Positions 1 to 64,000 of a stretch of 64,000 nucleotides of DNA are shown piece by piece. Under the pieces are notes generated by a model, which was not told the origin of the DNA, did not search any database, and saw only the letters and a program-made list of their open reading frames with translations. Numbering within the stretch: the first letter of the stretch is position 1; each line of letters opens with the position of its first letter. The stretch comes from Citromicrobium bathyomarinum (lineage in GTDB: Bacteria; Pseudomonadota; Alphaproteobacteria; Sphingomonadales; Sphingomonadaceae): NCBI RefSeq assembly GCF_021021475.1, contig NZ_JAINWL010000002.1:124001-188000 (forward strand), in the 5' to 3' direction. A program made the position numbers and the translations under genes.

Positions 1-1031
1 CCGCGATGAACGTGCGCATGTGGAGCCACGCCGCAGTGCAGGCCAATGTCGCGCGGCTGCGAGAGGCGGGCGTGATCGTGCTCGATCCCGACGAGGGGCC
101 GATGGCCTGCGGCGAATACGGCGCAGGGCGCCTGCCCGAACCGCCCGCGATCTGGAATGCGATCGCCAGCTGGGCGGGGCAGGGTACCGGCACCGAGACG
201 CGCGAGCGCGAGCCTCATGGCGGCCTCGGCGGACTGATCGCATCGCTGATTCCGCGGGGGGGGCGGAAGGCGTCGCCGCAGCCGGACACGCTGCTGGCAG
301 AGAAAGGCGGCGCGGCTGCGGCTGCGCGCGAAGAGGATCGCGGCGCTTTCTACCATTTCGACGGGGCACCGCTGGCGGGCCGCCACGTGCTGGTGACCGC
401 CGGGCCGACGCACGAGCCGATCGATCCGGTGCGCTACATCGCCAACCGCTCCAGCGGGAAACAGGGCTTCGCGATTGCCGCCGCTGCCGCTGCGGCAGGC
501 GCGCGGGTTACGCTGGTCGCGGGTCCGGTGGAGCTGGCGACGCCGCCCGGTGTCACCCGCGTCGACGTGCAGACCGCGCGTGACATGGCGGCTGCGGTGC
601 GCGAAAGCCTGCCCGCCGATATCGCGATCATGGCCGCCGCCGTCGCCGACTGGCGCACGCGCGATGTCGCCGGGAGCAAGATGAAGAAGCGCGGCGACGC
701 TCCGCCCGCGTTGGAGCTGGCCGAGAACCCCGATATCCTCGCCACGCTGGGCGCTTCGGACGCCCGCCCCGGCCTGCTGATCGGCTTCGCTGCGGAGACC
801 GACGATGTGGTCGAGAACGCGCAGGCCAAGCGCGCGCGCAAGAAGGCCGACTGGATCGTCGCCAATGATGTGTCGGGCGGTGTCGGGCACAGCGTGATGG
901 GCGGGGCGCACAACACCATCCACCTCGTCACCGAAGACGGCGTCGAGGACTGGCCGCAAATGCCCAAGGAAGAGGTGGCCATGCGGCTGGTCGAACGGAT
1001 CGCGCTGGCGCTGGAGAACGATAATGACTGA
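1..1031 (+). CDS. coaBC: Bifunctional phosphopantothenoylcysteine decarboxylase/phosphopantothenate-cysteine ligase, 5' truncated
   Basis: This is the second and third step of coenzyme A synthesis from phosphopantothenate. Only the C-terminal ~342 residues are visible; the frame is open to the left edge and the first residues (AMNVRMW) are the substrate-binding loop at the end of the CoaC half. The CoaB half starts near visible residue 120 with the [21 protein letters not shown] signature, and AAAVADWR and KMKKR follow. An Ala/Gly/Arg-rich stretch of about 50 residues (visible residues ~60-115) lengthens the CoaC-CoaB linker compared with the usual enzyme. The stop codon overlaps the start of dut by 8 bases, so the two are probably co-transcribed. 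Confidence 0.95.
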
Positions 1032-1482
1032 TACGGTTGGCGTGGCGATCAAGCGCCTGCCGCATGGCGAAGGCCTGCCGCTGCCCGTCTACGCCACAGA
1101 TGGCGCGGCGGGGATGGACGTGTGCGCGGCAGAGGATGTCGATCTCGCTCCCGGCGCGCGCCATGCCGTCGCCACGGGCTTCGCGGTGGCTATTCCGAAG
1201 GGGTACGAGATTCAGGTGCGTCCGCGCTCCGGCCTCGCCTTCAAGCACGGCATCTCCGTGCCCAATGCGCCGGGCACGATCGATTCGGACTATCGCGGCG
1301 AGCTCAAGGTGCTGCTGATCAACCACGGCGACGAGAGCTTCGCGATCCGCCGCGGCGACCGCGTGGCGCAGCTGGTGCTCGCCCCCGTTACCCGCGCGGC
1401 ATTTGCCGAGGTGGACGATCTGGATGAGACGCAGCGCGGGGCAGGCGGCTTCGGCTCGACCGGTGGGCACGCCACGCTCTGA
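1024..1482 (+). CDS. dut: dUTP diphosphatase
   Basis: Hydrolyses dUTP to dUMP and pyrophosphate, which keeps uracil out of DNA and supplies the dTMP precursor. At 152 residues it has the normal trimeric length. All five family motifs are visible: AGMDVCAAE, the [12 protein letters not shown] loop, [26 protein letters not shown] and the C-terminal glycine-rich [11 protein letters not shown] that closes over the active site. The ATG lies within the end of coaBC, and coaBC-dut is a common alphaproteobacterial pair. An imperfect hairpin follows the stop. Confidence 0.97.
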
Positions 1483-1487
1483 TACGA

Positions 1488-1517
1488 AAAAGGCGGACCA
1501 TGCGGCCCGCCCTTTCC
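1488..1517. terminator. Imperfect hairpin between convergent dut and DUF4136 gene
   Basis: An AAAGGCGG arm faces a CCGCCCTTT arm with one bulged C, followed on the plus strand by TTTCCTGTTTC. It lies between two convergent genes and probably ends dut transcription. Confidence 0.45.
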
Positions 1518-1539
1518 TGTTTCGCATTTCTGCCCGGTC

Positions 1540-2187
1540 TTACCGTTCTTCCGGCTTGATCGAGATGCGCACGGTTTCGCCCGAATTGCCGGGGAAGCCG
1601 GTGAACATCGCGTCGACCAGATTGGGCACCAGATATTGCAGGTTGTCGCTGGGCGAAACGGCCTTGGCCGTGCCTTCGAACAGCCGCTCACCGGTCCGCC
1701 GGTCGTCGATGTCGAGGTCGATCTCGCTGGTATAGACGGTGTAGCTGTCGATCCGGCTGCTGCTGGAGAGCCACGGGTCGTAGTAGCCGTAGCCCCAGTA
1801 GCCGCGCGGGACGAAGGCCCCGGCACGGTAACGATACCAGGGATCGTAGAAGGGATCGCGGAAGCCGGTCCCGGTCGAGCGGACCCGTTCGCGCCCGTTA
1901 TCGACATCGTAGTCGAACCGCACGATCAGGTCGGCATTGGCGGGCGTGCCGGGGACGTAGCCCAGCCGCGCCATCTCACCGCTTACCAGCTCCGCATACT
2001 GGCCGAACTCGATCCCGCCGGCGAGCGAGGGATCGTCCGCGACCACCGCGAAGGTCTGGCCTTGCGGCGCAGGCAGCTGCGCCTGGAAGCGGGAGACGTC
2101 GGCCTGGAAGCCGGTTGCACAAGCGGTCAGCCCGGCACCGAGAATGCCCAGCGCGCCGACGGCAGCGAGAAAACGTGGTTTGATCAT
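1540..2187 (-). CDS. DUF4136 domain lipoprotein
   Basis: An exported lipoprotein of 215 residues. The N-terminus has a hydrophobic stretch ending in the lipobox LTAC, so the mature protein starts at that cysteine. The rest resembles DUF4136 proteins: an extended beta-rich domain with NADLIVRFDYDV near the middle and a Tyr/Gly/Arg-rich loop (residues ~130-155). I chose the ATG at 2187 because it sits directly before the signal peptide; the frame is open for 22 codons further upstream. The function of this family is not established. A possible sigma-EcfG promoter lies upstream. Confidence 0.85.
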   Translation of the reverse strand: MIKPRFLAAVGALGILGAGLTACATGFQADVSRFQAQLPAPQGQTFAVVADDPSLAGGIEFGQYAELVSGEMARLGYVPGTPANADLIVRFDYDVDNGRERVRSTGTGFRDPFYDPWYRYRAGAFVPRGYWGYGYYDPWLSSSSRIDSYTVYTSEIDLDIDDRRTGERLFEGTAKAVSPSDNLQYLVPNLVDAMFTGFPGNSGETVRISIKPEER

Positions 2188-2243
2188 GGCAAGTGCCCCT
2201 GGGTGAGGGGAGGCACTCCGTGGGGATGCCCCCCGCATGACAT

Positions 2244-2269
2244 TACGATTCACGTCCTAGACAGGTTCC
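2244..2269 (-). promoter_or_regulatory. Possible sigma-EcfG promoter upstream of the DUF4136 lipoprotein
   Basis: On the minus strand GGAAC is followed after 17 bases by CGTA, one base off the CGTT consensus. It ends about 57 bases before the lipoprotein start codon. This is a single imperfect match, so it is tentative. Confidence 0.3.
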
Positions 2270-2330
2270 CCTGAACGCTGCTTTAACCTCTTGAAGTCCT
2301 TAACTTTCCTCGACTTAGCGGGATCTGCGA

Positions 2331-3347
2331 TCAGCCACGGACCAGTCCGAGCGCTTCGTAGGTCGCAGCCAGCGTGGGCGCAGCGCGGTCGCGCGCCTTG
2401 GCTGCGCCGCGTGCGAGGATCGCATCGAGCGCCTCGCGATCTTCGAGCAGCTGGTTGAACCGTGCCGAGATCGGCCGCAGCGTTTCGATCAGCACCTCGC
2501 CCAGCGCGGGCTTGAACGCGCCGAAGCCCTGCCCGCCATGTTCGGCCAGCACGTCATCCACGCTCCGGTCGGTCAGCGCGGCGTAGATCGTCACGAGGTT
2601 GAGCGCTTCTGCGCGGCCTTCGAGCCCGTCGCGCTCGGAAGGCAGCGGCTCGGGATCGGTCTTGGCCTTCTTGACCTTCTTCATCACCTCGTCCGGATCG
2701 TCGGACAGGTTGATCCGGCTCATGTCCGAAGGGTCGGATTTGGACATCTTCTTGCTGCCGTCGCGCAGGCTCATGATCCGCGCCGCATCGGGCGGAGTGA
2801 TCGGTTCGGGCAGGGTGAACAGCGGGGCGTCTTCGGTGCAGAAGTCGTTGTTGAACTTCTGCGCGATGTCGCGTGCCAGCTCCAGATGCTGCTTCTGGTC
2901 GTCGCCCACGGGCACGTGGGTCGCCTGGTGGACTAGCACGTCGGCGGCCTGCAGCACCGGGTAGGTGAACAGCGCGACGCTGGCGCCTTCGCGGTTCTTG
3001 CCCGCCTTGTCCTTCCACTGCGTCATCCGGTTCAGCCAGCCCATCCGCGCGGTGCCGTTGAGCAGCCATTGCAGCTCTGCGTGCTGGGGCACCTGCGCCT
3101 GGTTGAACAGGATCGAGCGATCGGGATCGATCCCGCAGGCCACCAGCGCGGCGGCCATTTCCAGCGTCGCGCGGCGCAGTTCGGCGGGTTCGTGCGACAT
3201 CGAGATCGCATGCAGATCGGCGAGGAAGAACAGGCATTCGCTGTCCGCGTCCATCTCGTCCTGCATCCGCACCCAGTTGCGGATCGCGCCGAGATAATTG
3301 CCGAGGTGAAGGTTGCCGGTGGGCTGGATGCCCGAAACTACGCGCAT
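2331..3347 (-). CDS. trpS: Tryptophan-tRNA ligase
   Basis: A class I aminoacyl-tRNA synthetase that charges tRNA-Trp. At 338 residues it has the usual bacterial length. The N-terminus has PTGNLHLGNYLGA (the HIGH-type ATP site), and KKMSKSDPSDMSRI, the KMSKS loop, lies around residue 200. It is the last gene of a minus-strand group secB-murJ-trpS, though 181 bases separate it from murJ and it may also have its own promoter. Confidence 0.97.
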   Translation of the reverse strand: MRVVSGIQPTGNLHLGNYLGAIRNWVRMQDEMDADSECLFFLADLHAISMSHEPAELRRATLEMAAALVACGIDPDRSILFNQAQVPQHAELQWLLNGTARMGWLNRMTQWKDKAGKNREGASVALFTYPVLQAADVLVHQATHVPVGDDQKQHLELARDIAQKFNNDFCTEDAPLFTLPEPITPPDAARIMSLRDGSKKMSKSDPSDMSRINLSDDPDEVMKKVKKAKTDPEPLPSERDGLEGRAEALNLVTIYAALTDRSVDDVLAEHGGQGFGAFKPALGEVLIETLRPISARFNQLLEDREALDAILARGAAKARDRAAPTLAATYEALGLVRG

Positions 3348-3528
3348 GATGAGAGATCTTTCGAAAATCGAACGGATAATGGCTTGGTGCCGGGTTGGCC
3401 CCCGGCGGTCAGATCAAAGCTGACCCAGCCATCGCCAGGCCGCCCGCCCGCGCGTTGCAAAGCGGCGCGGTGCAGTGTTCACTGGCTGAGCAATCCGGTC
3501 CATGGCGGCGAGCCTTATCACACGCAGT

Positions 3529-5133
3529 CTATTCGGCAACATCGTCCGGCCCGTCGCTTGCGGGCACCGGGGTCTTGCGGGTCAGCGTGGTGATGCGCTG
3601 GCGGTCGATCGCGCCGATCGCGAAGGCGATCCCGAAATAGACTGCGCCCGCGCAGACGACGAGCGCGGCGAGCGCGCCCGCCCGCGCGAACAGGCCCGCA
3701 TCGTACCACCCGGTCAGCAGGTCGCGCGTGAACCACAGGGCAGCGCCCATCGCCGCGGCGGCAACCAGCTGGCGCGCGATCCGCCCGACCAGCTTCAACG
3801 GGATGCGGTAATAGTCGCGCCTGACCAGCACCACATAGAGATAGCCGACATTGATCCAAGCGCCGATCACGCTGGCAAAGGCGACTCCGACCACACCGAA
3901 CCGGCCGATCGTCGCGACGTTCATCGCCGCGAACACGACCAGCGAGATGAACGCGGCGTAGACCGGCGTGCGCGTGTCCGACCGGGCATAGAAATTGGGC
4001 ACCAGCACCTTCACCAGAACGTATGCGGGCAGGCCGAGGACCAGCGCGGCGAGCACATTGCCGGTCAGCGCCGCCTGTTCGAGGCTGAAGCGGCCGCCCT
4101 GGAAGATCATCGTGACGAAGGGTTCGGCACAGATGGCGAGGGCGACGGCTGCGGGGATCGTCAGCAGCATGGCGAGCTCGATCGCATCGGACTGGATGCG
4201 ATCGGTCCCCGCCCGATTCTTCGCGCCGACGAACTTGGACAATGTGGGCAGGATCGCGGTCGACAGGGCGATGCCGATGATCCCCAGCGGCAGCTGGTTC
4301 AGCCGGTCGGCGTAATTCATGTAGCTGATCGAGCCGCTGTCGAGCTGGTTGAGGAAGTAGAGCTGGACCAGCGTGTTGATCTGGTACGCGCCGCCGCCGA
4401 TCGCTGCGGGAAACGCGATGATCGACAGGCGTTTTACCTCGGGCGTGATACGCGGCCACAGCAGCCTGGGCCGGAAGCCCTCCACCCGGGTCCAGTAATA
4501 GAGCCAGGCGAGCTGGATCGCACCGCCCACCGTCACCGCCCAGGCCTGGGTGTAGCCCACCTGACGCGTGGTCCAGCCCCATTGCGAAATGGCATGATCG
4601 CCGATCAGCAGGTTCGCGATCAGGACCAGGTTGAGGATGATCGGAAAGCTTGCCCCGGGCGCGAAGCGGCTGACCGAATTGAGCATTCCGGTGAACAGCG
4701 TCACCATGCTGACCAGCGCGATGTAGGGGAACATGATCCGCGCGAAGTCGACCTCCATCGCGAAGTCGGCGGGCGAGGAATCGCCATCGCCGAGCAGGCG
4801 AATGACCAGCGGCATCGCCAGCATCATGACCGCGCAGACCGCGATCAGCACCGGCAGGAACACGCTCAGCACATCATTGGAGAAGCTGCGCGCTTCCTCG
4901 ATCCCGCCGTCTCCATGCAATCGCTTGGAGAACATCGGCACGAAGGCGGCCGAAAACGCCCCTTCCGCGAACATGCGGCGGAAGACGTTGGGGATGATGA
5001 ACGCCTGAAACCAGGCGTCGGTGACGGCATTGGCACCGAGCACGCGGGAGAAGATCATCTCCCGCGCGAGCCCGGCAAAGCGACTGACCAGCGTCAGCCC
5101 GCCGATCGTCCCGACATTCCTGAGCAGGCTCAT
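3529..5133 (-). CDS. murJ: Lipid II flippase MurJ (MviN)
   Basis: A polytopic inner-membrane protein of the MOP superfamily that moves lipid II to the periplasmic side for peptidoglycan synthesis. It has 534 residues and about 14 hydrophobic segments. The N-terminal SLLRNVGTIGGLTLVSRFAGLAREM is typical of the family, as are AFSAAFVPMF and the Arg-containing cavity helices. It starts 38 bases after the secB stop codon, so it is probably translated from the same transcript. Confidence 0.96.
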   Translation of the reverse strand: MSLLRNVGTIGGLTLVSRFAGLAREMIFSRVLGANAVTDAWFQAFIIPNVFRRMFAEGAFSAAFVPMFSKRLHGDGGIEEARSFSNDVLSVFLPVLIAVCAVMMLAMPLVIRLLGDGDSSPADFAMEVDFARIMFPYIALVSMVTLFTGMLNSVSRFAPGASFPIILNLVLIANLLIGDHAISQWGWTTRQVGYTQAWAVTVGGAIQLAWLYYWTRVEGFRPRLLWPRITPEVKRLSIIAFPAAIGGGAYQINTLVQLYFLNQLDSGSISYMNYADRLNQLPLGIIGIALSTAILPTLSKFVGAKNRAGTDRIQSDAIELAMLLTIPAAVALAICAEPFVTMIFQGGRFSLEQAALTGNVLAALVLGLPAYVLVKVLVPNFYARSDTRTPVYAAFISLVVFAAMNVATIGRFGVVGVAFASVIGAWINVGYLYVVLVRRDYYRIPLKLVGRIARQLVAAAAMGAALWFTRDLLTGWYDAGLFARAGALAALVVCAGAVYFGIAFAIGAIDRQRITTLTRKTPVPASDGPDDVAE

Positions 5134-5171
5134 CCGCCCGCCTCCCTACTGGCCCCCCTGCCGGGCGGTGG

Positions 5172-5699
5172 TCAGGCGTTGCCGCCCGGTGCCGCGCCGC
5201 CCGCAGCGGCGTCTTCCGCCTGCCGTTCCTGAAGGCGCTGCAGGTACAGCCCGTTGAAGTCGATCGGATCGACCATCAGCGGCTGGAAGCCCAGATCGCG
5301 GGTTGCGTCGGCGACCACGCGGCGGGCGAAGGGGAACAGGATGCGCGGCGCTTCTGCGAACAGGAACATGTGCATCTGGTCTTCGGGCATGTTGCGCACG
5401 CCGACGAGGCCGGCATAGACCAGCTCGATCACGTAAAGCTGCCCGTTTTCGCAATTGGCGGTCGCGTTGATCTTCAGTTCGACTTCGCTGATCTCGTCGT
5501 TCACCGGGTTCGCGCCGATGTTGAACTGCAGGTCGATCTGCGGCGCGTCCTGCCACTGGAAGCTGGCCGGAGAATTCGGATTCTCGACCGAGAGATCCTT
5601 GATATACTGCGTGATGAAGCCCGCAGTGGGGCGGTTGTCCGCGCCATTGCCGCTGGACGGGGTGTTGAGATCGGTCAGAACGTCGCCTTCGTCGGCCAT
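5172..5699 (-). CDS. secB: Protein-export chaperone SecB
   Basis: A cytosolic tetrameric chaperone that keeps preproteins unfolded and hands them to SecA. It has 175 residues; SecB proteins are usually 150-175. Family features are YIKDLSVENPNSP near residue 33, DLQFNIGANPV, and FLFAEAPRILFPFARRVVADATRDLGFQPLMVDPIDF in the second half (given here only to locate the domain, residues ~115-155). It is the first gene of a minus-strand run and is divergent from timA across a 257-base gap. Confidence 0.95.
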   Translation of the reverse strand: MADEGDVLTDLNTPSSGNGADNRPTAGFITQYIKDLSVENPNSPASFQWQDAPQIDLQFNIGANPVNDEISEVELKINATANCENGQLYVIELVYAGLVGVRNMPEDQMHMFLFAEAPRILFPFARRVVADATRDLGFQPLMVDPIDFNGLYLQRLQERQAEDAAAGGAAPGGNA

Positions 5700-5956
5700 G
5701 GAAGAGCACTCTTTCGAAAGGTTGGGATACCCGGGCGGCAGCTTGACCTTGCGCCCGCGTGGTCGGTGACACGCCGCCTAGCAGCCGCTTTCCCGCCCCG
5801 CAACGGGCACGAACCGCCGCAGCGGGATACTTAGGCAGCCGTTGTGCATTTGATATCGCGCCCTATGTGTGGGATTGAAGGCCCATTACACGAATACAGG
5901 GCTCGGTCGGCTTTGCGGTCGGCCACAAAGGCCCGCAGGATCAGGTACCCCATTCA
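5700..5956. other. Divergent promoter region between secB and timA
   Basis: 257 bases without a coding sequence, holding the upstream regions of two divergent operons. I could not assign clear -35/-10 pairs and see no repeat or RNA gene. Confidence 0.5.
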
Positions 5957-6619
5957 GTGATCTACGAAATCGTCATTCTCGCCATGATCGCAGTCTTTCT
6001 GGGGCTGCGGCTCTATTCGGTTCTCGGCCGCCGGGCCGAGCATGAGGAAGAGCCCGTGCCGCATCGCTTCGATGCGAAGGACAAGCCTGGAATGCCCGCA
6101 TCGCCGCAGACCACGCAGGCCCCGCCGCGCGCGGTGACCGAGCAGGAAGCCAAGCCCGACGTGCTGCCGGTGGTGGAACGCGGCGTGCAGTCGATCATCG
6201 CGGCGGATCGCGGGTTTGACATCACCAGCTTCCTCGAAGGGGCGAAGGGTGCCTATGGCATGATCCTGGAAGCCTACTGGAAGGGCGACAAGGAAACCCT
6301 GCGCGATCTGTGCGACGACTCGGTCTATCAGGGCTTCGCCCAGGCGATCGACGCGCGCGAGGAAGCGGGCGAAACGATGGAAAACCGGCTGATCCGGATC
6401 GAGGATGCGACAATCCGCGATGCCGAGCTGGAGCGCAAGGAAGCGCGCATCACGGTGCGCTTTGTGGCCGATATCGCTGCCGTCACCCACGACCGCGATG
6501 GCAACATGGTCGCCGGATCGCTCGACGATGCGATCGAGAGCCGCGACATCTGGACGTTTGCCCGCCGCGTCGACTCGCGCACGCCGGACTGGCAGCTGGT
6601 CGAAACCGACGAAGGCTGA
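5957..6619 (+). CDS. timA: Tim44-domain protein (TimA type)
   Basis: A 220-residue inner-membrane-anchored protein. It has one N-terminal hydrophobic segment (residues 1-18), a charged and Pro-rich linker (~20-65), and a Tim44-like domain (~70-215) containing DITSFLEGAKGAYGMILEAYWKGD. Alphaproteobacterial homologues are relatives of mitochondrial Tim44; their bacterial role is not settled. The start is GTG, placed right before the membrane segment. Its position divergent from secB and upstream of mltA-smr is the conserved order in alphaproteobacteria. Confidence 0.85.
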   Translation: MIYEIVILAMIAVFLGLRLYSVLGRRAEHEEEPVPHRFDAKDKPGMPASPQTTQAPPRAVTEQEAKPDVLPVVERGVQSIIAADRGFDITSFLEGAKGAYGMILEAYWKGDKETLRDLCDDSVYQGFAQAIDAREEAGETMENRLIRIEDATIRDAELERKEARITVRFVADIAAVTHDRDGNMVAGSLDDAIESRDIWTFARRVDSRTPDWQLVETDEG

Positions 6620-6694
6620 GGCTAGGGCTGAGACTTGGGGGCCCGGGGCGCACGCGCGGCCCGGCCCGATCCATAACGCCGGGGGGAGAGCGCG

Positions 6695-7882
6695 ATGTTC
6701 AAGTGGATATGGCCGCTCGCGGCGCTGGTCGCTCTCTCAAGCTGCGTCGGGCCGGGTGCCGACAAGCCGCCTTTCCCGCCGATCGACAAGCCCGCGCCGC
6801 CCGCTTTCGAGAGCGCGGTGGCTGCCGGAGTCGCGCCGGGGCCTGCGTTCCGTTCGCTCCGCCTCGACGCGGCCGATGCCTCCGCCGCGCTCACCGCATT
6901 CCGCTCCAGCTGCAACTGGCCGTCCGAGAAGGCCGACGCGAGCGGTCTGACCCGGCCCGAAGACTGGCTGCCGGTCTGCACCGCCGCGCTGCGGTGGGAT
7001 GGTGACGCGCTGACTTTCTTCGAAACCTTCTTCGAAACCGCCCGGATCGGCGACGGCACCGCCTTCGCAACCGGCTATTTCGAGCCCGAGATCCTCGGCA
7101 GCCGTACGCGCCGCGCAGGCTACGACGTGCCCGTCTACCGCCTGCCCGAAGATCTGGTGCGCGCATGGCCCGCCGACATGCCCGAAAGCGAGCGCGAGGG
7201 GCGCCCGCCGCTTGGCCGCTACGACGACACGGGCGCTTTCGTGCCCTACTACACCCGCGCAGAGATAGAGGATGGCGCGCTCGCCGGGCGCGGCCTCGAA
7301 ATCGCGTGGGCGGCCGACCCGGTCGAGATGTTCTTCCTCCAGATCCAGGGTTCGGGCCTGCTGCGCCTGCCCGACGGCAGCCGGATGCGGATCGGTTATG
7401 CGGGGCAGAACGGGCGCGGCTATACCGGGATCGGCGGGCTGATGCGCGAGCGCGGGCTGCTGGGCGACGGGCCGGGCCAGTACCCCGGATCGATGCAGGG
7501 CATCGTCCAGTACATCCGCGACAACCCGGAGGAAGGCCGCGCGCTGATGCGCGAGAACGAAAGCTGGATCTTCTTCCGTGAGCTCGACACCTCCGGCCCG
7601 CTCGGCTCGCTCGGCGTGCCGGTCACGCGGCAGAACAGCGTCGCGGTCGATCCGCGCTTCGTCCCCTACGGCGCGCCCGTGGTGCTGGAGATGGACCGCC
7701 CGGTCGCCTCCGGCATGTGGGTGGCCCAGGATACCGGCGGCGCGATCAAAGGCCCGAACCGGTTCGACACCTTCTGGGGCAATGGCGGCGACGCACGCGA
7801 GATTGCCGGCGGAATGAGCGCGCGCGGCACTGCGCTGGTGCTCCTGCCCAAGGGGACCGTCGCGCGCCTGACCGGGCGATGA
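6695..7882 (+). CDS. mltA: Membrane-bound lytic murein transglycosylase A
   Basis: An outer-membrane lipoprotein that cleaves the MurNAc-GlcNAc bond in peptidoglycan to form 1,6-anhydroMurNAc. The 395-residue product has a lipobox LSSC at about residue 17. The MltA domain follows (GTAFATGYFEPEI near residue 120), and the 3D domain (QDTGGAIKGPNRFDTFWGNG, residues ~340-360) carries the catalytic Asp region. A GGGGGGAG ribosome binding site precedes the ATG. The stop overlaps the smr start (ATGA). Confidence 0.95.
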   Translation: MFKWIWPLAALVALSSCVGPGADKPPFPPIDKPAPPAFESAVAAGVAPGPAFRSLRLDAADASAALTAFRSSCNWPSEKADASGLTRPEDWLPVCTAALRWDGDALTFFETFFETARIGDGTAFATGYFEPEILGSRTRRAGYDVPVYRLPEDLVRAWPADMPESEREGRPPLGRYDDTGAFVPYYTRAEIEDGALAGRGLEIAWAADPVEMFFLQIQGSGLLRLPDGSRMRIGYAGQNGRGYTGIGGLMRERGLLGDGPGQYPGSMQGIVQYIRDNPEEGRALMRENESWIFFRELDTSGPLGSLGVPVTRQNSVAVDPRFVPYGAPVVLEMDRPVASGMWVAQDTGGAIKGPNRFDTFWGNGGDAREIAGGMSARGTALVLLPKGTVARLTGR

Positions 7883-8436
7883 GACACGCGCCGCGCGGAT
7901 TGTCTGCCGAAGAGGCGGCTGCCTGGGCGGCGCTGGCGGCGACGGTCGATCCGATTCGCCCCACTCCCGTAGTCCGCGCAGTACCCGTTCCCCCAGCCCC
8001 TTCGCCTGCCCCGCTGCCCAAACAGTCGGCCAGGCCGCCAAAGGCGATCGCGCCCGCGCCGTCCGCAAGGCGTTCCGGCCGCAACCCACCCGGTAATCTC
8101 GATTCCCATTGGGACCGCCGCCTGAAGGCGGGCGAGATCGTGCCCGATGTCAGCCTCGACCTTCACGGCCACGGGCTGGAGCGCGCCTATGACCGGCTGA
8201 TGGACGGGATGGCGCAGGCGCGCAGCATGGATGCGCGCACCGTGCTGGTGGTCACCGGCAAGCCGCGCGGCGGGGACGCCGCCGACCGGGGCGAGCGGCG
8301 CGGTGCGATCCGCGCCAAGATCCTCGACTGGCTCGCGGCGAGCGAACATGGCGGCTCGATCGCCGCGGTGCGCTCCGCACACCGCCGCCACGGGGGCGAG
8401 GGTGCGCTGTACATTGTTCTGAGGAGAGGTCGCTGA
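7879..8436 (+). CDS. Smr-domain protein
   Basis: A 185-residue protein with a Pro/Ala-rich N-terminal half (residues ~15-70) and a C-terminal Smr domain starting at DLHGHGLERAYDRL. The domain includes TGKPRGGD and GAIRAKILDWL. Smr domains of this stand-alone type are nucleic-acid nucleases or ribosome-associated factors; the exact substrate cannot be read from sequence. The ATG overlaps the mltA stop by four bases and the stop shares a base with the next gene, so it is translationally coupled on both sides. Start chosen for that overlap. Confidence 0.85.
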   Translation: MRHAPRGLSAEEAAAWAALAATVDPIRPTPVVRAVPVPPAPSPAPLPKQSARPPKAIAPAPSARRSGRNPPGNLDSHWDRRLKAGEIVPDVSLDLHGHGLERAYDRLMDGMAQARSMDARTVLVVTGKPRGGDAADRGERRGAIRAKILDWLAASEHGGSIAAVRSAHRRHGGEGALYIVLRRGR

Positions 8437-9038
8437 TGAGCCTGCTCCGCTCACGCCCGCTACTGTGCCTGATCCTCGCTCTGCCGGGCGCGTGGATGCT
8501 CGGGCGGTGGTGGTTCACGCCCGATGCCTATGGATACGGACACATCATCGGCGATAGCGGAGACTGGGCGGCGTGGCTGCTGATGGTCACCCTCGCGGTG
8601 ACGCCCCTGCGGCTGGCATTCCGTCGCAACCGGTTCGTCCAGTATCTGATGCGCAAACGGCGCGATCTCGGCGTGGCGAGCTTCGCCTATGCCGCCGGGC
8701 ACACGATCATCTACCTGTGGCGCAAGAGCGATCCCGCGATCATCTTGGATGAGGCGTCGACGCCTTACGTCCTCGCCGGATGGGTCGCGCTGGCGCTGTT
8801 CCTGCCGCTGGCGATCACGTCCAACGATGTCTCGATGCGGATGCTCAAGCGCTCATGGAAGACGCTGCACCGGCTGGTCTATCCCGCCGCGGTGCTGGTG
8901 TTCGTGCACTGGGCGCTATCCGCCTTCGATCCGACCACCGCCTATATCAACATCGCGATATTGGCGGCGATCGAGATCGTCAGGGTCTGGCTGCAATGGC
9001 GTCAGAAACGCGCAGCCAGCGCCAGCGTCAAAGCGTGA
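8436..9038 (+). CDS. msrQ: Haem-binding membrane protein MsrQ (ferric-reductase-like)
   Basis: A 200-residue inner-membrane protein with about six hydrophobic segments and conserved His residues (AGHTIIYLW, LKRSWKTLHRLVYPAA, VFVHWAL) that bind haem b. In other bacteria MsrQ passes quinol electrons to the periplasmic methionine sulfoxide reductase MsrP. No msrP gene is in this window: msrQ here follows smr directly (TGATG overlap). Its partner must be elsewhere or different. The last 11 bases overlap the convergent lipoprotein gene. Confidence 0.85.
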   Translation: MSLLRSRPLLCLILALPGAWMLGRWWFTPDAYGYGHIIGDSGDWAAWLLMVTLAVTPLRLAFRRNRFVQYLMRKRRDLGVASFAYAAGHTIIYLWRKSDPAIILDEASTPYVLAGWVALALFLPLAITSNDVSMRMLKRSWKTLHRLVYPAAVLVFVHWALSAFDPTTAYINIAILAAIEIVRVWLQWRQKRAASASVKA

Positions 9039-9546
9039 CGTACTGGCGGAAGCGCGCGACTTCCGCTTCGTCGACATATTTGCCGATCTCGCGATCGAAC
9101 ACGCCCATGTCGGCGTAGGGGCGGTATTCCTCGAACTCGTGGACCATCTTGTCGGTCATGCCGGGAACGAGGCGGATTTCCTCTTCGCTGGCGGAGTTGA
9201 GGTTGATCGGCACGAACACGTTGACCAGCACCGCCTTGGCTTCGTCCTCGCTCAGCGTTTCCTTGAGCTTGGCGTCGAGATCGGTGACGCTGGCATAGGG
9301 CTGGCCGGCGACGATCGCGGCCGCGAGTTCGGGCGAAACGCCGTCGACAGCGGCGAGTTCGCTCTCGGTCGCGTCATTGGCGTTGAGGACGGTGGAGGCG
9401 GCGTCGGGCGATTCGACCGCATCGGCATCGGGCGTCGCGGTATCGGTCGCGGCGGTTTCATCGGTGGTCGCTTCGGGAGCTTCCGAGCACGCGGCAAGCG
9501 CCAGTGCGGATGCGGCGACGGGGACGAGGAACTTCAGTGTGCGCAT
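9028..9546 (-). CDS. Helix-hairpin-helix lipoprotein (ComEA-like domain)
   Basis: A 172-residue exported protein with a signal peptide ending in the lipobox LAAC, then an acidic Thr/Glu/Ala-rich linker (residues ~20-50). Two HhH-type repeats follow: one around NANDATESELAAVDGVSPELAAAI, a second around LNSASEEEIRLVPGMTDKMV. Such pairs resemble ComEA/T2SK-like DNA-binding folds, but here the protein is tethered to a membrane and its ligand is unknown. The start at 9546 is supported by AAGGAAGG upstream; an upstream extension in frame lacks this. Confidence 0.8.
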   Translation of the reverse strand: MRTLKFLVPVAASALALAACSEAPEATTDETAATDTATPDADAVESPDAASTVLNANDATESELAAVDGVSPELAAAIVAGQPYASVTDLDAKLKETLSEDEAKAVLVNVFVPINLNSASEEEIRLVPGMTDKMVHEFEEYRPYADMGVFDREIGKYVDEAEVARFRQYVTL

Positions 9547-9644
9547 AATATGCCTTCCTTTTTGCGAAGGGCTCGCATTAACAGGCTTGGCAGCCATGTC
9601 GATGGGCGATTTTGCGCTCGCCCACCGACATCGACCATCAGGCC

Positions 9645-11177
9645 CTATTGTGCACCCTGACTCTGCTTGATCGATTCCGCGCTCGCCATGCCCGGCGCGG
9701 TGGACTTGCCGCCGATCATTTCGCGGACCTTGTCCTCGATCCGCTGGCCGATCGTCTTGTCGACGTTCTTCCAGTATTCGAAGGCACGTACGAGCACCTT
9801 CTCGCTCACGCCATCGGCGAGGTGGCCGGAGACGTTGGAGACGAAGCGGTCGCGCTGTTCGTCGTCCATCACGTCGTTCACCAATGCGCGGGCCTGCGAC
9901 CAGTCGTCGTCATCCTCGCGCAGGGTATAGGCCTGCCGCACCATGTCGCCATCGGCATACCATGTCGCCTCGCCGCCAACCTGCGGCTGCGCGGCGGGGC
10001 CGCCGTAGGAATTGGGCGCATAGACCGGATCGACCGCGTTCTGCGTCCGCATGTGCCCGGCCCGGCTGTAGGAGTTTACCTCCGCATTCTTCGCCGCGTT
10101 GACCGGGATCTGCTTGTAATTGACGCCCAGACGCGCGCGGTGCGCATCCGAATAGGAGAAGCCGCGCGCCAGCAGCATCTTGTCCGGCGACAGGCCGATG
10201 CCGGGCACCATGTTGTTCGGCTCGAACGCGAGCTGTTCGATCTGCGTATCCCAGTCGACCGGGTTTTCGTTGAGCGTCAGCGTGCCGACCTCGATCAGCG
10301 GATAATCCTCGTGCGGCCAGGTCTTGGTCAGGTCGAACGGGTTGATGCGATAGGTCTTGGCATCCTCGAACGGCATGATCTGCCATTTGAGCGTCCAGCT
10401 CGGGAAATTGCCCTCGGCAATCGCGTCGAACAGGTCGCGGCGGTGATAGTCGCTGTCCTCGCCTGCCTTCTTGACTGCCTCGTCCTGCGTCAGGTGGGCG
10501 TTGCCGCTCTCGTCACCGACATTGGTGTGGAAGTGGAACTTGACCCAGAACTTTTCGCCGTCCTCGTTGATCAGCATGTAGGTGTGGCTGGAATAGCCGT
10601 TCATCTCGCGCCAGTTCTTCGGCACGCCGCGATCGCCCATCAGGTAGGTGACCTGGTGCGCGCTCTCCGGCGACAGCGTCCAGAAATCCCACATCATGTC
10701 GTGATCGCGCAGGCCGTTGTCGGCGCGGCGCTTCTGGCTGCGGATGAAGTGCTGGAATTTTAGCGGGTCGCGGATGAAGAAGATCGGCGTGTTGTTGCCG
10801 ACCATGTCGAAATTGCCATCCTCGGTATAATATTTGACTGAGAAGCCGCGCGGATCGCGCCAGGTATCGGGGCTGCCGCGCTCACCCGCCACGGTGGAGA
10901 AGCGCATCGCAACCTCGCATTCCGCGCCCGGCTGGAAGATCTTGGCCTTGGTATATTTCGAGACATCCGCCGTGGTCTTCCACGTGCCGAACGCGCCCGA
11001 ACCCTTGGCGTGCGGCTGGCGTTCGGGAATCCGCTCCCGATTGAAGTTGGCCATCTGCTCGATCAGGTAGTGATCGTTCAGGACGATCGGGCCGTCGGGG
11101 CTGATCGTCAGCGAATGCTCGTCGCTCTGGACGCGGATACCGGCATCGGTGGTGGTGGGGGGAACGGTCTTGGCCAT
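9645..11177 (-). CDS. katA: Monofunctional haem catalase
   Basis: Converts hydrogen peroxide to water and oxygen. The 510-residue product is a small-subunit catalase. The distal His lies in [14 protein letters not shown] (residue ~55), the essential Asn in [16 protein letters not shown], and the proximal haem-ligand Tyr in [15 protein letters not shown]. It lies downstream of katG on the same strand, but a strong terminator between them suggests independent transcription. A near-consensus sigma-EcfG promoter is visible upstream. Confidence 0.96.
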
Positions 11178-11212
11178 GGCGCGCAGCTTTCTTTTTGGAG
11201 TAACAGGGGGAT

Positions 11213-11237
11213 AGCGCGCGGCGCGCGGTCCTGTTCC
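11213..11237 (-). promoter_or_regulatory. Possible sigma-EcfG promoter of katA
   Basis: Minus-strand GGAAC, 16-base spacer, CGCT (consensus CGTT). It lies 36 bases before the katA start codon. Catalases are frequent general stress response targets in alphaproteobacteria, but one -10 base deviates, so this needs a transcript start. Confidence 0.35.
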
Positions 11238-11291
11238 GCTATTGCTGCGGCAAAGAAACGATCACCGTTTTCGCTTTTCCCGCACACACAA

Positions 11292-11321
11292 AAGGCCCCC
11301 GACATTGCTGCCGGGGGCCTT
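11292..11321 (-). terminator. Rho-independent terminator of katG
   Basis: Arms AAGGCCCCCG and CGGGGGCCTT form a 10-bp stem with a short loop. On the minus strand it is followed by TTTTGTGTGTG. It lies about 45 bases after the katG stop. Confidence 0.85.
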
Positions 11322-11363
11322 CCTTGTCTGCGGCGCTATGCCGTGCCGGTCAGTGGTACGCCA

Positions 11364-14442
<3,079 letters not shown>

Positions 14443-14462
14443 ATTCGGATTTTTCCCCTGAA

Positions 14463-14495
14463 CGATCCCGTCCGCGCCGAAGCCGGACGGGATCG
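14463..14495. repeat. Perfect 12-bp inverted repeat after ahpF
   Basis: CGATCCCGTCCG and CGGACGGGATCG are separated by 9 bases. It lies between the ahpF stop and the start of the periplasmic gene. There is no clear T-tract on either strand, so it may be a weak terminator or an mRNA-stabilising hairpin. Confidence 0.55.
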
Positions 14496-14549
14496 AAAAT
14501 ACATCTGCCCGGAAAATCCGACAAGCAAAATGCTTTGCAGGGGAGGGAC

Positions 14550-16139
14550 TTACGCCGCTTGCGCGATCTCGTCCGCCGGTTCGGTACGGATCAGGTAATC
14601 GAACGCGGTGAGGCCCGCTTTCGCGCCCTGGCCCATCGCGACCACGATCTGCTTGTAGGGCACGGTCGTCGCATCGCCCGCGCCGAAGATACCGGGCAGG
14701 TTTGTCGCGCCGCGTTCGTCGGTCACGATCTCGCCGTGCTTCGACAGTTCGAGGCCCGAATCCTTCAGCCATTCGGTGTTGGGGACGAGGCCGATCTGCA
14801 CGAAGACGCCCGCCAGTTCGATCGTGCGCTCTTCGCCGCTGTCGCGGTCCTTCACGATGATCCCGTTCACGCGGCTGCCGTCGCCGGTGATCTCGGTCGT
14901 CTGGCCGTTGGTGACGATCTCGACATTGTCGAGGCTCTTGAGCTTGCTCACCAGCACCGCATCGGCGCGCAGCTGCGTGTCGAACTCGATCAGCGTCACG
15001 TGATCGACGATCTTGGCGAGGTCGATCGCCGCTTCGACGCCCGAGTTGCCGCCGCCGATCACCGAGATCCGCTTGCCCTTGAATAGCGGGCCGTCGCAGT
15101 GCGGGCAGTAGGCCACGCCCTTGTTGCGGTATTCCTGCTCGCCCGGGACGCCGAGATTGCGCCAGCGTGCGCCGGTCGCGAGGATGATCGCGCGTGCCGA
15201 CAGCTCGCCGCCATTGGCGAAGCGGACCTTGTGCATTCCGCCCTCCTGCGTGGCCGGGATCAGCTCTTCGGCCTGCACGAGGTCGATCTTGTCGATCTCG
15301 TTTTCCCTGACCTGCTCGTCGAGGTCGGCGGAAAGCCTGGGCCCTTCGGTATAGGCGGTGCCGGGCAGGTTCTCGATTCCCAACGTATCCTGCAACTGCC
15401 CGCCGAACCGTTCGGCCGCGATGCCGGTGCGGAAGCCCTTGCGCGCGGTGTAGACCGAGGTTGCGACCCCGGCGGGCCCGCCGCCGATCACCAGCACTTC
15501 GTAAGGCTCGCGCTCGTTGAGCTTGGCTGCGGCCTTCGCGCCTGCGCCGGTATCGAGCCGTTCGAGGATCTGCGGCAGTTCGATCTTGCCGTTGTAGAAG
15601 CTCTCACCATTCAGGAAGGTCGCTGGCACGGCCATGATGTCGCGTGCCTCGACCTCGTCCTTGTACGCGCCGCCTTCGATCAGCGTCGCGGTGATGCGGC
15701 TGTTCTCCAGCGCCATCAGCGTCAGCGCCTGCACGACGTCGGGGCAGTTGTGGCACGAGAGCGAGAAGAACATCTCGAACTCCAGATCGGTCTCGATCCG
15801 GCGGATATCCTCCAGCACATCGGCATCGACCTTGGGCGGATGGCCGCCCGCCCACAACAGCGCGAGCACCAGCGAGGTGAACTCGTGGCCCATCGGCAGC
15901 CCGGCAAAGCGGACCCACTTTTCGGCGTCATTGCCACGGCGGATGATAAAGCTGGGCTTGCGTTCGAAGTCACCGTCGAAGTCCACGCTGACCAGATCGT
16001 GCAGCGCGGCGATCTCTTCGAGCAGCTCGCGCGTCTTGGCCGACGTTTCGTCGTCACCCAGCGATGCGACAAGCTCCACCGGCTCGCGCAGGTTTTGCAG
16101 ATACTGCTTCAGCTGATCGGTCATCTGTGCGTCGAGCAT
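14550..16139 (-). CDS. ahpF: Alkyl hydroperoxide reductase subunit F
   Basis: A flavoprotein NADH:peroxiredoxin reductase that recycles AhpC. The 529 residues hold an N-terminal thioredoxin-like pair with redox motif CHNC (Cys129/Cys132), an FAD-binding Rossmann core (VIGGGPAGVATSVYTARKGF near residue 220) and the thioredoxin-reductase CPHC motif in VAYCPHCDGPLFKG. The start at 16139 (MLDAQ) matches the family N-terminus; upstream in-frame codons read through the intergenic hairpin region. It is about 190 bases downstream of ahpC, separated by repeat sequences. Confidence 0.96.
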   Translation of the reverse strand: MLDAQMTDQLKQYLQNLREPVELVASLGDDETSAKTRELLEEIAALHDLVSVDFDGDFERKPSFIIRRGNDAEKWVRFAGLPMGHEFTSLVLALLWAGGHPPKVDADVLEDIRRIETDLEFEMFFSLSCHNCPDVVQALTLMALENSRITATLIEGGAYKDEVEARDIMAVPATFLNGESFYNGKIELPQILERLDTGAGAKAAAKLNEREPYEVLVIGGGPAGVATSVYTARKGFRTGIAAERFGGQLQDTLGIENLPGTAYTEGPRLSADLDEQVRENEIDKIDLVQAEELIPATQEGGMHKVRFANGGELSARAIILATGARWRNLGVPGEQEYRNKGVAYCPHCDGPLFKGKRISVIGGGNSGVEAAIDLAKIVDHVTLIEFDTQLRADAVLVSKLKSLDNVEIVTNGQTTEITGDGSRVNGIIVKDRDSGEERTIELAGVFVQIGLVPNTEWLKDSGLELSKHGEIVTDERGATNLPGIFGAGDATTVPYKQIVVAMGQGAKAGLTAFDYLIRTEPADEIAQAA

Positions 16140-16163
16140 GGGAAAGGACTCCATCGAAAAATG

Positions 16164-16202
16164 CGTCATTGCGAGCCGCTGGAAGCGGCGCGGCAATCCA
16201 TC
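16164..16202. repeat. REP-like hairpin (CATTGCGAG...GGCAATCCA type)
   Basis: The outer arms ATTGC and GCAAT enclose a perfect inner hairpin GCCGCT/AGCGGC. The CGTCATTGCGAG...GGCAATCCATC form resembles a dispersed intergenic hairpin repeat common in many proteobacterial genomes. It lies in the ahpC-ahpF spacer. Only this copy was seen in the window. Confidence 0.6.
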
Positions 16203-16255
16203 ATCGAAAGGGTCGGCCTGGACCGGTTCGAACATGGATCGCTTTGTCGTCATCA

Positions 16256-16293
16256 CCCCTCGCGAAGACGGGGAGGGTTGGGGGAGGGGAAGT
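16256..16293. repeat. Degenerate CCCCTCCCC-type intergenic repeat
   Basis: Minus-strand CTCCCCCAACCCTCCCC resembles the right half of the larger element at 41961-42057 (CCCCCAACCCCTCCCC). Also within the ahpC-ahpF spacer. Confidence 0.45.
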
Positions 16294-16296
16294 GGA

Positions 16297-16322
16297 GGCC
16301 CGGCGTGTGCCGAGCCTCCGAG
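16297..16322 (-). terminator. Hairpin downstream of ahpC
   Basis: GAGGCCCGGC and GCCGAGCCTC pair with one wobble around a GTGT loop, 9 bases after the ahpC stop. No T-tract follows, so it may trim or attenuate the ahpCF transcript, giving more ahpC than ahpF message. Confidence 0.45.
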
Positions 16323-16330
16323 AGTATTGC

Positions 16331-16897
16331 TTAGATCTTGCCGACAAGGTCGAGCGAGGGGGCCAGCGTCTCGCTACCTTCTTCCCACGCGGCCGGGCAG
16401 ACCTGGCCGGGGTTCTCGCGGACGTACTGCGCCGCCTTGATCTTGCGGGCGAGTTCGTTGGCATTGCGGCCCACGCCTTCGCAGGTCTGCTCCATGATCT
16501 GGATCACACCGTCGGGATCGACCACGAAGGTCGCACGGTCGGCGAGGCCCATTTCCTCACGCAGGACGTCGAAGTTCTTCGACAGCGTGTGCAGCTGGTC
16601 GCCGAGGAACGGGAACTTCAGCTTGCCGATCTTGTCGGAGGTGTCGTGCCATGCCTTGTGGCTGAAATGCGTGTCGGTGCTGACGGCATAGACTTCCACG
16701 CCCATCTTCTGGAGCATGTCGTACTGTTCGCCGAGGTTTTCCAGCTCGGTCGGGCACACGAAGGTGAAGTCCGCCGGGTAGAAGAAGAAGATCGCCCACT
16801 TGCCCTTCACGTCCTCGTCGGTGACTTCGAAGAAGTCCTTGCCGGCCTGGAATGCGGTGGCTTTGAACGGTTTGATCTGGCTTCCGATGATACCCAT
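16331..16897 (-). CDS. ahpC: Alkyl hydroperoxide reductase subunit C (2-Cys peroxiredoxin)
   Basis: Reduces hydrogen peroxide and organic hydroperoxides. The 188-residue product has the peroxidatic Cys48 in [10 protein letters not shown], the partner Trp/Arg region, and the resolving Cys in GQVCPAAW near residue 168. The ATG at 16897 is preceded by AGGAG and matches the family start ([11 protein letters not shown]). The upstream 184 bases hold its promoter. Confidence 0.97.
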
Positions 16898-17081
16898 GAA
16901 TGTCTCCTCTGGGGGTTGAAACTCGACGCCTAGATAGGGACTGCTGCAACGCACAAAAGCGATTTGTGGCGATGGCCGCAATCGGAATTATCGATCAAAT
17001 TTGTGGAACTTTTCGAGGGTCCCGATAAGGAGCGGGTCGGACGCATCGTGCCGCGATTTTCCCTCATCCGCGCGGCCAGCG

Positions 17082-17687
17082 TTACGCCAGAGCTTTCAAC
17101 AGGATGCGCGACAACAGCATCTCCCGATCCGGTCCCGAAATCTCTTTCATCGCCAGCGGCCCGTCGAGCCGCCCCGAAATGATGAGGTCGGCCAGCCCGT
17201 GGACCATCGCCCAGGATGCGGCGACCTGCGTCATGGTAGCGGGGTGGGCCGAAGGATCGCGGCCCAATACCTCGCGCACGCCATCGAGCAGTTTTCCGAA
17301 GGCGGCTTTCGCTGCGGTGTCGAAATGGGCATCGCCCCTGTCGGGCTTCTCGGACGAGAACATCAGCCTAAAAAGGTCCGGATTGGCCTCGGCAAAATCG
17401 AGATAGCCCAGGCCGATCGCAATAAGCTGCTCCTTCGGGGCGCTCCCGGCGTCGGACTGGCGCGCTTCCTGCGCCTCCACCAGCCGCTCGTATCCGGTCG
17501 CGGCGAGCGCGGTCAGCAATCCTCTGGCGCTTTTGAAATGATAGGCGGGGGCACCATGGCTGACACCGGCACGCTTGGCCACCGCCCGCAGGGAAAACGC
17601 CTCGATCCCGTTCAGGACCAGCTCTCGCTCTGCCGCCTGCAACAGCTCGGCAGCCAGATTTCCATGATGATAGGTCTTGTCCGTCAT
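17082..17687 (-). CDS. TetR/AcrR-family transcriptional regulator with WHG domain
   Basis: A 201-residue repressor-type protein. The N-terminal helix-turn-helix (residues ~8-60) includes GIEAFSLRAVAKRAGVSHGAPAYHFKS. The C-terminal ligand/dimer domain carries the AASWAMVHGLADLI signature of the WHG subfamily. ATG at 17687 is preferred over an in-frame TTG three codons upstream. It is divergent from the amidohydrolase gene, and a perfect spaced inverted repeat in the shared region is its likely operator, so it probably regulates that gene and itself. Confidence 0.85.
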   Translation of the reverse strand: MTDKTYHHGNLAAELLQAAERELVLNGIEAFSLRAVAKRAGVSHGAPAYHFKSARGLLTALAATGYERLVEAQEARQSDAGSAPKEQLIAIGLGYLDFAEANPDLFRLMFSSEKPDRGDAHFDTAAKAAFGKLLDGVREVLGRDPSAHPATMTQVAASWAMVHGLADLIISGRLDGPLAMKEISGPDREMLLSRILLKALA

Positions 17688-17736
17688 CTCGCCCAACCAG
17701 CAATGTCTGCCGTTCGACCCCCATTAGCGAAGCAAC

Positions 17737-17775
17737 TTGACAGCGTCTAGATAGGTCGCGATAAGCAATCTAGAC
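17737..17775 (+). promoter_or_regulatory. Promoter and palindromic operator between tetR and the amidohydrolase
   Basis: A perfect inverted repeat GTCTAGAT (17745-17752) and ATCTAGAC (17768-17775) with a 15-base spacer. It lies on top of a plus-strand -35 box TTGACA (17737-17742) and a -10-like GATAAG (17760-17765). TetR bound here would block the amidohydrolase promoter. Confidence 0.6.
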
Positions 17776-17858
17776 AGTGACAAGACGGATTTTCAAAACC
17801 GCTGTCAGGACCGGCCCAGCTCGAACCGCCGAACCTGCAGCCAAGGAGGACTTCGACG

Positions 17859-19259
17859 ATGTTGAGATGCCTGGCCTTCCTCGCGATGATCGCGCTCGCG
17901 ACCGCCCCGCTGGCCGCGTCGCCGCCTGCCCCGGCAACCGCCGGCGAGACGCTCGTGATCGAGAATGTCACCGTGATCCCGATGACAGAGGAGGGCGGCG
18001 TGCTGCCCAACCGGACCGTCGTGATCGAAGAAGGCCGGATCGTCTCCATCGCAGATGCCGCAGACGCAGGCGGTCCGAGGGATGCGAACCGGATCGACGG
18101 GACGGGCAAATGGCTGGTCCCGGGTTTCAGCGACATGCATGTGCATATCGGGAACGAGCGTATGCTGCGCCTGCTGGCGCGTAGTCCGGTGCCCGAAGAT
18201 GGTACAGCCAACATGCAGGACGCCTTCACGCCCTACATCGTCAACGGCGTGCTTCAGGTGTTCGACCTGGCCGCCATGCCCGAGACCGTGGGGCAGCGGA
18301 TCGCGATCGAGAGTGGTCGTGTCCTTGGCCCGCACCTGGCTATGGCGACCATGATCGACAGCAACGATCCGGTCCTGCCCTTCGGAATTACGCATAGTGC
18401 GGGCTCGCCCGCGCAGGGTCGGCAGGCGGTGAAAGACGCAGCAGCCGACGGGTTCGAGTTCGTGAAGGTGTATGGCCATCTCGACCTGCCGACCTTCACC
18501 GCCATCGTGGAGGAGGCACGCGCGCGGAACATCCGGGTCGTCGGCCATATCCCGCAGCGGGGCGAGGGGATCACCGGGTCCTTCTTCCAGCCGGGTTACG
18601 ACCTGGTCGTCCATGCGGAGGAATTCGCGCAGCAAACCCGCTCCCCCGACCTCACGGCAATTCCATCCTACGTGGAGATGGCTCGCAAAAACGGCACCGC
18701 GCTCGTCACAACGCTCACCGCCAACGACCGGATCGCGCAAATCGCGCGCGACCCGGGCTCGCTCGCCTTGCGCGAAGACCTGTATGTGCTGCCGCCGCAG
18801 TTCTACGATCTTTCCGTCAACTCCAATCCCTACGCTGCCCAGTCGAACGAGGGATACATCGCCTACACGCAAAGCATCGTGGAATTTAACGGCCCACTGG
18901 TCCGCGCCTTCGCACAGGCGGGCATCCCGGTGCTCACGGGAACCGATGCCGGTATTCCCGGCGTGGCCCCCGGCTTCTCGCTGCACGACGAGTTCGAGGC
19001 GCTGGCGCAAGCGGGGCTGGATAGTCGCCTGATCCTGGAAGGCTCCACCCGGCTCGCCGCGGAGTTTCTGGGTGTCGAGGATGATCGCGGGACGGTTGCC
19101 GTCGGTAAAAGGGCCGACCTCGTCCTGCTCGACGACAATCCGCTCGAGGATATTGCGAACACGCGGCGGATCGCAGCGGTGATCCGCGATGGCCGCTATC
19201 TGGATCGCGAAGACCTCGACGCCCTTCTGGCCGACCTGATTGCGCGAAACCGGAAATAG
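17859..19259 (+). CDS. Exported amidohydrolase (imidazolonepropionase-like family)
   Basis: A 466-residue metal-dependent hydrolase with a Sec signal peptide (residues 1-20). The metal-binding motif is GFSDMHVHI near residue 88. Later His residues follow in VVGHIPQRG and LVVHAEEF, and the final metal-ligand Asp lies in GTDAGIPGVAPG. The C-terminal AVGKRADLVLLDDNPLEDI strand is typical of the composite TIM-barrel family. The substrate is unknown; exported members often act on dipeptides or lactones. Ribosome binding site AAGGAGG is strong. Divergent from tetR with a shared operator. Confidence 0.85.
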   Translation: MLRCLAFLAMIALATAPLAASPPAPATAGETLVIENVTVIPMTEEGGVLPNRTVVIEEGRIVSIADAADAGGPRDANRIDGTGKWLVPGFSDMHVHIGNERMLRLLARSPVPEDGTANMQDAFTPYIVNGVLQVFDLAAMPETVGQRIAIESGRVLGPHLAMATMIDSNDPVLPFGITHSAGSPAQGRQAVKDAAADGFEFVKVYGHLDLPTFTAIVEEARARNIRVVGHIPQRGEGITGSFFQPGYDLVVHAEEFAQQTRSPDLTAIPSYVEMARKNGTALVTTLTANDRIAQIARDPGSLALREDLYVLPPQFYDLSVNSNPYAAQSNEGYIAYTQSIVEFNGPLVRAFAQAGIPVLTGTDAGIPGVAPGFSLHDEFEALAQAGLDSRLILEGSTRLAAEFLGVEDDRGTVAVGKRADLVLLDDNPLEDIANTRRIAAVIRDGRYLDREDLDALLADLIARNRK

Positions 19260-19281
19260 CGACCCTGCGGCAGCGCGCGCC

Positions 19282-19827
19282 CTATCCCGCAGTCAGATCG
19301 TCCCGCCGCATCCAGCGCGCGTCCGGGCCGTAGGATACAAGCTTCGCAGCGATGGCGGGCGAGTGGCCTTCGCGAAAGCCGAGCCGGTGCCAGAAGCCGT
19401 GCGCGCCCTCCACGGCCACCAGCTCCGCCTCGCAAAGCCCGCTGGCCCGGGCGGCATCGAAGGCGCAGCCGACCAGCCGCTCGCCCAGGCGAAGGCCGCG
19501 CGCGTCCGGCGCGATCGCAAGGTCGTGGATATAGAGCACGGCGCTTGCCCCGGCGGGGCGCGTCAGCGTGCCGATCGCGGGCGGGTTGGCCCGGTCCCAC
19601 CCATGGGCGATCAGATACCCGGCCATCGCGCCAGCCCGGCGAGCGGTGAAGCAAAAGGACGGCGAGAGCGCCAGCCGCGCGGCGAACACCGGGGCGTCTT
19701 CCTGAAGCGACGCGGGATAGGCCTGCGCCTGGATCGCGACCGCTTCGGGAATATCGCCGGGCTCCATCGGTGCGATACGCACCTGCGCGCCATTGCTGTC
19801 CTCTGCGGGGATGTAGGGCGAGGTCAT
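19282..19827 (-). CDS. GNAT-family N-acetyltransferase
   Basis: A 181-residue acetyl-CoA-dependent acyltransferase. The core has YIHDLAIAPDARGLRLGERLVGCAFDAARASG (acetyl-CoA site, residues ~100-135), then AELVAVEGAHGFWHRLGFREG, as in the family. The acceptor cannot be predicted. It is convergent with the amidohydrolase and 14 bases downstream of the next gene on its own strand, so those two may be co-transcribed. Confidence 0.85.
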   Translation of the reverse strand: MTSPYIPAEDSNGAQVRIAPMEPGDIPEAVAIQAQAYPASLQEDAPVFAARLALSPSFCFTARRAGAMAGYLIAHGWDRANPPAIGTLTRPAGASAVLYIHDLAIAPDARGLRLGERLVGCAFDAARASGLCEAELVAVEGAHGFWHRLGFREGHSPAIAAKLVSYGPDARWMRRDDLTAG

Positions 19828-19841
19828 TGGTCGACGCCCGT

Positions 19842-20216
19842 TCAGCGACCGCGCAGCGCATGCGCAGGCTTGAGCGGGTTATCGCGATGCCGACGATGCA
19901 GCACCCTCTGCGCCTCGTTGATGTAACTCTCGCCCCAATCCACTTCACGCCGGGAGGGCGGCAAGAACTCGCGCCGCTCCTCTGCGTCGTAGAAGAGGGT
20001 TCCGTGGATGCCCATCGCATCCGACTTCAGGACGGGACGTTGCCAGATCGGCGTCAAAACGCGACCGGCTTCGTCATCTCCCACCCGCTCGCACAAATCC
20101 GCTGCGACCTCCATGTCGCGTCCATCGGGGAAGATGATCGCGAACTCCTCGTCCGTGGCCTGGAAGATGCTGAAGGTGGCATTCGGCGCGCCGTCGATGA
20201 TCTGAATGTTCTTCAT
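19842..20216 (-). CDS. Conserved hypothetical protein
   Basis: A 124-residue cytosolic protein without signal peptide or membrane segment. It starts MKNIQIIDGAPNATFSIFQATDEEFAIIF and ends with a basic tail. A motif KSDAMGIHGTLFYDAEERREFLPPSRREVDW sits in its second half (residues ~70-100). I recall similar small proteins in proteobacteria, but no function is known to me. The ATG at 20216 matches this conserved N-terminus better than the GTG 11 codons upstream. Confidence 0.7.
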   Translation of the reverse strand: MKNIQIIDGAPNATFSIFQATDEEFAIIFPDGRDMEVAADLCERVGDDEAGRVLTPIWQRPVLKSDAMGIHGTLFYDAEERREFLPPSRREVDWGESYINEAQRVLHRRHRDNPLKPAHALRGR

Positions 20217-20273
20217 GAGATGGCTTTGTCCCACTCGGCAGATGGCCACAACGGCTGGCTTGCAGACAGCTCG

Positions 20274-21347
20274 CTACCCGCACTGCGCTCGATGCAGCAG
20301 CGCCTGATCCGCCAGTACGCAGGCCATCATCGCCTCGACCACCGGCACACCGCGGATGCCGACGCAGGGGTCGTGGCGGCCCTTGGTGCTGATCTGGGTC
20401 GCTTCACCTTCGCGGGTGATCGTGTCGACCGGGGTCAGGATGGAGCTGGTCGGCTTGAACGCCACGCGGCAGGTGACCGGCTGGCCGGTGGCAATCCCGC
20501 CGGCGATGCCGCCCGCGTGGTTGGCGGTGAACTCGGGTGCGTCGCCGCCTGCCGAGGGCCGCATCGGGTCGGCGTTCTGCTCGCCCGAGAGGCGCGCGGC
20601 GTCGAAGCCGTCGCCGATCTCCACGCCCTTGACCGCGTTGATGCTCATCATCGCCGCCGCCAGCTCGCTGTCGAGCTTGGCGTAGAGCGGCGCGCCCCAG
20701 CCAGCGGGCACGCCGGTGGCCACGCATTCGACCACCGCGCCGAGCGAGGAGCCTGCCTTGCGCGCATCGTCCACCAGCGTCTCCCAGCGCTTGGCCGCCT
20801 CAGGGTCGGGGCACCAGAAGGGGTTTTGACCGATCTGGTCGGCATCGAACTTCGCCGGGTCGATCCGGTCTCCGCCGATCTCCGCCACATAGGCGAGGAT
20901 GCTCACCTGCGGTACGACCAGCCGCGCGACCGCGCCCGCCGCAACGCGCATCGCGGTTTCGCGCGCGCTCGACCGCCCGCCGCCGCGATAGTCGCGGAAG
21001 CCGTACTTGGCGTCATACGTGTAGTCGGCGTGGCCGGGGCGATAGGCCTGCGCGACATTCGAATAGTCTTTCGAGCGCTGATCGACATTCTCGATCATCA
21101 GCGAGATCGGCGTGCCTGTCGTCTTGCCTTCGAATACGCCGGAGAGGATGCGCACCGCATCGGGCTCGCGCCGCTGGGTGGTGAACTTGCTCTGCCCCGG
21201 CTTGCGTCTGTCGAGCCACGGCTGGATGTCCTCTTCGGTGAGCGCAATGCCCGGCGGGCACCCGTCGACCACCGCGCCGATCGCCGGCCCGTGGCTTTCC
21301 CCCCAGGTGGTGAAGCGGAAGACCCGCCCGAATGTGTTCCAGCTCAT
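20274..21347 (-). CDS. aroC: Chorismate synthase
   Basis: Last step of the shikimate pathway: EPSP to chorismate, using reduced FMN as cofactor. The 357-residue product begins [20 protein letters not shown] and has [29 protein letters not shown] around residue 110, the main signature. Further matches are [15 protein letters not shown] and [18 protein letters not shown] at 21347 is the family start. Its stop is about 60 bases from the small conserved gene on the same strand. Confidence 0.97.
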
Positions 21348-21627
21348 GACGGCAAGCGTTGCCGCAAGCGGCGGTGCCTGTCCACGCCCTGTCATAGCTC
21401 GTGAATTTTCCTACTCGCTCTGTGCGCGCTAGGGTGCTGGCTGCTCTTTGCCATCGTCGGAAAGTGTCGTCCGCTCTCGTAATCGCTTCACTCGATTAGT
21501 GACGTTCCATTGATCGACACGGTTTGAACCCTTGGACAGTGTGTCAGGTGTGTCAGGCCCACCTCCGGATTGGCAAAACCTGCGCACTGCGCTGGCAATG
21601 CGAGTCGGAGTAGGGCAGGAACAAACC
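21348..21627. other. Divergent intergenic region aroC/ruvA
   Basis: 280 bases. I see no RNA gene or strong repeat; short AT-richer stretches (GTAATCGCTTCACTCGATTAG) may hold promoters. ruvC, often next to ruvA, is absent. Confidence 0.4.
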
Positions 21628-22227
21628 ATGATTGCAAAGCTCACAGGAACGCTCGACGCGACCGGCCCCGACTGGGCGGTGATCGACGTGGGCGGGGTGG
21701 GCTACCTCGTCCACTGCTCGACCCGCACGCTCGACGCGCTGGGTAGCGAGGGCAACGAGGCGCGGCTGTTCACCGACCTGCAGGTGAGCGAGAACGACAT
21801 GCGCCTGCTCGGTTTTGCCGAGGCGGCGGAGCGCGACTGGTTCCGCCTGCTCACATCGGTGCAGGGCGTGGGCAGCAAGGTCGCGCTGGCGATCCTCTCG
21901 GTCCTGTCGGCGGGCGAGGTGCAGGCGGCCTGCGCCAGCGGCGATGCGGCGATGGTCGCGCGGGCGAATGGCGTGGGGCCCAAGCTGGCGGGCCGGATCG
22001 TCAACGAGCTGCAGGACAAGGCGGGCGCGCTGCCCGTGGCGCCGGGCGGGGTGGCGATCGCCGCTCCGAAGGGCGGGGCGAGCGCCGATGCGGTCTCCGC
22101 GCTGGAGAACCTGGGCTTCAAGCCCGCGATCGCGGCGAAGGCTGTGGCCGAGGCGATGGGCGAACTGGGCGAAGGCGCGAGCGAGGGCGAGCTGATCCGC
22201 GTGGCGTTGAAGAAGGCGGCGGGGTGA
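21628..22227 (+). CDS. ruvA: Holliday junction branch migration protein RuvA
   Basis: The junction-binding tetramer that loads RuvB. The 199 residues comprise an N-terminal OB fold ([28 protein letters not shown]), a tandem helix-hairpin-helix centre ([17 protein letters not shown] and [16 protein letters not shown]) and a small C-terminal RuvB-binding domain after an Ala/Gly linker. ATG at 21628 with GCAGGAACA upstream is preferred; 32 further codons upstream are open but lack family similarity. The stop overlaps the start of the DsrE-like gene. Confidence 0.96.
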
Positions 22228-22772
22228 TGGAGATGGCTATGCGAGTGACATTGATGGCGGTTGTGGCGCTGGCGGTCGGCACCCCTGCGGCGGCGCAGGT
22301 GTCTTACGGGCCGGTGTTCGAAGACTTCGGCCCGGTCGCCGACGTGCCCGACACCGACTTCGCCATTCCCGAGGGCGCGAGCTTCCACGTCGCGTTCGAC
22401 GTGTCGCGCGCTGCCGAGGAGGGCAAGCTCAACCGCGGCTTCGAGAGCGCGGCACGCCTCATCAACATGCACGCGCGCGCCGGGGTGCCGCCGATGGAGA
22501 ACCGCGCGGCGGTGGTGGTCCACGGGCCTGCTGTGCTCGACCTGCTGACCGACGCCGCTTGGGTAGCGCGCGATCGCGGCGAGGCGAACCCGTCGGGCGC
22601 GATGGTGCGCGCAATGATCGACCAGGGCGTGCGCTTCATCGTCTGCGGCCAAAGCGCGGCGGGGCCGGGTGTGGCGAAGGCCGAACTGATCCCCGGCGTG
22701 GAAATAGCCCTCTCCGCCATGACCGCCCACGCGCTGCTCCAGCAGCAGGGCTATACGGTGAACCCGTTTTGA
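22227..22772 (+). CDS. Exported DsrE/DsrF-like protein
   Basis: A protein of up to 181 residues with a signal peptide (MRVTLMAVVALAVGTPAAAQ). The mature domain resembles DsrE/F: VAFDVSRAAEEGKLNRGFESAARLINMHARAGVP and VVVHGPAVLDLL, then a cysteine in RFIVCGQSAAG where DsrE proteins carry their active Cys. Secreted members are uncharacterised. Three in-frame ATGs compete (22227, 22233, 22239); the last has GGAG upstream and puts the signal peptide at the N-terminus. Coupled to ruvA by TGATG. Confidence 0.75.
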   Translation: MEMAMRVTLMAVVALAVGTPAAAQVSYGPVFEDFGPVADVPDTDFAIPEGASFHVAFDVSRAAEEGKLNRGFESAARLINMHARAGVPPMENRAAVVVHGPAVLDLLTDAAWVARDRGEANPSGAMVRAMIDQGVRFIVCGQSAAGPGVAKAELIPGVEIALSAMTAHALLQQQGYTVNPF

Positions 22773-22792
22773 GCGTCACTAGCCCTCCCGTC

Positions 22793-22813
22793 ACCCTGAA
22801 CTTGTTTCAGGGT
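22793..22813. repeat. REP-like palindrome, left copy (R1)
   Basis: A 21-base hairpin with arms ACCCTGAA and TTCAGGGT around CTTGT. It shares the core CTGAACTTGTTTCAG with the copy at 23167-23187 in inverted orientation. It contains the stop codon of the GIY-YIG gene. Confidence 0.75.
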
Positions 22814-23142
22814 CTAGCGTGCCGCTCGTCCGGAGGCATCGGCTCAAAGCCCAGGTCGATCGCCAGGTCTCTCCAATCCGGGTTCTCGCGGGTTATCAGG
22901 TTGAGCTTCCAGTCGCGGTGCCAGTTCTTCAGCTGCTTCTCGCGCTTGATCGCCGATTCCATCGTGTCGACCAGTTCGAAGTGGGCCAGCCGATGCACGG
23001 CGTAGCGTTTGGTGAACCCCTCTCCCGTGCCCTCGCGGTGCTGCCAGAGGCGGGCAATCAGATCCGAGGTGACGCCGATGTAGAGCGTGCCGAAGGGCTT
23101 GCTCGTGAGGATGTAGACGCAGGGTTGCTTCTCGGTCGGCAT
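22807..23142 (-). CDS. GIY-YIG nuclease-family protein
   Basis: A 111-residue single-domain GIY-YIG protein of the UvrC-N/YhbQ type. It has VYILTSKPFGTLYIGVTSDLIARLWQHR (the GIY and YIG strands plus catalytic Arg31, residues ~9-36) and a Glu/Lys-rich helix (TMESAIKREKQLKNWHRDWKLNLI). The frame also stays open to an ATG at 23187, but those extra residues (MLNLFQHPA) translate the flanking repeat, so 23142 is preferred. No clear ribosome binding site precedes either. The gene is reversed relative to ruvA-dsrE-ruvB and bracketed by inverted hairpin repeats. Confidence 0.8.
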   Translation of the reverse strand: MPTEKQPCVYILTSKPFGTLYIGVTSDLIARLWQHREGTGEGFTKRYAVHRLAHFELVDTMESAIKREKQLKNWHRDWKLNLITRENPDWRDLAIDLGFEPMPPDERHARP

Positions 23143-23166
23143 AAGGCGGAGATTGCCGCTGGCTGG

Positions 23167-23187
23167 ATGCTGAAACAAGTTCAGCAT
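23167..23187. repeat. REP-like palindrome, right copy (R2)
   Basis: A 21-base hairpin with arms ATGCTGAA and TTCAGCAT around ACAAG, inverted relative to R1. The two differing base pairs are changed on both arms, so the stem is conserved. It ends 17 bases before the ruvB start codon. Confidence 0.75.
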
Positions 23188-23204
23188 GACGTTATGGGGG
23201 CGGT

Positions 23205-24233
23205 GTGACCGACCAGCCCCTCCACACGCCCGAACGCCTGCCGGACGATCCCGATGCGGCGCTGCGGCCCAAGAGCCTCACCGAGTTCATCGGGCAGGAG
23301 GCTGCGCGCGAGAACCTCGGCGTGTTCATCGCCGCCGCCAAGCGCCGCGGCGAGGCGATGGATCATACGCTGTTCTTCGGGCCGCCGGGGCTGGGCAAGA
23401 CCACGCTGGCGCAGATCGTCGCGCGCGAGCTGGGGGCGGGGTTCCGCTCCACCAGCGGGCCTGTCATTGCCAAGGCGGGCGACCTCGCCGCGCTGCTGAC
23501 CAATCTCGAACCGCACGACGTGCTGTTCATCGACGAGATCCACCGTCTCAATCCGGTGGTTGAGGAGGTGCTCTACCCCGCGATGGAGGACCGCGCGCTC
23601 GACTTGATGATCGGCGAGGGGCCCTCGGCGCGCAGCGTGCGGATCGACCTGCCGCCCTTCACGCTGATCGGCGCGACTACCCGGCAGGGCCTGCTGACCA
23701 CTCCCTTGCGCGATCGATTCGGCATTCCCGTGCGGTTGAACTTCTACACGCACGAGGAGCTGGAGCGGGTGGTGACGCGCGGCGCGAACAAGCTGGGCCT
23801 CAGGATCGAGCCCGATGGCGCGCGTGAGATCGCGCGGCGCTCTCGCGGCACGCCGCGCGTGGCGGGCCGCCTGCTGCGCCGCGTGCGCGACTTCGCCAGT
23901 GTCGACAACGCGCCGAGCATCACCGCGAAGGTGGCGGACAGCGCACTGACCAAGCTGGAAGTCGATTCGCTGGGGCTCGACGCGATGGACCGTCGCTACC
24001 TCACCATGATCGCGGAGACCTATGGCGGCGGCCCGGTGGGGATCGAGACGCTGGCGGCGGGCCTAGCCGAACCGCGCGACACGCTGGAAGATGTGGTCGA
24101 GCCGTTCCTGATCCAGCTCGGGCTGGTCGCACGCACCGCGCGCGGGCGTTGCCTCAACGCGGGTGGGTGGCGGCATCTTGGTCTGGCTGCGCCGAAAAGT
24201 GATTCGCCCGATCTGTTCGCGGGGAAATCGTGA
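23205..24233 (+). CDS. ruvB: Holliday junction branch migration ATPase RuvB
   Basis: The AAA+ motor that drives branch migration with RuvA. The 342-residue product has Walker [10 protein letters not shown] (residue ~60), Walker B DEIHRLN, the sensor region [19 protein letters not shown], and a C-terminal winged-helix domain ([37 protein letters not shown]). The start is GTG; no in-frame ATG fits the family N-terminus. Normally ruvA and ruvB are adjacent; here a DsrE-like gene and the GIY-YIG/repeat unit lie between them. Confidence 0.96.
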
Positions 24234-24461
24234 GCCGCGCGTAACCACTCTGCATGCCGTGGTGCCAGCTTGGGACAGGTGGGCGCTCTGGTCGGCAATG
24301 TCTTTGATATTGGGCCGGTAAAACCGCATTTTCGTGGTTAATTGCATTGCGGTCAGCATGCCCGGTAAGGCCTATTGCATACAGGCGCACTTTCACTCCG
24401 CCCGTCGGAACCGCCGATGGCAACGGTTTATAAAGCGCTCCAATTTAAAGAGCCTGGCATT

Positions 24462-25751
24462 ATGTCGATGAAGATCGCCCTCGCAAAACTCTCCGCAGCC
24501 GCTGCGGGCACCGCCGTTATTGCCGGCGGCGCGCTCCATGTGGCCGAGGAGCAGGTCGCCACGACCGATTACAAGTCGGTCAAGGACACTCCGGCGCTTC
24601 GCTACGTCAAGGAAGACCGGGTCGTCGAACGGCAGGTGCCGCGCACCACGCTGCGCAAGCGGCGGGTCGTGCGGCGCACCGTCGAGTGCGTGCCGGCGAG
24701 CATGGCAGGCGGCACGGGCGTCGGCGCGGGCGAGCAGATCATCTATGATGCGCGCGGCGGCTCTTCCTATGACGACCCGGATCTTGCCGCTGCGGCGGAT
24801 GCCTGCGCGGAATATGGCGATGGTGCCTCGCGCACGGTGGTAGCGGTTGCGCCTGCGGCGCTGCCTGTTGGCGGCGGCTTCGTCGGTGGCGGCGGTGGCC
24901 AGGGCGGCGGTGTCGCGGTCGCCGGTGGCGGCGGCGGTGGCGGTTTCGGCGGCGGCTTCTTCGGCGGTTTCTTCGGGGGCGGCGGTAGCGGCGGCGGCAC
25001 TATTTCCGTCAGCACGACCACTGGCGGATCGACCTCGACTTCGGGCGGGTCGACCTCGACCTCGGGCGGGTCGACTTCGACCTCCGGTGGATCGACCTCG
25101 ACCTCCACGGGTGGGCTGACGTCGACCACGAGCAGCTCCTCGACCACTGGCGGCGTTTCCACCTCGACCGGAGGTGTCTCGACGTCGACTGGCGGCGTGA
25201 GCACCTCGAGCGGTGTCAGTACCTCGACCGGCGGTGTCAGCACCTCCTCGTCGACCTCGTCGTCCACGTCCGGGAATCCCTCCAGTTCGACCAGCTCGAG
25301 CTCTTCAGGTGACGTCTCCAGTTCGTCGTCTGGTGATGTGTCGAGCTCGTCCTCGGGCGATGTTTCCAGTTCATCCTCGGGCGATGTTTCCAGCTCGTCG
25401 TCGACATCCGGCGACGTTTCGAGTTCGTCTTCCACCTCGGGCGACGTCAGCAGTTCGTCCTCCACTTCGGGTGACGTTTCGAGCTCATCCTCGACTTCGG
25501 GTGACGTCTCTAGCTCCTCGTCGACCTCTGGCGACGTCTCCAGTTCGTCCTCGTCCTCGGGCGATGTCAGCACAAGTTCGGGTAATTCGAGCAGCGGTCA
25601 CCCGCCCAGCTCCTCTGGCTGGAGCAGCACCAGCGGTACCAGCGGCAGCAGCGGCCATCCCGTTCCGGCGCCGCCTGTCGGCCTGCTGTTCGGTGCGGCC
25701 GCGCTGGCGGTCATCACCCGCCGCAAATGGGCTTCCAAGAACGACGACTGA
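24462..25751 (+). CDS. Ser/Thr/Gly-rich repeat surface protein with PEP-CTERM-like tail
   Basis: A 429-residue exported protein. An N-terminal signal segment (residues ~1-27) is followed by a basic region (LRKRRVVRRTVECVP), a Gly-rich block (~155-195, GGGFGGGFFGGFF) and a long Ser/Thr region. That region has STSTSGG units, then VSTSTGG units, then about three VSSSSSGD and five VSSSSSTSGD units. The C-terminus HPVPAPPVGLLFGAAALAVITRRK has the Pro motif, hydrophobic helix and Arg cluster of PEP-CTERM-type sorting signals. I do not know the function; a glycosylated cell-surface or matrix protein is a reasonable inference. Start at 24462 chosen for the signal peptide. Confidence 0.65.
   Translation: MSMKIALAKLSAAAAGTAVIAGGALHVAEEQVATTDYKSVKDTPALRYVKEDRVVERQVPRTTLRKRRVVRRTVECVPASMAGGTGVGAGEQIIYDARGGSSYDDPDLAAAADACAEYGDGASRTVVAVAPAALPVGGGFVGGGGGQGGGVAVAGGGGGGGFGGGFFGGFFGGGGSGGGTISVSTTTGGSTSTSGGSTSTSGGSTSTSGGSTSTSTGGLTSTTSSSSTTGGVSTSTGGVSTSTGGVSTSSGVSTSTGGVSTSSSTSSSTSGNPSSSTSSSSSGDVSSSSSGDVSSSSSGDVSSSSSGDVSSSSSTSGDVSSSSSTSGDVSSSSSTSGDVSSSSSTSGDVSSSSSTSGDVSSSSSSSGDVSTSSGNSSSGHPPSSSGWSSTSGTSGSSGHPVPAPPVGLLFGAAALAVITRRKWASKNDD
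25018..25575 (+). repeat. Tandem coding repeats (24- and 30-base units)
   Basis: In-frame repeats encode STSTSGG, VSTSTGG, VSSSSSGD and VSSSSSTSGD. The codons differ between units (TCG/TCC/AGC/AGT), so the protein repeat is kept while the DNA repeat is partly scrambled. Confidence 0.8.
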
Positions 25752-25869
25752 CCGGCGCTGCGGCGTCTTGTCGGCAAACGAACGGGGCGGCGCAGTCTTG
25801 CGCCGTGACCTGGGCGGGGGCAGCTTGCCAGGAGCGGCCTCCGCCCTTTGATTTGCGCAGCACATGCGA

Positions 25870-25899
25870 AAAGGCCCGACCAAATTTGGCCGGGCCTTT
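25870..25899. terminator. Bidirectional terminator between the repeat protein gene and acnA
   Basis: AAAGGCCCG and CGGGCCTTT arms enclose an inner CCAAATTTGG palindrome. T-rich tails follow on both strands (TTTCGTTTG and TTTTCGC), fitting two convergent genes. Confidence 0.8.
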
Positions 25900-25921
25900 C
25901 GTTTGCCGTTGAGCCTGATGC

Positions 25922-28597
<2,676 letters not shown>

Positions 28598-28745
28598 AGC
28601 GTGGGCGGTCCTTTCATGTTGCTTCTGGTGGCGGCCTGTCTTGCGACTAACGGGCGGGAGGCCGGTATGTGCCGGAAATATGTGCCGCGCGCTTGGCCCG
28701 TACGGGTGCGAAAATCAAGCGTCCGCGCGAAAGAGGGCTGCCGGC

Positions 28746-29654
28746 TCAGGGGGCCGCAGTCTCCGCTCCGCCCGACGGACGGGCAGGCGCGCGGCCCCTG
28801 GTGACCGCGATATAGGTGCCGATCACGATCATCACCACGCCAGCCAGCGTGCCCGCACTTACTCTTTCGCCGAAAAACAGCCAGCCGAACAGCGCGGCCC
28901 AGCAGAAGCCGGAATATTCGACCGGCAACAATGCCTGCGCCTCTGCCCGGGCGTAGGCCCAGGCGATCGTCATCGCCCCACCCACGGTGAGCAGTCCGGC
29001 GGCCAGCAGGCTCGGCTGGACGGATACGGGCGGGGCAAGCAGCAGCCAAGGGGCAGCAAGACCCAGCACCAGCGTCGATACGCCCCCGTGAAACGCGGCG
29101 ACCTCCAGCGGCCCTGCGCGCTGCGACTGCTGGCGGATGATGATGAAGTTGAGCGCGTAGAGCACCGCCGAGATCAGGATCGCGCCAAGGCCGACCAGGG
29201 CTTCCTCATCCAGCCTGCCGCGCCCGAACTGCCCGCCCACGATCACCAGCGCGCCGGCAAAACTGATCAGCGAGGCCAGCACCGCCCGGCGGGTGACTTT
29301 CTCGCCGAGCAGGATTGCCGCAAGGTACAGCGCGATCAGCGGGGCGATGAAGGAAATCGCGATGGTCTCGGCGATCGGCAGTCTGGTCAGCGCGAAAAAG
29401 AAGCTCAGCCCCATGAAGGCGGAACAGACCCCGCGCAGCACGTGCAGGCGCACGGTCCCTGCGTCCGGCCAGTTGGTCCGTCGGGCGAGCCATAAGGGCA
29501 TCGCGATGGCGGTGGACAGGCCTGCGCGTATCAGCGCGGCGGAATAGGCCCCGATCGCGAGCGATGCGTCCTTCATTAACGCATCCATCAGCGAAAGCAT
29601 CGCCACACCTGCAAGCGCGACCGCGAATGGGGCAAGGGTGGCGGACCGGGACAT
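28746..29654 (-). CDS. DMT-superfamily transporter (EamA)
   Basis: A 302-residue inner-membrane protein with about ten hydrophobic segments arranged as two EamA repeats (residues ~10-140 and ~155-285). Typical pieces are SFFFALTRLPIAETIAISFIAPLI and the second-repeat YSGFCWAALFGWLFFGERVSAGTLAGVVMIVIGTYI (residues ~245-285). The substrate is unknown; such carriers export metabolites or take up nucleosides. ATG at 29654 precedes the first helix. It is divergent from the L,D-transpeptidase. Confidence 0.85.
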   Translation of the reverse strand: MSRSATLAPFAVALAGVAMLSLMDALMKDASLAIGAYSAALIRAGLSTAIAMPLWLARRTNWPDAGTVRLHVLRGVCSAFMGLSFFFALTRLPIAETIAISFIAPLIALYLAAILLGEKVTRRAVLASLISFAGALVIVGGQFGRGRLDEEALVGLGAILISAVLYALNFIIIRQQSQRAGPLEVAAFHGGVSTLVLGLAAPWLLLAPPVSVQPSLLAAGLLTVGGAMTIAWAYARAEAQALLPVEYSGFCWAALFGWLFFGERVSAGTLAGVVMIVIGTYIAVTRGRAPARPSGGAETAAP

Positions 29655-29833
29655 TGCTCTTGCCCTATCCCAAGCTCTGCCAAGCGTCACCGATGTGCCG
29701 CAGATCGTGCGTAAATTCAGGTTGGATAAATGCTTGCAGCTTGATGATTGCGCATAAATTCGCGAGGCTTCTGCCCGCAAAGATCCGTCGCTATATAAGG
29801 CGACGCGCTCGATAACAGGGTCTATCCTACGAC

Positions 29834-31240
29834 ATGAAAACGCTTGCCACTTCGCTGTTTGTCCTTGCCACCGCCACGCTTGCCGGGCCGACCGCGCTGG
29901 TCGCGCAAAACGCGCCGACCAACCTGTTGCCGGGCGGTCAGGATGAGGATGACAAGGCTGACGCGGATGCCGACGACGCGGTGACCTCCAGCCCCGTGGT
30001 CCCTTCTACCGCAACCGGTCCGGTCGAGATGACCAGCGAGCCGGTGGTCCAGAAATTCGACCCGGTGGTGCAGCAGTGGGATGTGGCGCAGGCGCAGGCG
30101 CTTGTCGCCGCGATCGAGGGGATCGGCACGCATGGCCTGATCCCGTCGGATTACGATCTTCCCGGCCTGCGTGCGGCGATCGCCGCCGGCCCGGGCGCGA
30201 TGCTGGATGAAGAGGCCAGCCGCCGGTTCGTGTGGCTGGTGGAGGACATGCGCGACGGGCGTACGCCAATGGACCACCGCACCCAGTGGTTCGTGATGGA
30301 CCCGGATGCGGACCGCTATCGCAGCGGCGCGGTGCTCAAGCAGGCGCTTGAGTCCGGCGATATCATGGGCGCGATCGAGGGTGTGGCTCCGCTGCACCCC
30401 GATTATGAGGCCCTGCTCGGCGAGCTGGCCAAGGCCAAGCCCGGCAGCAAGCGGTACAAGCTGATCCAGGCCAACATGGATCGCTGGCGCTGGCTGCCGC
30501 GCGATCTGGGCCATCAGTACCTGATTACCAACGTGCCCGAATATCAGCTGCGCCTGACGGTGAACGACAAGATCATGCGCACCTATCGCACGATTGTGGG
30601 CAAGCCGGGGCGCACCGCGACCCCGCAGCTGGCCGAGAGCGTCGAGGGCGTGATCCTCAACCCGAACTGGACCGTGCCGCAGTCCATCGTGAAGGGCGAA
30701 GGCCTGGGTGAGCGTGTGCTCGGCAATCCTTCCTGGGCCGCCTCGAAAGGCTACAAGGCGACGCGCGGCGCGAACGGCTATATCAGCGTGGTGCAGGGCC
30801 CCGGACCGGGCAATGCGCTGGGCCGGATGAAGCTCGACATGCCCAACCGGCACGCGATCTTCTTCCACGATACGCCTTCGCGCGGGCTGTTCAGCCAGTC
30901 CGACCGGGCGCTCAGCCATGGCTGCATCCGTACCGAACGCGCGACCGAACTCGCATTCACGCTCGCGATTCTGCAGGCGGGCCTGACCGGTGAGGAAGCT
31001 GCCGATATCCTGGCGAGCGGAGAGTACACGCGGGTCGAGTTCAATAGCACGATGCCCGCCTACATCACCTATTTCACGATGGGCACCAACATCGACGGCG
31101 AGATGGCGACCTTCAAGGACATCTACGATCGCGACGCACCCGTGCTCGCCGCGTTCGAAGCTCCGCGCAAGGCGAACCGCAGCCGGGTGACCGACGAGGA
31201 AATCATCGAGATCGTCAACGATCCGCGCGATATTGCGTAG
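29834..31240 (+). CDS. L,D-transpeptidase (YkuD/YcbB-like)
   Basis: A 468-residue exported enzyme that would form 3-3 crosslinks or attach proteins in peptidoglycan. It has a signal peptide (residues 1-24) and an acidic low-complexity stretch (~35-60). A binding region precedes a YkuD catalytic domain (~215-395) with HAIFFHDTPSRGLFSQSDRALSHGCIR; the catalytic Cys is residue 364 (SHGC). The N-terminal region VQQWDVAQAQALVAAIEGIGTHGLIPSDYDLPGL resembles the scaffold domain of YcbB. The downstream genes are on the opposite strand. Confidence 0.9.
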   Translation: MKTLATSLFVLATATLAGPTALVAQNAPTNLLPGGQDEDDKADADADDAVTSSPVVPSTATGPVEMTSEPVVQKFDPVVQQWDVAQAQALVAAIEGIGTHGLIPSDYDLPGLRAAIAAGPGAMLDEEASRRFVWLVEDMRDGRTPMDHRTQWFVMDPDADRYRSGAVLKQALESGDIMGAIEGVAPLHPDYEALLGELAKAKPGSKRYKLIQANMDRWRWLPRDLGHQYLITNVPEYQLRLTVNDKIMRTYRTIVGKPGRTATPQLAESVEGVILNPNWTVPQSIVKGEGLGERVLGNPSWAASKGYKATRGANGYISVVQGPGPGNALGRMKLDMPNRHAIFFHDTPSRGLFSQSDRALSHGCIRTERATELAFTLAILQAGLTGEEAADILASGEYTRVEFNSTMPAYITYFTMGTNIDGEMATFKDIYDRDAPVLAAFEAPRKANRSRVTDEEIIEIVNDPRDIA

Positions 31241-31250
31241 TCAGGGCCGT

Positions 31251-31745
31251 TCAGTCGAGCAGATCGCTCTCGTCGCGGAACCTGATGACGAAGTGGCGGT
31301 AGATCAGCGCCGATCCGAAAGCGCACCATAGGCCCGGCGCCAGCGCCCAAGGCTGTGTCGACAACGATCCGGATCGCCCGAATAATATCCAGAACGCCAG
31401 CATCGCGGCAAGCATTGCAGGCACCAGCGAGGCCGGGTGGCGGATACGGTTGCCGATCAGCCAAGCAGTCGGCGTGCCTATCACGAGCAGCGCTACTGCG
31501 ATGGTGATGAAGGCGAAGATGGCAATCCCGATAACTACCACGGCCATCCCGACACCGGATCGTGCGATGGCGGAGAGCGAATCGGGTGCCGGGCCGAGCG
31601 GGATCGAGCCGCTGACGAATGGTTCGGCAAGCACGGCAGGGATTATCGAGAGCGCAACGAAGATCGCGGCGTAACCGGCTGCCGGGATCAGCGCTGCAAG
31701 GGGAGGCCACAGGTGACCGCGGTCGAACTGCGGTCTGTAAGGCAT
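31251..31745 (-). CDS. Hypothetical inner-membrane protein
   Basis: A 164-residue protein with four hydrophobic segments (residues ~13-40, ~62-92, ~105-120 and ~130-148) and charged ends. I do not recognise a family. It starts 4 bases after the stop of the periplasmic L,D-transpeptidase, so the two are probably one operon and it may serve the same cell-wall role. Confidence 0.65.
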   Translation of the reverse strand: MPYRPQFDRGHLWPPLAALIPAAGYAAIFVALSIIPAVLAEPFVSGSIPLGPAPDSLSAIARSGVGMAVVVIGIAIFAFITIAVALLVIGTPTAWLIGNRIRHPASLVPAMLAAMLAFWILFGRSGSLSTQPWALAPGLWCAFGSALIYRHFVIRFRDESDLLD

Positions 31746-31749
31746 GGTA

Positions 31750-32490
31750 TCAGTAAACGCCCGGGTTGGTCTGTTCGAAGGTCTCCTGCCGGGGCTGGCG
31801 CAGGATGTGGTAGCCGTTCTCCGGTTCGCCCACGATGGCCTGCGGCGGATAGGCCTGCGTGCCGTCTTCCTTCAGGCCCAGCGCCTCGGCATAGAGCAGC
31901 CGCCCGCCGGACAGGTTGAGCAAAGCGATCTTGAACTGCTCCTCGCCCAGCGCGAAGCAACCATTGGAGCGCCCCAGCCGTCCCCACCGATCGACATGCT
32001 CGGGCTCGGCATAGCTGGCCCGGTGCATCACGATATAGCGTTCAAGCGCATGGTTGTTGGTCTGATCGAGCCCGCCGAGCCGCACCGAAGTGCCGAACTT
32101 TCCGGTGTACCACTCCCAGGTGATGTAGGCTCCGCGGCTGGTCGCGTTGGAGCCTTCGACATTGGAGAAGGTGTTGAGCCAGCCGTCATGCTCGGGATCG
32201 GACCCGGTGCCGTGGCTGACATGGAAGCTTTTCACTTCCTGCCGGTCCAGATTGACGAAATGGAACCGGCGTTCGGCCGAATGAAGCCCGAAATCGGCGA
32301 TCCCGACGATGTCCTTGCGCCAGATGACCTCGCCCGCCTTGTCCAGCTCGCGTTTAGCGATTGCGAAAAGCTGGCGGTCGCGCGCATTTCCGGCCATTGG
32401 TTGCGCGAACACGCGGCTCGGCAGGGTCACACCAGCTCCCAGCGCAATGCCGGTGCCGAGCCCGGTCTTGATCAGATCGCGACGTTGCAT
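31750..32490 (-). CDS. Murein L,D-transpeptidase catalytic-domain protein (YkuD_2 type)
   Basis: A 246-residue exported protein with a Tat-like signal (MQRRDLIKTGLG, cleavage near residue 30). The domain has KSFHVSHGTGSDPEHDGWLNTFSN and YIVMHRASY (His156), and the catalytic Cys178 lies in GRSNGCFAL. This is a different subfamily from the YcbB-like enzyme 0.5 kb away. It may act as an L,D-transpeptidase or carboxypeptidase; the exact activity is not predictable. First gene of a two-gene unit. Confidence 0.85.
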   Translation of the reverse strand: MQRRDLIKTGLGTGIALGAGVTLPSRVFAQPMAGNARDRQLFAIAKRELDKAGEVIWRKDIVGIADFGLHSAERRFHFVNLDRQEVKSFHVSHGTGSDPEHDGWLNTFSNVEGSNATSRGAYITWEWYTGKFGTSVRLGGLDQTNNHALERYIVMHRASYAEPEHVDRWGRLGRSNGCFALGEEQFKIALLNLSGGRLLYAEALGLKEDGTQAYPPQAIVGEPENGYHILRQPRQETFEQTNPGVY

Positions 32491-32566
32491 CTCGGCTATG
32501 TGCTATAACCGAGCTTAATGCTTGCTTGAAGCCGTTTCGCGGTTTCGCCCTTGAGGAGGTGCCAGA

Positions 32567-33049
32567 ATGCGACAAGTCGCGCTGTGGGGGACGATTGCTG
32601 CGGCAATCTGGGCGGCGATGCCAGTGGGGCTGGAGGCTCAGTCGAGTGTATCGGACCCGGCCTTCCTGGAGGATCCGACCGAGATCCTGAGCCAGCGCGA
32701 TGCGGATCGTCTGCTTTCGCCGGGTGGGATCACGCTGCAATGGATCGGATGGGACGATCGCGGGCCGGTTTCCATCGCCCCGGACGAGCGCGGGGTGTGG
32801 CACGTCTCGGGCCACCAGACCGGAGACGATGGCAGCGAACTGGAGGTCGATGGGACTATTCTGGAGATCGGCGAGGGATACTTCACCTTGCGCGGGACGA
32901 TCGCGATTACCGACACTCCCGATACCGGGCGCGAATGCCGTGCGGACAAGACCTGGCATTTCGCGATCACGCAGAACCGCCGCTATTACCGGCTACGCGA
33001 ATTCGAGTGGTGCGATCGTCTGACCGACTACGTCGATATCTATTTCTGA
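32567..33049 (+). CDS. Hypothetical exported protein
   Basis: A 160-residue protein with a signal peptide (residues 1-24). The mature part is beta-rich with one repeated idea, strands such as ERGVWHVSGHQ, LEVDGTILEIGEGYFTLRGTIAI, and two cysteines (GRECRADKTWHFAITQ and EWCDRL) that could form a disulfide. I do not recognise a family. GAGGAGGTG upstream of the ATG is a strong ribosome binding site, so it is a real gene. Confidence 0.7.
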   Translation: MRQVALWGTIAAAIWAAMPVGLEAQSSVSDPAFLEDPTEILSQRDADRLLSPGGITLQWIGWDDRGPVSIAPDERGVWHVSGHQTGDDGSELEVDGTILEIGEGYFTLRGTIAITDTPDTGRECRADKTWHFAITQNRRYYRLREFEWCDRLTDYVDIYF

Positions 33050-33065
33050 AGTGAGACGGTGTGCG

Positions 33066-33096
33066 GGTGTGGGCCCGGCGGTGCCCGGCCCACACC
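33066..33096. terminator. Hairpin between convergent small exported-protein genes
   Basis: Perfect 10-bp stem GGTGTGGGCC/GGCCCACACC with an 11-base loop. It sits between two convergent genes. No good T-tract, so a weak bidirectional terminator at most. Confidence 0.55.
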
Positions 33097-33105
33097 GTCA
33101 GAATG

Positions 33106-33300
33106 TCAGTACTCGGGGCTATAGGTGCGGAAGCAATAGTTGATGCACTGATTGAGGACCGTCTGGTTACCGTCCGCATATTCGATGCAGTTTGCCACGC
33201 ACTCTTCGAACTCGGGCGACTCTGCCATTGCCGGAACGCTCGCGCTCGACATGCCAAGGATCAGCCCGACTGCCGCGATCCTGAAGATGAGGTTGCGCAT
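33106..33300 (-). CDS. Small exported twin-CX3C protein
   Basis: A 64-residue product with a signal peptide (residues 1-26, ending AMA) and a mature peptide of about 38 residues. It holds Cys34-X3-Cys38 and Cys52-X3-Cys56 separated by 13 residues. Twin CX3C spacing is that of helical hairpins held by two disulfides, as in small Tim chaperones. The ribosome binding site AAAGGAGCG lies ideally before the ATG. No function is known to me. No Met-rich or metal motif is seen. Confidence 0.75.
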   Translation of the reverse strand: MRNLIFRIAAVGLILGMSSASVPAMAESPEFEECVANCIEYADGNQTVLNQCINYCFRTYSPEY

Positions 33301-33542
33301 GCTTTCGCTCCTTTCGATGTGATGCCCCCCTGATGGAGCGAGGACATGCTATCGCGCCATCGGCGTTCAACGTAATCCGTAAGGCCCCCTAGAGGCTGAA
33401 CCGTTACGTCAGTGCGGTGCATCGAAAGTGTTGAAAAATATGCTGAACCTCGGGCCGCGTAGATCGCGGCAATGCGTCGACGTGCTTAACCAAGTCTTCC
33501 GGAAAGCAGAAGGCGGTGCCGCGACTCGCGCGGCTTGATCTG
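33301..33542. other. Intergenic region
   Basis: 242 bases upstream of the small twin-CX3C gene. I see no RNA gene, repeat or strong promoter pair. Confidence 0.4.
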
Positions 33543-34457
33543 TCAGGAAGCGCGCGTGAACGCCGCATTCTCCCGCGCCATCGCGATCATCGAACGCGCA
33601 TGTCTCTCCGCCACCACGCGCGGGTCGGTGCCATAGCCACCGCCCAACGCGCTCGCGACCGGCAGACCGCGCCCGCGCACGGTTTCGACCACATAGCGAT
33701 CGCGCCGCTCAAGCCCCTCGTCGGTCAGCGCGAGCCGGCCCAGCTTGTCGTTCTCGTGCGGGTCGACCCCTGCCTGGTAGAGCACGATATCGGGCGCGAA
33801 TTCATCCAGTACGCGCGGCAGGTGCGTGCCCAGTACATCGAGATAGTCCGCATCGCTCGTCCCATCGGGCAGCGCGACATCGAGGCTGGAGCGGGCCTTG
33901 CGAACCGGGAAGTTCTTCTCCGCATGGAGCGAGAGAGTGAACACATCCTCGCGCCCAGCGGTCAGCGCGGCGGTGCCGTCGCCCTGATGGACATCGCAAT
34001 CGACGATCAGCACGCGGCGCGCGTTGCCTTGCGCGATCAGACGGTTGGCGCACACCGCCAGATCGTTGAACACGCAGAAACCCGCACCGGTATCGTAGAG
34101 CGCGTGGTGGCTCCCCGCCGCGCTGTTGGCGGCGTAGCCATGCCGCATCGCGAGCCGCGCGGCGAGCCAGGTGCCGCCATTGGTATGCGCCACCCGCTGC
34201 GCGATATGCGGCGTGACCGGAAAGCCGATCCGCCGTTCCTTCTCGTACGGAACCTGCGCGGTGAACACCTGCTCGACATAGTCGGGGCAGTGGACCGCCT
34301 CCAGCCATTCGCGCGGGCAGGGATCGGGAGCATGCTCGGTAATCGGATGGCCGCTCTCGCGCAGCGCGACCATTACCAGCTGATACTTGTCGAACCGGAA
34401 GCTGCCGCGCGTCGGCGCGGGCGCCATGTAGTCGACGTGATGAACGACGTGGAGCAA
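33543..34457 (-). CDS. Histone-deacetylase-family amidohydrolase
   Basis: A 304-residue zinc enzyme of the arginase/deacetylase fold. The His pair is in [19 protein letters not shown], and the zinc-binding Asp/His in [20 protein letters not shown] is the late loop. Bacterial members deacetylate polyamines or other acyl amides. The start is TTG at 34457, one base after the ispG stop, with GGAG upstream; it gives the family N-terminus [10 protein letters not shown]. An ATG ten codons later would lose it. Translationally coupled to ispG. Confidence 0.85.
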
Positions 34458-34458
34458 G

Positions 34459-35607
34459 CTACTCCGCGGCTTCTACCGCCGGGGCGGCATGCGGGTCGAA
34501 GGCGACATCCTCGCCCGCCTCGATCCGGGCGGCTTTCTCTTCCACCAACCGCACGATGTGGTCGAGCATGCTCTCGTCTTCCACATGGTGGTCGGTCACG
34601 CCCGACAGATAGACCATGTGCTTGCCCTTGCCGCCGCCGGTGATCCCGATGTCGGTCTCGCGCGCCTCGCCCGGGCCGTTGACGACACAGCCGAGCACCG
34701 AGAGGCTCATCGGCGTTTTGATGTGTTCGAGCCGCTTCTCCAGCGCCTCGACCGTGCGGATCACGTCGAAGCCCTGCCGCGAGCAGCTGGGGCAGGAGAC
34801 GACGCGCACGCCGCGGGTGCGCAGGCCAAGTGCCTTGAGCATCTCGTAGCCGACGCGCACTTCCTGCTCGGGCTCGGCCGAGAGGCTCACGCGGATCGTG
34901 TCGCCGATGCCGGCCCAGAGCAGGCTACCCATGCCGATCGAGGACTTCACCGTCCCGCCGATCAGTCCGCCCGCCTCGGTAATGCCGAGGTGCAGCGGGC
35001 AGTCCACGGCTTCCGCCAGCCCATGATAGGCTGCGACCGCGAGGAACACGTCGGAGGCCTTCACCGCCACCTTGTATTCGTGGAAATCGTGATCCTGCAG
35101 CAGCTTGATATGGTCGAGCGCGCTTTCGATCAGCGCTTCGGGGCAGGGCTCGCCATACTTCTCGAGCAGGTCCTTCTCGAGCGATCCTGCGTTCACGCCG
35201 ATGCGGATCGCGCAGCCATTGGCCTTGGCGGCGCGAACGACCTCGGCCACCCGCTCGCTGCTACCGATATTGCCCGGGTTGATCCGCAGGCACGCCGCGC
35301 CCTTGTCGGCCGCTTCGAGTGCGCGCTTGTAGTGGAAGTGGATGTCCGCGACGATCGGGACATTCGCGGCGCGGGTGATCTTGTCGAAATGCCGTGTCGC
35401 CTCTTCGGTCGGGCAGGACACGCGGATAATGTCCGCTCCCGCATCCTCGCACCGGCGAATCTGGTCGAGCGTCGCGCCGACATCTTCGGTCGGCGTATTG
35501 GTCATGGTCTGCACGCTGATCGGCGCATCGCCGCCAACCGGCACATTGCCGACCATGATCTGCCGCGACTGGCGGCGTTCGATATCTCTCCAGGGGCGAA
35601 CGGACAT
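34459..35607 (-). CDS. ispG: 4-hydroxy-3-methylbut-2-enyl diphosphate synthase
   Basis: A [4Fe-4S] enzyme of the MEP isoprenoid pathway that makes HMBPP from MEcPP. The 382-residue product has an N-terminal TIM barrel ([20 protein letters not shown], then [16 protein letters not shown]) and the cluster ligands in [12 protein letters not shown] and [11 protein letters not shown]. Two ATGs are possible (35607 and 35628); the later one fits the family start [12 protein letters not shown]. It is followed directly by the deacetylase gene. Confidence 0.95.
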
Positions 35608-35671
35608 GAGGCCTGTATAGGCACTCATGTCCGCCGGGAAAAGCCGAATGGCCCTTTGATGCGTCAGCGCG

Positions 35672-36982
35672 TCAGAAACGCGCGCCGAGCGATACCGCGA
35701 GGATATCCGCGTTGCCCGAGCTGTCGGAGCGGATCGTGGTCGCGATTTCCGCCGGAGTGCCTTCGAAAAAGGCGTCCGTGCGGTCGAGCGGCGCGTCGTT
35801 CACGAACACGTGCGAATAGCCGAGGTTGGCGGAGAACCGGTCGCTCATATCATAGGTCAGGCCAACCGAAGCCCACACCCGGTCGGCATCGGGCACGCGG
35901 GCGGAGCGGTACGCGTCGGTGATCGGCGATTCGTCGAACGCCGTACCGGCGCGCAGCGTCAGCTTGTCGGAGACGTCATATTCGCCGCCGAGCGACATCG
36001 ACCAGCTGTCCTTGTAGTTCTGTTCGGAGATCTGCGGCGGCACCCCGCCTTCGGGATAGATCGCAATCTCCTTGAAATCACTCCAGTCGTAATAGCGCCA
36101 GGTGCCGAACACGCGCCACGGCGTATCCGTGCCGAGCTGGATGCTGAGGGTCGCGATATCGGGCAGGGTCAGCGGCGCGGTCGCGTCTACCGTCGCATTG
36201 TTGCCCGCCAGCGGGCCGAGCAGGCCGGAAAGCTCGAACGTGCCTTCCAGGTTCTGCTTCACCTGCGAGCGATAATGCGCACCGATCCGGACGGGGGCGA
36301 GATCGACCATGATGCCCGCATTCCAGCCGATCGAGATGTCGTCACCCTTCACCCGGGCGAAACCGTCCGGTGCGGTGGGGGAGAGATTGGGCACGGCATT
36401 GGTCAGCTCGACGTCGATATACTGCACGTCGATGCCCGCGCCGACGGAGACATTGTCACCGATCTTTACCGCCAGGCTGGGCTGCACATTCAGCGTGAAG
36501 ACGTCGGCGCGCAGCGTATCGTAGCGGCCGAAGAAATCGTCGTCATACTGCGCGATCAGGCCGAACGGCGCGTTGACCGCAAGGCCTGCCCACACGTTGT
36601 CGCTCAGCTGCGCGCTGATCGCGCCCGAGGGAACCAGGAGTGGCTGGGGGAAGGGGTTGCCGCCATTGCTACCGCCGGTCGGAACCGAGACGGGCAGGCC
36701 CGGCACGCCGCGCGTGCTGCCCTGATCTTCCTGCGAGGCGGTGAGGAACAGGAACTGCGAGGCTGCTTCGACCTGCACGCCGTCCAGCTTGGTCATCGAT
36801 GCGGGGTTGAAATAGATCGAGGCGGGGCCGTCGGCGGCCACAGCCGCGCCGGACAGCGCGCGGCCGGTTTCCTTGGCGGATTGTTCCTGGATGAGAAATG
36901 CGCCTGCGAATGCCGGATTGGCGGAGCACAGGATGGCGAGGACGGGGAGGGCGCGAAGGCCGTAAGTGAGGGGTTTTGTCAT
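35672..36982 (-). CDS. FadL/OmpP1/TodX-family outer-membrane protein
   Basis: A 436-residue beta-barrel that takes up long-chain fatty acids or other hydrophobic compounds across the outer membrane. The signal peptide ends near residue 26. The N-terminal hatch begins [40 protein letters not shown], a hallmark of the family (residues ~27-66), followed by many amphipathic strands. It ends with a phenylalanine (SLGARF) as expected for barrel insertion. ATG at 36982 is placed just before the signal peptide. Confidence 0.9.
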
Positions 36983-37125
36983 GCCGCGCCTGTTGCCCCG
37001 TTTGGAATGCGGATCAAGGGAATTGGCGCAGTTATCGATAAAATTGAACGTTTTGGCATTGGGCTGTGCCCGCGCGATCCTGCCGGGCGTAGGAATCGGG
37101 TCGGATCTGGGGCACAGGATGCAGC

Positions 37126-38139
37126 ATGAGTGAAGCGACAGACACCGAACCCGGCACGCCATTGCTGTTTGCGCGGGTGCTGGACGGTACGGGCGGCGGC
37201 CGCGCGATCGACTGGGCGGGCATTCAGGAGTGGGAGCCTGCACCAGCGGGTGCGGGGCCGGGCGATCAGGTGCTGTGGATGCACCTGTGCCGCAACACGC
37301 CCGGTGTCTACGAGTGGTTGCAGCAGCGCATCGGCATTCCCGAGCCGACCGCCGAACTGCTTACCAGCGACGACACCCGGCCGCGCGCCTTTCGCGAAGG
37401 GAACACGCTGGTGGCCACGCTGCGGGGGATCAACTTCAACCCCGGGGCAGAGCCCGAGGACATGATCTCGATGCAGGTGTGGAGCGACGGGGTCCGGTTG
37501 ATCACGCTGCGCCGCCATCCCTTGCAGACTCCCCGCGAAATTCTCGCGCAGATCGATCGCGGGTCGGGCCCCGGCGATGTCGGCGCGATCGTCACCGCGC
37601 TGACTGAGTCGATGGTCACCCGGATGAGCCAGTCGATCGTCGACATGAACGAGCATATCGACCTGCTCGAGGACATGAACATGGACGACGATCCGGAGGA
37701 CATGCTGACCAAGATCGCGACCATCCGCCGCAATTGCCTCGGTCTGAAACGGCACATGGGCCCGCAGCACGTCGCGCTGGAGGCGATCAGTCGCGAAGCG
37801 CCGCCGTGGTTCGAGGAGCACGACCGGCGCGAGATTGCCGAGACGATCGACCGCCTGCGCCGCTATCTCGACGATATCGACGTCAGCAAGGAAAGCGCGG
37901 TGGTGCTGATGGACGAGCTGCGCACCCGCGCGCTCGCCAGCAATGAACGCGCAACCTACATGCTCACGATCGTGGCGGGCATCTTCCTTCCGCTCGGTTT
38001 TCTTACCGGGCTGCTCGGCATCAATGTCGGCGGGATGCCGGGCGTGAACGACGGCCATGCCTTCTGGTGGGTGACCGGCATTTGCCTGGCGATCATCGCG
38101 GTGCTGATGGCGATCTTCAAGCGATTGAAGTGGCTGTGA
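37126..38139 (+). CDS. zntB: CorA-family divalent cation transporter (ZntB type)
   Basis: A 337-residue protein with a long cytosolic N-terminal domain (residues ~1-260) and two C-terminal transmembrane helices (~280-300 and ~312-330). The pore motif between them reads GIN (GLLGINVGGMPG), the ZntB variant of CorA's GMN. ZntB proteins move zinc, often with protons. Charged coiled-coil helices (ESMVTRMSQSIVDMNEHIDLL) form the funnel. Divergent from the FadL gene across 143 bases. Confidence 0.88.
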   Translation: MSEATDTEPGTPLLFARVLDGTGGGRAIDWAGIQEWEPAPAGAGPGDQVLWMHLCRNTPGVYEWLQQRIGIPEPTAELLTSDDTRPRAFREGNTLVATLRGINFNPGAEPEDMISMQVWSDGVRLITLRRHPLQTPREILAQIDRGSGPGDVGAIVTALTESMVTRMSQSIVDMNEHIDLLEDMNMDDDPEDMLTKIATIRRNCLGLKRHMGPQHVALEAISREAPPWFEEHDRREIAETIDRLRRYLDDIDVSKESAVVLMDELRTRALASNERATYMLTIVAGIFLPLGFLTGLLGINVGGMPGVNDGHAFWWVTGICLAIIAVLMAIFKRLKWL

Positions 38140-38155
38140 AGATCGCCCTCCAGCC

Positions 38156-39937
38156 CTAGGAGGCCTGCTTGTGCGCGGGAATGAATTCCTCGCGCACCGC
38201 CTTGGCGATCAGTTCCAGCGGAATGATCCCTTGGGCGAGCAGGAAGTCGTTGAATTCCTTCTCGTCGAACGCCTCGCCCAGCGCCAGCTCGGTCTCGACG
38301 CGCAGGTCGATCAGCTTGCGGTAGCCGTAGTAGTATGCGCCGGCCTGGCCGGGCATGCGGAACTGGTAGCGATCGAGCTCCTGTTTGGTCATGCCGGGCG
38401 AGAACAGCGCTTCCTCGCGCAGCACGTATTCGGCTTCGTCACGGGTCATCAGGCCAAGGTTCAGCGCGGGGTCGAGGAAGGCACGGGCCGCGCGCAGCAT
38501 GCGGAACTGCTGCGCGATGAACTGGCCTTCGATCGGTTCGTGCGGCATCATCTCCGCCTCGGCGTAGAGCGCCCAGCCTTCCACGTTCACGCTGTTGAAG
38601 GCGTAGAGCATCCGGGCGAGCGAAACGCCCTGCTCGACCAGCGCGGCAAACTGCATCTCGTGACCGGGCCGGGCCTCGTGCGCGCTCAGCGTCCAGGCGG
38701 CGGCGGGGAAGTTGAAATCGTCGTAGGCATCGTCCGCGCTGGCGGTGGGATTGCCCACGGTGAGCACGAAGGTGCCCTGTTCGCCGGTGTTCCCGATCAG
38801 ACGCGGCGGGCGCATGTGCGGCGCGGGCTGGGCGGCGCTCTCCGCCTCGCTCGCAACGCGCATCTGCAGCTGCGTATCGGGCACGCTGACGATGTCGTTC
38901 TCGCGCGCCTTGGCTTCGAGTTCGCGGTTCACGCCGCGATAGAATTCCTCGATCTCGTCGTTGGGGATGGTCTGCTGCTTCAGCCGTGCCATCACCCCGG
39001 CCATGTCCGTCTCGGGCCAGCCGTTCTTTTCGGCGATTTGCGGCGCGAGCGCCTCCATCTGCGCGCGGATTTCGTAGAAGCCGCGGCGTGCCTGGCTCAT
39101 TGCCTCGCGTGGGTCCATGTCGATCCCGACATCGCGCAGGTTCAGCGCGTAGAGTTCCTCGGGCAGCCTCGCGGTGTCGCGCGCTTGCGGCAGCACGGTT
39201 TCGCGGGTCCACTCGCCGTAATCGGCGAACTGCGTTTCCATCGCGTCGAGCGCTTCGTCCGCCCCGTCGATTTCGTACTTGTCGAACAGCTCGCGGATCC
39301 CGGCGACGAAGGTCGGGATCTTGCCGATCGATTCCTCGACCTCGACCCGGTAGGGCCCGATCTTGCCGTCGCCCCGGCTGGCTTCGAAATGCGCCTTGGC
39401 CTGCTCGGTATACGGTTCGTAGCCATCCTCTACACCGGTATATTTGCGCAGCAGCTCCAGCGCGGAGGCGTGGCGGTTTTCGGCCGTCTGGTCGGACAGG
39501 ATCGAACCGATCGAATAGAAAATGCCCTGCGGCAGCTCGGCCCATTCGAGCATGTATTTGTCGTTCAACTCGCGCTCGGTGATCTCGAGGTCGAGATTGT
39601 CGATCAGGATCGCGAGGTCCTGCTTGACGAAGGGATTGCTCTCCCGCGCCATCGCGGCGGTGAATTCGGCCTTCAGTTCCTTCGCCCCGGCGACGTAGCG
39701 CTCGTCCGCGTCGAGCGAATAGTCGAAGGTCTGCCCGTCGTACTGCTCGTACCCGGCGGACGAGGCGCCTTCGGGAGAGAACTGCGCTTCGAAGTCGATC
39801 AGCTTCTGCGTGTAGGCATTGCTGGTCTCGACCCAGTCGGGCTGGGCGGGCGCGCTCTGCGTGGTTTCGGCCTGGGCGAAAGCGGGTGCGGCGGGCAGCA
39901 GCGCGACGAGCGCGATGGCGGCGGCGAAGGTCTTCAT
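38156..39937 (-). CDS. DUF885 family exported protein
   Basis: A 593-residue protein with a signal peptide (residues 1-22). It matches the DUF885 family, which resembles zinc metallopeptidases: SAHEARPGHEMQFAALVEQG holds the HEARPGH motif near residue 425, and a downstream GWALYAEAEMMPHEP supplies the Glu. It is therefore a probable peptidase, but the substrate is unknown. The start at 39937 precedes the signal peptide. Convergent with the ZntB gene. Confidence 0.85.
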   Translation of the reverse strand: MKTFAAAIALVALLPAAPAFAQAETTQSAPAQPDWVETSNAYTQKLIDFEAQFSPEGASSAGYEQYDGQTFDYSLDADERYVAGAKELKAEFTAAMARESNPFVKQDLAILIDNLDLEITERELNDKYMLEWAELPQGIFYSIGSILSDQTAENRHASALELLRKYTGVEDGYEPYTEQAKAHFEASRGDGKIGPYRVEVEESIGKIPTFVAGIRELFDKYEIDGADEALDAMETQFADYGEWTRETVLPQARDTARLPEELYALNLRDVGIDMDPREAMSQARRGFYEIRAQMEALAPQIAEKNGWPETDMAGVMARLKQQTIPNDEIEEFYRGVNRELEAKARENDIVSVPDTQLQMRVASEAESAAQPAPHMRPPRLIGNTGEQGTFVLTVGNPTASADDAYDDFNFPAAAWTLSAHEARPGHEMQFAALVEQGVSLARMLYAFNSVNVEGWALYAEAEMMPHEPIEGQFIAQQFRMLRAARAFLDPALNLGLMTRDEAEYVLREEALFSPGMTKQELDRYQFRMPGQAGAYYYGYRKLIDLRVETELALGEAFDEKEFNDFLLAQGIIPLELIAKAVREEFIPAHKQAS

Positions 39938-40048
39938 GGTCAGGTATTCCCCCTGGATATTCTGCGGGCGAGGCGTGCGCCTGCGGGCCGGGCTTGGCAA
40001 GGGTGCGCTCGACGAACGACAGGCCTGGGCGGACAGCCGAACGGGTCG

Positions 40049-40561
40049 CTAAAGCCTGAGTTCGTAGAGGAATTCATCATCGCGGTGATTGCCGACCCAG
40101 AAGTCTATGTCCGCGATCTTGGCGAAGCCGTACCGCTGGTAGAACCGCTGAGCGCCGAAATTCTCGCTCCACACCGATAGCTGGACCGCATCGTGGCCGC
40201 GCTCCCGCGCCTCGGCCATCGCCCAGTCCATCAGCGCGGCACCGATGCCCTGCCCGGTCAGCTTCGGCTGCGTGTAGAGCTGGCCGAGCGCGATCGGGTT
40301 CGCCGCGTCCGAATACCCCGCATACCCGCTGGGCGCGCGCAGCTTGACGTAACCCAGCAGCCGTTCGCCATCATCGGCGAGGCGGTGGATATGGCAATCA
40401 TCGGCGATCTCGCCGGCAACGGCGTTTTCCGCATAGGCCTGCTCTAGGAAGGCGGCGAGATCTTCGGGCTTGTAGAGATGCTCGAAAGCCGCGCAGAAAC
40501 TCTCCCGCCCCAGCGTGGCGAGTGCGGGTGCATCTTTGGGCATGGCGGGGCGCAGGATCAT
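40049..40561 (-). CDS. GNAT-family N-acetyltransferase
   Basis: A 170-residue acetyltransferase. The acetyl-CoA motif A is LYTQPKLTGQGIGAALMDWAMAEARERGHD (residues ~95-124) and motif B is LSVWSENFGAQRFYQRYGFAKI. The acceptor substrate is unknown. It lies 111 bases upstream of the DUF885 gene on the same strand and is divergent from the asparaginase gene, with an ATG at 40561. Confidence 0.85.
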   Translation of the reverse strand: MILRPAMPKDAPALATLGRESFCAAFEHLYKPEDLAAFLEQAYAENAVAGEIADDCHIHRLADDGERLLGYVKLRAPSGYAGYSDAANPIALGQLYTQPKLTGQGIGAALMDWAMAEARERGHDAVQLSVWSENFGAQRFYQRYGFAKIADIDFWVGNHRDDEFLYELRL

Positions 40562-40652
40562 GGCACCGGCCTAGCGCGCGCCACCACGCAGGGGAAGCTG
40601 GACCGGGCGGGGCAAGCGCGGCATTGTCCCGCCCGCATCAGGAGAGATTTTC

Positions 40653-41750
40653 ATGCGCGCCATCATCGCACTCGCACTCGCAAGCTTTCTGACCGCTCCG
40701 GCGCTGGCGCAGGAGGACTACGAGCCGGGCGAGCCGCGCTGGTCCTTCGCGATCCACGGCGGCGCGGGCACGATCGAGCGGGCCAATATGACGCCCGAGC
40801 AGGAGGCGGAGTATCGCGCCGCGCTGGATGCCGCGCTCGAAGCAGGTTCGGCGATCCTGCGCGATGGCGGCAGCGCGATGGACGCGGTGACCGCCGCGAT
40901 CACCCTCATGGAAGACGACCCCAAGTTCAACGCCGGACGCGGTGCGGTGTTCACCTGGGATGGCACGATCGAGCACGACGCCGCGCTGATGGACGGGCGC
41001 GACCGCTCCGCTGGCGCGGTCACCGGCATCGGCACGGTGCGCCACCCGATCCTGCTCGCGCAGGAAGTGATGCGCGACGGGCGGCATGTCTTCCTGAGCG
41101 GTGCCGGGGCGGAGACCTTCGCCGACGGCACAGATCTGGAGCGGGTGCCCAATGAATGGTTTCGGACCGAGAGCCGGTTGCGCTCTCTCGAACGGCTGAA
41201 AGCTGAAAAGCTTTCCGCAATCGATGTCGATTACAAATATGGCACGGTCGGCGCGGTCGCGCTCGACCTCGAAGGCAACATGGCGGCGGGCACCTCGACC
41301 GGCGGGCTGACCGGGAAGCGCTGGGGCCGGATCGGCGATGCGCCGGTGATCGGCGCGGGCACCTATGCCGACAACCGCAGCTGCGCGGTCTCCGCCACCG
41401 GCGCGGGCGAGTACTTCATCCGGGTGGGCGTGGCGCAGGAAATCTGCACGCGGCTGCGGCTTGCCTGGAACGACCTGCTCGAAGAAGCGGAAGAGAGCGT
41501 GCCGCGCGACGAACTCGGCTTTCCCGAATATGCCGTGCACGCGAGCGAGCTGTGGCTGGACGAAGACGATGTCCGACAGGTGGCGGACGAGGTGCTGGCC
41601 GAGGTGAAAGACCTGGGCGGCGACGGTGGGGTGATCGTGGTGTCGCCTTTCGGCCCCGCCGTCTTCAGCTTCAACACGCCGGGCATGTATCGCGCCCGCG
41701 AAACCAGCAAGGGCGTGAAGGAAGTCGCGATCTTCGGCGATGGCGAGTGA
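40653..41750 (+). CDS. Exported isoaspartyl peptidase/L-asparaginase
   Basis: A 365-residue Ntn hydrolase that self-cleaves before a catalytic Thr and then hydrolyses isoaspartyl peptides or asparagine. It has a signal peptide (residues 1-20). The N-terminal part has FAIHGGAGTIERA and KFNAGRGAVF; the nucleophile Thr198 is in YKYGTVGAVALD, followed by MAAGTSTGGLTGKRWGRIGDAPVIGAGTYA. ATG is preceded by AGGAGAG. The export signal means periplasmic activity, unlike the cytosolic E. coli IaaA. Confidence 0.92.
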   Translation: MRAIIALALASFLTAPALAQEDYEPGEPRWSFAIHGGAGTIERANMTPEQEAEYRAALDAALEAGSAILRDGGSAMDAVTAAITLMEDDPKFNAGRGAVFTWDGTIEHDAALMDGRDRSAGAVTGIGTVRHPILLAQEVMRDGRHVFLSGAGAETFADGTDLERVPNEWFRTESRLRSLERLKAEKLSAIDVDYKYGTVGAVALDLEGNMAAGTSTGGLTGKRWGRIGDAPVIGAGTYADNRSCAVSATGAGEYFIRVGVAQEICTRLRLAWNDLLEEAEESVPRDELGFPEYAVHASELWLDEDDVRQVADEVLAEVKDLGGDGGVIVVSPFGPAVFSFNTPGMYRARETSKGVKEVAIFGDGE

Positions 41751-41761
41751 TCGCAGCCGCA

Positions 41762-41794
41762 TGACGCAGGGTGACACGTGTCACCCATGCGTCA
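41762..41794. repeat. Nested dyad downstream of the asparaginase gene
   Basis: Perfect 18-base palindrome GGGTGACACGTGTCACCC, enclosed by outer arms TGACGCA and TGCGTCA with one extra base. It starts 12 bases after the stop codon; no T-tract follows. A transcript-end hairpin or a regulator site. Confidence 0.55.
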
Positions 41795-41960
41795 CCCTGA
41801 GAAAGTTCATATCTCTCGAGAGCTTGGGGTACTCCGGGCGACGTTTTGCGGATTTTGGGCCGCGCGGGTGAGCGAGGGGACGACGATGGGAAAGAGCCGT
41901 CGTCGTTCTAACCTGTGTGTCTGAAGTAGGAAAATGCCCGCCCGCGTGAAGCGCGACCTG

Positions 41961-42057
41961 CTCCTCCCCCTTTGAAGGGGGAGGTCGGGGAGGGGGTGGT
42001 GCTTAAGCCGATGGTGGGGAACCCCCACCCCCAACCCCTCCCCAAGGGGAGGGGAGA
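41961..42057. repeat. Large intergenic hairpin pair (CTCCCCC...GGGGGAG / CCCCTCCCC...GGGGAGGGG)
   Basis: Two perfect hairpins: arms CTCCCCCTT/AAGGGGGAG (41964-41983) and CCCCTCCCC/GGGGAGGGG (42035-42054). The strand between them is itself partly self-complementary, so the whole is one imperfect palindrome of about 97 bases. This is a BIME-like dispersed element; a degenerate relative lies at 16256-16293. Confidence 0.65.
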
Positions 42058-42065
42058 CTTCTTGG

Positions 42066-42959
42066 TCAGCCCACCCGCGTCGCGCGGCGCAACACGTCGC
42101 CGAAGCCGTAGGCGATGCAGTCGTGGTCGCGGTAATAGCCGCGCTCTTTGAGCAGGTGGTGCAACCGCGCGAGGCGATAGGGCGGCACGCCCGCGAAGAT
42201 GTGATGCTCCAGATGGTAGTTCACATTGCACGGGGAGAGCAGCAGCGCCTCCCACCAGCGCGGGATCGTGGTGCCCGTGTTGATCCGCGCATCCATCGCA
42301 TCGCGGTCCTTCGCGACGCCATGCTCCGAAATCTGGCGCAGCCGCATGGTCAGCGGATAGACGAAGATCCGCGCCGCCCACCACATCAGATAGGCCCACG
42401 GCGCACCCACTGCGAGCAGCGCGACGAACAGCAGCGTGTGGAACAGCACCGAAGGCCCGGTCTCGCTCCATTTGAAGCGCTTGATCTCGCCCACAAGGTC
42501 GCGAAACCCGGTCTGGCCGGTGATGTCGCGGATCAGCTTGCGCTTCAGTGAGGCGCGCGTGACCGGATAGGCTTTCACCATCCACTTGTCTGGATCGTCC
42601 GGCGTGCCGGCGAACTTGTGATGGTCGAGGTGGTAGCGGCGATAGAGATCGAGCGGGACATGCGCCGCCGCTCCGCTGATCCACTTGCCTACCAAGACAT
42701 TCAGCTTCGGCGTGCGGAAGAACGCGCCGTGCGCGCAGTCGTGGGTGATGATCCCGAAGGCCTGGATGCGCCCGCCCAGAATGATGATCGCGGCAAGGAT
42801 CGTCAGCGGGTTGGGCCAGAGGATCGCGACCGCGAAGGCGGCCACGGCGAGGCCCGCCTGAAACAGCACGGTCGCTGCCGCGCGCGCATCCGATTTGGCG
42901 CTGAGCGCGGCGACTTCATCGCGGGTGATGTAATCGTTGATCTCGGGGGCGTGTCGCAT
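42066..42959 (-). CDS. Membrane fatty acid desaturase
   Basis: A 297-residue di-iron membrane enzyme. Three His boxes are visible: HDCAHG (residues 73-78), HLDHH (110-114) and HLEHH near residue 258. About four transmembrane helices surround them. It would introduce a double bond in membrane acyl chains or modify a carotenoid/terpenoid; the sequence fits the fatty acid desaturase superfamily best. ATG at 42959. It sits in its own unit, upstream of a repeat-rich region. Confidence 0.88.
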   Translation of the reverse strand: MRHAPEINDYITRDEVAALSAKSDARAAATVLFQAGLAVAAFAVAILWPNPLTILAAIIILGGRIQAFGIITHDCAHGAFFRTPKLNVLVGKWISGAAAHVPLDLYRRYHLDHHKFAGTPDDPDKWMVKAYPVTRASLKRKLIRDITGQTGFRDLVGEIKRFKWSETGPSVLFHTLLFVALLAVGAPWAYLMWWAARIFVYPLTMRLRQISEHGVAKDRDAMDARINTGTTIPRWWEALLLSPCNVNYHLEHHIFAGVPPYRLARLHHLLKERGYYRDHDCIAYGFGDVLRRATRVG

Positions 42960-43035
42960 AAGTCTCTCCGATCACAGACAATACCGGATCGACGCGAGTC
43001 GGGCAATCAGCCGGGGGAGATCAGCGCAGGGCCCA

Positions 43036-43965
43036 TCAGCGCAGGGGTGGCCCGCCCCGGTCGACCTCGGCGTGCTTGTCCGCCTTGCGCTTGCCGAAGC
43101 GCATGTCGCCTTCCAGCTTGGCCCTGAGCGCGGTGTAGAAGGATTCGAGGAAGGCACGCTCGTCGCCCGATCCGGCCTGCCAGCCGATCTTGCGCACGAT
43201 CGCAGCGTGCACCGCAGCCAGCGTCTCCTCATCGCCATCGCGCAGCACGCGTTCGAGCGACTGCAGCTCGTACTCGCCGTAGACCTCCAGCTCTTCCGGG
43301 CCGAAGCGATAGGCCGCCTCGGCCGCAGGCTCGCTCTCCTGCCGCAGCGACAGCGCCTCGGCCAGCTTGCGGCGCGGGGCCTCGACCACCCAGGTGCCCG
43401 CGACCACGTCGCCCGCACGCAGCGCGTCGCGGTTGAAGAAGGGGAACAGCATGAACACCGCGAACCACAGCGACCCGACCAGCCATGCAGGGCCGGAGCC
43501 TGCCTCGCCCGCGGTGCTGAAGAAGGTCAGCGGCAGAAAGATCTCGATCTGGCGCAGCAGGTTGCGCGCGATGATCGCTTCTGCGGTCAGCCGCTCGCCC
43601 GACTGGCCTTGCGGGCGTGCGGCGACCCTGATGCCCACCGCCCGCTTGCCCAGCGTGGCGCCGCGCGGGCCCATCTCGAAGAAGATGAAATAGCCGTTGA
43701 ACGCCAGGAACAGCACGATGAAGAACACGACCACCAGGAACTCGCCCGCGCCCGTGCCCAGCGCGTCCAGCTGGCCGAGATTGATCCCGACCAGCAGCAG
43801 CGCGAGCGCGATCAGGAACAGGCCGACGAACATGATCACATAGTCGAGGATCAGCGCGATCAGGCGCGAGCCGCGCGTGGCGAGCGTCACACCCAGCGGC
43901 ACGCCTTCGGGCGTGACGATCTGCCGCTGCCGCTTGGCATCGAGGGATTTGCTAGCGGTACTCAT
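43036..43965 (-). CDS. RDD-family membrane protein
   Basis: A 309-residue protein with the RDD domain in the first 170 residues: RGSRLIALILDYVIMFVG, then GPRGATLGKRAVGIRVAARP, and further hydrophobic helices. The C-terminal ~130 residues are soluble and charged. It is the last gene of the six-gene DUF4129/DUF4350/MoxR/DUF58/SpoIIM/RDD set; its start overlaps the SpoIIM stop by four bases. The function of these RDD proteins is unknown. Confidence 0.85.
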   Translation of the reverse strand: MSTASKSLDAKRQRQIVTPEGVPLGVTLATRGSRLIALILDYVIMFVGLFLIALALLLVGINLGQLDALGTGAGEFLVVVFFIVLFLAFNGYFIFFEMGPRGATLGKRAVGIRVAARPQGQSGERLTAEAIIARNLLRQIEIFLPLTFFSTAGEAGSGPAWLVGSLWFAVFMLFPFFNRDALRAGDVVAGTWVVEAPRRKLAEALSLRQESEPAAEAAYRFGPEELEVYGEYELQSLERVLRDGDEETLAAVHAAIVRKIGWQAGSGDERAFLESFYTALRAKLEGDMRFGKRKADKHAEVDRGGPPLR

Positions 43966-45026
43966 GACGCGCTCGCTCCCTTGCGCTCTCGGCCCACCAG
44001 CACGAACAGCGCAGCCCACGCGATCGCCATGAACGCGCCGATGATCGCGCGCGCCTCCGGCCCGGCGAGCTGGCGCGGGAAGGCTTCCAGGATCGCGGCG
44101 AAGATCAGCATGAACACGCAGCCCAGCATCACCAGCGCGGCGCGGCGGCCTGCCTCTGCCGTCGTGGAGAGGATGCTGGCATCGCCGGGGAAGGCCATCC
44201 GCCGCCCGACATGCACGCCCGCCGCGCCCGCCAGCAGGATCGCTGTCAGCTCGGTGGTGCCATGCACGCTCAGCCACGCAAGGAAGTCGGGCAGCAGGCC
44301 GACCGAGTTGTACAGCCACGCCATCGCGCCCAGCAGCGCCATATTGTAGATCAGCAGCAGCAGCGTGGGCACGCCGAACGCGAAGCCCAGCGCGAAGGCG
44401 AGGATGCACACGCTCGCATTGTTGTAGAACAGCTGCGCGGCGAAGGCGGAGAGGCCGCCCGCGCCATCGGCAATCGCCAGCGTTTCGGCCAGCTGCGCGC
44501 GGCTGGCACCGGGAACGCGGGCGTCCGCCATCGAGCCGGGGACCAGCGCGAAATACCATTCGACGTTGCGCGCAACCAGCAGCCAGCCCGCCGCGACCCC
44601 GGCGGCCATCGCCGCGAAGGCGAGCAGGATGTCGAGCCAGATCGCCCGCACCGCGCGGCTCCAGCCACCCCGGAAGAACCCGCCGAGCCAGCGCAGCAGG
44701 CCGCTGCGCGGGCCATAGACCTGATACCAGGCGCGCTGCACCAGATCCTCAAGAAAGCGCAGCGTCGCCGCATCGAGCGAGGTCTCGCGCGCGACCGCCA
44801 GGCTCGATGCGGCCTGCCGGTAGAGCACGGGCAGGTCCATGATATCCTCGTCCGAAAGGCGGAAGGCGAAGCCGCGTTCCAGCCGACGGACGATGTGTTC
44901 GAGCCGCCGCCAGTCGCCCTCCCGCTCCAGCCGGAAACGGTCGGACCGAAGCGCCGCCGCCTCGATATCGGGCTGTTCGGGCAGGGGCTGCGCCGCGAAG
45001 GGGTTGCGGATGGTGGGGGCCTTCAT
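43962..45026 (-). CDS. Stage II sporulation protein M-family membrane protein
   Basis: A 354-residue membrane protein with a soluble N-terminal part (residues ~1-125) and six or more helices in the SpoIIM/DUF95 region, including FYNNASVCILAFALGFAFGVPTLLLLIYNMALLGAMA and LSVHGTTELTAILLAGAAG. The organism gives no sign of sporulation; this family is broadly distributed and its role outside spore formers is not known. Start ATG at 45026 overlaps the DUF58 stop (ATGA). Confidence 0.85.
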   Translation of the reverse strand: MKAPTIRNPFAAQPLPEQPDIEAAALRSDRFRLEREGDWRRLEHIVRRLERGFAFRLSDEDIMDLPVLYRQAASSLAVARETSLDAATLRFLEDLVQRAWYQVYGPRSGLLRWLGGFFRGGWSRAVRAIWLDILLAFAAMAAGVAAGWLLVARNVEWYFALVPGSMADARVPGASRAQLAETLAIADGAGGLSAFAAQLFYNNASVCILAFALGFAFGVPTLLLLIYNMALLGAMAWLYNSVGLLPDFLAWLSVHGTTELTAILLAGAAGVHVGRRMAFPGDASILSTTAEAGRRAALVMLGCVFMLIFAAILEAFPRQLAGPEARAIIGAFMAIAWAALFVLVGRERKGASAS

Positions 45027-46345
45027 CCTGCGATCGCCTCCTGCGTGCGCAGCGACAGATAGCGGTCGATCACCGCGAAGCCGAGCTTGTCGTAAGGTGC
45101 CTCGATCACGTCCACGCCCATCCGCCGTAGCCGGGTGAGCACCAGCTGGCGCTGGCGCGAAAGCGCGTCGGCGGTGACCGCGCGGGCAACGTCGTCGACG
45201 CTGTCGGGCGCGGCATTGGTGAACTGCGCAAGCTCGCGATCTTCCAGCGTGACGAACACCACCGCGTGGCGCTGGCTCAGCCGCCCGAGGCTCTCGATCA
45301 TCAGCTCCGCCGCAGTGGTGTCGCTGAAGTCGGAGAACAGCACGACCAGCGACCGGCGCTTGAGCCGGGCGGACAGGGTGGCGAGCGCGAGGGTGTAGTT
45401 CGCCTCCTCCCCCTGGCGATAGTCGAGCCCGGCCGCCGCCTGCTGCAACCGCGCAAAGGCGCGGGTCTCGCCAACGAAGGGGCTGGCGAGCACGGGGCGC
45501 CGGGCAAAGCCGAACAGCATCGCGCGATCGCCGCCCTTCAGCGCGACATAGGCGGCGGTCAGCCCCGCGCTGATCGCCCGGTCGAGCCGGGGCACGTCGT
45601 CGATCGGCTCGCACATCGCCTGCCCGCAATCGAACGCGAACACGATCTGGTTGTTGCGCTCGGTCTCGTTCTCGCGCGCATAGAGTGCGGCGTGGCGGGC
45701 GCTCGCGTTCCAGTCGATCCGGCGCTTGTCCATCCCCGCCTCGTATTCGGTCAGCGCTTCGAACTGGGTGCCTTCGCCGCGCCGCCGCCGGGCGATCAGG
45801 CCCAGCTCCGCATCGCGCAGCAGCGCCTGCAATGGGCGCGAGCGGATCGGCGAGAGGTCGGGCCACACGCGGATTTCCCGCTCCAGCGCGATCCGCTGCT
45901 GGCGGCTGCCGAGGCCCCAGGGGCCGTCCCAGGCGAGCCACAGGGTATCAACCGGCGCGGTTCCGCGACGCTGCGGCACCAGCTGCGTCTGCGCGGTCCA
46001 CACCTCCTGTTTACGTTGCAGAGCCAGATCGGCCCGCCCGCCCGGCGCAAGTCGCGGGTCGAGCGACACGGCGGCGCGCACCGCTCCCGGAGTGCCGTTT
46101 ATGTCTGCCGATACGCTCAGCGGGGCAGGCTGGCCGATCTCGACATCGCCATCATGCGCGATTGTCCATTCCCCGAGCGTGCCCGCACGCGCGGCGTCGA
46201 TCAGCACCAGCACCAGCAGCACCCCCGCCGCGACCGGCACCGCGAGCCACGCCTGCGGCGCGAGCAGCGCGACCGCCAGCGCCAGCGGCGCGGCCAGCGC
46301 GACGATCCGCGCGGTGCGGATGGTGGGGAGCAGCGCGGCGGCCAT
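45023..46345 (-). CDS. DUF58 domain protein
   Basis: A 440-residue protein with two N-terminal hydrophobic segments (residues ~12-48), then the DUF58 core: RRRRGEGTQFEALTEYEAGMDKRRIDWNASARH, the family signature. A vWA-like fold follows (FAFDCGQAMCEPIDD, GDRAMLFGFARRP, SLVVLFSDFSD). DUF58 proteins are partners of MoxR ATPases. The start is 4 bases downstream of the MoxR stop. Confidence 0.88.
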   Translation of the reverse strand: MAAALLPTIRTARIVALAAPLALAVALLAPQAWLAVPVAAGVLLVLVLIDAARAGTLGEWTIAHDGDVEIGQPAPLSVSADINGTPGAVRAAVSLDPRLAPGGRADLALQRKQEVWTAQTQLVPQRRGTAPVDTLWLAWDGPWGLGSRQQRIALEREIRVWPDLSPIRSRPLQALLRDAELGLIARRRRGEGTQFEALTEYEAGMDKRRIDWNASARHAALYARENETERNNQIVFAFDCGQAMCEPIDDVPRLDRAISAGLTAAYVALKGGDRAMLFGFARRPVLASPFVGETRAFARLQQAAAGLDYRQGEEANYTLALATLSARLKRRSLVVLFSDFSDTTAAELMIESLGRLSQRHAVVFVTLEDRELAQFTNAAPDSVDDVARAVTADALSRQRQLVLTRLRRMGVDVIEAPYDKLGFAVIDRYLSLRTQEAIAG

Positions 46346-46349
46346 GGTG

Positions 46350-47312
46350 CTAGCGCGGCGCCTCGGTGCTTTCGATCAGGTCGTCGACGATCCCCTCGAC
46401 CTCGCGCCCCTCGATCTCGGCGGCGGCGGAGAGGATCAGGCGGTGGCGCAGCACGGCCGTGGCGAGCGCCTTGATATCGTCGGGCACCACATAGTCGCGC
46501 CCGTCGAGCGCGGCGCGCACGCGCGCGGCATTGCCCAGCAGCACCGCGGCACGCGGGCTTGCGCCGGTCGCAAGGTCGGCATGGCTGCGCGTCGCGCGGA
46601 CCAGCCGGACCACGTAGTCGACATTCTCCGGCGCGAGCGTGACCGCCTTCACCGCGGCAATGGCCTGCTGCAGCGCGTCACGGCCCGTCACCGGCTCGAT
46701 CCCGAAGGCCTCGGGCCGGGGCGGGCCCTGTTCTGTGCCGAATCGCGCGACGATCCGCGCCTCTTCCTCCTCGCTGGGATATTCGGCGAGCAGCTTGAAC
46801 AGGAAGCGATCGAGCTGCGCCTCGGGCAGCGGGTAGACGCCCTGGCTCTCGATCGGGTTCTGCGTCGCGACGACCATGAAGCGGTCGGGCAGCAGGTGTG
46901 TCTCCCCATCCAGCGTCACGCGCCGTTCCTGCATCGCCTCCAGCAGCGCGGCCTGTGTCTTGGGCGGGGTGCGGTTGATCTCGTCCGCCAGCAGCAGCTC
47001 GGTAAAGATCGCGCCGCGCGTCAGGGTGAACTGGCTGGTCTGGAAGTTGAACAGGTTGGAGCCCAGGATATCGCCTGGCAGCAGGTCGGGCGTGAACTGG
47101 ATGCGCCCGTAATCGAGGCCCGTCGCGCGCGCGAAGCACTGCGCGAGGAAGGTCTTCGCGGTCCCCGGCGGGCCTTCCATCAGCACGTGCCCCTGCGCGA
47201 TCAGGGCGATCAGCAGGTGATCCACCATCGCCTCCTGCCCGATGATCGCCTTGCCGACCTCTGCCTTCACATCGGCGGCCAGCGTGCGGAGCGGTTCGAG
47301 TTCCTGGGTCAT
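46350..47312 (-). CDS. MoxR-family AAA+ ATPase
   Basis: A 320-residue chaperone-like ATPase. The Walker A motif MEGPPGTAKT is at residues 45-54 and the signature LADEINRTPPKTQAALLEAMQERRVT includes Walker B and the MoxR arm. MVVATQNPIESQGVYPLPEAQLDRFLFK is the sensor 1 region (residues ~140-165). MoxR proteins assist maturation of metal-binding or vWA-domain proteins; the neighbouring DUF58 is the expected client. The start overlaps the preceding DUF4350 stop by four bases. Confidence 0.92.
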   Translation of the reverse strand: MTQELEPLRTLAADVKAEVGKAIIGQEAMVDHLLIALIAQGHVLMEGPPGTAKTFLAQCFARATGLDYGRIQFTPDLLPGDILGSNLFNFQTSQFTLTRGAIFTELLLADEINRTPPKTQAALLEAMQERRVTLDGETHLLPDRFMVVATQNPIESQGVYPLPEAQLDRFLFKLLAEYPSEEEEARIVARFGTEQGPPRPEAFGIEPVTGRDALQQAIAAVKAVTLAPENVDYVVRLVRATRSHADLATGASPRAAVLLGNAARVRAALDGRDYVVPDDIKALATAVLRHRLILSAAAEIEGREVEGIVDDLIESTEAPR

Positions 47313-48604
47313 AGGGTCCTTTCGAGATCGCGGAGCGCGCGGGCGGCGCGCAGCAGGTCTTTGCGGTTGCTGGCCGAGGCGAGCGCCTCCAGCGCTGGGT
47401 CGAGCGCAGGTGCGCCACGCGCGGAGAGTGCGCGCTCGATCCCCTCGTCATCGCCCGGTTGCAGGCCGAGCCGATGGGCGATTCGCGCGCGCATCAGCGA
47501 TGCGTAAGGCTCGCGCAGCAGGCGCATGCGGCCGCTGCGGGCGATTACCTGCGCGCCATTGGCAACCAGTTGGCTCTTGCCCGGGGCAATCGCGGGGGCG
47601 GGGCGCAGCGCGGGGCCGAAACGGGTGAAGGCGCGCCACATCGCGATGGCCAGCGCCAGCAGCAGCGTCAGCGTGGCGGCGAGGAAGGGCGGCTCGAACG
47701 CGAGGGTCAGCAGATTGCGCGATCCGCCCATGCCGTTCAGCGTCAGGTCGAAGCGGACCGGCCCGTCGGTCCCCTGCCGGGCAATGTCGATCAGGTCGAG
47801 CGCCAGCAGCGCGCGCTTTTCCTCGGCCATCCCCCAGTTGTTCATGAGATCGGGTTCGGCGACCAGCATCACGCCATAGACCGGCGCGCTGTCGCCACGT
47901 TCGGGATCGAGATAGAGGTCGCCATCGAGATAGCTGCCGTCATCGGCGAGGTAGGCGACGAGCATGCGCCCGTCGCCGTCCTCCACCAGCGGGGCGAGGA
48001 AACCGCTCTCGCTGCCCGCGCTGTTCTCGGCGTCAACCGCTCCGATTTCGACCGCCGCCAGCGCATCCTTGCTGGGCAGGGTTCCGCTCAGGCCGAGGCC
48101 GCGCCAGCGCGCGGTGCGGTCCTTCAGGTCGATATGGGGGAAGGAGAGCGTGCGGCCATCGATCGTCATCGCCCAGTTTTCGCTCGCGCCCAGCAGGTGG
48201 ACCCAGCCGGGCTTGCTGTTCCTGTCCCCCTGCGCGGGCATCGCGAACCACTTGGGCGCGATGATCATTGTCGGGCCGATGGTCCGGCGGCGCTCGATGA
48301 TCTCGGCGAATTCCTCGTCGTCGATATTCGCCGGGGGGGTGAGGACCAGCAGGCCGGGATCGTTCAGCGCACCGCGATCGCGCGACCGCTCGACCCACAC
48401 GCCGTCCTCTTCCAGCAGGCGGGTGAGCCCGGCAAATCCGGCGAGCCCGGTGCCCGCCGCGTGCGCCTGGCCATTATTGCCGCTGCCTTCCAGCCCGCCC
48501 CGCCCGATCAGGAACAGGAAGGCGACGAAGGCGAGCGCCGCGAACAGCACCAGCGCGAAGGTGCCGCGCTTGCTGAAGGCGCCGGATGCCTTTGCATCGG
48601 CCAT
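47309..48604 (-). CDS. DUF4350 domain membrane protein
   Basis: A 431-residue protein with an N-terminal transmembrane helix (residues ~17-37), a periplasmic domain resembling DUF4350 (~50-250: TRLLEEDGVWVERSRDRGALNDPGLLVLTPP), and a second helix near residue 315 before a cytosolic tail. It couples to the neighbours by position: 1 base after the DUF4129 stop and overlapping the MoxR start. ATG at 48604 is preferred over one ten codons upstream. Confidence 0.8.
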   Translation of the reverse strand: MADAKASGAFSKRGTFALVLFAALAFVAFLFLIGRGGLEGSGNNGQAHAAGTGLAGFAGLTRLLEEDGVWVERSRDRGALNDPGLLVLTPPANIDDEEFAEIIERRRTIGPTMIIAPKWFAMPAQGDRNSKPGWVHLLGASENWAMTIDGRTLSFPHIDLKDRTARWRGLGLSGTLPSKDALAAVEIGAVDAENSAGSESGFLAPLVEDGDGRMLVAYLADDGSYLDGDLYLDPERGDSAPVYGVMLVAEPDLMNNWGMAEEKRALLALDLIDIARQGTDGPVRFDLTLNGMGGSRNLLTLAFEPPFLAATLTLLLALAIAMWRAFTRFGPALRPAPAIAPGKSQLVANGAQVIARSGRMRLLREPYASLMRARIAHRLGLQPGDDEGIERALSARGAPALDPALEALASASNRKDLLRAARALRDLERTL

Positions 48605-48605
48605 C

Positions 48606-49205
48606 TCAGCCACGCTCCAGCGCGAAGTCGGCATAGGCGGCGCGCGCTTCGTTCCAGTCGCGCTCGGTCAGGTCTTCCAGCGCGAACAAGGCGCGTTCCA
48701 CACTGCGCGCGATCGCGGCGAAGGCGCGCCGACCGGCGTCGGGCAGGGCGTCGAGCCGGGACAATTCGCGCGCGGTGCTGGACGGATGGACCAGATCGGG
48801 GCGGCGATTGGCGATCTGCCCGATGCTGCGCGCGAGCAGCAGGCGCACCGCCTCGCCATAGCGGCCCTGCGCGGCGAGCGCGTCGGCATCGCTCAGCAGC
48901 GCCTCGGCCTCGGCCCGATCGGGCAGGGTATCCTCGGACTGGTCGGACGCCTTGCTGCGCCGCTTGAGCACCGGAATGTCGAAGATCCGCACGATCAGCA
49001 GCACCAGCAGGGCGACGCCGATCGCGATCAGCACCCACATCAGCACCGGCCATGCGGCAACGAACAGTCGTGCTACCGGCCCCAGCAGATCGACCAGAAA
49101 TTCGCCGAGCGCGCGCAGCCATTCGGGCGTCTGGGGCGGATCGGGCTGTGCGATGGGCGCGAACTGGATGTCCGAATCGCTGCGCACCGCGCGCCAGGCG
49201 TCCAC
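48606..49205 (-). CDS. DUF4129 domain protein
   Basis: A 199-residue protein with one transmembrane helix near residues 38-62 (AAWPVLMWVLIAIGVALLVLLIVRI) and a C-terminal DUF4129 domain (ALAAQGRYGEAVRLLLARSIGQIANRRPDLVHPSSTARELSRL, residues ~100-145). The start is uncertain: GTG at 49205 has GAGGGGG upstream; an in-frame GTG at 49238 is the alternative. No in-frame ATG fits. First gene of the six-gene operon. Confidence 0.75.
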   Translation of the reverse strand: MDAWRAVRSDSDIQFAPIAQPDPPQTPEWLRALGEFLVDLLGPVARLFVAAWPVLMWVLIAIGVALLVLLIVRIFDIPVLKRRSKASDQSEDTLPDRAEAEALLSDADALAAQGRYGEAVRLLLARSIGQIANRRPDLVHPSSTARELSRLDALPDAGRRAFAAIARSVERALFALEDLTERDWNEARAAYADFALERG

Positions 49206-49403
49206 TGCCCCCTCACTGGTCGCTGCCCCTGTCGTCACGCCGGCGGGCTTGGCATGGCGTACACGGGGCCGCAAGCCGTCGCGTTCGCGAATGGTTCGTT
49301 TCGCAACGCCAGCGTGGCACTTGCGCATATCGGGCGCTCTGGCTAGATCGCGCGCGCACCCTTCCTGCAGTCTCCCATTCCAGAAACGGCCAGGCACATT
49401 TCG

Positions 49404-50099
49404 ATGAAAGACAATCGCAACACCGCATTCGGGTGGATCCTGTTTTCCGGCGTTATCGCGCTTGGCGCGTCGAGCATCAGCTCGATGTACTTCCATGCCG
49501 ACGATAACGAGCTGCCCGAAGGGGCGGAACCTGGCTTCTTCATCCAGGCGGACGAGGAAGAAGGCGCCGCCGATGCTGGCCCGCCGTTTGCCAACCTGCT
49601 CGCCGCGGGCAGCGCGTCTGCGGGCGAAGCGGTCTTCGCCAAGTGCACCGCATGCCACACGATCGCCCAGGGTGGCGCGGACGGCATCGGTCCGAATCTG
49701 TGGGGCGTTATGGGCAAACCGATCGGCCAGCACGCCGCCGGTTTCGCCTACAGCTCGGCTCTGTCGGGTCATGGCGGGGACTGGACTTACGACAACATGG
49801 ACGCCTGGCTGACCAGCCCGAAGGCCTTCGCCAACGGCACCAAGATGAGCTTCGCCGGGCTTTCCAAGGCCGAAGATCGCGCCAACGTGATCCTCTATCT
49901 GCTCGAAAATGGTGGCGGCCCGCCGCTGCCCGCACCGGTAGCAGAAGAGCCTGCAGAGGGTGAAGAAGACGCCGATTCGCCGGGCGAAGGCCCTGGTGCA
50001 GTCGAAGGCGCGGAAACCGGCGAAGCCGAAGCGGCGAGCGCGATGGGTGCCGATCAGCCGGTGCCCGAAAGCGCGCCCGCGACCAATCCCGAAGGCTGA
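49404..50099 (+). CDS. Membrane-anchored cytochrome c with acidic tail
   Basis: A 231-residue c-type cytochrome. The N-terminal helix (residues 8-28) anchors it to the inner membrane and there is a short acidic linker. The haem c domain (~68-170) has CTACH at 81-85 and a probable axial Met in GTKMSF. It ends with a 60-residue Glu/Ala/Pro-rich tail (AEEPAEGEEDADS and following). It resembles cytochrome c552/CycM that carries electrons between respiratory complexes. Divergent from the DUF4129-RDD operon. Confidence 0.9.
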   Translation: MKDNRNTAFGWILFSGVIALGASSISSMYFHADDNELPEGAEPGFFIQADEEEGAADAGPPFANLLAAGSASAGEAVFAKCTACHTIAQGGADGIGPNLWGVMGKPIGQHAAGFAYSSALSGHGGDWTYDNMDAWLTSPKAFANGTKMSFAGLSKAEDRANVILYLLENGGGPPLPAPVAEEPAEGEEDADSPGEGPGAVEGAETGEAEAASAMGADQPVPESAPATNPEG

Positions 50100-50153
50100 G
50101 GGCTGACGGGGCGGCGCTCGGTCGCCCCGGAGCAATCCCCCGGATGAGGGCCG

Positions 50154-50834
50154 CTAGTCGCGGCCCCCCGAATCCGACCCTTTGAATCCCTGAGCGACGA
50201 CATACCATTCCGACGAGCCCTTGCGGCTCGCCGGCGGTTTGGCGTGCTTGACCGTCTTGAAATTCTTCTTGAGCAGCGCGAGCAGCTGCGCGTCGGTGCC
50301 GCCGGCGAGCACCTTGGCGAGGAATTGCCCGCCGGGCGCCAGCGTCTGGATCGCGAAGTCGGCCGCGGTTTCGACCAGCCCCATCGTGCGCAGGTGATCG
50401 GTCTGCTTGTGGCCCACGGTGTTGGCCGCCATGTCCGACATCACCAGATCGGGCGGCCCGCCCAGGTGGCCCATGATCGTCTCGGGCGCTTCGTCGGCCA
50501 TGAAGTCCATTTCCAGGATCGTCACCCCGTCCAGCGGCTCGGTCGGCAGCAGGTCGATCCCCACGATCGTCGCCTGCGGGCGCTTCTTCTGCGCGATCTG
50601 CGACCAGCCACCCGGCGCGATGCCCAGATCGACGATTCGCTCCGCCCCGCGCAGGATGCCGAACTTCTCGTCCAGCTCGATCAGCTTGAAAGCGGCGCGG
50701 CTGCGATAGCCGGCTGCCTTCGCCTCGCGCACGTAGGGGTCGTTCAGCTGCCGCTCCAGCCAGCGGTTGGAGGATGCGGTGCGCCCGCGGGCGGTCTTTA
50801 CGCGCTTTTGCGGGTCGCCCCGGCTACGGCTCAT
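50154..50834 (-). CDS. rlmE: 23S rRNA (uridine-2552-2'-O)-methyltransferase
   Basis: Methylates 23S rRNA in the A loop late in ribosome assembly, using SAM. The 226-residue product has an extended basic N-terminus (MSRSRGDPQKRVKTARGRTASSNRW), the RlmE start YVREAKAAGYRSRAAFKLIELDEKFGIL (residues ~35-62), motif I VDLGIAPGGWSQ and DLVMSDMAANTVG. The ATG overlaps the ppx stop by one base (TAATG), so the two are coupled. Confidence 0.95.
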   Translation of the reverse strand: MSRSRGDPQKRVKTARGRTASSNRWLERQLNDPYVREAKAAGYRSRAAFKLIELDEKFGILRGAERIVDLGIAPGGWSQIAQKKRPQATIVGIDLLPTEPLDGVTILEMDFMADEAPETIMGHLGGPPDLVMSDMAANTVGHKQTDHLRTMGLVETAADFAIQTLAPGGQFLAKVLAGGTDAQLLALLKKNFKTVKHAKPPASRKGSSEWYVVAQGFKGSDSGGRD

Positions 50835-52030
50835 TATGTTCGTGTCCCACGGTCCAGGTCGCCCGACATGAGGCTGCGCAGAATGCCTTCGCGAATGCCG
50901 CGATCGGCAACGCCCAGACGTTCGGCTGGCCACAGGTCGAGGATTGATTCGAGAATTGCACAACCCGCCACGACCAGTTCGGCGCGGTCGGTGCCGATGC
51001 ACGGCACCTTGGCCCGGTCTGCCAGGCTGAGGCCGGAGAGATGCGCGGAAATGTCGCGCATGGAGCGCGACGGCACGATCAGGCCGTCGACTGCACGGCG
51101 ATCGTAATGCGGCAGTTGCAGATGCAGGCTGGCGAGCGTGGTCACCGTGCCGCTGGTGCCCAGCAGGCGGATATCCTCGGCCGACGGCGCATCGCCGATT
51201 CGCCGGGCAAAAGGTGCGAAGCTTTCGTCCACCGTCCGGCGCATCGCGGCGTAGAGGTCCAGCCGGCCCTGCTCGTCATCGGCCTGACCCGGAGTCATGC
51301 CGCCCATCACCGTGTCGGTCAGCGAGACGACACCCCACGGCACGCTCTGCCAGTCGAGAATGCGCGGGATCGCGCCTTCGCCCGGGCCGACCAGAATCAG
51401 CTCGGTCGAGCCGCCGCCGATATCGAAGATCAGCGCGGGGCCGTCCCCCTGTTCGAGCAGGACGTGGCATCCCAGAACCGCCAGCCGTGCCTCTTCCTGC
51501 GCGGAGATGATGTCGAGCACGATGCCCGTTTCCTCGCGCACGCGATCGATGAACTGCGCACCGTTGACCGCCCTGCGGCAGGCTTCGGTGGCGACCGACC
51601 GGGCGAGGAAGACGTTGCGGCGGCGCAGCTTTTCCGCGCAGACATGCAGCGCGCCCAGCGCGCGGTCCATCGCCTCGTCGGACAGCCTTCCCGACAGGGC
51701 AAGGCCTTCGCCAAGGCGTACCACCCGGCTGAACGCGTCGATCACGGTGAAATCCTGCCCCGATGGCCGCGCGATCAGCAGGCGGCAATTATTGGTCCCC
51801 AGGTCGAGCGCGGCATAGGCCTGTCGCCCGCCGCGCGGGCCCTTCTGGCCCGGTCCCGGAGTGCGCTTGGCAGCGCTATTGCGTCGCCTGCCATCGGACT
51901 TGCGGTGGCGTTTGGGAGAATTCGTGGGCTTCGGAGGTTGGTGGTAGCGTTTCTCTGCTACCTCGCCGGACATTTTGCCCTCCGTCGGGTAAGCCCCTTT
52001 GCTGTCGTCCGGCGGCGCGAAGTCCGCCAT
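50834..52030 (-). CDS. ppx: Exopolyphosphatase/GppA-family phosphatase
   Basis: A 398-residue actin-fold phosphatase that hydrolyses polyphosphate or pppGpp. A basic, Pro-rich N-terminal extension (residues ~18-72) precedes the core YAALDLGTNNCRLLIARP. ATEACRRAVNG, ISAQEEARLAV and IFDIGGGSTELILV (phosphate-binding) follow in order. The extension is unusual for the family and may bind RNA or ribosomes given the adjacency to rlmE. ATG at 52030. Confidence 0.88.
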   Translation of the reverse strand: MADFAPPDDSKGAYPTEGKMSGEVAEKRYHQPPKPTNSPKRHRKSDGRRRNSAAKRTPGPGQKGPRGGRQAYAALDLGTNNCRLLIARPSGQDFTVIDAFSRVVRLGEGLALSGRLSDEAMDRALGALHVCAEKLRRRNVFLARSVATEACRRAVNGAQFIDRVREETGIVLDIISAQEEARLAVLGCHVLLEQGDGPALIFDIGGGSTELILVGPGEGAIPRILDWQSVPWGVVSLTDTVMGGMTPGQADDEQGRLDLYAAMRRTVDESFAPFARRIGDAPSAEDIRLLGTSGTVTTLASLHLQLPHYDRRAVDGLIVPSRSMRDISAHLSGLSLADRAKVPCIGTDRAELVVAGCAILESILDLWPAERLGVADRGIREGILRSLMSGDLDRGTRT

Positions 52031-52133
52031 AAGTACTTTTCCAATCCACCCGCAGCGATATCCCGCGGGCACCTGACCCGGACGCTAAACGCCTGGGCGC
52101 ATTTGAGCAAGGCTGGCCTGAGCGGATGAGTGC

Positions 52134-52162
52134 TTGACGCTGCGGCCTCGGCTTTCTAGATG
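52134..52162 (+). promoter_or_regulatory. Sigma-70-type promoter of tRNA-Gln
   Basis: TTGACG (52134-52139), 17-base spacer, TAGATG (52157-52162). It lies about 52 bases before the tRNA. Confidence 0.55.
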
Positions 52163-52214
52163 CGCCGCTTCGCGAACGTGTTCCGCCCGCTCTGCGGGCC
52201 CGTCGCAATGCTAT

Positions 52215-52288
52215 TGCCCCGTCGTCTAATGGTAAGACTACGGACTCTGACTCCGTCAATTGAGGTTCGAATCCTCACGGGGCATCCA
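52215..52288 (+). tRNA. tRNA-Gln (anticodon CTG)
   Basis: A complete cloverleaf: acceptor TGCCCCG/CGGGGCA, a 4-bp D stem GTCT/AGAC, anticodon stem ACGGA/TCCGT with loop CTCTGAC (anticodon CTG at 52247-52249), and T arm TGAGG-TTCGAAT-CCTCA. The U1-A72 pair is typical of tRNA-Gln. The CCA end is encoded (52286-52288), and a short T-run (CTTTTTCC) follows. Confidence 0.95.
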
Positions 52289-52359
52289 GCTTTTTCCAAT
52301 TTCGCCCAACACGTTCTCGGTCCTTGCCGGGCGCGCGATTGCCGCCTATCGCCGCTTCA

Positions 52360-53247
52360 ATGAGCAAAGATGGTGGTGTGCGCGATCTCTACGATCGCCG
52401 GTTTTACGGGGCGCAGGAAGAGGCGGGTTTCGCCGAGGGCGCCAGCAGCTTCGATACGCCGCAGACGCGGCACCCGGCCTACAAGCTGGCTTTCAGCGAC
52501 GAGGAGTTCCTCCTCAAGCCCGAGCTGCGCCCGGTCCGTTTCCAGCTTGAGCTGCTCAAGCCGGAAATGCTGCTGGATCAGGCGGGCGTGGGCAGCACGC
52601 TGGTGATGTACGGCTCTGCGCGAATCCCCTCGACCGAAGATGTCGAGGCGATGGAAAAGCGCGCCGAAAGCGAGCCCGAGGATGAGGCGAAGGTCACCCG
52701 GAGCCTGATCGGCAAGGCCAAGTATTATCAGGAGGCCTACAACCTCGCCCGGATGGTCACCGAAAAGGCGATCATCGAGAATGGCGAGCGGCAGTTCGTG
52801 GTCACCACCGGTGGCGGGCCGTCGATCATGGAAGCGGGCAATCGCGGCGCAAGCGATGCGGGCGGCGAGAGCATCGGCCTCAACATCGTGCTGCCGCACG
52901 AGCAGGCGCCCAACACCTACGTCACGCCCTATCTCAGCTTCCAGTTCCACTATTTCGCGCTGCGTAAGATGCACTTCCTGCTGCGCGCGAAGGCGGTGGC
53001 GGTGTTCCCCGGCGGGTTCGGGACCTTCGACGAGTTCTTCGAACTGCTGACGCTGATCCAGACCGGCAAGATGAAGCCAATGCCGATCCTGCTGTTCGGC
53101 GAGGATTTCTGGAGCCGGGTGATCAATTTCGAGGCGCTGGCCGAGGAAGGGACGATCTCCGCGCGCGATCTCGACCTGATCACCTGGTGCGAAACCGCCG
53201 ACGAGGCATGGGCGGCGATCGCCAAGTTCTACGACCTGAAGGCTTAA
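52360..53247 (+). CDS. LOG-family (TIGR00730-like) Rossmann-fold protein
   Basis: A 295-residue protein of the LOG/lysine-decarboxylase-like superfamily. The signature motifs are TTGGGPSIMEAGNRGASDAGGESIGLNI and FPGGFGTFDEFFELLTLIQTGKM (PGGxGTxxE). Smaller relatives release cytokinin-type bases from nucleotides; this longer type has an N-terminal extension (residues ~1-90) and an unknown substrate. Start ATG at 52360 lies 36 bases into an open frame that begins earlier. Confidence 0.85.
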   Translation: MSKDGGVRDLYDRRFYGAQEEAGFAEGASSFDTPQTRHPAYKLAFSDEEFLLKPELRPVRFQLELLKPEMLLDQAGVGSTLVMYGSARIPSTEDVEAMEKRAESEPEDEAKVTRSLIGKAKYYQEAYNLARMVTEKAIIENGERQFVVTTGGGPSIMEAGNRGASDAGGESIGLNIVLPHEQAPNTYVTPYLSFQFHYFALRKMHFLLRAKAVAVFPGGFGTFDEFFELLTLIQTGKMKPMPILLFGEDFWSRVINFEALAEEGTISARDLDLITWCETADEAWAAIAKFYDLKA

Positions 53248-53281
53248 CAGGCGCGGGCCGCGCGGCCCGGGCTTCGTGCGC

Positions 53282-54103
53282 CTAGTCCGACAGCTTCCTC
53301 ACCGCCTGATGCCCCATCGGCCCGTGGCCGTCGCCGAAGCCCGGCGCGTTCTCGATTGCCGCGCGGGTGAACTGGCGGGCGAGGCGGATCGCGTGATGCA
53401 GCGGTTGCCCGTGGCCGACCAGCGTGGCGATCGCGGCGGACAGAGTGCAGCCCGTGCCGTGTGTGTGGCGCGAATCGATCTTCGCATCGTCGAACTGCAT
53501 CAGGAAGCCTTCGGGCGAACACAGGATGTCGATCACCCGCGCATCGTCCGTGTGCCCGCCCTTCGCGAGCACGTGGCAGTCATTCGCCTCGGCCAGCGCG
53601 ATCGACGCCTCCACGATCTGCCCGGTATCGGTCAGCGATCGTCCGGCGAGAATTTCGAGTTCGGGAAGGTTGGGCGTGAGCAGCGTCGCCAGCGGGAACA
53701 GCTGCTCGCGCATGATCTCCACCGCATCTTCGCGCAGCAGCCGCGCGCCCGAGGTGGCGACCATCACCGGGTCGAGGATCAGTGGCACACCCTGCGCCTC
53801 GGGCAGGGTGGCCAGGCCCTTGGCGACCTCGGCGATGATCCCGTCATCGTGGAGCATGCCGATCTTGATCGCGTCCGCGCCGAAATCGGTCAGGCAGGAA
53901 TCGATCTGTTCGACCACGAAATCGCCGCCGAGCGGAGTGATTCCCTGCACCCCGCGCGAATTCTGCGCGGTGATCGCGGTGATCGCGGTCATCGCATAGC
54001 CGCCCAGCATCGTGATCGTCTTGATGTCAGCCTGAATGCCGGCACCGCCGCCCGAATCGGACCCGGCGATGGAAAGAATGCGGGGAGGGGGCTTGTCGCT
54101 CAT
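53282..54103 (-). CDS. thiD: Hydroxymethylpyrimidine/phosphomethylpyrimidine kinase
   Basis: Phosphorylates HMP and HMP-P in thiamine synthesis. The 273-residue ribokinase-fold protein starts PRILSIAGSDSGGGAGIQADIKT. It has AITAQNSRGVQG, LDPVMVATSGARLL and HTHGTGCTLSAAIA (the catalytic Asp region normally G-T/S-G-C). Its start overlaps the DUF1272 stop by four bases, so glmM-DUF1272-thiD is one transcript. Confidence 0.95.
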   Translation of the reverse strand: MSDKPPPRILSIAGSDSGGGAGIQADIKTITMLGGYAMTAITAITAQNSRGVQGITPLGGDFVVEQIDSCLTDFGADAIKIGMLHDDGIIAEVAKGLATLPEAQGVPLILDPVMVATSGARLLREDAVEIMREQLFPLATLLTPNLPELEILAGRSLTDTGQIVEASIALAEANDCHVLAKGGHTDDARVIDILCSPEGFLMQFDDAKIDSRHTHGTGCTLSAAIATLVGHGQPLHHAIRLARQFTRAAIENAPGFGDGHGPMGHQAVRKLSD

Positions 54104-54324
54104 CCCTTGAACTTGCGCTCGGTGCTGGCGGGATATTTCTCGAGGAGGTCGCCCGTTCGTGTCGGGCGGTCCATCAGTTCGCCTCCGCAATTGGGGCACA
54201 GATCGTCCAGCGCCTCCGCACACGACGCACAGAAGGTGCATTCAAAGCTGCAGATGAAGGCGCCCGGCCGGGGCGCGGGCAGATCCACACCGCAGCGTTC
54301 GCAATCGGGCCGCATGTCGAGCAT
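54100..54324 (-). CDS. DUF1272 zinc-ribbon protein
   Basis: A 74-residue cysteine-rich protein. Cysteine pairs CERC (residue ~8), CSFECTFCASC and CPNC suggest two zinc sites. The family (DUF1272) is widespread but uncharacterised. Start ATG at 54324 shares a base with the glmM stop (TGATG); its own stop overlaps the thiD start (ATGA). The coupling is to genes of different pathways, so no shared function is implied. Confidence 0.88.
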   Translation of the reverse strand: MLDMRPDCERCGVDLPAPRPGAFICSFECTFCASCAEALDDLCPNCGGELMDRPTRTGDLLEKYPASTERKFKG

Positions 54325-55661
54325 CAGCTGGCCGCCCTGACCGCGTCGCACACCGCGTCGACCACCTGTTCCACCTCGCCCGCATCGTCGCCCTCGGCCA
54401 TCACGCGGATCAGCGGCTCGGTGCCCGAAGCGCGGATCACCAGCCGGCCCTTGCCCGCCAGCGCCCGCTCCGCATCCTTGATCGCGGACTTGACCGTTTC
54501 CGCGTCGAGCGGGCTCGCCCCGTCGTAGCGCACGTTCTTGAGCAGCTGGGGCACGGGCTCAAACATCCGCAGTTCTTCCGACGCGGGGCGGTTGGAGCGG
54601 ACCAGGCTGGCGAGCACGCGCATCGCCGCGACCGTTCCGTCGCCGGTGGTCGCATGGTCGAGCAGGATCATGTGGCCCGACTGTTCGCCGCCGACATTGA
54701 ACCCGCCGCTGCGCATCCGGCCCAGAACATAGCGATCGCCGACCTTGGTCCGCTCCAGCGTCAGACCCTTGCCTTCCAGATAGCGTTCGAGGCCGAGGTT
54801 GCTCATCACCGTGGCGACCACGCCGCCACCGCGCAGCTGGCCCTTTTCCGCCATGCGGGTCGCGATCGAGGCCATGATCTGGTCGCCGTCGATCGCCTCG
54901 CCCTTCTCGTCGATCACGATCAGCCGATCCGCATCGCCATCCAGCGCAATGCCGATATCGGCACCGGTCTCCACGACCTTGGCCTTGACCGCGTCGAGCG
55001 AGGTCGAGCCGACCCCGTCGTTGATATTGGTCCCGTCCGGATCGACGCCCAGCGTGATGACCTCCGCGCCCAGTTCCCAGATCGCGCTGGGGGCGACCTG
55101 ATAGGCCGCGCCATTGGCGCAATCGACGACGACCTTCAGATCGTCGAACCGGGTCTTGTCGCTGACCGACTGCTTGACCGCGTGGATATAGCGTCCGCGG
55201 GAATCCTCGATCCGGCGCGCGCGGCCGATCTCGCTGGCGGGCACCAGTTCGGGCTCCTGTTCGATCAGCGCCTCGATCGCAGCCTCGTCCTCGTCCGACA
55301 GTTTGAAGCCATCGGGGCCGAACAGCTTGATGCCGTTGTCCTGATACGGATTGTGGCTGGCCGAGATCATCACCCCCAGATCCGCGCGCATCTCACGCGT
55401 CAGCATGGCGATCGCGGGGGTGGGCAGCGGCCCGGTCTGGATCACGTTCACGCCCATGCTGGTGAAGCCCGCGACCAGCGCGTTCTCGACCATGTAGCCC
55501 GACAGGCGCGTGTCCTTGCCGATCACCACCCGGTGGCGATGGTCGCCCCTGCGGAAATGCGCGCCCGCGGCCTGCGCGACGCGCATCGCCATGGCGGCGG
55601 TCATTGCGCCCTTGTTGGTCTCTCCGCGAATTCCGTCGGTGCCGAAGTATTTGCGTGCCAT
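54324..55661 (-). CDS. glmM: Phosphoglucosamine mutase
   Basis: Converts glucosamine-6-phosphate to glucosamine-1-phosphate for UDP-GlcNAc and cell-wall synthesis. The 445-residue product begins [16 protein letters not shown]. It has the phosphoserine loop [17 protein letters not shown] (residue ~100), the metal-binding DGDADR (~245), the sugar loop GGEQSGH (~325) and the phosphate-binding [12 protein letters not shown] near the end. ATG at 55661 is the family start; the open frame continues upstream without similarity. Confidence 0.97.
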
Positions 55662-55762
55662 GATCGAGGTCTTCACACCCTTGCTTGTCGTCTGTACCGA
55701 GGCGATCCCGTGGAGCGCGCTTGTGGACGCGCAGGCACGGCGATGGAAGGGGGCAATCGCGC

Positions 55763-57082
55763 TTGTCGGCACCTGAGACAACCCGTCCCGCACGGCTGGT
55801 GACTTTGCGCCTGCCGGTCTGGTGGACCTTCGGCGGGCTCGTCGCGGGGCTGATCGCCGGATCGCTGATCGCCGGGCGGCCGGTTGCGGACAGCATTCTG
55901 CCGGTCACCGGACCGGCGGGCGCGCTGTGGCTGCGCGCCTTGCAGATGACGATCATCCCGCTGGTCGCTGCGCTGCTGGTGCTGGGCATCACCCAGCTTG
56001 CCAGTGCCGCGCGCGCCGGGGCGACGGCGCGACGGATGCTGGTGTTCGTCGCGGCGGCGCTGGTCTTCGGCGGGGTTGCGACATTGATCGCGATGCCGTT
56101 GTTGCTCGATGCGGTGCCCGCGCCTGCCGGCGCGCAAAGCCTGCTGGCTGCGAATGTCGAGCCGCAGGAGGTGCCCGGCCTGAGCGAATTCATCCTCTCG
56201 CTGATCGCGCCCAACATTATCGCCGCCGCGGCCGAGACCGCGATGCTGCCGCTAACGATCTTCTTTGCGCTGTTCGCGGTTGCGATCACCCGCTTGGCGC
56301 CCGAGCAGTCCGCAATCCTGCGCAGCTTTTTCGAAGCGGTTGCGAATGCGATGCTGATGGTGATCGGCTGGGTGCTGTGGGTTGCGCCGGTCGGGGTCTT
56401 CGCGCTGGCGCTCGGGGTCGCGGTGCGCGCAGGGGGGGATGCGGCGTTCCTGACGCTGATCCACTATATCGCGACCGTCGCGGCGATGGGCGGGATCGTG
56501 CTGGTTGCGGCCTTCGCGGTCGGCGCGGTGCGGCACGGGCCGCTGCGTTTCGCACGCGCGCTGCTGCCCGCGCAGGCGGTCGCCATCTCCACCCAAAGCT
56601 CGCTTGCCAGCCTGCCCGCGATGCTGGCGAGCGCGCGGCGGCTCGACATCAGCGAGAACGTTGCCGATTTCGTGCTGCCGCTGTCGGTCGCGATCTTCCG
56701 CGCGACCAGCCCGGCGATGAACCTCGCCGTGGCGATCTACGTCGCGCACCTATTCGGGATCGAGCTGAGCCTCACCGCCATGCTCGCCGGGCTGGCGGTC
56801 GCCTTCGTGATCTCGATCGGGTCGGTCAGCCTGCCCGGCACGATCAGCTTCGTCGTCTCGATCGGGCCGATCGCGCTGGCGATGGGCGTCCCGGTCGAGC
56901 CGCTGGCGTTGCTGGTCGCGGTGGAGATGATCCCCGACATCATGCGCACGCTGGCCAACGTGACCGCCGACGTCGCGCTCGCCAGTGCGACCGATCGCGA
57001 GGGCGCAAGCGAATTCCCGAACGAAAGCGGCGAAAATCTTGCAACGGATGCCGCGCCCGCGCGTTCACTTACCGACAGCTGA
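55763..57082 (+). CDS. Dicarboxylate/amino acid:cation symporter
   Basis: A 439-residue DAACS-family transporter with about eight helices plus re-entrant loops. [18 protein letters not shown] is the Ser-rich first loop, [19 protein letters not shown] the substrate helix, and [17 protein letters not shown] the second hairpin. It imports C4-dicarboxylates, glutamate or related anions with sodium or protons. The start is probably TTG at 55763 because GGAAGGGGG sits 7 bases before it; a GTG at 55799 is the alternative. Divergent from glmM. Confidence 0.85.
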
Positions 57083-57114
57083 ACCACAAACCCAAAGAAT
57101 GGGAGACAACACAC

Positions 57115-57729
57115 ATGGCTTTCGAAGTTACCCCGCTGCCCTATCCGGACACCGTGCTGGCCCCGGCGGTCTCCGCCGAGACGCTCAGCTACCACCACGG
57201 CAAGCACCACAAGGCCTATATCGACAAGACCAACGCGGCGATCGAAGGCACCGATCACGCGGACAAGTCGCTTGAGGAAATCATCGCTGCCGCGCGCGGC
57301 AGCGACCAGGGCCTGTTCAACAATTCGGCGCAGAGCTGGAACCACGGGTTCTATTGGAACTCGATGGCGGGCGAAGAAACCGCCGCCTCAGACGAGCTCA
57401 AGAGCATGATCGAAAGCGCTTTCGGCTCGGTCGATGCGCTCAAGGAAAAGCTGCAGGAACGCGGTGCCGGCCACTTCGCCAGCGGCTGGGTGTGGCTCGC
57501 CGAAAAGGGCGGCAAGCTCTCGATCGAGGAAACCCATGACGGCGACACGCTGGCCGACCAGGCCGGGGTGAACCCGCTGCTCGTGATCGACCTGTGGGAG
57601 CATGCCTACTATCTCGACCACCAGAATGCGCGTCCGGCCTATCTGAAGGCGGTGACGACCGAGAAGCTGAACTGGGGCTTCGCGAGCGAGAACCTCGCGC
57701 GCGGTGAAACCTGGAAATATTCCAGCTGA
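57115..57729 (+). CDS. sodB: Superoxide dismutase (Fe type)
   Basis: Dismutates superoxide to peroxide and oxygen. The 204-residue product has metal ligands His27 (SYHHGKHHKAYID), His in NSAQSWNHGFYW, and Asp/His in DLWEHAYYLDHQN. The Gln within NSAQSWNH is the FeSOD hallmark; iron preference is an inference. GGGAG precedes the ATG. It follows the symporter by 32 bases and is closed by a strong terminator. Confidence 0.95.
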   Translation: MAFEVTPLPYPDTVLAPAVSAETLSYHHGKHHKAYIDKTNAAIEGTDHADKSLEEIIAAARGSDQGLFNNSAQSWNHGFYWNSMAGEETAASDELKSMIESAFGSVDALKEKLQERGAGHFASGWVWLAEKGGKLSIEETHDGDTLADQAGVNPLLVIDLWEHAYYLDHQNARPAYLKAVTTEKLNWGFASENLARGETWKYSS

Positions 57730-57754
57730 TCGGACGAGCTATCGTCAATGATTG

Positions 57755-57794
57755 AAAAGGGGGCGGGCCGCGCTGCGGTCCGGCCCCTTTTTTG
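57755..57794 (+). terminator. Rho-independent terminator of sodB
   Basis: AAAAGGGG...GGGCCGC / GCGGTCC...CCCCTTTT stem followed by TTTTTT, 26 bases after the sodB stop. Confidence 0.85.
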
Positions 57795-57805
57795 TGAAGT
57801 GGGTA

Positions 57806-59002
57806 TTACCCGTTGGGCGGAGGCGTGAGGGTCTCGTCCGCCTCTTCGATCAGCGGGGTTTGGAACAGCGGTTCGCCGAAGATGAAGCCGAGCAGGTTGG
57901 GCCGCCCGACATGGTCGAAGAAGGCGGTCAGCATCAGCAGCAGCGGGACCGACAGCAGTGCGCCGATCGCGCCCCAGATCCAGGTGAAATAGGAAAAGGC
58001 GAGCAGGATCATGACCGGGTTCATGGTGAACCGGCGGCCGAGGATCGCGGGCGTGATCGCATTCGCCTCGAACACGTGCAGCGTGATGTAGGCGACCGCA
58101 GGGATCATGCCGAGAAACATCGAATCCGCCGTGCCCAGCCCGAACAGCACCAGCAGGCCGGTCATCGCCAGCGGGCCGACATAGGGGATGAAATTGAGCA
58201 GCATTGCGAGGCCGCCCCACATGACCGGCGCGGGCAGGCCCATCGCCCACGCGCCCAGCGCGACGACGATGCCGACGCCCAGATTGATCCAGGCCACGGT
58301 CAGGATGTAAGCCGCCACCCGGTCCTGCACCTCGCGCAGCACGCGGGCCGCCTTGACGCTGGTGCCGAAGCTGGTCCGTCCGAACAGGATGTTGCGCCTC
58401 AGCCGCCCACGCGCCTCGACCATGAAGAACGCCATCAGGAAGGTCAGCATTACTTCCAGCAGCAGCACCGGCGCGCTGATCGCGACCTGCTGGAACACCG
58501 AAGGCCCGGCCAGCACCACCTCGGTCGCGCCCGATTCACCGACCAAGTCGGTCAGCCGCTCGTTGGCGTTGGCGAGCCAGGCAAACTCCTCCTGCATCTC
58601 GCGGTAGCGCGATCCGATCTGCTCGATCAGTTCGGGCAGCCGGTCGAACAGAGAGAAAGCGGGCTGCAGGATCGCGCTGAAGGCGAGCACCACGATCGCG
58701 ACGAAAATGACCAGCGCGAGCACCGAGGCAAGCGTGTTGGGCACGCCCCATGACGACAGGCGATCGGCCAGCGGGGCGAGCAATACGGTCAGGAGAACGG
58801 CGGCGGTGACCGGCAGGAAAACCACCGAGCCTATCGACAGGACGAAGGGCAGGGCGAGGAACAGCCCCACGCCCAGCAGCAGCACCAGCGTGCTCAGCAG
58901 GCGCAGTTCCTGTTCGGCCAGCAGTGTGCGTTTCTTGGAACCGCCGGTAGCACGTGGCGGCTTGTCAGGCCGACGTTCCGCTTCGCCCCCCGGCTCGCTC
59001 AT
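57806..59002 (-). CDS. AI-2E-family transporter
   Basis: A 398-residue membrane protein with about eight helices. The family's C-terminal signature is WGGLAMLLNFIPYVGPLAMTGLLVLFGLG, followed by EANAITPAILGRRFTMNPVMILLAFSYFTWIWGAIGALLSVPLL (residues ~310-355). Members include an AI-2 exporter in E. coli and sodium/proton antiporters elsewhere; the substrate here is unknown. An acidic N-terminal tail precedes the first helix. It is downstream of ecfG on the same strand, 60 bases away. Confidence 0.88.
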   Translation of the reverse strand: MSEPGGEAERRPDKPPRATGGSKKRTLLAEQELRLLSTLVLLLGVGLFLALPFVLSIGSVVFLPVTAAVLLTVLLAPLADRLSSWGVPNTLASVLALVIFVAIVVLAFSAILQPAFSLFDRLPELIEQIGSRYREMQEEFAWLANANERLTDLVGESGATEVVLAGPSVFQQVAISAPVLLLEVMLTFLMAFFMVEARGRLRRNILFGRTSFGTSVKAARVLREVQDRVAAYILTVAWINLGVGIVVALGAWAMGLPAPVMWGGLAMLLNFIPYVGPLAMTGLLVLFGLGTADSMFLGMIPAVAYITLHVFEANAITPAILGRRFTMNPVMILLAFSYFTWIWGAIGALLSVPLLLMLTAFFDHVGRPNLLGFIFGEPLFQTPLIEEADETLTPPPNG

Positions 59003-59062
59003 CGTGGCGATCCGGCGATGCAGTGTGCGGTCAGGGCGCGCCCGGGCAGGGCGCGGATGCCA

Positions 59063-59683
59063 TCAGCTGCGCCCATTGGTCGGTTCGGCCAGACCATTGC
59101 CCGCTGCGACATCGTCCAGCTCTTCCAGAATCGCGCGGTGGGCGGTGTCGTCGTCGATCGAGCGGCGCGGGATATCGCCATCGGCAAGCATCGCATTGAG
59201 CGCGGCGCGGGCGCGGCCCACGCGGCTCTTGATCGTGCCGACCGCGCAGCCGCAGATATTGGCCGCTTCTTCGTAGGAGAAGCCACCCGCGCCCACCAGC
59301 AGCAGCGCCTCGCGCCGCTCGGGCGGCAGGGTCAGCAGCGCACGGTGCATGTCGGACAGGTGGATCGGCTCTTCCTGGCCCGCCGGGGCGGTCAGGATGC
59401 GTTCGGCAACGTTCTCGTCATATTCGCCGCGAAAGCGGTTGCGGCGCATGTCGGTGAGGTAGGCATTGCGCAGGATCACGAAGGTCCACGCGCGCATGCT
59501 GGTGCCCGGCTCGAACCGCTCCTGCGCGGCCCACGCCTTCATCAGCGTTTCCTGCACAAGATCGTCGGCCATGTCGGGCCTGCCGCACAGCCCGCGCGCA
59601 AAGGCGCGTAGGTGCGGAACCACGCCCGTCAGCTCACGCTTGAACTCGACCGGATCGGCGGCGGGTGCGGGGTGCCCGCTCAT
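59063..59683 (-). CDS. ecfG: General stress response sigma factor EcfG
   Basis: A 206-residue ECF15-group sigma factor. Region 2 is HLRAFARGLCGRPDMADDLVQETLMKAWAAQERFEPGTSMRAWTFVILRNAYLTDMRR (residues ~23-80) and region 4 is LLTLPPERREALLLVGAGGFSYEEAANICGCAVGTIKSRVGRARAAL (~116-162). It is held by NepR and released when phosphorylated PhyR binds NepR. The start overlaps nepR (ATGA). It should read GGAAC/CGTT promoters, several of which are visible nearby. Confidence 0.95.
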   Translation of the reverse strand: MSGHPAPAADPVEFKRELTGVVPHLRAFARGLCGRPDMADDLVQETLMKAWAAQERFEPGTSMRAWTFVILRNAYLTDMRRNRFRGEYDENVAERILTAPAGQEEPIHLSDMHRALLTLPPERREALLLVGAGGFSYEEAANICGCAVGTIKSRVGRARAALNAMLADGDIPRRSIDDDTAHRAILEELDDVAAGNGLAEPTNGRS

Positions 59684-59892
59684 GACTTGCCACCGCCCTT
59701 GTCGGCGTCTTTTTCAGGATCGTCGAACTGAGCGAGCAAATCCTTGAAGCTGTCGGGAATCGGTTCGTCGACCACGGAGTCGTAAAGGCTTCGCAGGCTG
59801 TCCGCCCAGCGAGGCTCTTCCATGCTCGCGCCATCCTTGCCAGCGCCCTTGAGGTGCTGGCTCTGCGTATCTGGAGTGTGTTTTTCGTTCAT
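59680..59892 (-). CDS. nepR: Anti-sigma factor NepR
   Basis: A 70-residue protein. The two short helices of NepR are LRSLYDSVVDEPIPDSFKDLLAQF (residues 33-56), the family core; the N-terminus is Lys/Gln-rich and disordered. It sequesters EcfG in unstressed cells. ATG at 59892 is chosen; the open frame runs further up without the conserved motif. nepR-ecfG overlap by four bases. Confidence 0.95.
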   Translation of the reverse strand: MNEKHTPDTQSQHLKGAGKDGASMEEPRWADSLRSLYDSVVDEPIPDSFKDLLAQFDDPEKDADKGGGKS

Positions 59893-59965
59893 GCCTGTCG
59901 GCTTACATGGGGCATCGGTAGCCGAAACCCAAGCCTGCCCTTCCCATAATCGATCCAAGACAACA

Positions 59966-59992
59966 GGAACGTTGCTGCCCGCGCGTGGTTCC
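59966..59992. promoter_or_regulatory. Nearly symmetric sigma-EcfG promoter between nepR and the sensor kinase
   Basis: Minus strand: GGAAC, 16-base spacer, CGTT (perfect consensus) toward nepR-ecfG, 74 bases from the nepR start. Plus strand: the same DNA reads GGAAC, 16-base spacer, GGTT toward the kinase. The element is bounded by GGAAC and GTTCC, so both -35 boxes are perfect. Confidence 0.75.
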
Positions 59993-60059
59993 CTTGCTAA
60001 ATCCAGCATTCACCAGGCCGCCGGACGCGCGGCCCGAACGATATTCAAGCGGAGCAGTA

Positions 60060-61763
60060 GTGGCGTCCGATCCGACACTTCCGACACGGCGATTCAGGCG
60101 ATGGCTGGTCCATTACCCCCGTGCCGTGCCGGTGGTAATCTTCCTGCTGATCACCGCGATCACTGCGCTGAGCGTCTATGCGATCGAACGCGGCGAGCGG
60201 CGGCGCGAGCAGGCGCAGCTCAACGAAACCGCGCAAGTGATTGCCTCTTCTCTCGACCGGCGGGTCAATACCAGCGGATCGTACCTGATCGCCGGTGCCG
60301 CGCTGATCAGCACGCTCGACCGGGTGCCCGCCGACCTGTTTCGCCGCTTCGCCACCGAATTGCGGCTGGACGCCGATTATCGCGGGGCGGAAGGGATCGG
60401 CTGGGCGCCGATCGTGCCGAGCGGGCAGGTCGGCAGCTTCGAACGCATGGTGCAGGCCGATACCGGCGAGCCGTTCCGGATCACGCCGAGGCCTGGACCG
60501 GACAGCAACTTCGCGGTGCCGGTGACCTTTCTTGAGCCGATGAGCGAACGCAATGCGCGCGCGCTTGGCTTCGACATGTATTCCGAGGCCGTCCGCCGCA
60601 GCGCGATGCAGGAGGCGATCGAGACGGGCCGCCCGACCGCGAGTGGACGGATCGTGCTGGTGCAGGAAGGCCAGGGGCAAGATTCGGGCTTCATCATCTA
60701 CATGCCCGTGTTCGAGCCGGGAACGCGCGACGAGCTGATCCGCGGCTTCGTCTACGGCCCGTTCAATTCGCAGGTGTTCCTCGATTCGGTGCTGACGCGC
60801 GAACTGGTCGGCCAGCGGGGCGTGCGGCTGTATGATGGCAAGCCGGTGGCCGCCAATCTGGTCGCGGCGCACGCGCCTGGACGGCGGACCGGGCGGGTGA
60901 CGCGGATCGAGGTCGATCTGGCCGATCGACCGATGACGGTGGAGGTGGAGTCGGCACGCGGCGATGCGCTTTCGCTGCTGTCGATGATCACCCTGCTGTT
61001 CGGGATCGCGGTCGCCAGCCTTTCGATGCTGGTTGCCCGGCTGCTGACCCAGCAGGCGCATGAGGACCAGGCGGCGCTCGATTTCTATGCCGAGCAGAAC
61101 TCGATCCGCAATTCCCTGACCCGCGAGCTTAACCACCGGGTCAAGAACACGCTCGCCAATGTGCTGTCGATTGTCGCGCTCACCCGGCGACGGGCGCATT
61201 CTCTGGAGGATTTCGCCAGCGGGCTCGACGGGCGGATTCGCGCCCTGTCCGCGACGCACGATCTGCTGACCCAGTCCGAATGGGGCACCACGCCGCTTCG
61301 CGCGGTGCTGGAGGCGGAGTTGGCGCCCTATGCCAATTCCGCCGAATCGATCCTCAAACTCGAAGGGCCCGAGGTCGATCTTGCGCCCAATGACGCTCTG
61401 TCGTTCGGCCTCGCGATTCACGAACTGGCGACCAATGCGTCCAAATATGGCTCCCTCTCGGTCGAAGGCGGGCAGCTCGATGTCACCTGGCACCAGTTGC
61501 GCGACAATCTGGTCGAGGTGCTGTGGCAGGAGCGCGGCGGGCCGACGGTACCGAGCGAGCGCCCGCGTGGGTTCGGCACCGAACTGATCGAGAAGATCGT
61601 CGCGCACGAGCTCAAGCACCCGGTCGAGCTCGACTTTGCGCCGCAGGGCGTGCGCTGCGTGCTGCGGGTGCCGGTGCGCAAGCCGACCGAGTTCCGGATG
61701 CGGGCGCGCAATCGCCCCGCCGGTGTGCAGGCGCGCGAGGCAGGGGCTGCGAGCGGGCGCTGA
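60060..61763 (+). CDS. CHASE-domain HWE-family sensor histidine kinase (PhyK-like)
   Basis: A 567-residue membrane kinase. TM1 is at residues ~23-43, a periplasmic CHASE domain spans ~60-290 and TM2 ~302-328. The dimerisation helix has phospho-accepting His359 in NHRVKNTLANVLSIVAL. The ATPase domain has the N-box ELATNASKYGSLS (~455-467) and the W-x-E motif of the HWE family (WQERGG at 489). The start is GTG with GGAG five bases upstream; an earlier in-frame GTG has none. Its place opposite nepR-ecfG suggests it phosphorylates PhyR. Confidence 0.85.
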   Translation: MASDPTLPTRRFRRWLVHYPRAVPVVIFLLITAITALSVYAIERGERRREQAQLNETAQVIASSLDRRVNTSGSYLIAGAALISTLDRVPADLFRRFATELRLDADYRGAEGIGWAPIVPSGQVGSFERMVQADTGEPFRITPRPGPDSNFAVPVTFLEPMSERNARALGFDMYSEAVRRSAMQEAIETGRPTASGRIVLVQEGQGQDSGFIIYMPVFEPGTRDELIRGFVYGPFNSQVFLDSVLTRELVGQRGVRLYDGKPVAANLVAAHAPGRRTGRVTRIEVDLADRPMTVEVESARGDALSLLSMITLLFGIAVASLSMLVARLLTQQAHEDQAALDFYAEQNSIRNSLTRELNHRVKNTLANVLSIVALTRRRAHSLEDFASGLDGRIRALSATHDLLTQSEWGTTPLRAVLEAELAPYANSAESILKLEGPEVDLAPNDALSFGLAIHELATNASKYGSLSVEGGQLDVTWHQLRDNLVEVLWQERGGPTVPSERPRGFGTELIEKIVAHELKHPVELDFAPQGVRCVLRVPVRKPTEFRMRARNRPAGVQAREAGAASGR

Positions 61764-61813
61764 TCGGAGGAGCTGATGTCCCGGCCCGCCGGGGGGGCTT
61801 CGGAGGAGACACA

Positions 61814-61845
61814 AAAAAGGGCGCCGCAATCGCGACGCCCTTTTT
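61814..61845. terminator. Bidirectional terminator between the kinase gene and phyR
   Basis: Perfect 10-bp stem AAAAAGGGCG/CGCCCTTTTT with A and T tracts on each side. It ends the kinase transcript and phyR in opposite directions. Confidence 0.85.
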
Positions 61846-61866
61846 GTTGTTTCGTGAGACGTTGCC

Positions 61867-62670
61867 TCAGGCGGAGGCGTTCTCGCGGCTGGCGTTGAAG
61901 AACAGCGCCTGGCTGATCGCTGCGCGCACCGTGGCTTCCTGGAACGGCTTGGTGACGAGATAGGTCGGCTCGGGCCGGTCGCCGGTCAGCAGTCGCTCGG
62001 GATAGGCGGTGATGAAGATCACCGGCACGCTGCCGATGCTCAGGATATCGTCAACCGCGTCGAGGCCCGACGAGCCGTCGGCGAGCTGGATATCGGCCAG
62101 CACGAGACCCGGGGTTCGTTCTGCGACCACCTGCTGCGCCTGCGTGCGCGTGGCGGCGGTGCCGCAGATGTCGTGGCCGAGCCCGCGGACAAGGTCTTCC
62201 AGCTGCATCGAGATCAGCGGCTCGTCTTCGATGATGAGGACACTGGTGGCCGATTCGCGGTCGATTTCGGCAATCGCATCCTGGACCATCTTTTCGACGT
62301 CCTGCGGCGCGATCTCCATGATCTCCGCCGACTGCTCGATCGTGAAATCTTCCAGCGTGGTCAGCAGCAGCGCCTGCCGGTTGAGCGGTGTAACGGTTTG
62401 CAGCCGATCGGCGCTGATCTGGTCGGGCAGGTCGGCATTGTCTGCCCCCCGGTCCGACACTTCGAGATAGGCGCTCGACCACACCTTGTTGAACGCCCGG
62501 TACAGCGGCACGCGGCCGCCTTCGAGCGAGGACTTGAGCTCGTCGTCGGCCAACGCCGCTTCGAGCGTGGCGCGCACGAAGGCGTCACCGGTCTGCTGCG
62601 ATCCCGTCAGCGCGCGCGCGTAGCGACGCAGATAGGGGAGGTTTGCAGCGACATTTTCTCCAATGGACAT
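61867..62670 (-). CDS. phyR: General stress response regulator PhyR
   Basis: A 267-residue protein with an N-terminal sigma-like domain (residues ~1-135, sigma2 and sigma4 mimicry) and a C-terminal receiver domain. The receiver has acidic Glu148/Asp149, phospho-acceptor Asp193 (LADIQL) and Lys241 (VTKPF). When phosphorylated, the sigma-like domain opens and binds NepR, freeing EcfG. Start ATG at 62670. A perfect EcfG promoter lies upstream, giving positive feedback. Confidence 0.96.
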   Translation of the reverse strand: MSIGENVAANLPYLRRYARALTGSQQTGDAFVRATLEAALADDELKSSLEGGRVPLYRAFNKVWSSAYLEVSDRGADNADLPDQISADRLQTVTPLNRQALLLTTLEDFTIEQSAEIMEIAPQDVEKMVQDAIAEIDRESATSVLIIEDEPLISMQLEDLVRGLGHDICGTAATRTQAQQVVAERTPGLVLADIQLADGSSGLDAVDDILSIGSVPVIFITAYPERLLTGDRPEPTYLVTKPFQEATVRAAISQALFFNASRENASA

Positions 62671-62700
62671 GTAGTATCTTTCCCGTCTGAACCTCTCGCC

Positions 62701-62725
62701 AACGTCCGGCGTCGAGCCAGGTTCC
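62701..62725 (-). promoter_or_regulatory. Sigma-EcfG promoter of phyR
   Basis: Minus strand GGAAC (62725-62721), 16-base spacer, CGTT (62704-62701). The -10 lies about 30 bases upstream of the start codon, so the leader would be short. Confidence 0.85.
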
Positions 62726-62812
62726 AAGCCTGCGCAAGTTCGCTTGTAAAGCGCCCGCAACGTGGTTTCGATGACGTGATAGTGAAAGGGGTGAAAAAAA
62801 TTTGCACGGCGA

Positions 62813-62837
62813 GGAACCGGCTTCGGGCCGGGGCATT
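62813..62837 (+). promoter_or_regulatory. Near-consensus sigma-EcfG promoter of the candidate sRNA
   Basis: Plus strand GGAAC (62813-62817), 16-base spacer, CATT (62834-62837), one base off CGTT. It faces a strong terminator 60 bases downstream. Confidence 0.55.
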
Positions 62838-62843
62838 CTCCCT

Positions 62844-62938
62844 ATGTCACCGCCGAGACCCCCCTCCCGTCCAAGCGGCCGGTGATACGATCCCGAAGGC
62901 CTTCGTTCCGCACCATGCGGATCGAAGGCCTTTTTTTG
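62844..62938 (+). ncRNA. Candidate general-stress-response small RNA
   Basis: About 95 nt between the near-consensus EcfG promoter and a strong Rho-independent terminator. The 5' half folds as CACCG/CGGTG plus a second CCG/CGG block (one bulge; 62848-62855 with 62876-62884). Its 20-nt loop (62856-62875) is C-rich (ACCCCCCTCCCGTCC), able to pair with G-rich ribosome binding sites. No supported ORF lies on this strand between 62671 and 63000. A 13-codon ATG reading from 62844 has no ribosome binding site. Both neighbouring genes run the other way. The 5' end is inferred from the promoter position. Confidence 0.6.
62896..62938 (+). terminator. Strong Rho-independent terminator, plus strand
   Basis: AAGGCCTTCG/CGAAGGCCTT with an inner TCCGCA/TGCGGA stem and then seven T on the plus strand. 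On the minus strand the stem is followed by CGGGATCG without a T-tract, so it does not serve the FAT GUY gene. Confidence 0.9.
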
Positions 62939-63000
62939 TGCCTGAGGGTCGTGTGCGAAAGGCGCAGTCCGGGCGTGCCGGGCGGCGCCCGGAAGAACGC

Positions 63001-63426
63001 TCAGTCGCGCTTGAGGCGGGAGAGGAAAGAGGGGCGCTCGGGCTTGCCGACATGCGCCAGCAGGTCGTCGAAATCGTACGGCTTGCCCAGCACCGGGCCC
63101 AGATCCGCGACGTGGGCGGGTATTTCGTCGGGCGATCCGGTTGCGAAGATGACCTTGGGTGCATTGGGGCCGAGCGCCCGCAGCACTTCCGCAATCGCCC
63201 AGCCATCGCCGCGGTCGGCCAGATGGACGTCGAGGATTACGGTTTCCACGTCGCCATCGCGCAGTCGCTCGATCGCCTGCGATGTCGTTGCGGCGATCGC
63301 GATGTCGCGCGCGCCCGCCTCGATCAGCGCGTCTTCCACCGCGAGGGCAAGGACGGCATCGTCTTCGACAATCAGGACAGGCCCGTAATTGCGGGTCTTT
63401 CGGGGGCTGGCGCCGTCCGGCGGCAT
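63001..63426 (-). CDS. FAT GUY-type single-domain response regulator (SdrG-like)
   Basis: A 141-residue stand-alone receiver domain with no output domain. Acidic residues EDD at 21-23, phospho-acceptor Asp66 in VILDVHLAD, FATG at 94-97, and KPY at 115-117. The FATG...KPY pattern defines the FAT GUY family; such proteins, for example SdrG in Sphingomonas, take part in the general stress response as phosphorelay partners of HWE/HRXXN kinases. Its own candidate EcfG promoter lies upstream. Confidence 0.88.
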   Translation of the reverse strand: MPPDGASPRKTRNYGPVLIVEDDAVLALAVEDALIEAGARDIAIAATTSQAIERLRDGDVETVILDVHLADRGDGWAIAEVLRALGPNAPKVIFATGSPDEIPAHVADLGPVLGKPYDFDDLLAHVGKPERPSFLSRLKRD

Positions 63427-63477
63427 TCGTACGTATCCTTCGCGAGGGCCGGGGTCGGCAAGTGGGGATATGCAGCA

Positions 63478-63503
63478 AACGCCGCGGGTGTCCCTCGCGT
63501 TCC
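63478..63503 (-). promoter_or_regulatory. Sigma-EcfG promoter of the FAT GUY regulator gene
   Basis: Minus strand GGAAC (63503-63499), 17-base spacer, CGTT (63481-63478), about 52 bases before the start codon. Confidence 0.7.
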
Positions 63504-63520
63504 GGAGCGAATGCGCGCGC

Positions 63521-64000
63521 TTACAGATCCTTCTCGTAGATCACGTATTCGCGGTTGATGCTGCTGTCGATCGCGTCTGCGATGGCGACCATTCCCTGGT
63601 TGTCTTCGAGGATCCAGCCGACCTCGCCACGATCCGAATGAAACACGCTGCTCGCCGACTGCCTGATCTGGCTGATCATCATGAAAGCGAGCTGGCTGGC
63701 GAGGCGGGAGTTATGCAGCCGCTTGCGCACACCCATCAGCGGCACCCGCATCCCTGCGTGCATCGGTTTGCGCAGCCAGCGCAGGGTCGCAAGCCAGCCG
63801 AACGGGAACAGCTTGCCGCGCGTGCGCGCGAACAGATCGTTGACGTTGGGCAGCGTCATCATGAAGGCGACCGGTTCGCCGTCCAACTCAGCGATGCGGT
63901 TGATTTCCGGGTGGATCAGCGGGCGCAGCTTCTTGCCGGTATAGGCGACCTCCGCCTCGGTCAGCGGGACGAAGCCCCAGTTCTGCGACCATGCATCGTT
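63521..64000 (-). CDS. GNAT-like conserved hypothetical protein, 5' truncated
   Basis: The C-terminal ~159 residues of a longer protein whose start lies beyond the right edge. The visible part runs WSQNWGFVPLTEAEVAYTGKKLRPLIHPEINRIAELDGEPVAFMMTLPNVNDLF, then GKLFPFG and VGWILEDNQGMVAIADAIDS (residue positions are relative to the edge). It resembles the N-acetyltransferase-like YghO family of unknown function. The frame is open to base 64000. It ends 18 bases upstream of the FAT GUY promoter. Confidence 0.75.
   Translation of the reverse strand, partial: NDAWSQNWGFVPLTEAEVAYTGKKLRPLIHPEINRIAELDGEPVAFMMTLPNVNDLFARTRGKLFPFGWLATLRWLRKPMHAGMRVPLMGVRKRLHNSRLASQLAFMMISQIRQSASSVFHSDRGEVGWILEDNQGMVAIADAIDSSINREYVIYEKDL

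Follow-up and report, generated by a model that had tools for sequence, protein, structure and literature searches.

The general stress response locus

The window, by which we mean the whole 64 000-nucleotide stretch of Citromicrobium bathyomarinum DNA that was analysed, contains a general stress response (GSR) locus with ecfG, nepR, a CHASE-HWE kinase gene, phyR and a gene for a receiver-only regulator. The features of this locus are as follows.

59063–59683, minus strand: ecfG sigma factor gene (profile and domain matches)
59680–59886, minus strand, start uncertain: nepR anti-sigma factor gene, adjoining ecfG (PF18557 NepR)
59985–61763, plus strand: CHASE-HWE histidine kinase gene (PF03924, PF07536)
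61867–62670, minus strand: phyR, directed away from the RNA described below (NF006623, 354.8 bits; PhyR_sigma2)
62701–62725, minus strand: EcfG promoter of phyR, CGTT form (GGAAC-N16/17-CRTT pattern)
63001–63426, minus strand: receiver-only response regulator gene, FATG motif (PF00072)
63478–63503, minus strand: EcfG-type promoter GGAAC-N17-CGTT, 5' of the receiver gene (pattern)

With an EcfG-type promoter of its own, the receiver-only regulator may belong to the feedback of the regulon. The window contains four GGAAC-N16/17-CRTT sites compared with 1.44 expected; since four or more were reached in six of 100 shuffles, the count alone is weak evidence. Every one of the four falls within the GSR locus, where they neighbour nepR, phyR, the gene of the small response regulator, and the RNA. 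The last of them (62813–62837) is directed away from phyR into a gap with no visible plus-strand gene, and both genes flanking this gap, those for PhyR and the receiver-only protein, are on the minus strand, as the first-pass annotation of this DNA had stated. We also note that, elsewhere in the window, the superoxide dismutase match of the plus-strand frame 55822–57726 is confined to residues 432–626, which indicates a gene shorter than the open frame.

The predicted small RNA gene

The gap between phyR and the receiver gene contains the elements of a small RNA gene. R2 denotes a covariance model built from 65 of the loci compared below.

62794–62803, plus strand: A/T tract, UP-element-like, just 5' of the −35 element (column conservation, 67 loci)
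62813–62837, plus strand: EcfG-type promoter GGAAC-N16-CATT (pattern; 67-locus comparison)
62845–62937, plus strand: predicted small RNA of about 92 nt (R2 match 62845–62936, 96.6 bits, E = 6.1e-21, the window's own sequence being among the 65 training sequences)
62845–62887, plus strand: 5' stem-loop of 7+4 pairs (folding; in 65 loci 98.2% of cells pair, for the most part because they do not vary)
62856–62875, plus strand: C-rich loop AGACCCCCCUCCCGUCCAAG, 20 nt, proposed pairing site (loop core common to 67 loci)
62888–62895, plus strand: single-stranded linker CGAUCCCG, largely conserved (alignment)
62896–62937, plus strand: intrinsic terminator, seven T at 62931–62937 (folding; covariation, 65 loci)

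The promoter consists of GGAAC (62813–62817), a spacer of 16 nt and CATT (62834–62837), and we infer that the RNA starts 8–9 nt past the CATT. In the 5' stem, residues 62845–62855 pair with 62876–62887, the seven and four pairs flanking one bulged base; the stem is thus longer than the 8 bp given by the first-pass annotation, which had correctly recognized the near-consensus EcfG promoter, the 20-nt C-rich loop and the Rho-independent terminator with its run of seven T. The predicted fold of 62844–62945 has an energy of −45.1 kcal/mol (z = −6.1) that was equalled by none of 200 shuffles. The 5' part and linker folded alone are weaker, with a z of −2.2 that six of 200 shuffles equalled. A simple pattern scan of the stretch listed neither a sigma-70 promoter nor a terminator, the latter presumably because of the internal mismatch in its stem. 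In the window phyR faces away, so the terminator cannot serve it there.

Conservation in related loci

The detailed comparison covers 67 loci from 39 genera, seven of the loci being from the genus of the window. Across this set the 14-base loop core CCCCCTCCCGTCCA is identical in 67 of 67 loci, although these were chosen from blastn matches to the window and the selection therefore favours a conserved loop. Loop bases beyond the core differ in some loci, and the length of the C-run is 5, 6, 7 or 8 in 3, 38, 25 and 1 loci, respectively. The promoter is recovered by the strict pattern in 63 of the 67 loci. It could be parsed in 66, with a spacer of 16 nt in 65 of these, CATT in 60 and a CATT-to-UCACC distance of 9 nt in 65. 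Upstream of the RNA, the columns that rise above background are those of the A/T tract (columns −54 to −45, 0.27–1.07 bits over 67 loci, most columns farther upstream being below 0.2), GGAAC and the next C, the G before the −10 element, and CATT. Promoter, transcript and terminator thus stand as conserved islands amid variable flanks. A CGTT-ending site directed at phyR is present within 1.15 kb in 60 of the 67 loci, three of which also have a CATT site.

The terminator is supported by covariation, with both sides changed at 12 of the 13 pairs (65 loci). Cells altered on both sides number 97 compared with 20.4 in shuffles, a value reached by none of 500, in an alignment that was fitted to the structure and so favours the count; when the partners were slid by 1–3 columns, pairing fell from 98% to 26–52%. 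Covariation in the 5' stem is found at one of 11 pairs and most of the stem is invariant, such that the case for this predicted stem rests on invariance and folding rather than on covariation. Stem, loop and terminator, on whose conservation the first-pass annotation had made its proposal depend, are kept far beyond chance. We note the juxtaposition, in the 67 loci, of a fixed loop core and a drifting terminator.

As in the window, phyR lies to the left of the RNA and is transcribed away from it in all 67 loci. The distance from the phyR start to the loop core is about 0.15–0.31 kb in 50 loci and 1.0–1.5 kb in the other 17 (L027–L031, L033, L035, L038, L041, L042, L065, L067, L068, L074, L076, L085 and L091). 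To the right, the receiver gene is present in 54 of the 67 loci and was not found there in 13, and the frame that occupies 63521–64000 in the window is present in 65. Each of the 17 phyR-distant loci has an ATG frame of at least 150 codons on the strand of the RNA, ending about 100–150 bases before the core. The one such frame that was scanned contains cNMP-binding and Crp-type helix–turn–helix domains (Crp/Fnr-like). In these 17 loci the terminator could also serve the upstream same-strand gene. The comparison across relatives supports the more general claim, namely that the GSR locus carries a small RNA gene driven by an EcfG-type promoter of its own, and shows that the C-rich loop is kept.

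Distribution among genomes

The RNA was found by blastn in all ten genomes of the genus and, at E ≤ 0.01, in 178 of the 397 GTDB family genomes searched; the weakest of these matches (E between about 5e-4 and 0.01) are likely to be fortuitous. A first covariance model, R1, made from 17 sequences, matched all 65 loci that it was given, those 17 included. The covariance search of relatives that the first-pass annotation had suggested was carried out with R2 and gave matches in 158 of the 397 family genomes at E ≤ 1e-3 and in 154 at E ≤ 1e-4, the latter spanning 40 genera as counted from the table. The four matches with E values of 3e-4 to 7e-4 may be bare terminators. In one family genome the R2 match (E = 4.0e-17) is accompanied by the promoter and the loop core. 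Ten of the 385 genomes in a class sample gave R2 matches. Four of these genomes belong to the family; the other six do not, and their seven matches, all inspected, are terminators without the loop.

A pattern scan of named genomes returned at least 118 stretches. R2 accepts 71 among the 80 matches listed, and because the scan pattern includes the loop core this acceptance tests the rest of the RNA and not the loop. The accepted titles among the matches listed are mostly those of erythrobacter genera or Novosphingobium, with seven titled as unclassified Sphingomonadales, Sphingomonadaceae, Alphaproteobacteria or Proteobacteria. The nine rejected among the 80 listed are every one titled as another group: Streptomyces (two), Deltaproteobacteria (two), Actinomycetes, Atopobiaceae, Myxococcota, Blastococcus and Bradyrhizobium. 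The plasmid records searched gave no match to the RNA.

Sister genera provided 47 genomes without a strong R2 match (one, G051, has a weak match). Of these, 41 have phyR, and a scan of 30 of the phyR loci for simple patterns showed promoter, C-rich run and terminator together in none, and an outward promoter-like site in three. The identity of PhyR to that of the window is 47–59% in the sister genera that lack the RNA compared with 68–100% in the 67 loci. Given these identities and the lack of a comparable unit in the 30 sister-genus regions, the RNA probably marks one branch, which contains the erythrobacters and Novosphingobium.

Comparison with known RNAs

At the gathering score, Rfam release 15 contains no match for the RNA, and its only match in the whole window is a tRNA (52215–52285). 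In relaxed mode the highest-scoring model for this stretch is RF01521 (CC1840, a Caulobacter small RNA), which aligns end to end with 23.4 bits. Membership of this family was rejected, given a cut-off of 50 bits, an E value of 0.22 and a score of 24.9 bits at another place in the same genome; RF01521, used as a marker for Caulobacter genomes, matched none of the 385 in the class sample. No description of the RNA was found in the open-licence literature searched.

The closest known RNAs by design are, by analogy, GsrN and ReC64. GsrN (CCNA_R0081) of Caulobacter crescentus is modelled to find its mRNAs through a 5' loop with six tandem C; it and other RNAs that carry C-rich motifs reportedly contact G-rich sites on RNA, and predicted GsrN homologues in the Caulobacteraceae are described as typically close to core GSR genes (PMC5869019). 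GsrN (about 100 nt) shares with our RNA an EcfG-type (sigma-T) promoter, a C-rich 5' loop and an intrinsic terminator. GsrN target sites quoted there, such as UCGGGGGGU, imply ACCCCCC in the GsrN loop, and ACCCCCC is also present in the loop described here. Two features by which Tien et al. (2018) recognize GsrN-like genes are found as well, namely a near-consensus EcfG promoter, here with CATT instead of CGTT, and nearness to phyR-ecfG, with phyR within about 0.3 kb in 50 of the 67 loci. GsrN is cleaved to a stable 5' form of 51–54 nt, and the largely conserved linker of our RNA falls at about nucleotides 44–51. There are also differences. GsrN pairs with and activates katG mRNA, whereas our computation found no such pairing. 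R2 detected no relationship, giving outside the family only terminator-like matches in the 385-genome class sample, in a search whose stricter filters lose weak matches, GsrN itself being compared by description. The first-pass annotation rightly abstained from a claim of homology to GsrN; of its proposal of a functional analogue, what stands is a resemblance.

ReC64 of Rhizobium etli is described as an EcfG-dependent RNA of 88 nt from the ecfG1-phyR region with an EcfG1 motif, GGAAC-N16-CGTT, upstream, which is also the EcfG consensus given there (PMC3892343). In contrast to our RNA it lies downstream of tcrY in another gene order, and it is reported there to be conserved in other Rhizobium; the likeness is again one of descriptions. 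Rhizobiales RNAs with CCUCCUCCC hairpin loops are likewise C-rich and are described as anti-Shine–Dalgarno (PMC3927594), but these have three or four CCUCCUCCC hairpins, whereas ours has one loop, CCCCCCUCCCGUCC.

We take the RNA as a new family within a known kind. It is conceivable, if rather unlikely, that all three are descendants of one ancestral alphaproteobacterial stress small RNA by phyR, in which case sequence would have drifted past recognition between orders while promoter, size and the C-run in the 5' loop stayed, and the erythrobacter/Novosphingobium branch would have frozen the loop.

Search for targets

The first-pass annotation had suggested katG as a possible target, a proposal that the computation does not support. 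At −14.0 kcal/mol, pairing of the loop with the katG leader ranks 30th among 55 window genes, and nine katG leaders from the genus pair with the loop no more strongly than with shuffled versions of it (z from −0.38 to +0.79, lower being stronger). A 7-base complementary stretch is present in two of these nine leaders, at differing positions, and one of the ten genus genomes keeps the RNA without a katG match at E ≤ 1e-50. We therefore rejected katG on the average pairing of its leader and the lack of any leader better than shuffles.

Other candidates fared similarly. The phyR leader of the window contains GACGGGA, which gives 7 bp with the loop and is present in some relatives only; autoregulation through phyR was rejected at a mean z of −0.07 against shuffled loops over 67 phyR leaders. 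The 49 receiver-gene leaders that were scored, and the 32 from the gene beyond, pair worse than shuffles. One long conserved target was rejected, as the ten genus genomes contain 13 near-complements of the loop, the RNA gene itself excluded, compared with 71 for a reversed control. The sole recurrent near-complement (three genomes) we read as antisense to the start of another frame. That near-complements of the loop are rarer than those of the reversed-control pattern may reflect either avoidance or composition.

A wider sample comprised 400 kb and the window, with 345 crude gene calls. Compared at these 345 gene starts, 39 of 40 shuffled loops pair more strongly than the loop itself. Its pairing energy is −12.78 against start regions and −13.08 against coding interiors, such that starts are slightly less well paired, by a deficit smaller than that in 38 of the 40 shuffles; this is at most a faint hint that the loop prefers start regions. 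Among the top pairings of the sample, an outer-membrane efflux gene with a 9-base upstream site was rejected, since the gene was matched in only four of the ten genus genomes; a family scan covered four of the others. No conserved target was thus found among phyR, the neighbouring genes, katG, long complements and the one efflux gene.

Interpretation

In our view, the data described above are probably best explained by a gene in the EcfG general stress regulon that encodes a small RNA acting in trans. The comparison shows conservation of the predicted gene together with its boundaries, promoter, loop core, terminator and locus, and the identity of the loop core across 39 genera makes it very probable that the predicted RNA is a real stress regulator. 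We infer that it is transcribed in dependence on EcfG and pairs in trans with its targets, as follows. Under stress PhyR would remove NepR and so free EcfG, and transcription by EcfG from the GGAAC-N16-CATT promoter would yield a transcript of about 92 nt that stops at the terminator of the gene itself. Held out by the 5' stem, the C-rich loop would form short duplexes of about 7–9 bp with several mRNAs at G-rich sites, altering their translation or stability. As the −10 element is CATT and not the published CGTT, another sigma factor is possible.

Several alternatives were considered. The RNA might act in cis, by antisense pairing or interference, on minus-strand read-through from the receiver gene to phyR, a transcript that would contain its entire complement, and thereby on phyR. 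Both genes are on the minus strand across the stretch and phyR is on this side in all 67 loci; however, 17 of them have phyR at a distance of 1.0–1.5 kb, and in 13 no receiver gene was detected to the right. Moreover, pairing in cis is perfect for any sequence, so this explanation leaves the fixed loop core beside a drifting terminator unaccounted for, and we consider it unlikely. We know of no protein that binds the loop-core motif. An RNA that works through a protein bound to the loop core, as sponge or scaffold and not by mRNA pairing, would fit the invariant core, the nearly invariant linker and the failure to find a conserved complementary target, but is quite unlikely given that GsrN and other C-rich RNAs are reported to contact G-rich RNA sites (PMC5869019).

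A GsrN-like regulator that activates katG translation by pairing of its loop with the katG leader, in the manner known from Caulobacter, has in its favour the promoter class, the C-rich loop and the type of locus, as well as a katG gene 49 kb away in the window. With average pairing, nine leaders no better than shuffles and a genus genome without a katG match, we find this reading very doubtful. It is scarcely credible that the conserved stretch is the 3' region of an upstream Crp/Fnr-like gene whose mRNA the terminator ends: all 17 phyR-distant loci do have a same-strand frame of at least 150 codons before the core, but the other 50 of the 67 loci, including the window, have phyR there, facing away, and yet keep the RNA. 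A small protein gene can be practically dismissed, as the ATG at 62844 does open 13 codons through the loop in the window (ATG TCA CCG ... TGA), but the C-run of 5–8 means that the frame is not kept and the first base of the ATG is an A in only 35 of the 67 loci.

The preferred reading, a trans-acting RNA of the EcfG regulon, bears on RNA-level control in the general stress response, which to our knowledge is best worked out in Caulobacter. A figure legend of Tien et al. (2018; PMC5869019) shows Erythrobacter litoralis as an outgroup without an apparent gsrN-like gene, a gap that a stress-locus RNA in about 40 genera with a fixed 14-base loop core would fill. The RNA is an easily tested candidate regulator, and its fixed loop core as opposed to its drifting terminator poses a testable question.
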